Positions 1 to 34,946 of a DNA stretch of 34,946 nucleotides are shown here, in pieces; within the stretch, counting starts at the first letter, position 1, and every line of letters starts with the position of its first letter. A model generated the notes under the pieces. That model was not told the DNA's origin and did not search any database. It saw nothing but the letters and a program-made list of their open reading frames with translations. Source of the stretch: Acidimicrobiia bacterium (lineage in GTDB: Bacteria; Actinomycetota; Acidimicrobiia; Spongiisociales; ZC4RG35). Made by a program: the position numbers and the translations under genes. The stretch covers positions 1 through 34,946 of the forward strand of contig JAICGW010000016.1 of assembly GCA_025922945.1 (NCBI GenBank), in the 5' to 3' direction.

Positions 1-531
1 CAAGGCCAAACCCCAACGACTGACCAGGTCTCGCCAATTTCGCCGGTGCATCTCGTCCTGGGATCGCTGCCACACCTCGAACTCGGCCGCATCTCGCAGA
101 TAGAAGCCGTCGAGGAAAGTCCCCCGATAGAGCGAAACCGCTTCCCCGAGGGGCGATGCACATTGGGGACAGACCTGATCCAGGGTGTGCTGGTGGGTGC
201 GGTGGCTCAGGTTCTCCACCTCCCTGACGTCGATCCGGGCGCCGAGGAGATTTAGGGAGACTCGATCTCGATCAGCGACGAGGACGCCGGCCCCGAGACC
301 GGAGCGCAATGCCGACATCGTGCGCCTAAGGGCCGCACGCCCACGTCCCTGGTCGAGTTCGGGCCAGAGAAGGGCGACCAGCTCGTCTCTGGTCGGGTCG
401 TGGGTCTCGGCGACGAGATAGCACGCCAGCGCCACCGCCTTCCTGGTGTCGACGCGCAATGGCTCGCCGGCAACAAGTATGCGGGGCGGCCCGAGAAGCA
501 AGAATTGGAGAGATGGGTCGGTCGAAGTCAA
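1..531 (-). CDS. SARP/BTAD-family transcriptional regulator, N-terminal part (cut by window edge)
   Basis: An open minus-strand frame of 177 codons runs from a TTG at 531 off the left edge. It has no ATG, so it is easily missed. The translation opens with an OmpR-type winged helix of the SARP class: LLGPPRILVAGEPLRVDTRK, then ALACYL, DELVALLWPE and ALRRTMSALRSGLG. A BTAD start follows, with VCPQC, ...EAVSLYRGTFLDGF and EFEVWQRSQDE. Family knowledge: such proteins bind direct repeats with the winged helix and often carry a long C-terminal ATPase or TPR part, here outside the window. The start is uncertain: the frame stays open upstream, another TTG lies about 45 nt earlier, and no Shine-Dalgarno is visible. 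It is divergent from the phosphatase operon at 631. Confidence 0.82.
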   Translation of the reverse strand, partial: MTSTDPSLQFLLLGPPRILVAGEPLRVDTRKAVALACYLVAETHDPTRDELVALLWPELDQGRGRAALRRTMSALRSGLGAGVLVADRDRVSLNLLGARIDVREVENLSHRTHQHTLDQVCPQCASPLGEAVSLYRGTFLDGFYLRDAAEFEVWQRSQDEMHRRNWRDLVSRWGLAL

Positions 532-565
532 TCTGGCGGTGGGATGGCGATTGCCCGCCTCGACT

Positions 566-629
566 CGTAACAATAAGCCCCATGAGCCGTAACGCTTACG
601 GAACGCCGAGCGGATAGAAATGTCGTAAC
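566..629. promoter_or_regulatory. CGTAAC direct repeats in the divergent intergenic region
   Basis: CGTAAC occurs at 566-571, 588-593 and 624-629. The first two are exactly 22 bp (two helical turns) apart. The middle copy also lies in an inverted repeat, CCGTAA-CGC-TTACGG at 587-601. SARP proteins are known to bind direct repeats spaced at multiples of 11 bp, so this is a candidate operator for the divergent SARP gene. Binding is inference. Confidence 0.35.
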
Positions 630-630
630 G

Positions 631-2217
631 ATGGCTGTGAAGAACCTCAGACGCTTGCGAAGGGGCGAGCGGAGGCAGCAGACGGATTCCGGATTCCCGT
701 CCACGCCTACCGACGTCGTCGAGGCCGTTCCGATTGACGACAATGATCCCCTCTTCACGTTCCTGCTTGCGACCGGTGGCCCGATCGAGGTGGAGCGAAT
801 CAACCTGGAATCGCCCGCCCTTTCAGAGATCCGGGCCCAGGGCGTGCAGCTGATCGTTCCCCTCATAGCGCAGGGCGATCTCATCGGGACCCTGAATTTG
901 GGCCGCCGGCTCTCGGACCAACCGTATTCAACGGACGATCGCAAGCTTCTCGCGGGCCTGGCCGGACAAGTGGCGCCAGCGATCCGGGTAGCACAGCTCG
1001 TCCGTCAACAAGAGGCCGAGGCCAAAGAACGGGAGCGAATCGACCAGGAGCTGCGAGTGGCGTCGCTCATCCAGCAAACGCTGCTCCCGAAAGAGCTTCC
1101 GCGTCTCACAGGCTGGGACATCGAGGCCTACTACCAATCGGCGCGGGCGGTCGGCGGCGATTTCTACGACTTCATTCCGCTCTCGGGTGATCGCATTGGG
1201 CTGGTAATCGGAGACGTCACCGACAAGGGCGTCCCTGCCGCGCTGGTGATGGCCACCACTCGAACAACCCTGCGAGGCGTGGCGGCCCATACGGACGACC
1301 CGGGCGAGGTTTTGTTCCGGGCCAACAACTCGTTGATACCCGAGATCCCGCCTGCCATGTTCGTCACCTGTCTGTACGGAGTCCTCAACACCGAGACCGG
1401 CGAGCTCGTATATGCCAATGCCGGCCACAACCTCCCCTATGTCCGGACCGCTTCGGGGGTGACCGAACTGAGGGCCCGGGGGATGCCGCTGGGGCTGCTC
1501 CCCGACATGAACTACGAAGTTCTCACGGCCCGAGTGGAGCTGGGAGAGACAATGCTTCTCACGAGCGATGGCATCGTCGAGGCGCACAGCACCGACGGCG
1601 AGATGTTCGGGTTCCCCCGGTTGCAGAAGCTGGTCGCCGGGCACGAGGGAGGCCCGGACCTGATCTCTGCCATCCTCGACGAGCTTCACCGCTTTCAGGG
1701 GTTCGACAGTGAACAAGAAGACGATGTGACCATGGTCACGGTTCGCCGGCTCTCCTCGGCACTGGAATCGGCCACGGCTTTCGGCGACGAGCCGAGTTCA
1801 ATCGCCAGGTTCACCTTCCCCTCTGCCTCCGGCAATGAGCGAAAAGCGATGGACGCCGTCGCCGACGTAGCGCAGGGGCTCGGATTCGCCGGGGAGCGAT
1901 TGGAGCGGCTGAAGACCGCCGTTTCGGAGGCGACGATGAACGCCATTGAGCACGGAAACAAGGGTGACCCGGCGTTGCTTGTCGAGATCGACCTTCTCGC
2001 CAATGCCCAAAAGTTATTGGTCAGAATTCGCGATCAGGGGGGCGGAAAGCCGATTGGAGCCCCGGTGGTGCCCGATATCGAGGCCAAACTGGCCGGAGAG
2101 CAGAGCCCGCGGGGTTGGGGACTCTTCCTGATCGAGCAAATGGTCGACGCCATGCGCACGAGCGTCGACGGCCATCACCACGTAATCGAGTTAGAGATGT
2201 CTCGAGGAGGAAACTGA
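631..2217 (+). CDS. GAF-PP2C (SpoIIE/RsbU) phosphatase fused to an RsbW-type HATPase
   Basis: A 528-residue predicted cytoplasmic partner-switching regulator. Residues about 35-125 resemble the C-terminal half of a GAF domain (VQLIVPLIAQGDLIGTLNLG). A short coiled linker rich in E, R and Q follows. The PP2C/SpoIIE domain (about 140-372) keeps the metal motifs VGGDFYD (174-180), GDVTDKG (194-200), TSDGIVEA (311-318) and EDDVTMV (363-369). The C-terminal HATPase (about 390-525) has N-box EATMNAIEHGN (433-443), RDQGGG (467-472) and RGWGLFL (494-500). By family, the phosphatase half dephosphorylates STAS proteins and the kinase half phosphorylates them or binds a sigma factor, so both activities appear joined. 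The GAF looks N-terminally short, but an in-frame TGA at 583-585 limits any extension. It is first in an operon with two STAS genes. Confidence 0.88.
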   Translation: MAVKNLRRLRRGERRQQTDSGFPSTPTDVVEAVPIDDNDPLFTFLLATGGPIEVERINLESPALSEIRAQGVQLIVPLIAQGDLIGTLNLGRRLSDQPYSTDDRKLLAGLAGQVAPAIRVAQLVRQQEAEAKERERIDQELRVASLIQQTLLPKELPRLTGWDIEAYYQSARAVGGDFYDFIPLSGDRIGLVIGDVTDKGVPAALVMATTRTTLRGVAAHTDDPGEVLFRANNSLIPEIPPAMFVTCLYGVLNTETGELVYANAGHNLPYVRTASGVTELRARGMPLGLLPDMNYEVLTARVELGETMLLTSDGIVEAHSTDGEMFGFPRLQKLVAGHEGGPDLISAILDELHRFQGFDSEQEDDVTMVTVRRLSSALESATAFGDEPSSIARFTFPSASGNERKAMDAVADVAQGLGFAGERLERLKTAVSEATMNAIEHGNKGDPALLVEIDLLANAQKLLVRIRDQGGGKPIGAPVVPDIEAKLAGEQSPRGWGLFLIEQMVDAMRTSVDGHHHVIELEMSRGGN

Positions 2218-2218
2218 G

Positions 2219-2572
2219 ATGCCAGGCACACCATTCTCGGCGACCGTTCGCCATGAGGACGGGGGGTCGGTGATCGATCTCGTCGGCGACATTGACCGCA
2301 ATGCCGGCGATGGACTCACCGCCGCCTACCAGGAGGCCACGCTCGGTCGGGATCAGGGAAGCCCGGTGGTCTTGAGCTTCCGCGATGTCGACTACATCAA
2401 TTCAACCGGAATAGCCGTCATCGTCACTTTGTTGGCCAAGGCGCGGGCAGATGGGCGGTCGTTGCGAGCCTGGGGACTGAGCCCGCACTACCAGGAGATC
2501 TTCCAGATCACGCGGTTGGCCGACTTCATGACCCTTTTCGAAACGGAACCGCAGGCGCTCGCAGTCAGCTAG
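2219..2572 (+). CDS. STAS-domain anti-sigma factor antagonist (paralogue 1)
   Basis: A 117-residue single STAS domain. The switch loop reads DYINSTGIAVI, so the Ser normally phosphorylated by an RsbW-type kinase is present, preceded by Asn instead of the usual Asp. It ends with a helix containing GLSPHYQEIFQITRL, shared with the next gene. The start is ATG 2219, one base after the upstream stop, with AGGAGG at 2205-2210. The tight coupling suggests it is the substrate of the upstream phosphatase/kinase fusion; this pairing is inferred from position. Confidence 0.87.
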   Translation: MPGTPFSATVRHEDGGSVIDLVGDIDRNAGDGLTAAYQEATLGRDQGSPVVLSFRDVDYINSTGIAVIVTLLAKARADGRSLRAWGLSPHYQEIFQITRLADFMTLFETEPQALAVS

Positions 2573-2598
2573 CGCCCCGGGGGAGGAGGACCTTACAA

Positions 2599-2949
2599 AT
2601 GCCAGAGTCAAGGATCGCGATGTCGGTCAGGGCACCGAAGGACACAGTCCGGGTTATCGACATAGCCGGCGAACTGACGGCCTTCGGAGAGGGGGTGCTG
2701 ACCGAGGCCTATGAGGATGCCGACCGGCCGGGGGTCAAGTCGGTGCTCCTCAATTTCGAGAAACTCGACTACATGAATTCAGGGGGGATCGGACTTCTCG
2801 TCACCACCCTGATCCGCGCTCAGCGCAAAGGCCAGTCCCTCGGGGCCTATGGGTTGAGCGACCATTACCGGGAGATCTTTTCCCTCACCCGCCTCGATGA
2901 GGCGATCGGAATTTACGACGACGAGGCTTCAGCCCTCGCCACGACCTGA
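2599..2949 (+). CDS. STAS-domain anti-sigma factor antagonist (paralogue 2)
   Basis: A 116-residue STAS protein, clearly a paralogue of its upstream neighbour: same length and same closing motif (YGLSDHYREIFSLTRLDEAI against GLSPHYQEIFQITRL). The switch loop is DYMNSGGIGLL, with a Ser retained but Gly in place of Thr after it. A strong AGGAGG at 2584-2589 supports ATG 2599. Two STAS proteins behind one bifunctional phosphatase/kinase could let the two outputs differ in affinity or kinetics, or one may act on another target. The tandem looks like a local duplication. Confidence 0.87.
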   Translation: MPESRIAMSVRAPKDTVRVIDIAGELTAFGEGVLTEAYEDADRPGVKSVLLNFEKLDYMNSGGIGLLVTTLIRAQRKGQSLGAYGLSDHYREIFSLTRLDEAIGIYDDEASALATT

Positions 2950-2961
2950 GGAGAAAACACG

Positions 2962-3645
2962 ATGGACCAACGCAAAGACGACGCCAACTGGTCGCCACCC
3001 CGCCAGCATCTCGAGATCGGTGATTCGCCTGCGGACTTCAATACGGGTCGCGTTCAGGGCCGCCGCTTGACCGGCCCCCAGCAGGGATTTGGCCAGTTGT
3101 GGCAGAAGACCTACAAGGTGGCGATTCCGAACAGGACGCCCGAGCAAATCATCGCCACCTGGAAAGCGGAGTATGGGAGGTTCTGGCCTTCCAACTCGCG
3201 GTTCTACGCGCCGGTGACGGGAATCAAGCCGGGCGAAGTGGGGCTTATCAAGTCGAATCAGGGACCGGTGCCCCTCTCGACCGGGGTTCTCGTGCTCTAC
3301 TCGGATGACACCTCCTTCAGCTACATGACGCCGGAGGGCCATCCGTTCGCCGGCTTCATCACCTTCAGCGCCTACGAGGACGAGGCGGCGGGGACCATCG
3401 CCCAAGTGCAGCTCTTGATCCGCACCAACGATCCCCTGTACGAAGCCGGGATGATCGCCTTTGGCAGTCGAGCTGAAAACAAGATGTGGGAACACACCCT
3501 TCGTTCGCTGGCCGACTATCTGGGATCTAGCGCCCCGGTCGACACCTCGATCGTTCGCGTCGATCGCAAGCGCCTCTGGAAGAATTTCCGCAATATCCGC
3601 TACAACGGCGCCCTGCCCTGGGTTCGGAAAGTTCGCTCCTCCTAG
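2962..3645 (+). CDS. DUF1990-like protein
   Basis: A 227-residue soluble protein without signal peptide or membrane segment. Residues about 45-190 carry features I associate with the DUF1990 family: YGRFWPSNSRFYAPV, GEVGLIKSNQGPVPLSTG and SFSYMTPEGHPFAGFITFSA. The family has no firmly known function, and assignment is from memory of its motifs. The basic C-terminus (RKRLWKNFRNIRYN) is an addition. ATG 2962 follows TGAGGAG at 2947-2953, so it is translated with the STAS operon and may be its output or a stress protein. It converges on the next gene with a 4-nt stop overlap. Confidence 0.6.
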   Translation: MDQRKDDANWSPPRQHLEIGDSPADFNTGRVQGRRLTGPQQGFGQLWQKTYKVAIPNRTPEQIIATWKAEYGRFWPSNSRFYAPVTGIKPGEVGLIKSNQGPVPLSTGVLVLYSDDTSFSYMTPEGHPFAGFITFSAYEDEAAGTIAQVQLLIRTNDPLYEAGMIAFGSRAENKMWEHTLRSLADYLGSSAPVDTSIVRVDRKRLWKNFRNIRYNGALPWVRKVRSS

Positions 3646-4949
3646 CCAGCCAGGACGAAAAGACCGAGACCGGTCAAGAGAACCATCAACACCAGCATCG
3701 CGTACTGCGAGCGGACCGCCCCGACTCCCTTGAAGTCCGCCAGAGCGCGATCGTGGGCCAAAACCACTCCGGCGATGTGGCCGGCGATGATCGTCGCCAG
3801 CTGGATGTACCAAACGGGAATCGCTCCGAGAAAGAAATCGATCTTGTAGTCGCGGGCCCCGAACAGGTCCCAACCCAACCCGAACGGATCGGCCGCGGCC
3901 GCGATGATGCTTTGCCCTTCGAAGATGATGAGCGTGAAGTAGTGAGCAAAGCTGTACGCGAAGGCGATCGGCACCAGGGTGTGAGCAAATCTGGAGGCGA
4001 CTCTCCCCGTGCTCATCTCCGAGTCCCCGGCTAACCGGGCTGCCGCCCAACAAGCGACGTAATAGGCGCCCCCGACGAGGAGGCAGGCCAGCACGAGAAA
4101 GAGAGTCCGGCCGGCGATAGACATCCCGAAGCTCCCGGTGACTGCCTCGTAGCCGACCGTATTGGAGAGCCCGTCGAAGCTGACAGTGGCGATCATCACT
4201 ACCAGCAAGGCCGCCAGGCCCTTCCACTCCGGGATCGCCGGAAGGGCGTGCAGCCATTTGCGACGGATCAGGCGGCCGTCGGCGCTTCGTCCCCACGGAC
4301 CGATGCTCGAGAAGAGTCGGTTGTAGGGAGTGAAAACGTCGAAAGAGGCGAGCGCCGATTCCCGCCCGAAGCGGGACACCACAACGATCAGGTAGATCGA
4401 GTAGGCGAGGGCGGCGATGGCGACGGTGCTAGGAAGGGCGCTCTCCGGATAGACGAGTTCGAGCCAGGCGAAAGCCAGCAGGCCGATTGCCGCTGGCCAT
4501 ACCCCGACCCGCTGGAGAGGGCGATCCGACTCGTGCTCGCCGATTCCAAGCCAGCGAGAAATTGTGCGCCAGGGATTGACGCCCGAATAGAGATTGCCCA
4601 ACAAGACCGAGGCGAATGGCACCACGAGCCAAAAGAAGACCCACAGCAACACCGGAGCGATATTGCGGGTGCCCGTGGAGTCCTGTCCCGTCACCAGCGC
4701 CGAGACTCCACCGAGCACTGCCAACAGGAACCCGGCCAGGCCGATCCCGGCCAGGAGCGCCATCGGCGGGCGCACCCCCCGTGGGTCGCCCTCCGGGCCC
4801 CCCTGGAGCCGTGGCTTGGTCCACAACGCGGCCAGAGCGACAAACGTGACGATCAAAACCACGGCCGCGCCGGCTGCGAAGTAGGTCACTGGAACCGGGA
4901 GGTCGAGCCGGCCGCCGATCCCGTGTCCCAGGAACGGGATCCGAATCAT
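3642..4949 (-). CDS. Polytopic membrane protein (actinobacterial family often labelled 'fenitrothion hydrolase')
   Basis: A 435-residue integral membrane protein with roughly ten hydrophobic segments. It begins with the short motif HGIGGRLDLPVPVTYFAAGA before the first segment, then VNPWRTISRW after segment 3 and HYFTLIIFEGQS late in the chain. The opening and layout match an actinobacterial membrane family that annotation pipelines often call fenitrothion hydrolase; I know of no good support for that activity and do not assert it. Conserved His, Trp and Asp near membrane edges could bind a cofactor or metal. It starts 4 nt after the stop of a lipoprotein with a cupredoxin-like domain, so the two probably act together at the cell surface. 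Confidence 0.7.
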   Translation of the reverse strand: MIRIPFLGHGIGGRLDLPVPVTYFAAGAAVVLIVTFVALAALWTKPRLQGGPEGDPRGVRPPMALLAGIGLAGFLLAVLGGVSALVTGQDSTGTRNIAPVLLWVFFWLVVPFASVLLGNLYSGVNPWRTISRWLGIGEHESDRPLQRVGVWPAAIGLLAFAWLELVYPESALPSTVAIAALAYSIYLIVVVSRFGRESALASFDVFTPYNRLFSSIGPWGRSADGRLIRRKWLHALPAIPEWKGLAALLVVMIATVSFDGLSNTVGYEAVTGSFGMSIAGRTLFLVLACLLVGGAYYVACWAAARLAGDSEMSTGRVASRFAHTLVPIAFAYSFAHYFTLIIFEGQSIIAAAADPFGLGWDLFGARDYKIDFFLGAIPVWYIQLATIIAGHIAGVVLAHDRALADFKGVGAVRSQYAMLVLMVLLTGLGLFVLAG

Positions 4950-4953
4950 GACG

Positions 4954-5397
4954 TCAAGGAGTGACCTCGATATTCACCAAATCAAGGTGACTTTCCTCGA
5001 GCTCGACTTCGAAGATTCCAGTGGCGTCCGCCATGAACTCGACCACGATTGGCTCGCCGGGTACGGTCTCGAAGAGGAGGTCATAGCCATGGACGTGGAC
5101 CTCATCGGCCACATCGGCCACGACTTGGAAGACGACCGTCTCTCCCTGGGCGACGCTGATCGTGTCCGGGCCGTCCACCTTCACCCCGCCCTCCACTCGA
5201 ATCAGATTCTGTGCGGCCGTGGTAGTGGTGACGGCGGCGGTCGTCGGGGCGGTGGGGGGTTGCTCGGTGGTGGCGGTTTGCGCGGTTGTGCTGGTGATTT
5301 CGGGCTGAGTGGTGGTGGTTCCCAGGGTGGTTGTCTCGGGTCCGGTTGCACAAGCCGCGAGGAGCAACGCCAAACTCGCCAGGAGTCTCGGTTTCAT
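4954..5397 (-). CDS. Lipoprotein with Thr-rich stalk and cupredoxin-like domain
   Basis: A 147-residue lipoprotein. The signal peptide ends in a lipobox (LLAAC, Cys16). Residues about 20-65 are a low-complexity stalk of Thr, Ala and Pro. Residues about 66-147 look like a small beta-sandwich of the cupredoxin type: GETVVFQVVADVADEVHVHG, then DLLFETVPGEPIVVEF. His residues are present (VHVHGYDL) but the full type 1 copper set (Cys, second His, Met) is not evident, so copper binding is doubtful. It is first in a two-gene operon with the polytopic membrane protein. TAGGCT lies 6 nt before the ATG with no Shine-Dalgarno, suggesting a leaderless mRNA. Confidence 0.8.
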   Translation of the reverse strand: MKPRLLASLALLLAACATGPETTTLGTTTTQPEITSTTAQTATTEQPPTAPTTAAVTTTTAAQNLIRVEGGVKVDGPDTISVAQGETVVFQVVADVADEVHVHGYDLLFETVPGEPIVVEFMADATGIFEVELEESHLDLVNIEVTP

Positions 5398-5403
5398 TTC
5401 GCG

Positions 5404-5409
5404 AGCCTA
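5404..5409 (-). promoter_or_regulatory. Candidate -10 box of a leaderless lipoprotein transcript
   Basis: TAGGCT on the minus strand, 6 nt before the ATG at 5397. There is no room for a Shine-Dalgarno sequence if transcription starts 6-7 nt downstream. Confidence 0.4.
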
Positions 5410-5478
5410 AGGGAAGTAGTCGGAATACAGGGAAACCGACCCGAGAGACACAACTATCCTCGCCACAGGAGGTAAGGG

Positions 5479-5559
5479 ATGAAGAAGCTTCTACTAATTC
5501 TGACGATCGCCGGGATCGCTTTCGTCGCTTGGCGCTACTTCTCTAACGAGCCCATCTGA
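5479..5559 (+). CDS. 26-residue single-pass membrane microprotein
   Basis: ATG 5479 to TGA 5557-5559, preceded by a near-perfect AGGAGG at 5467-5472 with 6-nt spacing. The product starts MKKLLLILTIAGIAFVAW and ends RYFSNEPI: two lysines, one hydrophobic helix of about 16 residues, then a short polar tail. The strong ribosome site and sensible topology argue that it is real. It resembles the N-terminal half of actinobacterial DLW-39-type mini-proteins but lacks their acidic tail, so no family is assigned. It stands alone, divergent from the lipoprotein gene, with its stop next to the convergent hydrolase stop. Confidence 0.6.
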   Translation: MKKLLLILTIAGIAFVAWRYFSNEPI

Positions 5560-5560
5560 G

Positions 5561-6472
5561 CTAGCCGGTTTCGGCCACCAGGAACTTCTCGATTCGTTGC
5601 GCCAGTAGTTCGGCGTGCGACCACGGTATTTCGTGATGCCCGCCGACCACCTCAGTCGTTTCGGCGCGTTCAATTAAGCGCGCCATCTTTCGCTGCCACC
5701 TGGCAGGGATAAGTTGGTCGCGCTCGGGGATCACAACCAGGGTGGGAACCCGTAGCGTCGGCAACCAGGCTCGGGAATCAAAGCGAAACAGCGCGCGGCT
5801 CGCCTCGGCACCGGCGTCTGGATCGCGGCGATGGGTCTCCTCCCAGAGCCACCTCCCGTGCTCCCGCGCGACCGCTCCCGTGGACAGTAGGTAGGCGGTC
5901 CTCACCTCGGGCGTCCCGGTGCCGGTGGCTCGCTCCCAAGCCCGGGTGATGAGCGCGCCTAGCTGCCGAAGCTCTCGCCATCCGCGAGGGTGATGGGACA
6001 GCGTTGCGACCAGGACCAGCCGGCTGACCAAGTCCGGGTGGCGATGAGCCAACGCTTGGACAATGGCCCCGCCCATCGAGTATCCGACCACGGCGACGGG
6101 CCCACAGTCGAGCTGGTCGAGAATCGAGGCGATGTCATCGGCCACGTCCGCGATCTCAAACCGGCCCCTGTCCGCCACCGACAACCCGTGAGAGCGATGG
6201 TCGATCATCAGCACCCGGAAACTGTCGGCCAGAAGCGGTGCCACCTTGTACCACTCGGCAATCGACGAACCAGCCAGGCCGTGAATCAAAACCAGAGGTG
6301 GGCCGTCGAGAGGACCGACCTCGCGGATCGAGAGCTCGCGATCTCCAGCGAACATCGTGCGCGCCGGAATCCGCCACGGATGTTTCTGCGGCCGCGGCCA
6401 GGGCACCGGGAGGATGGGCCCAAAGAGCCGCCACAAGACGGCGGCCATGAGACCCCGACGAAACCATTTCAT
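5561..6472 (-). CDS. Alpha/beta-hydrolase fold protein
   Basis: A 303-residue alpha/beta hydrolase. Residues 1-35 are hydrophobic and basic ([20 protein letters not shown]), probably a membrane anchor. The fold then gives [11 protein letters not shown] (oxyanion HG), the nucleophile elbow GYSMGGA (Ser), an acid near [12 protein letters not shown] (Asp) and the His in GGHHEIPW, so a complete triad is likely. The substrate cannot be told. ATG 6472 overlaps the ferredoxin stop by 4 nt (ATGA), fixing this start by translational coupling. The frame stays open to about 7012 upstream, but that stretch is the ferredoxin gene read in another frame. Confidence 0.85.
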
Positions 6473-6897
6473 GGCTCGCTCAGACGCCCGATCGCGAACA
6501 CATGGTCTTCGACGGGTGTGCCTCCGATGAGATGCTCGGTAATGATCCTCTCCATCACCGGGACCGTCACCCCGTGATACCAGGTCCCCTCGGGGTAGAC
6601 CACGGCGATGGGGCCGCTCTCGCAGATTCTGAGGCAATCCACCTTGCTCCGTAGTACTCGACCTCCCCCCGGTGGCACCGGGAAGGGCTCCATCCCCGGT
6701 TTGCCGCCCCAGGGAGGCGGCGCGGAAGCCAGGTTGAGTTCCTTGAGCCGTCCCTTGAGATATCGCCAGACCTCGGAGGTCACTTCGTAGGGAGCGCACT
6801 TCGGAGTTTTCTGTTCGGCGCAGAGGAACAAATGCCGCTCGACCGACCCGATCGAGAGAGCCGAGGCAACGTAGGTGAGTCGCTCGGCCGAGTCCAT
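6469..6897 (-). CDS. (2Fe-2S) ferredoxin domain protein, thioredoxin-like fold
   Basis: A 142-residue protein of the thioredoxin-like 2Fe-2S ferredoxin type (COG3411-like). The cluster ligands are visible as [15 protein letters not shown] (two Cys, eight residues between) and [20 protein letters not shown] (CX3C), the typical arrangement. Length is slightly above the usual 80-110 because of an extra loop with PPPWGGKPG. It probably carries electrons in the cytoplasm; the partner is unknown. TAGATT lies 6 nt before the ATG with no Shine-Dalgarno. It is the first gene of a two-gene operon with the hydrolase. Confidence 0.83.
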
Positions 6898-6903
6898 GGT
6901 TCG

Positions 6904-6909
6904 AATCTA
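6904..6909 (-). promoter_or_regulatory. Candidate -10 box of a leaderless ferredoxin transcript
   Basis: TAGATT on the minus strand, 6 nt before the ATG at 6897, with no ribosome site between. Confidence 0.4.
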
Positions 6910-6915
6910 AATCCC

Positions 6916-6945
6916 TTGACCGATCAAACCGCATTCGTCTACGTT
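6916..6945 (+). promoter_or_regulatory. SigA-like promoter facing the small genes
   Basis: TTGACC at 6916-6921, an 18-nt spacer, and TACGTT at 6940-6945. It points rightward into the stretch holding the two tiny frames at 6990 and 7116, and is divergent from the ferredoxin gene. Confidence 0.4.
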
Positions 6946-6989
6946 GCAGCTCGCACATGACTGCCCCGAGCGAAAGGAGGTGCCCACAA

Positions 6990-7046
6990 GTGAACGGGTT
7001 TATTGCGGGCATCGAGCCCGTCGCCGGGGAAATGCTCCTCGGCTAA
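6990..7046 (+). CDS. 18-codon leader-like peptide
   Basis: GTG 6990 to TAA 7044-7046, preceded by AAAGGAGG at 6973-6980 with 9-nt spacing. The peptide is MNGFIAGIEPVAGEMLLG. An in-frame ATG at 6957 would extend it to 29 residues with one Cys. It follows a plausible promoter and precedes a second small frame, so it may be a leader peptide or a free microprotein. I do not recognise it. There is no run of one amino acid that would suggest classical attenuation. Confidence 0.35.
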   Translation: MNGFIAGIEPVAGEMLLG

Positions 7047-7115
7047 CTCAACCACCACCCCGGCCCCGGGGTTCCTCTATTGACGGCGACCGACTGGTCG
7101 CGAAGGAGCATTGCC

Positions 7116-7280
7116 ATGTACGCCGACAATTTCGCGCAGGTGGCGCAGGCCATCAACGAACACCGCTATCCCCGATCAGTCCGCCGTCGCATTCGCGAGG
7201 AAGGTTTCTGGAGTCGGCCCTCCGAACGAGTCCGACGATCGAAGCGGCATCGCCGCAAGGATCGAGCAAAAGCGGCCTAG
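7116..7280 (+). CDS. 54-residue very basic small protein
   Basis: ATG 7116 has AAGGAG at 7103-7108 (7-nt spacing). A GCGACC-GACT-GGTCGC hairpin at 7086-7101 sits just before this ribosome site and might affect its access. The protein starts MYADNFAQVAQAINEHRYPR and is then dominated by Arg and Lys (SVRRRIREEGFW, RVRRSKRHRRKDRAKAA). The composition suggests binding to nucleic acid or the ribosome, but no family is recognised. An in-frame TTG at 7080 is a poorer start. The palindromic repeat at 7284 follows directly. Confidence 0.5.
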   Translation: MYADNFAQVAQAINEHRYPRSVRRRIREEGFWSRPSERVRRSKRHRRKDRAKAA

Positions 7281-7283
7281 AAC

Positions 7284-7348
7284 CACCTCCCTCGCCGGCT
7301 CCGTCGGCACTCCCCCCAACGCTTCGCTGGGGGGAGAAACGGGGGAGG
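7284..7348. repeat. Dispersed palindromic GC-rich repeat, copy A
   Basis: Contains CTCCCCCC...GGGGGGAG arms around AACGCTTCGCT, followed by AAAC, and is preceded by a GCCGG...CGGC element. The order matches the copies at 26631-26741 and 32121-32166. It lies between the small basic gene and uvrB and could end transcription by hairpin. Confidence 0.6.
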
Positions 7349-7366
7349 CTTGTCACCACCCCTCCT

Positions 7367-7372
7367 TACACT
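7367..7372 (+). promoter_or_regulatory. Candidate -10 box of leaderless uvrB
   Basis: TACACT, 7 nt before GTG 7380. No Shine-Dalgarno precedes that GTG. Confidence 0.35.
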
Positions 7373-7379
7373 CCCCTCC

Positions 7380-9389
7380 GTGCCCCCTTTCAAGGTTCGG
7401 TCGGATTTCGATCCGGCCGGGGACCAGCCCAAAGCGATCGCTGCCCTGGCCGAAGGGATCAATCGCGGGGACCGCTTTCAGACCCTCCTCGGCATCACCG
7501 GTTCCGGTAAGTCCGCCACCATCGCGTGGACCATCGAGGCGGTCCAGCGGCCCACGATCGTCATCGCTCCCAACAAAGCCCTGGCGGCCCAGCTAGCCAA
7601 CGAGTTCCGTCAGTTCTTTCCCGACAATCGGGTCGAGTACTTCGTGTCGTATTACGACTACTACCAGCCAGAGGCGTACATCCCTTCGACCGACACCTAC
7701 ATCGAGAAGGACGCCACCGTCAACGACGAAATCGATCGCCTTCGACACTCGGCCACCTCAGCGCTGCTGGTGCGCGAGGACGTCATCATCGTCGCCTCCG
7801 TTTCCTGCATCTATGGGCTCGGTTCACCCGAGCAATACGAGGGCCAGCTGCTCCGGCTCTTCCGCAACGTCCAGTATCCGATGGGTGATGCCATCCGCCG
7901 GCTGGTCGACATCGGCTACGAACGCAACGAAGTGAACCTCATCAGGGGCAAGTTCCGGGTCAAGGGTGACACCTTGGAAGTAATGCCCGCCTACGAGGAG
8001 ACGGTGGTGCGCTTCTCCTATTTCGGGGACGAAGTCGAGAAGATTCTGCGCATGAATCCCATCACCGGCGAGGTGATCGAGGATCTCTCGGAGATCGTGA
8101 TCTTCCCTGCCACTCACTACGTCACCGAACGCGAGCGAATGTTGAAGGCGACATTGCAAATCGAAGAAGAGCTCGCCACCCGGCTTGCCGAACTCGAGGG
8201 CAAGGGCAAATTGCTGGAGGCGCAACGGCTGCGAATGCGGACCCAGTACGACCTCGAGATGATCCGCGAGGTTGGCTTCTGCACCGGGATCGAAAACTAT
8301 TCGCGCTACCTCGATGGCCGCAGCGCCGGAGAGCCGCCCTACACGTTGCTCGACTATTTCCCCGAAAACTATCTGACGATCATCGATGAGTCCCACGTCA
8401 CGGTGCCCCAGATCGGAGGGCAATACGAGGGTGATCACAGTCGCAAGGAGATGCTGGTCGAGCACGGGTTTCGTCTCCCTTCGGCCATGGACAATCGTCC
8501 CCTTCGATTCGACGAGTGGCTCGAGAAGGCCAATCAGGTCGTCTTCCTCTCCGCCACCCCTTCCGAATTCGAGCTGGCGCGCTCCACTCAGGTGGTGGAG
8601 CAAATCGCCCGCCCCACCGGGCTGGTCGACCCCGAAGTGGTGGTTCGCCCCACTAAGGGCCAGATCGACGACCTGCTGGAAGAAATCCGCTCCAGAGCTT
8701 TGGCCGATCAACGGATCCTGGTCACCACCCTCACCAAGAAGATGGCCGAGGACCTCACCGACTACCTCCTCGAGATGGGAGTGCGGGCCCGCTATCTCCA
8801 TTCCGAGATCGACACCCTGGAGCGCATTTCGATCCTGCGTGAGCTTCGCCTGGGCGAATTCGATGTCCTGGTCGGCATCAACCTCTTGCGAGAAGGGCTC
8901 GACCTACCCGAGGTGTCGCTGGTAGCCATCCTCGACGCCGATAAGGAAGGCTTCCTCCGTTCGGAGACTTCGCTCATTCAGATCATCGGACGAGCCGCCC
9001 GCAACGTGGATGGGCAAGTGATCATGTACGCCGATCAGATCACCAGGTCGATGCAGCAGGCGATCAACGAGACCAATCGACGCCGCCGCTTACAAGAGGA
9101 ATACAACGAAGCGCACGGCATCGATCCGCAAACCATCAGAAAAAAGGTGTCCGACATCCTCGATCTCGTCGCCACCGAGCCCACTCCGGGCGATCGCCGT
9201 CGCCGGGAATTGACCCAGCGCGCGCCGCTCAACCTGGAGGGTGACGATCTCACTCGCCTGATCATGTCTCTGGAAGACGAGATGCATCAGGCTGCCAAAG
9301 AGCTCCGATTCGAATACGCCGCCAGGCTGCGCGACGAGGTCAACGATCTCAAGCGCGAGCTTCGTCAAATCACGTCAGCTGTGGGCTGA
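7380..9389 (+). CDS. uvrB: Excinuclease ABC subunit B
   Basis: A 669-residue UvrB, the damage-verifying helicase-like subunit of nucleotide excision repair that is loaded by UvrA and recruits UvrC. Visible are Walker A GITGSGKS (38-45; Ser in place of Thr is usual in actinobacteria), the beta-hairpin region [20 protein letters not shown], Walker B DESH (336-339), the motif V/VI segment [13 protein letters not shown] with IIGRAARN, and a C-terminal UVR motif ([20 protein letters not shown]). GTG 7380 gives the usual start [20 protein letters not shown]. The frame extends to a TTG at 7350, but that would translate the edge of the repeat and has no homologous residues. Length is normal. Confidence 0.97.
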
Positions 9390-9416
9390 GGTCTCGGGCC
9401 AAAAACTCACCGGGTT

Positions 9417-9422
9417 TATCCT
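9417..9422 (+). promoter_or_regulatory. Candidate -10 box of leaderless greA
   Basis: TATCCT, 7 nt before ATG 9430. The uvrB-greA gap is 40 nt and holds no Shine-Dalgarno. Confidence 0.4.
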
Positions 9423-9429
9423 TAAGCGA

Positions 9430-9906
9430 ATGACAGACGAGACGACCTGGCTCACGCCTTCGGCTTTCGAAAAGCTGTCGGCCGAGCTTGAAGATCTCAA
9501 GACCAACGGTCGACGAAGTATCGAGACGCGGCTCTCGGAAGCGCGCGCTCACGGCGACCTGCGGGAGAACGGCGACTACGACGCCGCCAAGAACGACCAG
9601 GGACTGATGGAGGCTCGCATCCGGCAGCTGGAGGCGATTCTGGCCCAGGCCGAGGTAGAGGAACCGACCGACGATGGCTCGGTACAGATCGGGTCCGTCG
9701 TCACGGTGGTCGATTCCGATGGTGACGAATCCGAGTACTTCGTCGCCAACCCCGAGAACCGTGAGCCCGGCTTTCTTCTCGCCTCGCCCGCCGGACCGCT
9801 CGGACAGGCGTTGATCGGGGCCAGGAAGGGTGAGCAGGTCACCTATCAGGCCCCCGGTGGGACCTTCACCGTGACGGTCAAGGCGATTCGTCCCTTCCAG
9901 ACCTGA
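9430..9906 (+). CDS. greA: Transcription elongation factor GreA
   Basis: A 158-residue Gre factor, which enters the RNA polymerase secondary channel and stimulates cleavage of backtracked RNA. The N-terminal coiled coil carries the catalytic acidic loop GDLRENGDYDAAKNDQG (about residues 41-57) followed by IRQLEAIL. The C-terminal FKBP-like domain shows VQIGSVVTVVDSDGDE, ASPAGPLGQALIGARKG and the closing YQAPGGTFTVTVKAI. Length is normal for GreA. It stands 40 nt behind uvrB and 26 nt before mgtE, each apparently with its own promoter. Confidence 0.96.
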   Translation: MTDETTWLTPSAFEKLSAELEDLKTNGRRSIETRLSEARAHGDLRENGDYDAAKNDQGLMEARIRQLEAILAQAEVEEPTDDGSVQIGSVVTVVDSDGDESEYFVANPENREPGFLLASPAGPLGQALIGARKGEQVTYQAPGGTFTVTVKAIRPFQT

Positions 9907-9920
9907 ACCTTTCGGGGAAA

Positions 9921-9926
9921 TAGCCT
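9921..9926 (+). promoter_or_regulatory. Candidate -10 box of leaderless mgtE
   Basis: TAGCCT, 6 nt before GTG 9933. The purine stretch GAGGGG abuts the GTG too closely to be a working Shine-Dalgarno. Confidence 0.38.
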
Positions 9927-9932
9927 GAGGGG

Positions 9933-11330
9933 GTGAAGCTCCGCCTCCGTAGTCCTCGCCAGCTGGCCCGTCTGTTGCTCACGCAGGCGCGCCGCCAACC
10001 GGACGCGGTCGAGGAGTATCTCGATGCCCACGGCGAGGAGTGGGAAGCGCTGGCCGCTCTTGCTCCCGGGGCCGCAGCCGCCATCCTCGGCGAGCTCGAT
10101 GAAGAGGCGCTTTCGGAACTGATCAGCGATCTCGAGGCCCCTGAGGCGGCAGAAGTACTGGCCGAACTCCATACCGAGGTGGCCGCCGATCTGCTCGAGG
10201 ATCTCCCCCAGGCGGAGGCGGCGGCATTGCTCGAGGAGATGACTCCCGAGGACGCGGCCGATGTGCTCAGCGAGGTTTCCGACGAAGCCGCCGAGTCATT
10301 GATCGACCTCCTCACAGTGGAGGCAGCCTCCGAAGTCAGACGGCTTCTGACCTATCCCGCCGACTCGGCCGGCGGCTTGATGACTACCGATATTGCCCGC
10401 CTGCCGCTGGGGTTGAACGCGGGAGAGGCGATCGAGCGCATCCGCCAGCTCCGCGAAGAGCTCGATGACCTCTCGTACGTCTACGTGACCGACGACGACG
10501 GGGTCTTGCAGGGAGTCATTTCCTTCCGCGACCTGGTCTTCAACCGCCCCGGGAGTGGACTCTCGGAGGTGATGGTGACCGATCCGATCGTGGTTGGAGC
10601 CGAGGCCGACCGGTCGGTGGTGAACGAAATCATCTCGCAGTACCACATCCGAGCTGTCCCCGTGGTCGGCGAGGGCGGAAAGCTCCTCGGGGTGGTGACG
10701 ACTGAAGCCGTGATCGAATCGGTGCAGGAAGAGGCGTCGGAGGACTTCGCCGCCGCCATGGGCGCCGGCGTCACGGAGAACGTCCGTAGTCCCGTTTGGT
10801 CTTCGGTGCGGGCTCGGCTGCCATGGATCGCCTTCGATGTGCTCATCTCTTCCTCTGTGGTCTGGGCGGTGAGCCAGTTCAACGAGGTGCTGGACTCCTT
10901 CGTGGTCCTGGCGGCACTTATGCCCTTGGTGGCCCGGATCGGGGGCGATGCTGGGGCACAGAGCCTGGCCGTCGTCATTCGAAGCCTGGCGGCGGACGAG
11001 ATCCCCCAAAGCGGCAATGCCCGGGTGGTCGGCAGAGAGGCGACCATCGGGGCAATCAACGGCCTGGCAATTGCCTTTCTCTCGGGGATTCTTGGGTTTG
11101 CTATGCAGGAAATCCGTCAGGGGCCGAGCCCGGTTCGCATTGGCGTGGCCATGGCCATTGCGGCCCTGGCCAACTTGGTGATCGCCGGCATCGCCGGGTC
11201 GGGGATACCACTCCTCCTCCGTCGAGCCGGCTTCGACCCTGCCCTCGGCTCCAATCTCTTCCTGACCACGGTCACCGATTTGCTCGGTTTCGCCGGATTC
11301 CTGGCGGTAGCGACGCTCCTGCTCTACTAA
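9933..11330 (+). CDS. mgtE: Magnesium transporter MgtE
   Basis: A 465-residue MgtE-type Mg2+ channel of the inner membrane. The N-domain (about 25-135) is made of acidic helical repeats (EAAEVLAELHTEVAADLLED). The CBS pair spans about 140-260 (LSYVYVTDDDGVLQGVISFR, IRAVPVVGEGGKLLGVVTTE). Five membrane segments follow from about 295 to the end, with the pore signature RIGGDAGAQSLAVVIRSLA; the family form is usually GGNxGxQ, so the Asp is a mild variant. The acidic N and CBS domains gate the channel by binding Mg2+ in known members. No Mg-sensing leader can fit, since only 26 nt separate it from greA. Confidence 0.95.
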   Translation: MKLRLRSPRQLARLLLTQARRQPDAVEEYLDAHGEEWEALAALAPGAAAAILGELDEEALSELISDLEAPEAAEVLAELHTEVAADLLEDLPQAEAAALLEEMTPEDAADVLSEVSDEAAESLIDLLTVEAASEVRRLLTYPADSAGGLMTTDIARLPLGLNAGEAIERIRQLREELDDLSYVYVTDDDGVLQGVISFRDLVFNRPGSGLSEVMVTDPIVVGAEADRSVVNEIISQYHIRAVPVVGEGGKLLGVVTTEAVIESVQEEASEDFAAAMGAGVTENVRSPVWSSVRARLPWIAFDVLISSSVVWAVSQFNEVLDSFVVLAALMPLVARIGGDAGAQSLAVVIRSLAADEIPQSGNARVVGREATIGAINGLAIAFLSGILGFAMQEIRQGPSPVRIGVAMAIAALANLVIAGIAGSGIPLLLRRAGFDPALGSNLFLTTVTDLLGFAGFLAVATLLLY

Positions 11331-11434
11331 GGCCGTCGGTATCGATCCGGCCCCGGTCACGGGTTACCGGGTCTGGGGAAGCGCCCACATACGAAATAGG
11401 CAACGTGGTACTAGCCATGCCATCCCAGCACCGG

Positions 11435-11440
11435 TAGCCT
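11435..11440 (+). promoter_or_regulatory. Candidate -10 box of the M23 peptidase gene
   Basis: TAGCCT, 9 nt before ATG 11450; the intervening run of C contains no ribosome site. Confidence 0.33.
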
Positions 11441-11449
11441 GCCCCCCCG

Positions 11450-12685
11450 ATGAGGAAGCGAGGTATCTCGCTTTTCTTGGCCGGTTTCGTCGTCGCAACT
11501 GTGCTGCCGGCGGTCCCAGCACAAGCCGCCTGCCGGCCGACCGTGTCGAGGCCTGCACCGCCCGCCCCTGCCCCGGCCATCCCCGTCGATCCCCTGGCTC
11601 CGGCGGTGCCACCGCCCCCACCTGAGCCGATCCGTTACTGCGCTTACCGATACCGGATGCTCTGGCCAGTTCTCGGGGGTGGGGCGGTCATCTCCACCTT
11701 CGGAGCAGACCGCGACGGAGGTAGCCGCCTCCATGCCGGCAACGACATCATGGCTCCGAAGATGACCCCAGTGATCGCCGTGGCCAACGGAACGATCAGC
11801 TCGATTCATGATGTCCCCGGCGACTGCTGCTGGCTCATCCTCTCCCATGATGACGGCTGGTCGTCGTGGTATCTCCATCTCAACAACGATCGCGCCGGCA
11901 CCGACGACGGAGGCGGGGTCGGCATCCGTCCCGACCTCGTAGCCGGGAGCCGAGTGGCGGCGGGGGAAGTGATCGGTTGGGTGGGTGACTCCGGGAACGC
12001 AGAGCCGGCACCTCCCCATCTTCACTTCGAGCTTCACCGGCCGCGGGTCGGAGCCATCGATCCCTACCCGGCCCTGCGACGCGCCTATCGATCAGCCCCG
12101 GCGCTCGAGAACCTGACCGCCGGATTCGAAGGATCGTTTACCGACGACGACGACCTGGCGGCCGAGCCTGTCTTTCATCGTCTGGTCACTGCCGGCGCTC
12201 TTGCCTCATGCGACGAATGGGGAGCGGCGGTATGCCCCGCCTTGGCTGCCAGCAATCTCGACGCTGCGTCATGGATCGCCAGTCTCGCCAGGGTGCTGGT
12301 GCCGGTGCGACCGCCGCCCGATCCGGGGCCCGAGATCATGGCCTCCGTCGTCGCCCTGCAACTGGCTTGCGGAGGGACCGATTGTCCCGAGCCACCGCTG
12401 ACGCGCGGGGACGTGATAACGATGCTCCTCTGGGCGGTGCGTCAGCAGGCGTACGACGATGCTCACGCTGATACCGAGGAGGGCGAGGTGATGCCGCCCC
12501 CGCCTCCCTATTGGGAGACCGAACCCGGTGAGGCCTTGACGCAGCTTCGCGCTCTCGGTCTCGCCAACGACTGTCCCACGATCGACCTTCCCCTGGACAT
12601 CTTGCTGAGTCGTGCCGACCTGGCAGTGATGCTGGGTCAGGCCTTCGGTCTCTTACCCACTGTCGCCTGCGAAAACCTCTCCTGA
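11450..12685 (+). CDS. Exported M23 metallopeptidase with C-terminal SLH-like region
   Basis: A 411-residue secreted protein. The signal peptide is MRKRGISLFLAGFVVATVLP, cleaved near AQA. A Pro/Ala-rich linker (about 30-62) leads to an M23 (LytM) domain with the zinc motifs HAGNDIMAP (HX3D) and HLHFELH, and a catalytic-site His in SSWYLHLNND. This class cuts peptidoglycan cross-bridges. The C-terminal half (about 215-411) holds weak repeats ending in RADLAVMLGQAFGL, resembling degenerate S-layer-homology modules that anchor proteins to the wall. It sits alone between mgtE and the second stress island; the 119 nt upstream show no riboswitch I can recognise. Confidence 0.87.
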   Translation: MRKRGISLFLAGFVVATVLPAVPAQAACRPTVSRPAPPAPAPAIPVDPLAPAVPPPPPEPIRYCAYRYRMLWPVLGGGAVISTFGADRDGGSRLHAGNDIMAPKMTPVIAVANGTISSIHDVPGDCCWLILSHDDGWSSWYLHLNNDRAGTDDGGGVGIRPDLVAGSRVAAGEVIGWVGDSGNAEPAPPHLHFELHRPRVGAIDPYPALRRAYRSAPALENLTAGFEGSFTDDDDLAAEPVFHRLVTAGALASCDEWGAAVCPALAASNLDAASWIASLARVLVPVRPPPDPGPEIMASVVALQLACGGTDCPEPPLTRGDVITMLLWAVRQQAYDDAHADTEEGEVMPPPPPYWETEPGEALTQLRALGLANDCPTIDLPLDILLSRADLAVMLGQAFGLLPTVACENLS

Positions 12686-12709
12686 ACCCCTCGCTCCTAG
12701 CGGAGTGGT

Positions 12710-12715
12710 TATAAA
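12710..12715 (+). promoter_or_regulatory. Candidate -10 box of leaderless phosphatase gene
   Basis: TATAAA, 6 nt before GTG 12722. Confidence 0.35.
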
Positions 12716-12721
12716 GGACGG

Positions 12722-13867
12722 GTGCCTGCTGATCAGGTCGGAGAGAGCGCGGCCGGAAGGCTGACCACCCTGATAGAAGGCTGTCCCCCCGATCGGATCG
12801 GGGCTCTAACAGCCCAAGTGATGATCGACTTAGGGTTAGCCCGATCGGTATCGATCTGGCTGATCGATCACGGCTCTACGCTTTTGGTCGATCTGGTCGG
12901 CACCAAGAGCCCTGTTTCCATGGGGGGTTCCATCGTCGGCCGGGTGGCTACGACGGAAGAAGCCATCGTCCACCAGGAGCGCGCGTATCTCCCGCTGGCT
13001 CGCCGAGGTCAGGTGATCGGGGTCATGGAAATATCGCCCGCGCCCGACGAAGGCATCTCGCAATTAGCCCCGCTCGCGGTCGCGGTTTCGAACGCGGTAT
13101 TGGCCACCAACCTCGTTAGCGATGTGATCGAACGAACCCGCGGAGCGACCAACCTCAGCCTCCCGGCGACCATACAACATCGGAATCTTCCCCTCACTTC
13201 CTACGCCGACGATGAGGTCGAAGTCGGTGCACGCCTCGAGCCCGCTTTCAACATCGCCGGGGACGTCATCGACTATGCCGCTAATCCCGAGGGCATCCAT
13301 CTCGCAATTTTCGATGCCGTCGGCCACGGACTCCGGGCCACCATGCTTTCGACCTGGGCAGTTGCTACGTATCGGTTGATGAGAAGGAAAGGAGCACCGC
13401 TGGCCGAAATCGTTTCTGCGATCGATGAGGTGATCGCTGGCAACGCCGAACGAAACGAGTTTGTGACCGGCATAATGCTCCTCGTCAAACCCGGAGAAGG
13501 AGTCGTCGAAGTTGCCAATGCCGGACATCCGTCCCCGCTTCTGATTCGCGATGGAGCCGCACACTTCTTGACCGGGCCCACGGTTCAACTTCCGATGGGG
13601 CTCGGCGTCTCTTCTTCCGCAAGCCACACGGTGCCGTCGCAACCCCGGGATGTCATCTTCTTGTACAGCGACGGAGTCGTCCAAGCGAGGAACGGAGATC
13701 TCGCCGTTTGGGGAGAGCAAACGCTAAGTGAGCAAGCCGTCGCTCGGACTTCGGAAGGACTGAGCCCGAGCAACATCTGCCGTCAGATTCTGTCGGCAGT
13801 AACTACCTGGTCGAATGACGTCTTGGGTGACGACGCCTCGATCGTTGCCCTACGCCGCAAGGGTTAA
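12722..13867 (+). CDS. GAF-PP2C (SpoIIE/RsbU-type) serine phosphatase
   Basis: A 381-residue phosphatase, probably the input of the adjacent sigma-factor switch. An N-terminal GAF-like sensor (about 15-140) reads IDHGSTLLVDLVGTKSPVSM and YLPLARRGQVIGVMEIS. The SpoIIE domain (about 165-378) has the acidic metal ligands in NIAGDVIDY, IFDAVGHGLRATM, LYSDGVVQAR and GDDASIVAL. The first motif lacks the common GGDFYD form but keeps the Asp. Unlike the paralogue at 631 it has no fused HATPase. GTG 12722 follows TATAAA by 6 nt with no Shine-Dalgarno. The stop overlaps the convergent RsbW-like gene by 4 nt, an arrangement that keeps input and kinase side by side. Confidence 0.88.
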   Translation: MPADQVGESAAGRLTTLIEGCPPDRIGALTAQVMIDLGLARSVSIWLIDHGSTLLVDLVGTKSPVSMGGSIVGRVATTEEAIVHQERAYLPLARRGQVIGVMEISPAPDEGISQLAPLAVAVSNAVLATNLVSDVIERTRGATNLSLPATIQHRNLPLTSYADDEVEVGARLEPAFNIAGDVIDYAANPEGIHLAIFDAVGHGLRATMLSTWAVATYRLMRRKGAPLAEIVSAIDEVIAGNAERNEFVTGIMLLVKPGEGVVEVANAGHPSPLLIRDGAAHFLTGPTVQLPMGLGVSSSASHTVPSQPRDVIFLYSDGVVQARNGDLAVWGEQTLSEQAVARTSEGLSPSNICRQILSAVTTWSNDVLGDDASIVALRRKG

Positions 13868-14199
13868 TCGATCTTTATCTCGAACCAGATACCTGCCCAC
13901 TGGGGATCACCCGTACCCCAGGCGTCGCTCAGCGACTCGACGATTTTGAGGCCGTAACCCGATCCAGGCCGGTGGTCGCCGTTGAGAGTGGTCTCGGACT
14001 GGGCTAGCTGCTGGACTTCGACTCTGAGCACGTCCCCGTCGATGACGCGCAAATAGACCCGGCCTGAGGGTCCGTGGCGGACGGCGTTGGTAACCAACTC
14101 GCTAACCATGAGCACAACATCATCGATCCGATCCCCATCCGCGAGTTTGGCGCGGACGAACTGTCGAGCATCGGCCGGGGCCCTGGGTCCGGCCGTCAT
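13864..14199 (-). CDS. RsbW-like anti-sigma HATPase
   Basis: A 111-residue protein of the HATPase_c_2/RsbW type, expected to bind a SigB/SigF-family sigma factor and phosphorylate a STAS protein. The N-box SELVTNAVRHG (33-43) and the Gly-rich G2 box GSGYGLKIVE (79-88) are intact. The G1 box is poor: RVEVQQLAQSE stands where an Asp-X-Gly is expected, so ATP turnover may be weak. ATG 14199 has no good Shine-Dalgarno, and the frame is open upstream without a better start codon. A SigB/SigF-type promoter lies at 14256-14281. It follows the sigma gene on the same strand after 82 nt. Confidence 0.8.
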   Translation of the reverse strand: MTAGPRAPADARQFVRAKLADGDRIDDVVLMVSELVTNAVRHGPSGRVYLRVIDGDVLRVEVQQLAQSETTLNGDHRPGSGYGLKIVESLSDAWGTGDPQWAGIWFEIKID

Positions 14200-14255
14200 A
14201 AAGCGCCGGTATTCGGTGGCCGTTACCCCGCTCCTGACCGGTTCATACCAGGGAA

Positions 14256-14281
14256 ATACCCGGTGGTCGAAAGCTACAAAC
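14256..14281 (-). promoter_or_regulatory. SigB/SigF-type promoter before the RsbW-like gene
   Basis: Read on the minus strand: GTTTGT (14281-14276), 14 nt, GGGTAT (14261-14256). This fits the GTTT-N(13-17)-GGGTAT consensus known for SigB/SigF. It starts right after the sigma-factor stop codon, so the sigma factor could induce its own antagonist separately. Confidence 0.5.
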
Positions 14282-15313
14282 TTACGCGTCGGTGTCCTCT
14301 TTAACCACGCTACGGAGCCGTTCCAGGGCTCTCGCCAGTAGCCGGGAGACGTGCATTTGGGATATACCCACCCGCTCGGCGATCTCGGCCTGGGTCAGGT
14401 CCTCGAAGAACCGGAGATAGACGATCTCCTGCTCGCGCGGCGGTAGCAGGGCTAATTCTTCCGCCAGCTCCGGCCAGCTGCTCATGACGCCGTCGTCATC
14501 GGAGGAAAGCGATTCGGCTGTGGAAGTGCCCGTTACTGGGTCGGTGGCGTCGATCGACTCCCACCGATAAGCGACCCGCGCTTTTTGAGCTTGCAGAACC
14601 TCATCGTTGGTCATTCCCAACTCCTCGGCGATCTCGGAGGCAGTTGGCTGACGGCCGAGTTGCTGTGTCAGGCGGTCGCTGGTCTTGCCGACGTTGAGCG
14701 TTGACTCTTGTAAGGCCCGAGGGACTCGAACCGACCATGCCCGATCGCGCAAATGTCTCTTCAGTTCCCCGGCGATCGTGACCGCAGCAAACGGCTCGAA
14801 GTCCCCCTTCTCCACATCGAAGCGATGCATCGCCGCCACCAGGCCGAGCAACGCCACTTGTTCGAGATCGGCATCGGGTACACCCTTTCCGCGAAAGCGG
14901 CGAGCGATGGATGCGGAGAACGGTGCGAAGCGTCGCACCACTTCTTCTTGATAAAGCGGATCCGCGGCGGCCCTGACAAGCAGGTCGGAGGTTTCGACGT
15001 CGGCCAGAACGGCGCCCGTCCCCGGAGCGCGAACCTGGAACCATATGATCCGGCGTCCGTCACTGCGGTTGTCGCCCCACCGCTGGCTGAGCGTACTGAT
15101 CAGCCGGAGCGACAACGGACTCAGTTCGGGAGCGGCAGGATCGTCGAGGCTTGCGAGCTCGATCCGCCAATCTGCCGGCCCCGCCTCGATCTTCATTTGG
15201 AGGCTGGATCCGCCACTCTCGACGAAGTGACCCACCGCTTCGGTCGCCATCAGTTGCGCCTCGGCCAAACGCAAGGGATCGAGGTGAGTCTGCTCGGCAA
15301 GAATGCGCCGCAC
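14282..15313 (-). CDS. SigB/SigF-family sigma factor with N-terminal RsbW-like domain
   Basis: From GTG 15313 it reads as 343 residues. About 120-200 is sigma region 2 (DLEQVALLGLVAAMHRFD; AGELKRHLRDRAWSVRVPR, characteristic of SigB/SigF), about 205-250 region 3, and about 285-335 region 4 with its helix-turn-helix (TQAEIAERVGISQMHVSRLL). This family normally has 250-270 residues. The extra first 95 look like a worn HATPase: LAEAQLMATEAVGHFVESG matches the N-box helix with the key Asn replaced, and LSLRLISTLSQRWG...WFQV matches the end of RsbW proteins. Homologous-looking residues continue upstream of the GTG (ELPVRREAAQWV), so the true start may lie nearer 15380, perhaps coupled to the STAS stop at 15382; no standard start codon was found there. 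Confidence 0.88.
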   Translation of the reverse strand: MRRILAEQTHLDPLRLAEAQLMATEAVGHFVESGGSSLQMKIEAGPADWRIELASLDDPAAPELSPLSLRLISTLSQRWGDNRSDGRRIIWFQVRAPGTGAVLADVETSDLLVRAAADPLYQEEVVRRFAPFSASIARRFRGKGVPDADLEQVALLGLVAAMHRFDVEKGDFEPFAAVTIAGELKRHLRDRAWSVRVPRALQESTLNVGKTSDRLTQQLGRQPTASEIAEELGMTNDEVLQAQKARVAYRWESIDATDPVTGTSTAESLSSDDDGVMSSWPELAEELALLPPREQEIVYLRFFEDLTQAEIAERVGISQMHVSRLLARALERLRSVVKEDTDA

Positions 15314-15381
15314 CCACTGCGCGGCTTCTCGCCTGACCGGAAGTTCGTGAACGATCGCCGGCCGAGCGTTAGCTAGCTCGC

Positions 15382-15714
15382 TCAGGCAGTTGCCTCCGAG
15401 ACGGAGTCGTAGATACTCAAGAGAGAATCCACTCCGGTGACTGACAGCGTACGAGCCACCGGACCACCGGAAAGCACGATCGACATCTTCCCACCAGCTT
15501 CGTTGACCCGCTCGGAGTTGGTCAGAAGACTGCGAATGCCGGTCGAATCCATGAACGAAACCTCGCTCATGTCGATCACGACGTGGCTGAGGCCGTCCTG
15601 GAGGGCGTTCGCGACGGCCATATCAAGCAGATCCACGGTCGCCAGATCGATTTCGCCCTGGGCCCGCAGCAGTGCCTTTCCGTTGTAGTTCTCAACGGTG
15701 ACCTGGAATGCCAT
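15382..15714 (-). CDS. STAS-domain anti-anti-sigma factor
   Basis: A 110-residue RsbV/SpoIIAA-type STAS protein: AQGEIDLATVDLLDMAVANA, then the switch loop SFMDSTGIRSLL with the canonical Asp-Ser-Thr-Gly, then GGPVARTLSVTGVDSLLSIY. By family, the unphosphorylated form captures the RsbW kinase and frees the sigma factor. ATG 15714 has GGAG six bases upstream; a GTG at 15738 in the same frame lacks this. The sigma gene follows on the same strand, so antagonist and sigma factor are co-transcribed as in classical rsbV-rsbW-sigB loci, except that the rsbW position is taken by a domain fused to the sigma factor. Confidence 0.92.
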   Translation of the reverse strand: MAFQVTVENYNGKALLRAQGEIDLATVDLLDMAVANALQDGLSHVVIDMSEVSFMDSTGIRSLLTNSERVNEAGGKMSIVLSGGPVARTLSVTGVDSLLSIYDSVSEATA

Positions 15715-15792
15715 GGAGTTCTCCGTTGACGAGAGCACGAACTATCGATCCTAGCTCTCGTCCAAACCCCTGCGCGAAAGCGGCGATTGGTT

Positions 15793-15819
15793 GTTTACGC
15801 CCCAGGCGGCCGAGGGTAT
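15793..15819 (+). promoter_or_regulatory. SigB/SigF-type promoter for the membrane protein/csbD operon
   Basis: GTTTAC (15793-15798), 15 nt, GGGTAT (15814-15819): a close match to the SigB/SigF consensus. The predicted start is near 15827, giving a 5' UTR of about 27 nt with AAAGGAG before GTG 15854. Confidence 0.65.
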
Positions 15820-15853
15820 TGAAGAAGTGGATCAACGACTAAAGGAGTCAGTT

Positions 15854-16057
15854 GTGACAGGTAGAAGTACAGACAGAGAAGTCATTGTCACCAACAATGA
15901 GGGACGCTCCAGCGGCGCTTTGGTTGCTGGAATTGTCGCCGTGCTGGTGATCCTGTTGGCTATCTGGTTTTTCGCTAACAACGACGTGGGTGGCGGTGAC
16001 GACGGGGTCACAGGGACCGTCGACGTCAACGTCAGCGTCCCGGCTACGACCAACTAG
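15854..16057 (+). CDS. Small single-pass membrane protein of the stress operon
   Basis: GTG 15854 has AAAGGAG at 15841-15847 with 6-nt spacing; upstream in-frame codons overlap the promoter and are rejected. The 67-residue product has a short polar N-terminus (MTGRSTDREVIVTNNEGRSS), one membrane helix (GALVAGIVAVLVILLAIWFF) and an acidic/Thr-Val outer tail (NNDVGGGDDGVTGTVDVNVS). It is not assigned to a named family. It is co-transcribed with csbD from the SigB/SigF-type promoter and may be an envelope stress protein. Confidence 0.75.
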   Translation: MTGRSTDREVIVTNNEGRSSGALVAGIVAVLVILLAIWFFANNDVGGGDDGVTGTVDVNVSVPATTN

Positions 16058-16071
16058 GGGGAGGTAGACAA

Positions 16072-16296
16072 ATGGATCGTGATTCAATGAGCCGTACCGA
16101 TTGGGGCGGCCAGATGATCGACGAAGGTCGGTGGGACCAGGCCCGGGGCAAGATCCGGGAGACCTGGGGCGATGTCACCGATGATGACCTTGACGAGGCC
16201 CATGGCAACTGGGACCAGCTCGTAGGCAAAATCAAGGAGAAGACTGGCGAGACCACCGATGCTATAGAGCGCAAGCTCCGCGAGTGGTTCTCCTAG
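16072..16296 (+). CDS. csbD: CsbD-family stress protein
   Basis: A 74-residue hydrophilic protein with the CsbD pattern: DEGRWDQARGKIRETWGDVT, then DLDEAHGNWDQLVGKIKEKT and GETTDAIERKLREW. CsbD is a general-stress protein of the SigB regulon in Bacillus; its molecular role is unknown. GGGGGAGG at 16057-16064 serves ATG 16072. It lies 14 nt behind the membrane protein, and a strong terminator follows 16 nt after its stop. The location beside the sigma-factor operon supports direct control by that sigma factor. Confidence 0.92.
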   Translation: MDRDSMSRTDWGGQMIDEGRWDQARGKIRETWGDVTDDDLDEAHGNWDQLVGKIKEKTGETTDAIERKLREWFS

Positions 16297-16312
16297 AGAA
16301 CTTTCTCCTCAA

Positions 16313-16354
16313 CGAAAGGGTGCGAACTCAGGTTCGCACCCTTTCGTCTTGTTT
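16313..16354 (+). terminator. Rho-independent terminator after csbD
   Basis: A perfect 15-bp stem, CGAAAGGGTGCGAAC / GTTCGCACCCTTTCG, with a 4-nt TCAG loop, followed by TCTTGTTT. The stop codon of the opposing aminotransferase gene lies in the loop, so half of the stem is also coding sequence on the minus strand. Confidence 0.88.
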
Positions 16355-17137
16355 GACCAGGTCCCGATACAAACTCCGCAAGTACGAGGACATGCTCCCG
16401 GGCGAAAACCGACTCTCGCCGATGGTTACCACCGCGGTGATTTCCTTGACCGTCGACATGGCCACCACCTCACTCGCCTCGGCTATTTCGGCGAGTGAAA
16501 ATCTCCCCCGAACGACTCGTTGACCATCCGCCTCAACTGCGCCGAGGAGCAGGCGGCTGGTGACGGAGTCAAGGATTCCCAGGTCGAGGGCGGGGGTTTC
16601 GATCAGTCCGTTGCGAGTCCACGCCACTGCGAACGTTGGCCCTTCCAGCACGAATCCATCCTTCGACACGAGGAGTGCATCATCGAAGCTGCTATTTCGG
16701 GCCAGGCGGGTGGCGGCCATGTTGGGGGCATACGAGATCGTTTTGACACCGGTCAGCTCCCAAGGTTCTCCACCCGGGTGCCAGGGGGCAGCGATGGGTA
16801 GCAACCGCAGTTCCGAGGATGGGGGCGCCAAGGGCTGCCAGAGCACGACGCATCGACTAGGGAGACGCCCAGACGAGCCCCGGGTGAGAATTATCCGGAC
16901 AATGCAGTCACCGCCCTCCGCCGCCATCTCCTCGACCCAGGACCGCAATTGCGGCTCCGCCGGGCAGGGAATCTCGAGTGCCGCCGCGGAGCGGGTCAGG
17001 CGTTGGTAGTGCGGAGTGAAGGCGAAAGGGGAGCCGGCATAAGACCGAATCGCTTCAAAGCACCCATCCCCCCGGAGCAGACCTTCGTCAAAAACCGAAA
17101 GCGACTCCTCGCGTAAGCCGTCGACCAATGACGTCAT
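16328..17137 (-). CDS. Class IV PLP aminotransferase (aminodeoxychorismate lyase / branched-chain aminotransferase type)
   Basis: A 269-residue fold-type IV PLP enzyme. DEGLLRGDGCFEAIRSY near the N-terminus is the class hallmark, followed by RLTRSAAAL, the PLP-lysine segment GVKTISYAPNMAATRLA (about 141-157), and LEGPTFAVAW. VVAMSTVKEITAVVTIG near the end binds the phosphate in relatives. Family members are PabC (4-amino-4-deoxychorismate lyase, folate synthesis), IlvE and D-amino-acid aminotransferases; motifs do not decide among them, and length favours PabC. ATG 17137 overlaps the nadE stop by 4 nt. Its own stop lies in the loop of the csbD terminator. Confidence 0.83.
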   Translation of the reverse strand: MTSLVDGLREESLSVFDEGLLRGDGCFEAIRSYAGSPFAFTPHYQRLTRSAAALEIPCPAEPQLRSWVEEMAAEGGDCIVRIILTRGSSGRLPSRCVVLWQPLAPPSSELRLLPIAAPWHPGGEPWELTGVKTISYAPNMAATRLARNSSFDDALLVSKDGFVLEGPTFAVAWTRNGLIETPALDLGILDSVTSRLLLGAVEADGQRVVRGRFSLAEIAEASEVVAMSTVKEITAVVTIGESRFSPGSMSSYLRSLYRDLVKQDERVRT

Positions 17138-18771
17138 CTATAACCGTTGGTGATCGGAAGGCGACGGTCACGACCGAAGGCCTTGGTGGTGATTTTCACT
17201 CCGGGGGCCGCCTGGCGTCGCTTGTACTCGTTGCGGTCGACGAGCCGGGTGATGCGACGAACGGTCTCGGGGTCATGGCCGGCAGCAATGATGTCTTCAA
17301 CTCCGCGGTCATCCTCGATATAGAGCCGGAGGATGGGATCCAGTTCCTCGTACGGCGGGAGGCTGTCCGAGTCTTTCTGGTTGGGCCGCAGCTCGGCCGA
17401 AGGCGGCTTGTCGATGCTGTTCGAAGGTATGACCTCGCTTTCCCTGTTTCGCCAGCGCGCCAGGTCATAGACCGTGGTCTTGAAAACGTCCTTGAGGACG
17501 GAAAAGCCCCCGACCATGTCGCCGTAGATGGTGGAGTAGCCCACAGCCATCTCAGATTTGTTTCCGGTCGCCACCACCATTGGTCCGAAACGGTTGGAGA
17601 TAGCCATCAGCACCGCCCCCCGAATGCGGGCCTGGAGGTTTTCCTCGGCGACCCCGAAGGGCTCATCGCCGAATAGAGGCGCAAGGGCGTCGAGGTAATC
17701 GTCGAACACCGACTGGATCGGCACGACATCGAATTGGATCCCCAATCGCTTGGCGAGTTCGACGGCGTCGCTCACCGAGTGATCGGAGCTGAACTTCGTT
17801 GGCATCGCTACTCCCCACACACCCTCGGAACCGAGCGCGTCGGTGGCGATGGCCGCCGTCAGAGCCGAGTCGATGCCGCCCGAGAGGCCGATGACCACCC
17901 GATCGAAGCCGTTTCGGCGGACATAGTCGGTCAGCCCGAGTTGCAATGCCCGGTACACCTCTTCTTCTGCATCCAAGAGCGGCGCCAATGTCCCCCGCCC
18001 GTCGAGCTCGTCGTCAAGATCGAGCACGAACCGATCCTCGGCGAACTGCGGGGATCGGTGGACAACGGCCCCACTCCGATCGATGACAACCGAGCAGCCA
18101 TCGAAAACCAACTCGTCCTGGCCTCCCACCAGATTGAGATAGACCACCGGAACCCCCGATGCCTTGGCCCGCTCGGCCAGCATCTCCTCCCGCTGATGAG
18201 CCTTGCCATAGTGATACGGCGAGCCATTGATATTGAGAAGAATCCGGGCTCCGGCGCGGGCCTGGGTGAGCGGGGGACCGTCTGGCACCCAGATGTCTTC
18301 GCAGATCGAAATCCCGGCTGGAACCCCGCCGATATCCCAGAGAAAGTCCGGCTTCTGGCCGACCAGGAAATACCGATCCTCGTCGAAGACTCCGTAGTTG
18401 GGGAGGAGGATCTTGTGATAAGTGGCTCGCCACTCCCCACCCTGGAGGATGGCGGCGGCGTTGTAGATGTTGCGCCGAGCCGCGTCCGCTCCTCCCCGTC
18501 CGATTCCACCGGATCCGAGGTCGACGAATCCGACCACAGTGGTGCACCTCGCGGAGCGGGCAGCCAGACGCCGGATGACGTCGAGATTGTCCTCGACAAA
18601 GGCCATCCGCAGAACCAAGTCCTCGGGGGGGTAGCCCGTGACGGCGAGTTCGGGAAGAAGAAGAACATCCGCCGCTTCCCCTTCGGCCCACGTCATGCAG
18701 TCGGCGATGAGCTTCTCGTTGCCGTCCAAATCGCCGACACGAAGATTGACCTGGGCACCGGCGATTCGCAT
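17134..18771 (-). CDS. nadE: Glutamine-dependent NAD+ synthetase
   Basis: A 545-residue two-domain enzyme that amidates deamido-NAD+ with ammonia from glutamine. The N-terminal nitrilase-type glutaminase (1-260) shows the Glu/Lys/Cys triad in LLLPELAVTGYPPEDL, YHKILLPNYGVFDEDRYF and ISICEDIW. The synthetase domain has the pyrophosphatase P-loop VIGLSGGIDSALTAAI, then ATGNKSEMAVGYSTIYGDM and the C-terminal EYKRRQAAPG. The ATG at 18771 gives the standard MRIAGAQVN start; an in-frame ATG 60 nt earlier would run over the glnE start. TAGTCT lies 10 nt upstream. It forms an operon with the class IV aminotransferase. Confidence 0.96.
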   Translation of the reverse strand: MRIAGAQVNLRVGDLDGNEKLIADCMTWAEGEAADVLLLPELAVTGYPPEDLVLRMAFVEDNLDVIRRLAARSARCTTVVGFVDLGSGGIGRGGADAARRNIYNAAAILQGGEWRATYHKILLPNYGVFDEDRYFLVGQKPDFLWDIGGVPAGISICEDIWVPDGPPLTQARAGARILLNINGSPYHYGKAHQREEMLAERAKASGVPVVYLNLVGGQDELVFDGCSVVIDRSGAVVHRSPQFAEDRFVLDLDDELDGRGTLAPLLDAEEEVYRALQLGLTDYVRRNGFDRVVIGLSGGIDSALTAAIATDALGSEGVWGVAMPTKFSSDHSVSDAVELAKRLGIQFDVVPIQSVFDDYLDALAPLFGDEPFGVAEENLQARIRGAVLMAISNRFGPMVVATGNKSEMAVGYSTIYGDMVGGFSVLKDVFKTTVYDLARWRNRESEVIPSNSIDKPPSAELRPNQKDSDSLPPYEELDPILRLYIEDDRGVEDIIAAGHDPETVRRITRLVDRNEYKRRQAAPGVKITTKAFGRDRRLPITNGYR

Positions 18772-18773
18772 GC

Positions 18774-18786
18774 AGTCTCTGAGACT
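18774..18786. promoter_or_regulatory. 13-bp palindrome between nadE and glnE
   Basis: AGTCTC-T-GAGACT, perfect with one central base. It overlaps TAGTCT (minus, 18782-18787), the candidate -10 box of nadE, and lies about 24 nt before the glnE start, so it could be an operator for both. The binding factor is unknown. Confidence 0.35.
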
Positions 18787-18809
18787 ACGCCAAGATAGGA
18801 ATCGAGTAG

Positions 18810-21602
18810 ATGCCACATCGAATGCGGTCACCAGCCCGCCTCGGGGTCGGAGCTGAGCAGCAGCCTCGGCTCGAAGGGCTGGGCTGGATCGTCGACGGCG
18901 AGGTGACGCCGGCGGCCGAGGACATTCTCCGGCTCGTCATATCGGGCCCCGATCCCACGGGAACATTGAATCGACTGCTCGCATTGGCCGAGAAGGCGCA
19001 CTTTGACCCCGCTGCGGCCGACACGCCTTCCCTCGTGGCCCTCGCCGCCACGAGCCGGGGGCTCTGGGAGGCCTTGCTCCGTCATCCCGAGTGGCTGGAG
19101 GGCGGGGCCGGCCAGCCTTCGGACCCGCGGGTGCTGGTGCAGAGCAGCCTCATCGCCATTGCTCGCGAAGACTTGACCAATGGCGCCAGCTTGGAAGCCA
19201 CGACGCGACGTTTGACGGAAGTCGCCGATCGGGCGGCGGCGCTGGCGTTGGGCGCGGCGACCGCCGAAGTCGCAGGGCGCCACACCGACGGACCGCTGCC
19301 ACGGTTGGCGGTGATCGCCCTCGGCAAGTGGGGCGGCCGGGAGCTCAATTACGCCTCCGATATCGATCTCGTCTTCGTCTATGAACCATGTGAGGAACCG
19401 GAGCGAGATCGTCGGCTTGCCCTCCGGATCGCCACCGAGTTCATTGAGGCTCTGGCCACTCCCACCTCTGAGGGGATCGCGTTTCGGGTCGATGTTGGCC
19501 TTCGTCCGGAAGGATCGACGGGGCCTTTGGTGCGGACCCTCGAGGGCTACCGGTCCTATTACGAAAAGTGGGGAGAGGCTTGGGAGGCACAAGCGCTGCT
19601 CAAGGCCCGGGCGGCGGCGGGCGACCGCGCACTAGGGGAAAGCTTTATCAGCACGGTGTCCGGATTCGTCTGGCCCGACGAGCTGGCGCCCGACGCGGTT
19701 CGTGAGCTCCGACAGCTCAAGCAGCGGGCCGAGGAGGAGGCCAATCCCGACGACATCAAAAGAGCCCCGGGTGGGATCCGTGACGTCGAGTTCACTATCC
19801 AGCTCCTCCAGCTGATTCACGGCCGGGCTGATCACCGCCTGCGAGTACCCGGAACACTCGAGGCGCTGACCGTCCTGGTCGAGGGCGACTATGTCCGCGC
19901 CGAAGATGCGGACGCACTGGCCGACTCCTATCGATTCCTGCGCACGGTCGAGCATCGACTCCAGCTCTGGCAGATGAGCCAAACCCATCGCATCCCCATT
20001 GACAGGGAACCGCTGTCGCTCTCCCTGGGATTTCGACCAGCGGAGCGCACCGCGGCCGAGCAATTCAATGAAAACCTTGCATTCCACCGCCGGCGAGTGC
20101 GTGAGCTCCATGAAGCGCTCTACTACCGACCGCTGCTAGAAGCCTTCTCGTCGGCCACGGCGCTCGGGCTCGACCGCAGCAAAGCCCAAGAGCGCCTAGA
20201 AGCGTTGGGCTTCGCCGACGTTTCCGGGGCCGCCAAGGCCTTCGAGATCCTCACCGCCGGGCTCTCGCGGCGGTCGGCGATGATGCAGCAGCTGCTGCCG
20301 CTGATGCTCGACTGGCTGGCCGACTCCCCTGATCCCGACCTCGGTCTCACCCAGCTCGTCAAGCTGGTTGAGGCCAGTTCCGACCAAGCCGAGTTGACCG
20401 GGACGGTCAGGGACCGGCCCGTTGCCGCCCAGCGTCTTTGCCACTTGCTGGGATCGTCACGATTGATCGGACGGTTCCTCGACCGTCTCCCCGAGTTCCT
20501 TCCTCGGCTGGCCGACGACCGCCTCCTCACCGATCTCCCGCGTGGAGAGGACGTGACCGTGGTCGCCCTCGAGCGGATGAAGCTCCGACAGGGGCGGGAG
20601 GCTCGGATCGCTTCGTTGCGCCGTTTCGTGCGCCGTCGCGTCCTCCGGGTGGCGGCGGCCGATTTGCTCGAGCTGGCTGACGTTGAAACAGTCGCCTCGT
20701 CGCTCTCCGATACCGCCGACGCCGCAGTTACCGCCGCCCTCTGGACTGGACAGGCAAGCCTCGATCGTCCCGCCGACCTGGCGGTGGTGGCGATGGGAAA
20801 GTGGGGTGGCCACGAACTGGGCTACGGGTCCGACCTCGACCTGATGTACGTCGGCCCCTCGGGCGAGGAAGCATTGGACAGCCTGCGGGTGGCCACTGAG
20901 TTCGCGGCAGTCATCAGCCAACCCACCTCCGACGGCGTGGCCTACCAGATCGACCCCGACCTGCGCCCCGAAGGGCGCAAGGGTGCCCTCGTCCGCAGCC
21001 TGGAGGCGTTCCGTCTGTATTACGAGCTGCGCGCCGAGCCCTGGGAGCGAATCGCTCTGATCAAGGCCCGGCCCGTGGCGGGACCGGAAGCGTTGACCGA
21101 GGAGTTCTCGACCATCAGGGAGGAATACGCCTTTCCGTTGGCGGTCGGAGCGGAGGCAGTGCGGGCGGTCCGCCACGTGAAAGCGAGGATCGAGAAGGAA
21201 CGGCTTCCTCGAAACCCGGAGTTCCACCTCAAGCTCGGACCTGGGGGCCTCTCCGACATCGAGTTTCTGGTCCAGCTCTGGCAGTTCCGTATCGGTCGCG
21301 GGAGACCGCATCTGCAAACGACCTCTACTTTGGCGGCTCTTTCTGCGCTCAATGCTGAAGGCGTTCTCTCCATATCTGATGCCGAGCACCTACAAGCGAC
21401 GTACCGCCTCTGTTCACGGATTCGAAACCGTCTCTACTTACAGACCGCGACGCCCCACGATGCCCTGCCCATCGACGGGTCCGTGCTCGCCCGGCTAGCG
21501 CGTTCACTCGGATATAGGCATCGGGGCGAGATGCGGGAGGAGTATCGAGCCATGACCCGAAAGTCTCGCCGGCTCTTCGAGAAGTACTTCTTCGAGGACT
21601 GA
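18810..21602 (+). CDS. glnE: Bifunctional glutamine synthetase adenylyltransferase/deadenylase
   Basis: A 930-residue GlnE that adds and removes AMP on glutamine synthetase, tuning nitrogen assimilation. Two nucleotidyltransferase domains are clear: LGKWGGRELNYASDIDLVFV (about 171-190, the deadenylase half by analogy) and MGKWGGHELGYGSDLDLMYV (about 662-681, the adenylylase half). Each is followed by a GlnD-type helical part; KRAPGGIRDVEFTIQLLQL and LGPGGLSDIEFLVQLWQF are the matching helices. The halves look like an ancient duplication. Both Gly-Ser/Asp-X-Asp sites are intact except that the first has Ala-Ser instead of Gly-Ser. Length is normal. ATG 18810 lacks a Shine-Dalgarno; TAGGAA ends 8 nt upstream. 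Confidence 0.96.
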   Translation: MPHRMRSPARLGVGAEQQPRLEGLGWIVDGEVTPAAEDILRLVISGPDPTGTLNRLLALAEKAHFDPAAADTPSLVALAATSRGLWEALLRHPEWLEGGAGQPSDPRVLVQSSLIAIAREDLTNGASLEATTRRLTEVADRAAALALGAATAEVAGRHTDGPLPRLAVIALGKWGGRELNYASDIDLVFVYEPCEEPERDRRLALRIATEFIEALATPTSEGIAFRVDVGLRPEGSTGPLVRTLEGYRSYYEKWGEAWEAQALLKARAAAGDRALGESFISTVSGFVWPDELAPDAVRELRQLKQRAEEEANPDDIKRAPGGIRDVEFTIQLLQLIHGRADHRLRVPGTLEALTVLVEGDYVRAEDADALADSYRFLRTVEHRLQLWQMSQTHRIPIDREPLSLSLGFRPAERTAAEQFNENLAFHRRRVRELHEALYYRPLLEAFSSATALGLDRSKAQERLEALGFADVSGAAKAFEILTAGLSRRSAMMQQLLPLMLDWLADSPDPDLGLTQLVKLVEASSDQAELTGTVRDRPVAAQRLCHLLGSSRLIGRFLDRLPEFLPRLADDRLLTDLPRGEDVTVVALERMKLRQGREARIASLRRFVRRRVLRVAAADLLELADVETVASSLSDTADAAVTAALWTGQASLDRPADLAVVAMGKWGGHELGYGSDLDLMYVGPSGEEALDSLRVATEFAAVISQPTSDGVAYQIDPDLRPEGRKGALVRSLEAFRLYYELRAEPWERIALIKARPVAGPEALTEEFSTIREEYAFPLAVGAEAVRAVRHVKARIEKERLPRNPEFHLKLGPGGLSDIEFLVQLWQFRIGRGRPHLQTTSTLAALSALNAEGVLSISDAEHLQATYRLCSRIRNRLYLQTATPHDALPIDGSVLARLARSLGYRHRGEMREEYRAMTRKSRRLFEKYFFED

Positions 21603-21644
21603 CCTCGCGGGGGAGTTCGCTGGGGGCACCACAGCCCTCTCGGC

Positions 21645-21650
21645 TAACCT
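21645..21650 (+). promoter_or_regulatory. Candidate -10 box of the M20 gene
   Basis: TAACCT, 10 nt before ATG 21661, with no Shine-Dalgarno between. Confidence 0.3.
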
Positions 21651-21660
21651 CCCCCGGCAG

Positions 21661-22824
21661 ATGACAGCCCCCGACTTCGGTCACGTCCGGGCTGCCGTCG
21701 CCGAGCTCCTCCCCGAGGTGATGGAGCTGCGTCGTCAGCTGCATCGCCGCCCGGAACTGGCCTATCGCGAGGTGGCCACAACCGAGCTGGTACTGACACG
21801 ACTAAGAGCCGCCGGGCTGGACCCGCGTCCCCGGGGCCCGCGCACCGGGCTCGTGGTCGAGGTGGGAAACGGCGAGCACCTGGTGGGCTTTCGCAGCGAT
21901 CTCGACGCCTTGCCCATCCAGGAGCCAGAGGGTTGGGAACACCGTTCCGAGATTGCGGGAGTCATGCACGCTTGCGGCCACGACGTCCATACCGCCATTG
22001 GCACCGGACTGGCTCTGGTGGCTGCCCGCCTCGAACTCCATCGTCGGATCCGCTTCATCTTTCAACCCGCCGAGGAGGCCTTTCCAGGAGGGGGACAAGA
22101 GTTGGTGGCAGAAGGGGCTGCCGCCGACCTGGCGGCAATCGTTGCCTTTCACTGCGACCCGAGCTTGGAGGTGGGAAAGGTGGGGATACGGTCGGGGCCG
22201 ATCACGGCGTCAGCCGACCGCTTCTTCATCACCCTGGAGGGCCCCGGAGGACACACTGCTCGACCTCACCGAACGGTCGATCTGGTATTTGCCTCGGGGC
22301 TTTTGGTATCACAGCTCCCTGGCCTCATCGACCGTCATACGGACGCCCGTCTCCCCAAGGCGGTGGTGTTTGGCACGATCGCGGGTGGCACCGCCGAGAA
22401 CGTGATACCCACCAAGGTGGAGCTTTCGGGGACCTGCCGCACCCTCGACCGGGGGCTATGGAAAGAGATCCCCAGTCTCATCGAACGCTTGGTGCACGAG
22501 ATCGTCGCACCGACCGGAGCCAAGGTCGGCTTCAAGTACGTGCGGGGAGTTCCTCCGGTCATCAACAATCCTGACATAGTCGCTGCCTGCCGCGAAGCCG
22601 TCAGTCACTCCCTCGGTGTGTCCAACATTGTTGAGGCAGAAAGCTCAATGGGGGCGGAGGACTTCTCGGCGTTCACGGAAGCAGTGCCGGGATCCTTGAT
22701 GCGTCTAGGGGTAAAGGCCCGAGACGAACGATCGGTAGACCTCCACTCGGCCTCGTTTCGCGCCGACGAGGGAGCACTCGAAGTGGGGCTGCTGGCCGGG
22801 ATGGCGTCTCTCCTCGCAATCTGA
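21661..22824 (+). CDS. M20-family amidohydrolase (IAA-amino-acid hydrolase / hippuricase type)
   Basis: A 387-residue metal-dependent amidohydrolase. LRRQLHRRPELAYREVATTE is the standard opening; HACGHDVHTAIGTG and FQPAEEAFPGGGQEL carry metal and catalytic residues; GPGGHTARPHRTVDL begins the lid domain; AESSMGAEDFSAF is the late conserved motif. The Cys in HACGHD is the metal-bridging residue typical of this subgroup, which releases amino acids from N-acyl conjugates. The exact substrate is unknown. No signal peptide is present. It follows glnE by 58 nt and ends against a copy of the palindromic repeat that separates it from convergent tyrA. Confidence 0.9.
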   Translation: MTAPDFGHVRAAVAELLPEVMELRRQLHRRPELAYREVATTELVLTRLRAAGLDPRPRGPRTGLVVEVGNGEHLVGFRSDLDALPIQEPEGWEHRSEIAGVMHACGHDVHTAIGTGLALVAARLELHRRIRFIFQPAEEAFPGGGQELVAEGAAADLAAIVAFHCDPSLEVGKVGIRSGPITASADRFFITLEGPGGHTARPHRTVDLVFASGLLVSQLPGLIDRHTDARLPKAVVFGTIAGGTAENVIPTKVELSGTCRTLDRGLWKEIPSLIERLVHEIVAPTGAKVGFKYVRGVPPVINNPDIVAACREAVSHSLGVSNIVEAESSMGAEDFSAFTEAVPGSLMRLGVKARDERSVDLHSASFRADEGALEVGLLAGMASLLAI

Positions 22825-22827
22825 AAG

Positions 22828-22860
22828 TGGGTTTCTCCCCCTGGGGGAGTTGCCCCGGGG
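22828..22860. repeat. Short copy of the palindromic repeat, probably a bidirectional terminator
   Basis: GTTTCTCCCCCTGGGGGAG followed by TTGCCCCGGGG. Read on the minus strand it is ACTCCCCCAGGGGGAGAAAC, the core of the family seen at 26631 and 32121. It fills the whole gap between the convergent M20 and tyrA genes. Confidence 0.55.
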
Positions 22861-22862
22861 AC

Positions 22863-23879
22863 CTAGATCAGGTCGAATCCCTCCGCCTCGAGCGTGGTGG
22901 TGAGGAGATCCAATTCGGCCGCCCGCACCGAGAGGGTGAGCACGCCCCCACCGCCATGGGTGGCATGGCGGAGTTGGAGATCGCGCAAGTCGACGCCGGA
23001 GACCTCGAGGGCGTGCCCAACCCGGGCGATCTCGCCCGGACGATCCTCGAGCACCACGCCGATCGAGGTGACAGGCGCGGTCAACGAACTCCTGGCGGCC
23101 CGCGCCGAGAGCAAGGCCGCTCCGATCTGTTCGCGGTTCTGGTCATCGAGGAGGTCGGCCCAGGCCAGCAGGTCACCGCCGAGCTCGCGGAGCATCACCG
23201 CCAATGGCTCCCGGTTCTCGACCAGAACATCCGGCCACCAGCCGGGGGAGGAAAGGGCGATGCGAGTCAGGTCGCGAAAACCGCCTGCGGCGAGGTCAAG
23301 CGCCCCCGGATCGCGGGCCACCCGGTTCACGAGGGCCGAGGCGAGTACCTGCGGCAAATGGCTGATGGCCGCCACCGCCTCGTCGTGCTGGACGGCGCTG
23401 AGATGGAGGGGTATGGCGCCAAGGCTCGCAACCAATTCGGTGAGCTCGCTGAGGGAGGCGGGATCGGCGTTATCCGTGGTCAACACCCAAGTCGCCCCCT
23501 GGAAGAGTGACCCCGAGGCTCCTCCCGGGCCGGAAGTCTCCCGCCCGGCCAGAGGGTGGCCACCCACGTACCGGCGGAGATGGGCTCCCGCCGCCACCAT
23601 GGGGGTTTTCACCCCGGCCACATCGGTAACCAGGGCATCAGTCTCCAGCGCCTCCAGGGTTTTCTCGATCGCAGCGGGCGGACCCGCCAGGACGATCAGG
23701 TCGGCCGGTTCGGCCTCGGCTGCGCCGTCGGCCATCTCGTCGAGCGCACCCACCGTGGCCGCGGTCTGGAGCGCGGCGGGGTCGGGATCCCAGCCGACGA
23801 CCGACCATCCCAACCTCCGGAGTGCGATGCCTATCGAAGCACCGATCAGTCCAGTGCCCAGCACCGCCGCCCTCGGCAT
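22863..23879 (-). CDS. tyrA: Prephenate dehydrogenase with C-terminal ACT domain
   Basis: A 338-residue TyrA, oxidising prephenate to 4-hydroxyphenylpyruvate in tyrosine synthesis. The Rossmann motif VLGTGLIGASIGIAL is at 5-19. LVTDVAGVKTPMV and GGHPLAGRETSGPGGASGSL are the conserved substrate-side motifs, with the catalytic His in GGHPLAG. The helical dimerisation domain spans about 165-265. An ACT domain (SIGVVLEDRPGEIARVGHAL, about 272-330) suggests feedback by an amino acid. It starts 3 nt after the DAHP synthase stop, so the entry and tyrosine-branch steps of aromatic synthesis are co-expressed. Confidence 0.94.
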   Translation of the reverse strand: MPRAAVLGTGLIGASIGIALRRLGWSVVGWDPDPAALQTAATVGALDEMADGAAEAEPADLIVLAGPPAAIEKTLEALETDALVTDVAGVKTPMVAAGAHLRRYVGGHPLAGRETSGPGGASGSLFQGATWVLTTDNADPASLSELTELVASLGAIPLHLSAVQHDEAVAAISHLPQVLASALVNRVARDPGALDLAAGGFRDLTRIALSSPGWWPDVLVENREPLAVMLRELGGDLLAWADLLDDQNREQIGAALLSARAARSSLTAPVTSIGVVLEDRPGEIARVGHALEVSGVDLRDLQLRHATHGGGGVLTLSVRAAELDLLTTTLEAEGFDLI

Positions 23880-23882
23880 GGG

Positions 23883-24896
23883 TCAGGTCTTCAGCCCGAG
23901 CACTCCGGCGAGAGCCCTTACTGATTCCATCAGGTCGGCAAACTCGCTGGGAAGCAATGCCTGGGCCCCATCGACTTTCGCCGTGTCCGGAGCCGGGTGG
24001 ACATCGACCATCATGCCATCCGCTCCCACTCCCACCGCGGCGCGGGCGAGGGGTGCAACCAGTTCCCGCTTGCCCCCCGAGTGGGATGGGTCGATCAGGA
24101 TCGGCAGGTGCGACATCGTTTTCACCAGCGGCACCGCGGTGATGTCGAGAGTGTTTCGGGATGCGGTCTCGAACGTGCGGATGCCGCGCTCCACAAGCAT
24201 GATCTGATGATTGCCTTCCTTGTAGATGTACTCGGCGGCGTTCAGCCATTCCTCGAGCGTGGCCGTGAACCCCCGCTTCAACATCACTGGCTTCGGTTGG
24301 CGACCCACCTCGGCCAGCAACGAGTAATTGGACATGTTGCGGGTGCCGATGCGGATGATGTCGGCGTAGGACGAAACCAGCCCCACGTCGCGAGAGTCGA
24401 GGACTTCCGCCACGAACGGCAAGCCGAATTTCTCCCGCGCTTCCACAAGATACTTGAGGCCTTCCTCGCCCAACCCCTGAAAGGAGTAGGGCGAGGTGCG
24501 AGGCTTGAAGGCATCGCCTCGCAGGATCCGCGCCCCGGCGGCGGAAACGGCCTCGGCCGTGCGCAGCAACTGCTCGCGTGATTCAACCGCGCACGGTCCG
24601 GCCACCACCGTGAACGAACCACCCCCAACGGAGACGTCGCCCACGTCGATGACGGTGTCCTCCTCCTGGAAGTCGCGCGAGACGAACCGGAAGGATTTGA
24701 GAACGGGAACCGCCTTCTCCACTCCGGACATCGCTTCCCACGGAAGCGTCGAGATCACCTCCCGATCTCCGATGGCTCCGATCACGGTCCGGAACTGTCC
24801 TGCCGAGACGTGGGCCTCACAGCCGATCTCGGCCAGCCGCGCCACGACGCCAGCAACATCGGCTGGGCTGGCTTGGCGGCGCATAACAATGATCAT
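23883..24896 (-). CDS. aroF: 3-deoxy-7-phosphoheptulonate (DAHP) synthase, type I-beta with regulatory N-domain
   Basis: A 337-residue enzyme joining PEP and erythrose 4-phosphate, the first step of the shikimate pathway. Residues 1-70 form the small ferredoxin-like regulatory domain (MIIVMRRQASPADVAGVVAR). The KDO8PS-like barrel shows VAGPCAVESREQL, GDAFKPRTSPYSFQGLG, IRIGTRNMSNYSLL, MLKRGFTATLEEWLNAAEYI and DPSHSGGKRELV, with the metal Cys, His, Glu and Asp ligands. The start is ATG 24896; the frame extends to 25211 but that portion is antisense to the VIT gene. It is the first gene of the aroF-tyrA operon, divergent from VIT1. The symbol is by family; aroG is also used. Confidence 0.95.
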   Translation of the reverse strand: MIIVMRRQASPADVAGVVARLAEIGCEAHVSAGQFRTVIGAIGDREVISTLPWEAMSGVEKAVPVLKSFRFVSRDFQEEDTVIDVGDVSVGGGSFTVVAGPCAVESREQLLRTAEAVSAAGARILRGDAFKPRTSPYSFQGLGEEGLKYLVEAREKFGLPFVAEVLDSRDVGLVSSYADIIRIGTRNMSNYSLLAEVGRQPKPVMLKRGFTATLEEWLNAAEYIYKEGNHQIMLVERGIRTFETASRNTLDITAVPLVKTMSHLPILIDPSHSGGKRELVAPLARAAVGVGADGMMVDVHPAPDTAKVDGAQALLPSEFADLMESVRALAGVLGLKT

Positions 24897-24923
24897 CGAA
24901 GACACTTGCTTTGCCGGAAAGAG

Positions 24924-24929
24924 TAGGTT
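24924..24929 (+). promoter_or_regulatory. Candidate -10 box of the leaderless VIT1 gene
   Basis: TAGGTT, 7 nt before GTG 24937. Confidence 0.38.
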
Positions 24930-24936
24930 CTGAGCG

Positions 24937-25653
24937 GTGACCGCACAGCCAGTCGTATACGAGGAACACGTCGGGCCGTCTCGCCAGTACTGGCGCGACA
25001 TCGTCCTCGGGATCAACGACGGGCTGGTCTCGATGTTGTTGTTGGTGGTCGGCGTGGTGGGCGGGGGCCTCAGTCGCGAGCAAATTGTTCTCACTGGCGT
25101 GGCCGGAGCACTGGCGGGGGCGGTCTCGATGGCGACGGGCGAGTACCTGGCGACCAAATCCCAGGACGAGGTAATGGAGTCCGAGCTTGCCCTGGAACGC
25201 ACCCACATCAAGCATTTCCGCCAGCAGGAAGTCGATCAGCTCTACCCGATGCTGCGCGAGGTTGGCGTCGCCGAATCCGACATCGACACCGTCGTCAAGG
25301 CCCTGACCCGCGACGACCAAGTGCTTTTGAATTCGATGAAGGTGCTCGAATTCGGTGTCGTCGATACCGAGCGCCGCTCCCCGATGTCGGCCGCCTGGGC
25401 TTCGGGAGGCTTGTTCCTGCTCGGCTCGATCCCCGCAGTCGTGCCTTTCCTCTTCCCGATCAGCCGCACGACCGGGGTAGTGGTGGCCTCGATCGCCGCC
25501 GGGCTCTGCCTCTTTGCCGTCGGGGTCGTGAAGACCTTCGTCACCCGGACCAATCCCGTGGCCGCCGGACTCCAGAATCTGGTCATCGCCGGGGTGGGGG
25601 CGCTGGCCGCCTTTGGGGTCGGGCGCCTGGTCGGAGTGACGCCCTCGAGCTAG
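24937..25653 (+). CDS. VIT1/CCC1-family iron/manganese transporter
   Basis: A 238-residue membrane protein of the VIT/CCC1 family, which moves Fe2+ or Mn2+ across membranes in exchange for protons. YWRDIVLGINDGLVSMLLLV is the family start (helix 1). Helix 2, GALAGAVSMATGEYLATKSQ, holds the metal-path Met and Glu. A cytosolic Glu-rich helical segment (ELALERTHIKHFRQQEVDQL) corresponds to the metal-binding domain. Three more helices follow, from about 150 to the end. Length fits a bacterial VIT. The start is GTG 24937 with TAGGTT 7 nt upstream and no Shine-Dalgarno. Whether it imports or exports cannot be told. Confidence 0.9.
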   Translation: MTAQPVVYEEHVGPSRQYWRDIVLGINDGLVSMLLLVVGVVGGGLSREQIVLTGVAGALAGAVSMATGEYLATKSQDEVMESELALERTHIKHFRQQEVDQLYPMLREVGVAESDIDTVVKALTRDDQVLLNSMKVLEFGVVDTERRSPMSAAWASGGLFLLGSIPAVVPFLFPISRTTGVVVASIAAGLCLFAVGVVKTFVTRTNPVAAGLQNLVIAGVGALAAFGVGRLVGVTPSS

Positions 25654-25657
25654 CGAA

Positions 25658-25715
25658 CTGCTTGCAGAAGTTACCTGCTTGCTATAGCATGCAGTTAGTG
25701 AGTGATAGCAAGCAG
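25658..25715. promoter_or_regulatory. Operator/promoter of the XRE-HBHA operon
   Basis: Three CTGCTTGC half-sites: direct copies at 25658-25665 and 25675-25682 (17 bp apart) and an inverted copy at 25708-25715. The last two belong to a perfect 11-bp inverted repeat, CTGCTTGCTAT (25675-25685) and ATAGCAAGCAG (25705-25715), with 19 bp between. TTGCAG (25662-25667), 17 nt, TAGCAT (25685-25690) forms a well-spaced promoter inside it, and GTG 25698 follows 7 nt later. Autorepression by the encoded regulator is the natural reading (inference). Confidence 0.7.
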
Positions 25716-26093
25716 CCGCTTCCCGAGGGCCTCGGGTCGCACGTCGGCGAGTTCATCCGCTCCCAGCGGGAGCGCGCCGATCTCTCGCTCCGGCGCCTAG
25801 CCGAACGAGCGGGGATCTCCAACCCATATCTGAGCCAGGTCGAACGGGGATTGCGCAAGCCCTCCGCCGAGATTCTCAAGCGAATCTCGCGGGCGCTTTC
25901 GATCTCGGCCGAGTCCCTCTACTCGAAGGCCGGTCTGATCGAGGAAGGGCCTGAGCGTCCCAATGTCGTCGAGGCGATCGCCGAAGACCCGGTGTTGACC
26001 CCTCGCCAGAAGCAGGTGCTGCTTGATCTCTATCGAACCCTGGTCAGCGCAGGATCAGAGCTTGATCCTGCCAAAACAGTTAGGAGCAATTAA
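25698..26093 (+). CDS. XRE-family helix-turn-helix regulator (Rv0474-like)
   Basis: A 131-residue DNA-binding protein. The helix-turn-helix is FIRSQRERADLSLRRLAERA then GISNPYLSQVERGLRKPSAE, at about 19-58. The C-terminal part ends with LTPRQKQVLLDLYRTLVSA. This resembles the regulator encoded just upstream of hbhA in mycobacteria (Rv0474), judged from memory. GTG 25698 is chosen because a promoter ends 7 nt before it and the operator half-site covers codons 3-6; the frame extends to 25662 but that would place coding sequence across the promoter. Its stop overlaps the next ATG by one base (TAATG). Confidence 0.87.
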   Translation: MSDSKQPLPEGLGSHVGEFIRSQRERADLSLRRLAERAGISNPYLSQVERGLRKPSAEILKRISRALSISAESLYSKAGLIEEGPERPNVVEAIAEDPVLTPRQKQVLLDLYRTLVSAGSELDPAKTVRSN

Positions 26094-26626
26094 TGAAGGC
26101 TAAGAAAGCCCTTTACGCCGCCGTCGGTGCACCGGTAGTCGCCCTTCGGATGGCGTCGGAGGCCGTTACGGAATTGCGGACTCGCCTGAACGAGGAGGCC
26201 AACTCCTTTGGCCATAACGCCCAGACCCGCATGGACAAGTGGGCCACCGAAGGAGAAAAGGTCTGGAACCGTCTTTCCGACGCCAAAGTGGTCGACGAGT
26301 TCGCCAGCCGGGTCGACTTCGATCAGGTCAGTACTCAGGTCAACAAACTGCGCGATCAGCTCGAAGATCTGCTTGCCACCTGGCGGTCGTCCTTCCGTCC
26401 CGAGAAGCTTCCCACCATCAAGGCGGAAGCGTCCGGCGAAGGCGTGAAGTTTGAGACGATTCCGGCCAAGAAACCTGCCGCTCGCAAGTCCACGACGGCC
26501 AAGAAAACCACTGTCGCCAAGAAAAGCCCCGGGGCCAAGAAGTCCGGCGGGGCCAAGAAGGGGCCGGCCCGCAAGCCCACCGCCCGCAAGGCGAGCGGGA
26601 CCAAGAAGGTAGCCGCCGCCAGCTAG
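26093..26626 (+). CDS. HBHA-like protein with Lys/Ala-rich (histone H1-like) tail
   Basis: A 177-residue protein in two parts. Residues 1-105 are helical: a mildly hydrophobic N-terminus (ALYAAVGAPVVALRMASEAV) and then a charged, coiled-coil-prone region. Residues about 122-177 form a low-complexity tail of KKPAARK, TAKKTTVAKK, GAKKSGGAKK and ARKPTARKA units. Mycobacterial heparin-binding haemagglutinin has the same two-part build and also follows an XRE gene, so shared ancestry of the operon is likely. The tail could bind DNA, as in bacterial H1-like proteins, or surface polyanions; the sequence does not decide. There is no signal peptide, as in HBHA. Confidence 0.78.
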   Translation: MKAKKALYAAVGAPVVALRMASEAVTELRTRLNEEANSFGHNAQTRMDKWATEGEKVWNRLSDAKVVDEFASRVDFDQVSTQVNKLRDQLEDLLATWRSSFRPEKLPTIKAEASGEGVKFETIPAKKPAARKSTTAKKTTVAKKSPGAKKSGGAKKGPARKPTARKASGTKKVAAAS

Positions 26627-26630
26627 GGAT

Positions 26631-26741
26631 CGCGCCCCCTCCCGGCTTCGCCGGCACTCCCCCTGCGGGGGGAGAAACCCTCCCGGTTGTCTCCCCCAGC
26701 GAGTGTTGGGGGAGGTGTCGCCGAAGGCGACGGAGGGGGCT
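26631..26741. repeat. Paired palindromic repeats in inverted orientation (copy B)
   Basis: Two modules facing each other, with outer arms GCCCCCTCC (26634-26642) and GGAGGGGGC (26732-26740). The left module reads CCCGGCTTCGCCGGCACTCC, CCCTGCGGGGGGAG, AAACC. The right one, inverted, has CTCCCCCAGCGAGTGTTGGG and GTCGCCGAAGGCGAC. The arrangement recalls BIME-type paired REP elements. It fills the gap between the convergent HBHA-like and DUF4332 genes and touches the latter's stop codon. Confidence 0.72.
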
Positions 26742-27141
26742 ACTTCACTGCTGGATCGAGGTGAGTCGCAGCCTCGATCCAGCTTTCGACCATCGCCTCG
26801 GTAGGGAGGCGGCGAACCATCTGCTTGCGTCCGTTGGTGTCGACCAGCTTCGCCGTCAAGGCAATGGCATTACGCCGGCGCAGATCCTTGATCGTCCACA
26901 CCCCGCACGTTTCGAGCAAGAGGGCGTACTCGGATCCAATCCCCTTCACCCTCATCAGGTCAGCTCGTTGCGCCCACCGCAGTACCTGCTCGGATTCGAA
27001 ACCCATATCCCCCGCCACCTGGTCGCGGCCGGCCTTGGTGCCCGCTCTCCTCAAGAGTGATTCAGTAGTACGGATTCCTGCTTTGCGAAGTTTGGTGGCG
27101 TCTTTCGTGTCGATGCCAGCGATCTCATCGATTCGGGCCAC
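26740..27141 (-). CDS. DUF4332-type helix-hairpin-helix protein
   Basis: A 133-residue protein with repeated helix-hairpin-helix units: VARIDEIAGIDTKDATKLRK, AGIRTTESLLRRAG and LMRVKGIGSEYALLLETCGV, resembling the DUF4332 family of predicted nucleic-acid binding proteins. Function is unknown. GTG 27141 is preferred: AGGAG ends 4 nt upstream and the domain begins immediately. An ATG at 27159 would add six residues and cover the ribosome site. It is the last minus-strand gene after mocA, separated by 56 nt, so it may or may not belong to the cox operon. Confidence 0.78.
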   Translation of the reverse strand: MARIDEIAGIDTKDATKLRKAGIRTTESLLRRAGTKAGRDQVAGDMGFESEQVLRWAQRADLMRVKGIGSEYALLLETCGVWTIKDLRRRNAIALTAKLVDTNGRKQMVRRLPTEAMVESWIEAATHLDPAVK

Positions 27142-27197
27142 AGAGCTCCTTTTCCACAACGCCGGGGAAGTCGATCGACTTTATCCAAGCGCGACGC

Positions 27198-27785
27198 TCA
27201 CCGCTTGGGCCGTAGGTCCTCTATGTCATCGGCGGTGTCGACGTCGCGGGGTGGCCGCGCTTCGAACCACACCTCCTCCACCCATTCGGGATGGGCCTTG
27301 AAAAGCGGCTTGGCTCCGGCATCTCCCTCGAGACTCATCAATCGTCCCCAAAGCGGCCTTTCGACCAAGACCGGATTTCCCCACTCGTACCTGTACTTGG
27401 GCACGATCACCTGTCGTTGCGTGCGGCGTTGCGCATCCAACAATGCCTGGACCACGTCCTGGTCCACCTCGGGTTGATCGCCGAGGAAAATGAGAACGGA
27501 TTCGGCTCGGGTCAGGCGAAGGATGGCGTCCAGCCCCACCCGCAGCGAGGAAGCCATCCCCCCCTCCCACTCCAGATTCTCGACAACCACCCAACCGCTG
27601 AAATCGACCTCAGCCAGGATGCGCTCGGTTTCGGCTCCGAGAACGACGAAGCGATGGTCAAAAGGCCCCTTGGCCACCTCGGCCAGGACATGGCCGAGGA
27701 GGGTGCCCTCCCCCCACGGCTCGATCTGCTTGGGCCGTCCAAGTCTCTGCGAAGCTCCTCCCGCCAGCACAAGCGCCGCAATCAC
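27198..27785 (-). CDS. mocA: MobA/MocA-type molybdenum cofactor nucleotidyltransferase
   Basis: A 195-residue NTP-transferase: ALVLAGGASQRLGRPKQIEP at the N-terminus is the nucleotide-binding signature; FLGDQPEVDQDVV holds the metal Asp; EWGNPVLVERPLWGRL and GDAGAKPLFKAH complete the family pattern. In CO-dehydrogenase and xanthine-dehydrogenase loci such enzymes convert molybdopterin to its cytosine dinucleotide (MCD), the cofactor of CoxL; MocA is therefore the likely role, by context. GTG 27785 follows the xdhC/coxF stop by 18 nt, with TAGCGT 7 nt before it. The symbol is by analogy. Confidence 0.86.
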   Translation of the reverse strand: MIAALVLAGGASQRLGRPKQIEPWGEGTLLGHVLAEVAKGPFDHRFVVLGAETERILAEVDFSGWVVVENLEWEGGMASSLRVGLDAILRLTRAESVLIFLGDQPEVDQDVVQALLDAQRRTQRQVIVPKYRYEWGNPVLVERPLWGRLMSLEGDAGAKPLFKAHPEWVEEVWFEARPPRDVDTADDIEDLRPKR

Positions 27786-27792
27786 CGACCGG

Positions 27793-27798
27793 ACGCTA
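27793..27798 (-). promoter_or_regulatory. Possible internal -10 box before mocA
   Basis: TAGCGT on the minus strand, 7 nt before GTG 27785, between the coxF stop and mocA. It may be chance. Confidence 0.25.
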
Positions 27799-27803
27799 CC
27801 CCC

Positions 27804-28865
27804 TCAATCGCTCGGCAAGAAGCGGGCCTTCCCGATCAAGTCGAGTTCCTGGTCCCCTCGCCGGGTGGCAGCGATCACCTCCGCCAGGATCGCGACCGCG
27901 ATCTCGGCCGGGGTGCTGGCGCCGATGTCCTTGCCAATGGGGCCGTGGATACGATCGATCGAGCTCTCGTCGTATCCGGCGCTGAGGAGCCTCTGTCGCC
28001 GCCGCCGCGTGGTGCCGGAGCTCCCCATCGCCCCGATATAGGCGGCGTCGCTGGCGAGGACCTGGGGCCACAGCGGGTCCTCGAAGCGGGCGTCATGGCT
28101 GAGAATGACCACCGCCGTTCCGCGGTCGAAAACCAGGTCCAGTTGGTCGGGCCAGCCAGGCAGCAGTTCGTCGGCATCAGGAAAACGATCTCTGGTGAGA
28201 AATGCCGGGCGAGCATCACTGACGGTGACGCGGTAGCCGAGTCGCTTGGCCATTGGCACCAGTTCCTGGGCGATGTGCACGGCACCGAAGATGAGCATGT
28301 GCGGAGCCGGGGCGATGCTCTCGACGTAGGCCTCGTGGTCGCCGTATTCGAGAGTGAGATTCGTGCCCCTGGCGAGGAGCTGCGCCGCGTCCGCAATCAC
28401 ACTTTGTTCGATTGCAGACGGGATCGCCCCCGCAGTCACCCGGCCGTCGACGACGAGCGCACTCTGACCCAGATTCTCACCGCCGACCATGGTCACCAAT
28501 GACCCATATCCGTCTGCTGCGATCAACTCCTCGATCGCATCGAGCACGGGGCTCGCACTTTGGTCCTCGAGAAAGACCTGAATGCGACCACCGCATGCCA
28601 GCCCTACCTCGAAGGCCTCGTCGTCGGCGATCCCGTACCCGACCAGCTCGGGGCGCTCGTCATCGAGAACCTTCTGCAGGCGAAGAAAAACGTCATTCTC
28701 CACGCACCCTCCGGAGACCGAGCCTGCCATCTCCCCAGCCGAGGAAATCATGAAGCGCGATCCCACCGGGCGGGGTGCCGACCCCGAGACACGGGCGACG
28801 GTGGCGAACCCCACCCTTTTTCCTTCCGCCAGCCAGGAACGCCGGCGCCGCAGTTCCTCAATCAT
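27804..28865 (-). CDS. coxF: XdhC/CoxF-family molybdenum cofactor maturation protein
   Basis: A 353-residue XdhC/CoxI-type chaperone that holds molybdenum cofactor and helps its sulfuration and insertion in hydroxylases. The N-terminal XdhC domain shows FATVARVSGSAPRPVGSRFM and MAGSVSGGCVENDVF (47-60, with the conserved Cys), then GLACGGRIQVFLE. The C-terminal Rossmann-like part has LIFGAVHIAQELVPMAKRLG, SDARPAFLTRDRFP and AAYIGAMGSSGTTRRR. ATG 28865 lies 8 nt inside the end of coxE, so the genes are coupled. The name coxF or coxI varies among loci; I use coxF for position after coxE. Confidence 0.9.
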   Translation of the reverse strand: MIEELRRRRSWLAEGKRVGFATVARVSGSAPRPVGSRFMISSAGEMAGSVSGGCVENDVFLRLQKVLDDERPELVGYGIADDEAFEVGLACGGRIQVFLEDQSASPVLDAIEELIAADGYGSLVTMVGGENLGQSALVVDGRVTAGAIPSAIEQSVIADAAQLLARGTNLTLEYGDHEAYVESIAPAPHMLIFGAVHIAQELVPMAKRLGYRVTVSDARPAFLTRDRFPDADELLPGWPDQLDLVFDRGTAVVILSHDARFEDPLWPQVLASDAAYIGAMGSSGTTRRRRQRLLSAGYDESSIDRIHGPIGKDIGASTPAEIAVAILAEVIAATRRGDQELDLIGKARFLPSD

Positions 28866-30006
28866 GGATGGCCACCTGGGGCACGGGGCGGGTGTGGCTC
28901 GAAATCGACTCCAGAACCGCCACCACCGTCTCGAGGTTGGAAAAATTCGTTACCGGCAGAAAATCATCAACGTAAGGAAGCGCGGCTTTCATCCCTCGCG
29001 TCAGGGGCGCGTATGCCGGGCGACCGGCGAGCGGGTTCAACCAGATCACTCGATGGACGCTCCGATGAAGACGCGCCATCTCGGTAGCAAGCAAAACCGG
29101 ATCACCTCGATCCCAGCCATCGGAGATGATGACCGCCACGGGTCCGCCCCGACCGACCCGACGCGACCAATTCCGGTTGAACGAGGCGATGGCTTCTCCG
29201 ATTCGAGTACCGCTCGACCAGTCGCTCACCGTGCCGGCCACCTCGGTGATGGCGAGCGAAGGGTCACGTCGCTCGAGCTGTCGAGTGATTCTGGTGAGGT
29301 GGGTGGCGAAGACGAAGGCCTCCAATCGCCCCAGGCGACCGCGGGCCGCGTGGGCGAAATAGAGCAGCATCTCCGTGTACCGCTCCATTGAGCCGGAGAC
29401 GTCGGCGATGATGATGAGAGGGCGGCGACGTCGTTTTCGTTCCACGAACTCGAGTTTCATCAAGTCCGCTTCCGGACCCACCGTTCGGTGAAGCGATCGA
29501 CGGAGATCGGGTCGGCCTCGATGCAAAGCCGGGCGCTGACGGCGGCTCCTTGCCTGAGCTGGGGCCCAAACCATGGAGTCGATGAGCGCCCTGATCTCGG
29601 CCACCTCCTTCGCAGTCAGTGTCGCGAAGTCGCGCTGGCGGAGGCGCTCGATTGCCGAGGCCCCGGTGGTTCGCAGCCGGCTCTCCTCGCCTTCCGCCCC
29701 TTCAGGTGTGCCCTCGCCCGGAGTTTTGACGGACCAGGAACGAGACTTCGGCGAGACGTTCAGGATCACAGGCACTGCCTCCTCCCGGAAGAAGGCCATA
29801 AAGACGCGAGCGAAGACCTGGTACTGGTTGGCGTCGGTGCAGCACACCGCTCTCAGGGCGTAGAAAACATCACCGGGCGCAGCTAGACCAACCACGTCGA
29901 TGGCCCGCAGTACCTCTGCCGTGGTTCCCGCCGGCACCGGAATTCCCTCGCGACGCAGGCGGCTGACGAATCTCACCAGCACTTCGAGACTGGCGGCGGC
30001 ACTCAC
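28858..30006 (-). CDS. coxE: CoxE, von Willebrand factor A-domain protein
   Basis: A 382-residue VWA protein of CO-dehydrogenase maturation. With the MoxR-type ATPase CoxD it is thought to build the sulfur-bridged metal centre of the hydroxylase. The N-terminal helical part includes FVSRLRREGIPVPAGTTAEV and DVFYALRAVCC. The VWA domain has the MIDAS motif IIADVSGSM (about 199-207), the conserved Thr in VSDWSSGTRIGEA, and VIISDGWDRGDP. GTG 30006 overlaps the M15 stop by 4 nt (GTGA) and gives the expected N-terminus; an in-frame ATG at 30045 would add 13 residues overlapping the peptidase end. Confidence 0.92.
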   Translation of the reverse strand: MSAAASLEVLVRFVSRLRREGIPVPAGTTAEVLRAIDVVGLAAPGDVFYALRAVCCTDANQYQVFARVFMAFFREEAVPVILNVSPKSRSWSVKTPGEGTPEGAEGEESRLRTTGASAIERLRQRDFATLTAKEVAEIRALIDSMVWAPAQARSRRQRPALHRGRPDLRRSLHRTVGPEADLMKLEFVERKRRRRPLIIIADVSGSMERYTEMLLYFAHAARGRLGRLEAFVFATHLTRITRQLERRDPSLAITEVAGTVSDWSSGTRIGEAIASFNRNWSRRVGRGGPVAVIISDGWDRGDPVLLATEMARLHRSVHRVIWLNPLAGRPAYAPLTRGMKAALPYVDDFLPVTNFSNLETVVAVLESISSHTRPVPQVAIHD

Positions 30007-31220
30007 CCCGGCCGGCAGTCTCCCGCAGCCGGCCGCAAATACCAAAGACCGCCGGCATAAAGCGGCAACACCGTCAGGTCAGAGCAGTTACTCGAATAAC
30101 TCAGTGGCAGTTGGCGCCATTCGAAATGCATTCCATCGGGAGTGCTCCATGAGCCTCCCCAGGAAAATCCCCACCGGCGAAACGTCTCGACGACAGCCAG
30201 CGGCAGGGTTGGGGGAACCCCGTATTGATTGGTCGACGGGTTGACGTCGATGGCTATTCCCCAGGCGTGACGTGAGAGCGAATAACCGGGATCCGCCCCC
30301 CGATTGAAGCGGGGGTTGTAGCAACCCCCGGCCAGTTGGAAGTCGGCTGGATCGAGCATCTGGATCAAGCTCGATCGTTCGAGCTCGGAGATCACTCCCC
30401 GCAGATACGGGACCAGAAGTCGGTGGCAGCGAAAGAGTCCGAGAGGTGCCAGATCGACGTCGACGATGTTGGCTTCAACCCACGCCGGATCTATCTCCAC
30501 CTGGTCCCCCCCGGCAGCGCGAATGGCAAATTCCCCGAATCGGAATTTCACCGCCGCCACCGAAAGAACCGGATCGGTGAGCTCATCGTCGATCAATCCG
30601 TCGATCCGAACGTCCGGGTCAAAGGTGCTCCCCCGCACTGCCGCCTCCACGCGGTCGAGCCCCGATCCATAGGCGACGATGGCAAACGGGCGATCGACGC
30701 CGAGTTGAAGTGCGGTCGTCTTTCCGACCAGGAGCTCGGAATTGAATATCTCGTCTTCGGGAACGATCGCCCCGACGGGAATGGTGACAGTTCCCCCGGT
30801 CAAAGGCTCGAGATCAAGCAAGTCACCCACCGACGCGCCCCTGATCGCAGCACTCGCCTCGCTCAGAACCGCCTCGCCACGAGCCAAGACCATCCTCACC
30901 GTCTCGCTCGCGATCGGCGCGACGGGGTCGATGGCCGCGGTCAGCAGCGGATAGCCGAATCCGGTCGGCGCCAACTGGACAAAGGTCTCGCCTCGTCGGA
31001 GCGACCACAGGCGGAGAGTCACCCGGTCGAGAACACTCACCGAGGCCCCGTTCACCGCCGCCGCCCCCGACACGATGCCGATGGTCTCGGGGCTGAGCCC
31101 ACCGCTCTCCCGCACCTGCAGCAACGCCGGTTTTGGCGATACCTCGACCGGTTCTTGCGCGGCAGCCGGAAGGCTCGAGAGGAGCAGACTCAGCACGATC
31201 AGTCCGCGGAGGATCCTCAT
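30003..31220 (-). CDS. Exported M15 (VanY-like) D,D-carboxypeptidase inside the cox operon
   Basis: A 405-residue secreted protein. The signal peptide MRILRGLIVLSLLLSSLPAA ends near AQA. Residues about 25-270 form a beta-rich region with no family I recognise. The C-terminal part is an M15-type peptidase: LSRHAWGIAIDVNPSTN gives the SxHxxGxAxD zinc motif, and TPDGMHFEWRQL supplies the final His. Several Cys (FRCHR, GGCYNP, SSNCSD, GDCRPG) may form disulfides. The substrate would be peptidoglycan stem peptides. It is coupled by 4-nt overlaps to both coxD (ATGA) and coxE (GTGA), so it is co-translated with two cytoplasmic maturation proteins, which is odd for a cell-wall enzyme. Confidence 0.87.
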   Translation of the reverse strand: MRILRGLIVLSLLLSSLPAAAQEPVEVSPKPALLQVRESGGLSPETIGIVSGAAAVNGASVSVLDRVTLRLWSLRRGETFVQLAPTGFGYPLLTAAIDPVAPIASETVRMVLARGEAVLSEASAAIRGASVGDLLDLEPLTGGTVTIPVGAIVPEDEIFNSELLVGKTTALQLGVDRPFAIVAYGSGLDRVEAAVRGSTFDPDVRIDGLIDDELTDPVLSVAAVKFRFGEFAIRAAGGDQVEIDPAWVEANIVDVDLAPLGLFRCHRLLVPYLRGVISELERSSLIQMLDPADFQLAGGCYNPRFNRGADPGYSLSRHAWGIAIDVNPSTNQYGVPPTLPLAVVETFRRWGFSWGGSWSTPDGMHFEWRQLPLSYSSNCSDLTVLPLYAGGLWYLRPAAGDCRPG

Positions 31221-32098
31221 TCGTGCACCAGAGCTTCCAGTCCGTGCTCGCGAACCCGCTCGATATCCTCGCGATACTTCAGGACCGTGCCCAGGCTCTC
31301 GTCGATCGTGGTCGGATCGAGATGGCTGGCGGCGAGGACCTTCAGGGCCGCAGCCCAGTCCAGGGTCTCCGCCACGCCCGGCGGCTTGAAAAGATCGAGG
31401 GCTCGCAGGTCCGACATTGCCATCGCCAGCTGTCGGGCTAGCGCCTCATCCACCCCTGGCATCCGGGCCCGGAGAATCTCCACTTCGCGCTCCACCGATG
31501 GGTAGTCGAGCCAGTGATAAAGGCACCGCCGCTTGAGAGCGTCGTGGATTTCGCGGGTGCGGTTGGAGGTGATCACCACCACCGGCGGCTCTTCGGCTCG
31601 AATGGTGCCGATCTCGGGCAGGGTTACCTGAAAATCCGAAAGCAGCTCGAGCAAGTAGGCCTCGAATTCCTCATCGGCTCGATCGAGCTCGTCGATCAGC
31701 AACACCGGGCTTTTGCCGAGCGCGGATGCCTCGATCGCCTGCAGAAGCGGTCGTGGTCGCAGGTATTCCCGGCTCATGATGTCTGATACATCGGCTTCGC
31801 CGCCCTCACCTCGAGCCTCGATCAGCCGGATCGCCAGCATCTGGCGGGCGTAATCCCATTCGTAGAGAGCCTGGCTGGCATCGAGACCCTCGTAGCACTG
31901 GAGACGGATGAGGTCGGTCTCCAGGATCTCCGCCAACACCTTGGCGACTTCCGTCTTGCCAACTCCGGCTTCACCCTCGAGAAATAGAGGTCGGCCCAGG
32001 CGCAGACCGAGAAAGGTTGTGACTGCCAGGCCACGATCGGCTACGTAGCCGGTGCGGGCGAACGCGGCAATGACCGCTTCGACAGATTCGGGGACCAC
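31217..32098 (-). CDS. coxD: CoxD, MoxR-type AAA+ ATPase
   Basis: A 293-residue AAA+ ATPase of the MoxR class that works with CoxE to mature the molybdenum centre of CoxL. Walker A GEAGVGKTE is at 42-50, Walker B LLIDELDRADEEFEAYLLEL at about 133-152, sensor 1 VVITSNRTREIHDAL, and the arginine region ALKRRCLYHWLDYP. LQCYEGLDASQALYEWDYAR is a segment typical of CoxD. The start is GTG 32098; TAGACT lies 6 nt before it and no usable Shine-Dalgarno exists, so this gene may head its own leaderless transcript, separated from coxLM by a palindromic repeat. Confidence 0.93.
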   Translation of the reverse strand: MVPESVEAVIAAFARTGYVADRGLAVTTFLGLRLGRPLFLEGEAGVGKTEVAKVLAEILETDLIRLQCYEGLDASQALYEWDYARQMLAIRLIEARGEGGEADVSDIMSREYLRPRPLLQAIEASALGKSPVLLIDELDRADEEFEAYLLELLSDFQVTLPEIGTIRAEEPPVVVITSNRTREIHDALKRRCLYHWLDYPSVEREVEILRARMPGVDEALARQLAMAMSDLRALDLFKPPGVAETLDWAAALKVLAASHLDPTTIDESLGTVLKYREDIERVREHGLEALVHE

Positions 32099-32104
32099 TC
32101 CCGA

Positions 32105-32110
32105 AGTCTA
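32105..32110 (-). promoter_or_regulatory. Candidate -10 box of leaderless coxD
   Basis: TAGACT on the minus strand, 6 nt before GTG 32098, just downstream of the palindromic repeat. Confidence 0.4.
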
Positions 32111-32120
32111 GGAATCCTCG

Positions 32121-32166
32121 CCCCCCTCCCGGCTTTGCCGGCTCTCCCCCCTGCGGGAGAGAAACC
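32121..32166. repeat. Dispersed palindromic GC-rich repeat, copy C
   Basis: CCCCCCTCCCGGCTTTGCCG then GCTCTCCCCCCTGCGGGAGA then GAAACC. It matches the left module of copy B almost base for base. It lies within the cox locus between coxM and coxD and could lower read-through. Confidence 0.68.
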
Positions 32167-32168
32167 GG

Positions 32169-33011
32169 TTAGGCGGAAAGAGCCCTCTTGATCGCTCGCT
32201 TGGCGAAGACCCTCGCCAGGTGGGTCTTGTACTCGACGGAGCCGTACAGGTCCTCGAGAATCGTCAGTCCGTCGGCCGCCTTGGCCGCAGCCTCTTCGAT
32301 CGCCTGGTCCGAGCCGTCGGTCCCGATGAGAGCCTCTGCCGTGGCATTGGCCAGGGTCGGCTTGGCGGCGACGCCGGTCAGGCCAACCCGGGCATCTGAG
32401 ATCGATCCGTTGTCCTTTTGAAGCCAAGCGGCGGCTCCGGCGACGGCATAGTCGGTGCGCCCACCGCGCCGGCCCAGCTTGTCGTAGGCCGACATGCCAT
32501 CCTTTCGGACCTTGACGGCGGTAACGACCTCGTCGGGCTCGACCGCGGTGGTGAGGGCGTCGACGAAAAAGTCATCGGCGGCAATCTCTCTGGTCCCGTT
32601 CGGTCCCTGGGCGACGATTACTCCACCGAGCGCGAGCACGGCCGAGGGTTGATCCGCTGCCAGATCGCCGTGGACCACCGCCCCCACCGTCGTTCCCCGG
32701 TTACGCACCTGGACGTCGCCGGTATAGGAGGCGGCCTGCGCCAGAGCCCGGGGCACGTTCTGAGCTTCCGCCGTCTGGTAATGACGCACCAGTGCTCCGA
32801 TCGACACCATGTCGCCGCGATCGTCGATGGAATCGAGCCCCGAGATGCGACCGATGTCAACCACCAGCTCGGGAGAAACGAGCCTCAGCTTCATCAACGG
32901 CAAGAGACTCATTCCCCCCGACATCACCTTGGCGAACTCCGATCCCTTGAGGGCCGCTATCGCCTCTTCGATCGAAGCGGGGGCCACATATTCGAATGCC
33001 CTTGGGAACAC
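32169..33011 (-). CDS. coxM: CoxM, FAD-binding medium subunit of a CO-dehydrogenase-like hydroxylase
   Basis: A 280-residue flavoprotein subunit that passes electrons from the FeS subunit to the quinone pool in this family. FEYVAPASIEEAIAALKG is the usual start; VMSGGMSLLPLMKLRLVSPE and NRGTTVGAVVHGDLAADQPS are the two FAD loops. The typical forms are AGGxS and TxGGxxxHxDPxxD; here the second loop reads TVGAVVHGDLAAD, slightly divergent. The C-terminal domain has EVVTAVKVRK and YDKLGRRGGRTDYAVAGAAA. GTG 33011 has AAGGAG six bases upstream, inside the end of coxL. Gene order L then M fits form II loci (S-L-M). Confidence 0.93.
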   Translation of the reverse strand: MFPRAFEYVAPASIEEAIAALKGSEFAKVMSGGMSLLPLMKLRLVSPELVVDIGRISGLDSIDDRGDMVSIGALVRHYQTAEAQNVPRALAQAASYTGDVQVRNRGTTVGAVVHGDLAADQPSAVLALGGVIVAQGPNGTREIAADDFFVDALTTAVEPDEVVTAVKVRKDGMSAYDKLGRRGGRTDYAVAGAAAWLQKDNGSISDARVGLTGVAAKPTLANATAEALIGTDGSDQAIEEAAAKAADGLTILEDLYGSVEYKTHLARVFAKRAIKRALSA

Positions 33012-33013
33012 GA

Positions 33014-34946
33014 TTAGCTCCTTACCCCGTTGCTTGCTTCCTGGATGGCTTGCCAGACCCGACGAGAGCGCAACGGCATGTCGATATGGCGAACTCCCAG
33101 GTCGTAGAGAGCGTCGACCGCGGCATTGACAATCGTCTGCGCCGACCCGATCGTGCCCGCCTCCCCCACGCCTTTCACCCCCAGTGGGTTGACGTTGGAA
33201 GGCGTCACCGTCCGATGCAGCTCAAAGAGGGGCACATCTGTGGCGGTGGGAAGCGGATAGTCGACCAGGGAGCCAGTCAAGAGGTTGCCCTCGGCGTCAT
33301 AGATCGCGTCCTCCATCATCGCCTGGGCAATTCCCTGCACCAATCCGCCGTGGAGTTGGCCATTGACGATCATCGGATTGATGACGTTGCCGCAGTCATC
33401 CATCGTCACGTACCGCAGGAGCCTGGTGTCACCGGTCTCGGGATCGACTTCCACTAGAGCGGCGTGGGCCCCAAAGGGCCACGTCGCGTTGCTGGGGCTG
33501 AACACCGATTGCGCTTCCAGTCCTCCCTCCATGCCCTCAGGCAATTGATGTGGCTGATAGGCGCGGGTGACGATCTCCTCCCAGGTCACCGACTTGTCGG
33601 GAGATCCCGCGACGTGTGCGGCCCCGCCGCCGAACTCGATGTCGTCGGCCGACGCCTCGAGAATGTGGGCGGCGATTTGCGCTGCCTTGGCCTTGACCTT
33701 CAACGCCGCCTCGTAGGCAGCCGAGCCGTCCACCGCGGCTGAACGTGAACCGAACGTGCCGATCCCCATCGGTGATTCGGTGGTCATCCCGTGGCTGACT
33801 CGGACTTTGTCGTAGTCGAGGCCGAGCTGATCTGACACGAGCTGGGCCCAGGCGGTCTGGTGTCCCTGACCGGAAGGCCCGGTGCCGATGATGACGGTGG
33901 CACTGGCGTCGGGGTTGATCCGCACCAGACCAGACCCGGAGAAGGCGGCGGGCAAGCCGTAGGCGGCCCACGAGAAGCCAAGACCGGCCAGAGCGGAGGG
34001 ACCGAAGCCACACACCTCCACATAGCTGGAAAGACCGAGGCCGACATGACGGCCCTGGCTGCGCGCCTGGTCCCGCTCTTTCTTCATCTCGGCGTACTCC
34101 TCCGTCGCCACCAGCGCCTCCAGGTTCTCCTGGTACTCGCCCGTGTCGTGGGTGAACCCGATCGGCGAGGTGGCGTTGGGGAAGGAGTCGGCGGGTATGA
34201 AGTTCTTGATCCGCACTTCGGCCGGATCCATGCCGATCTCGCGCGCATAGGCGTCGACAATCCGCTCCAGGTAGTACATCGCCTCGGGTCGGCCGGCACC
34301 GCGGTAGGCATCGGTGGTCATCGTGTGCGTGGTGACGCAGGCGATCTTCCAGTGGGTGGGGAACTTGTACTGGCCGGCGCCGACAAACGTCCCAAGGAAG
34401 GGAATGGCGACCGTGAAATTCATGGTGTACGCGCCCATATCGGCCAGCCCGTCGAGTTCGAAACCGAGAATCTCCCCGTCTTTGGTGCCGGTGATGGTGG
34501 CCGTAGCCACCCAGCCTCGGCCCTGGATGGTGTTGTTGGGCGATTCCCGCCGGGACTCGGTGTATTTCACCGGCCGGTTGAGTTGCATCGAGGCAAAGGC
34601 CGTCAGAATCTCATCGGCGTAAATATTGAGCTTGGCGCCGAACCCTCCGCCCACCTCGGGCGCGGTGACATCAACCGAGTTGGAGGCGAGACCGAAGGTC
34701 TTGGCAATGGCCCCAGCCAGGGCATGAGGGATCTGGGTCGAGGAATAGATCGTGAAGCGGCCATAGCCCTCGTTCCAATCGGCAGCTACCGCCCTCGGCT
34801 CTATGGCCGTGGGGATTAGCCGCTGGTTGATCATCTCCTGGCTGACCACCACCACGTCATCTCGCCTTTTGGCCTCGGCGATCGTCTCGCGGGTGGCGGC
34901 GATTCCCTCCTCGTTGCCCCAGGGACCTCCCTCCCAGGTGATCAGG
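33014..34946 (-). CDS. coxL: CoxL, form II molybdenum large subunit of CO-dehydrogenase-like hydroxylase (N-terminus outside window)
   Basis: 644 residues of the large subunit are present, open to the right edge (reading in with ITWEGGPWGNEEGIAATRET); a full CoxL has about 770-800, so roughly 130-150 are missing. A GTG at 34855 is internal, not the start. Visible motifs are QRLIPTAIEPRAVAAD, the cofactor loop VGGGFGAKLN, the active-site loop AYRGAGR (34289-34309) and the catalytic Glu in KGVGEAGTIGSAQ. AYRGAGR marks form II; true form I CO dehydrogenases have AYXCSFR with a copper-ligand Cys. Form II enzymes have doubtful or low CO activity and may hydroxylate other substrates. No frameshift is seen. 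Confidence 0.95.
   Translation of the reverse strand, partial: LITWEGGPWGNEEGIAATRETIAEAKRRDDVVVVSQEMINQRLIPTAIEPRAVAADWNEGYGRFTIYSSTQIPHALAGAIAKTFGLASNSVDVTAPEVGGGFGAKLNIYADEILTAFASMQLNRPVKYTESRRESPNNTIQGRGWVATATITGTKDGEILGFELDGLADMGAYTMNFTVAIPFLGTFVGAGQYKFPTHWKIACVTTHTMTTDAYRGAGRPEAMYYLERIVDAYAREIGMDPAEVRIKNFIPADSFPNATSPIGFTHDTGEYQENLEALVATEEYAEMKKERDQARSQGRHVGLGLSSYVEVCGFGPSALAGLGFSWAAYGLPAAFSGSGLVRINPDASATVIIGTGPSGQGHQTAWAQLVSDQLGLDYDKVRVSHGMTTESPMGIGTFGSRSAAVDGSAAYEAALKVKAKAAQIAAHILEASADDIEFGGGAAHVAGSPDKSVTWEEIVTRAYQPHQLPEGMEGGLEAQSVFSPSNATWPFGAHAALVEVDPETGDTRLLRYVTMDDCGNVINPMIVNGQLHGGLVQGIAQAMMEDAIYDAEGNLLTGSLVDYPLPTATDVPLFELHRTVTPSNVNPLGVKGVGEAGTIGSAQTIVNAAVDALYDLGVRHIDMPLRSRRVWQAIQEASNGVRS

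Follow-up and report, generated by a model that had tools for sequence, protein, structure and literature searches.

In partner switching, the usual arrangement is a free anti-sigma kinase moving back and forth between a sigma factor and a STAS protein. The window analysed here, a stretch of 34,946 nucleotides that is contig 16 of a metagenome-assembled acidimicrobial genome (2.56 Mb in 179 contigs, 94.6% complete), encodes a sigma factor with a long N-terminal extension, and the locus raises the question of what this extension is, what it does within the sigma factor polypeptide and how the two came to be joined. The original prediction had described the extension as about 95 residues with the layout of an RsbW HATPase. 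The N-terminal excess is real, though its length had been underestimated: the extra part comprises about 130 residues, and the sigma factor begins from about residue 134-146 of the 367-codon frame. The gene and its two parts are laid out as follows.

14282 to 15385, minus strand: fusion gene, 367 aa, joining an HATPase_c (RsbW-like) domain to a complete SigB/SigF/SigG-type sigma factor, with a probable CTG start.
15029 to 15364, minus strand: N-terminal degenerate HATPase_c domain, residues 8-119 (AlphaFold, Foldseek, profiles and motif table).
14285 to 14950, minus strand: sigma-70 regions 2, 3 and 4, about residues 146-367 (Pfam).

The sigma regions are preceded by a linker of about 15 residues and the native SigB N-terminus, and the Pfam matches to sigma-70 regions 2, 3 and 4 all exceed the cut-off. 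The best NCBIfam subfamily of the sigma part is TIGR02980 (SigBFG) with 222.1 bits, which lies below the 234.35-bit cut-off of that model, and its best match in the PDB is SigB of S. aureus (8x6g, E 7e-38), with a further match to sigma-F (1l0o_C, E 1e-28). No STAS match was obtained within the fusion protein with Pfam, which sets it apart from the STAS-sigma fusion of the sigma-SsdA type. Of the sigma factors with region 3 in the window genome, the fusion is the sole SigB/F/G-type sigma factor identified, the others being three RpoD-like proteins, one WhiG-like protein and one weak unclassified match.

The same architecture was sought in related genomes and recovered at 16 loci in 15 genomes, with open reading frames in all 16. 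Comparison of these loci bears on the start codon. The CTG at 15385 (15382-15385) forms a CTGA overlap with the stop codon of the preceding STAS gene and is preceded by GGAGG seven bases upstream, and a four-base overlap with the preceding gene was seen in each of the seven fusion loci checked, the window included (GTGA in L049; ATGA in L057, L145 and L056; TTGA in L058 and L059). In addition, the start of L145, ATG-AGC-GAG-CTC, aligns with CTG-AGC-GAG-CTA of the window, and the CTG is either itself the start or derives from an ordinary start codon by a single base change. A GTG start at 15313 was rejected as too late, as it deletes strand 1 along with some of helix 1, and the homologues begin upstream.

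Structure prediction of the N-terminal region, folded on its own, returned an HATPase_c/RsbW fold with high confidence (pLDDT 96, pTM 0.88; topology E-H-H-E-E-H-E-E). It was folded alone because the AlphaFold model of the full-length protein (mean pLDDT 90, pTM 0.53) retrieved only sigma factors among the best 50 Foldseek matches. With the separate domain as query, the top 20 PDB matches were all RsbW, UsfX, SpoIIAB or the RsbW domain of Rv1364c, at TM-scores of 0.72-0.82 by query length. Pfam alone gave no HATPase match (PF13581) for the N-terminal domain of the window, and homologue profiles and structure were therefore used; among 12 homologues, five did match Pfam HATPase_c_2 at E 0.05 or better, the best at 7e-6. 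Since the fold alignment itself contains separate HATPases, independent sequence support comes from a profile of separate HATPases that includes no fused sequence, which matched the window domain with 34.5 bits (E = 6e-8), as against 8.8 bits for the best of 2000 shuffles. Alignment of the fused and separate HATPase profiles by hhalign reached 99.8% (E = 9e-29). The N-terminal domain is thus an HATPase_c domain beyond chance, and the reading of the extra region as an unrelated linker was ruled out by the Foldseek and profile tests. The proposed fusion of an RsbW-like HATPase domain to a sigma factor has accordingly been borne out by fold, profiles and homologues; the architecture is well supported, and the mechanism is what we infer from it.

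The residues for catalysis and for binding have fared differently in this domain. As predicted, an N-box-like helix is recognizable with its Asn replaced: Glu49 is kept and the position of the Asn is occupied by His53. The G1 box is lost, with no D-x-G-x-G motif, and the G2 box is eroded, so that neither the N-box Asn nor the G1 Asp of the RsbW/SpoIIAB serine kinases is present next to the kept catalytic Glu49, and catalysis looks lost from these motifs. The fused domains as a group tend the same way. The Mg-binding N-box Asn is gone from 8 of 14, whereas all 21 separate kinase-type (B-type) HATPases carry it, and the G1 Asp is gone from 13 of 14, the exception being L147. Arg26 and Glu49, which correspond to Arg20/Glu46 of SpoIIAB and Arg23/Glu49 of RsbW in alignments to the RsbW/SpoIIAB chains, are the same in every one of the 42 HATPase-like sequences that were compared. 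In the solved complexes the equivalent Arg contacts both sigma factor and STAS protein, and the catalytic Glu contacts the STAS serine (PMC10345196, PMC7340262); both residues of the SpoIIAB/RsbW contact face for sigma and STAS are therefore kept in the window domain. The dN/dS ratios of the N-terminal domain were 0.26 between the window and L049 (a nearly saturated comparison), 0.12 between L056 and L146 and 0.05 between L058 and L059, above those of the sigma part yet clearly constrained. The invariant Arg and Glu, together with these ratios, argue that the domain is not junk.

The neighbouring genes supply the other parts of a partner-switching module.

15382 to 15738, minus strand: STAS anti-anti-sigma gene, RsbV/RsfB-like (Pfam PF01740, 6e-23).
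13864 to 14199, minus strand: separate HATPase_c_2 gene (PF13581, 2.5e-9), candidate STAS kinase (RsbW2-like).
12722 to 13867, plus strand: GAF-SpoIIE (PP2C) phosphatase gene (PF07228, 1.4e-38, with a weak GAF_2 match), convergent with the operon.

On the minus strand the order is STAS gene (15738-15382), fusion gene (15385-14282) and separate HATPase gene (14199-13864), the last starting 82 bp downstream of the fusion. The STAS gene had been correctly placed ahead of the fusion and lies in the same operon; the separate HATPase gene and the PP2C gene had been overlooked. The STAS protein, the best PDB match of which is RsfB (8ih8_A, 2.5e-13), retains the DS-TG phospho-acceptor motif, with the serine at position 65 counted from GTG 15738 or 57 from ATG 15714. 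In the separate HATPase the N-box (SELVTNAVRHG) and the G2 box are intact and the G1 Asp is absent, and with this residue lost its kinase activity is uncertain; separate HATPases with the G1 Asp occupy the same place in L051, L053 and L055.

Most fusion loci adjoin STAS, HATPase and/or PP2C genes. A separate HATPase gene lies within the fusion operon in the window, L051, L053, L055, L057, L058 and L059, and is absent at the locus from L049, the closest relative, and from L054, while the window, L049, L051, L055 and L057-L060 have a PP2C gene next to the fusion. All parts of the module are present in the window, namely a STAS protein with a phosphorylatable serine, an HATPase and a PP2C phosphatase. 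The suggestion that the switch may not need phosphorylation does not fit this gene content, since the STAS protein still has its phosphorylatable serine and the fusion is flanked, in the window as in many relatives, by genes for an HATPase with an intact N-box and for PP2C, and STAS phosphorylation probably still matters. The division of roles in M. smegmatis, where RsbW1 binds SigF, RsbW2 is the kinase and RsbW3 binds RsbW1 (PMC7693655), argues in the same direction. As a separate observation, in L058 (3863-4615) and L059 (4196-4948) the gene immediately preceding the HATPase-sigma fusion itself joins the separate HATPase to the STAS domain, and most of the switch thereby resides in two polypeptides.

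The motif GTTT-N14-17-GGGTAT, which is taken here to be the SigB/SigF-type promoter consensus, was found on both sides of the STAS-fusion gene pair.

14256 to 14281, minus strand: promoter motif GTTT-N16-GGGTAT, between the stop codon of the fusion, which it adjoins, and the separate HATPase gene.
15793 to 15819, plus strand: promoter motif GTTT-N17-GGGTAT, which faces away from the STAS operon and leads into the gene for a small membrane protein, followed by csbD.
16072 to 16296, plus strand: CsbD-like general stress gene (PF05532, 2.5e-19), second in the operon behind the motif at 15793 to 15819.

These two exact motifs compare with 0.05 expected in the window. The motif behind the fusion takes the same position in L051, and in L149 it follows a non-fused sigma gene. 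The window genome holds 13 motifs, as against 4 in a reversed-pattern control; six fusion genomes gave 59 against 16 in the control and seven family members without the fusion gave 48 against 38 (Fisher p = 0.003), a comparison of related genomes, chosen after the motif had been seen, that expresses association only. A 16-base spacer is preferred (p 0.006). The looser motif (GGGTAT or GGGTAA) occurred 36 times in 366 kb of compared loci, with 0.45 expected, and many of its sites precede ribosome-binding sites and start codons. The sigma factor of the fusion looks active.

The fusion is carried by 13 genomes in 9 genera of the window's family, where one locus (L060 in G222) is cut by a contig end; two sister families contribute one genome apiece. 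No fusion was found in the rest of the 395 genomes of the class or in 397 sampled genomes of the phylum, in searches in which only about eight candidates per genome were scored and a very different independent fusion could escape. In the sigma tree the fusions cluster, a single origin is compatible with the data (AU p = 0.46), but one change accounts for the distribution in only 42% of the bootstrap trees. G086 has two copies of the fusion, L051 and L054, the second without STAS or HATPase neighbours. L147 (998-2107), from a third family, keeps the G1 Asp, has Asp in place of the N-box Asn and carries a separate small HATPase gene of the A-type described below before the fusion; it may represent a second, independent origin.

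Where members of the order lack the fusion, the SigB gene is immediately preceded by a small HATPase gene without the N-box Asn, and several further families of the class show the same arrangement. These small HATPase genes, designated A-type and matched by PF13581 in 20 of 21 cases, resemble the mycobacterial anti-SigF protein UsfX/RsbW1 in position and in the lost N-box. A separate A-type gene is found between the STAS gene and the fusion in L145 (from the sister lineage of the window genus), L146, L056 and L147, and weakly in L050. The fused domains align with the kinase-type (B-type) HATPases at E 9e-29 and with the A-type at 1.9e-6 (hhalign), and the A-type profile gave the window domain 8.2 bits, the best shuffle reaching 6.8; its sequence is thus not of the UsfX/RsbW1 type. 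In the HATPase tree, built on 120 columns with most forks unresolved, the main A-type clade (99*) excludes the fused domains. Because the fused domain is closer to the B-type and the A-type gene persists beside the fusion in relatives, the fused domain is, judging by sequence, an additional HATPase related to the kinase-type HATPases. No clear UsfX/RsbW1-type gene was found in the window genome as assembled (94.6% complete) or in G086; the window genus probably lost its ancestral A-type anti-sigma gene at a later stage. With the trans-acting UsfX/RsbW1-like anti-sigma gene, common in the class, missing from the assembled window genome, the fused domain is the best candidate for its job.

The leading model, to which we give about an even chance of being right, is that the built-in, kinase-dead RsbW-type domain serves as an in-cis, STAS-responsive anti-sigma module. 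In the resting state, the N-terminal domain would mask part of the sigma factor via its SpoIIAB/RsbW-type face. On activation, the unphosphorylated STAS protein would bind the same face through Arg26 and Glu49 and set the sigma factor free. The adjoining N-box-bearing HATPase would phosphorylate the STAS protein and switch the system off, PP2C would reverse the phosphorylation, and the sigma factor would transcribe the separate HATPase gene from the SigB-type promoter, closing a negative feedback loop. The fusion, its fold, the catalytic-motif decay, the kept binding residues, the purifying selection, the module content and the promoter motif underlying this model were computed; inhibition in cis, release by STAS and the kinase and feedback roles are proposed on their basis.

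SpoIIAB and RsbW bind their sigma factors as dimers (2:1), and a 1:1 fusion that does not pair with an outside partner gives no such complex, which speaks against the in-cis anti-sigma model. The same stoichiometry would be restored if the fused domain were a pairing or docking half, forming a mixed dimer with the separate HATPase or with a UsfX/RsbW1-like protein, one partner being tethered to the sigma factor. Dimerization of the RsbW/SpoIIAB type proceeds via strand 1 and helix 1 (PMC7340262), both of which are included in the fusion from the CTG start; a separate HATPase gene is at hand in the operon of the window and of the other loci listed above; and RsbW3 of M. smegmatis provides a precedent of an HATPase homologue that does not bind sigma and acts via RsbW1 (PMC7693655). 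A further point against the in-cis model is that several relatives keep a UsfX/RsbW1-like gene next to the fusion, and in these the inhibitor may be a protein other than the fused domain. We regard such pairing as the main rival to inhibition in cis and as less likely than it; L049 and L054, which have the fusion without a separate HATPase gene at the locus, speak against it. The placement of the domains in the full-length AlphaFold model, with no confident docking of the N-terminal domain on the sigma regions (pTM 0.53), does not decide between this arrangement and inhibition in cis.

It appears improbable that the N-terminal domain is just a stabilizing appendage or a remnant in decay, with control exerted by other HATPases or by transcription. 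The domain changes at roughly double the rate of the sigma part (48% against 69% identity between the window and L049) and its motifs have eroded repeatedly, but the dN/dS values well below 1, the open frames at every locus, the intact fold and the invariant Arg and Glu do not agree with decay. Even less credit is due to the original proposal that an rsbV-rsbW-sigB operon had its rsbW merged into the sigma gene, leaving a switch free of phosphorylation, which we consider highly improbable: the order of STAS gene and fusion, the overlapping genes in the window and L049 and the absence there of a UsfX-type gene would suit it, but L145, L146, L056 and L147 possess a STAS gene, a separate UsfX/RsbW1-like gene and the fusion side by side, the fused domain groups away from the UsfX/RsbW1-like type, and the phosphorylation machinery is kept. 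The chance of an assembly or gene-call artefact, for which the metagenomic origin of the genome and the unusual CTG start could be cited, is practically negligible, given that independent genomes with the same architecture already refute it.

Returning to inhibition in cis, the relatives can be arranged in possible stages, from a fusion with an intact N-box and a separate anti-sigma gene (L145, L050), through a fusion that retains the N-box at a locus lacking a separate anti-sigma gene (L051, L053, L055), to a fusion with a dead N-box and no anti-sigma gene (window, L049). We tentatively propose, with somewhat less than even confidence, that a kinase-type HATPase became fused to a SigB-type sigma factor, lost catalysis and replaced the trans-acting anti-sigma factor of the window lineage, yielding a self-inhibiting sigma factor opened by STAS; the stages seen in the relatives would then still preserve the steps of that path.

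The arrangement differs from the known systems in several respects. RsbW-SigB and SpoIIAB-sigmaF of Bacillus share with it the same two domains, the expected contact surface, a STAS partner and PP2C, but the Bacillus HATPase is separate, catalytically active and both kinase and anti-sigma factor, whereas the HATPase domain of the window is fused to sigma, without the Mg-binding Asn and the G1 box, and has a second HATPase gene alongside. To our knowledge, Rv1364c of Mycobacterium tuberculosis has no sigma factor in its fusion. It is comparable in uniting several partner-switch domains (RsbU, RsbW) in one protein (PDB 3ke6). RsbW1/UsfX-SigF of Mycobacterium is similar in the split between kinase-dead and kinase-type HATPases, the STAS serine switch, the SigB/F-type sigma factor and the UsfX-like genes beside SigB in the window's class; all its components are separate proteins, and the fused domain is of another sequence type than UsfX/RsbW1.

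A sigma factor with a partner-switch domain is already known in one case, sigma-SsdA of Actinoplanes missouriensis, in which the STAS domain is located at the sigma C-terminus and the HATPase in another protein, SipA (PMC10733313). Both systems place a partner-switch domain within the sigma polypeptide, whereas the window fusion has the HATPase at the N-terminus and the STAS protein separate. ECF41 and similar ECF sigma factors, as far as the accessible text of PMC3426412 and PMC8999054 goes, have fused C-terminal regulatory domains and offer a precedent in kind for a regulatory domain built into a sigma factor; they belong to another sigma group, the extension is C-terminal and, within that text, no kinship to HATPases or partner switching appears. 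No description of an HATPase-sigma fusion was found in the literature searched (open-licence papers). If true, a sigma factor with a built-in, catalytically dead HATPase would mean that gene fusion is able to rewire the switch, with the sigma:anti-sigma stoichiometry fixed in cis and the part of inhibitor split from that of kinase in a novel manner. Its evolutionary route can be tested through the series of relatives.

Further observations concern the surroundings of the locus. Other SigB-type motifs in the window genome (L192, L193, L194 and L196) mark possible regulon members, the genes behind them being, by eye, small YtxH-like, formate-dehydrogenase-like and small membrane protein genes. 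A second partner-switching cluster in the window, at 631-2946 on the plus strand, encodes a GAF-SpoIIE-HATPase_c_2 protein followed by two STAS genes. Positions 27198-34855 hold a molybdenum hydroxylase cluster with a MoCoBD large subunit bearing an AYRGAGR motif, an FAD subunit, a CoxE-like VWA protein, an AAA ATPase and XdhC- and MocA-like proteins, the last four assigned by eye except CoxE; this cluster possibly encodes a form II CO-dehydrogenase-like enzyme.
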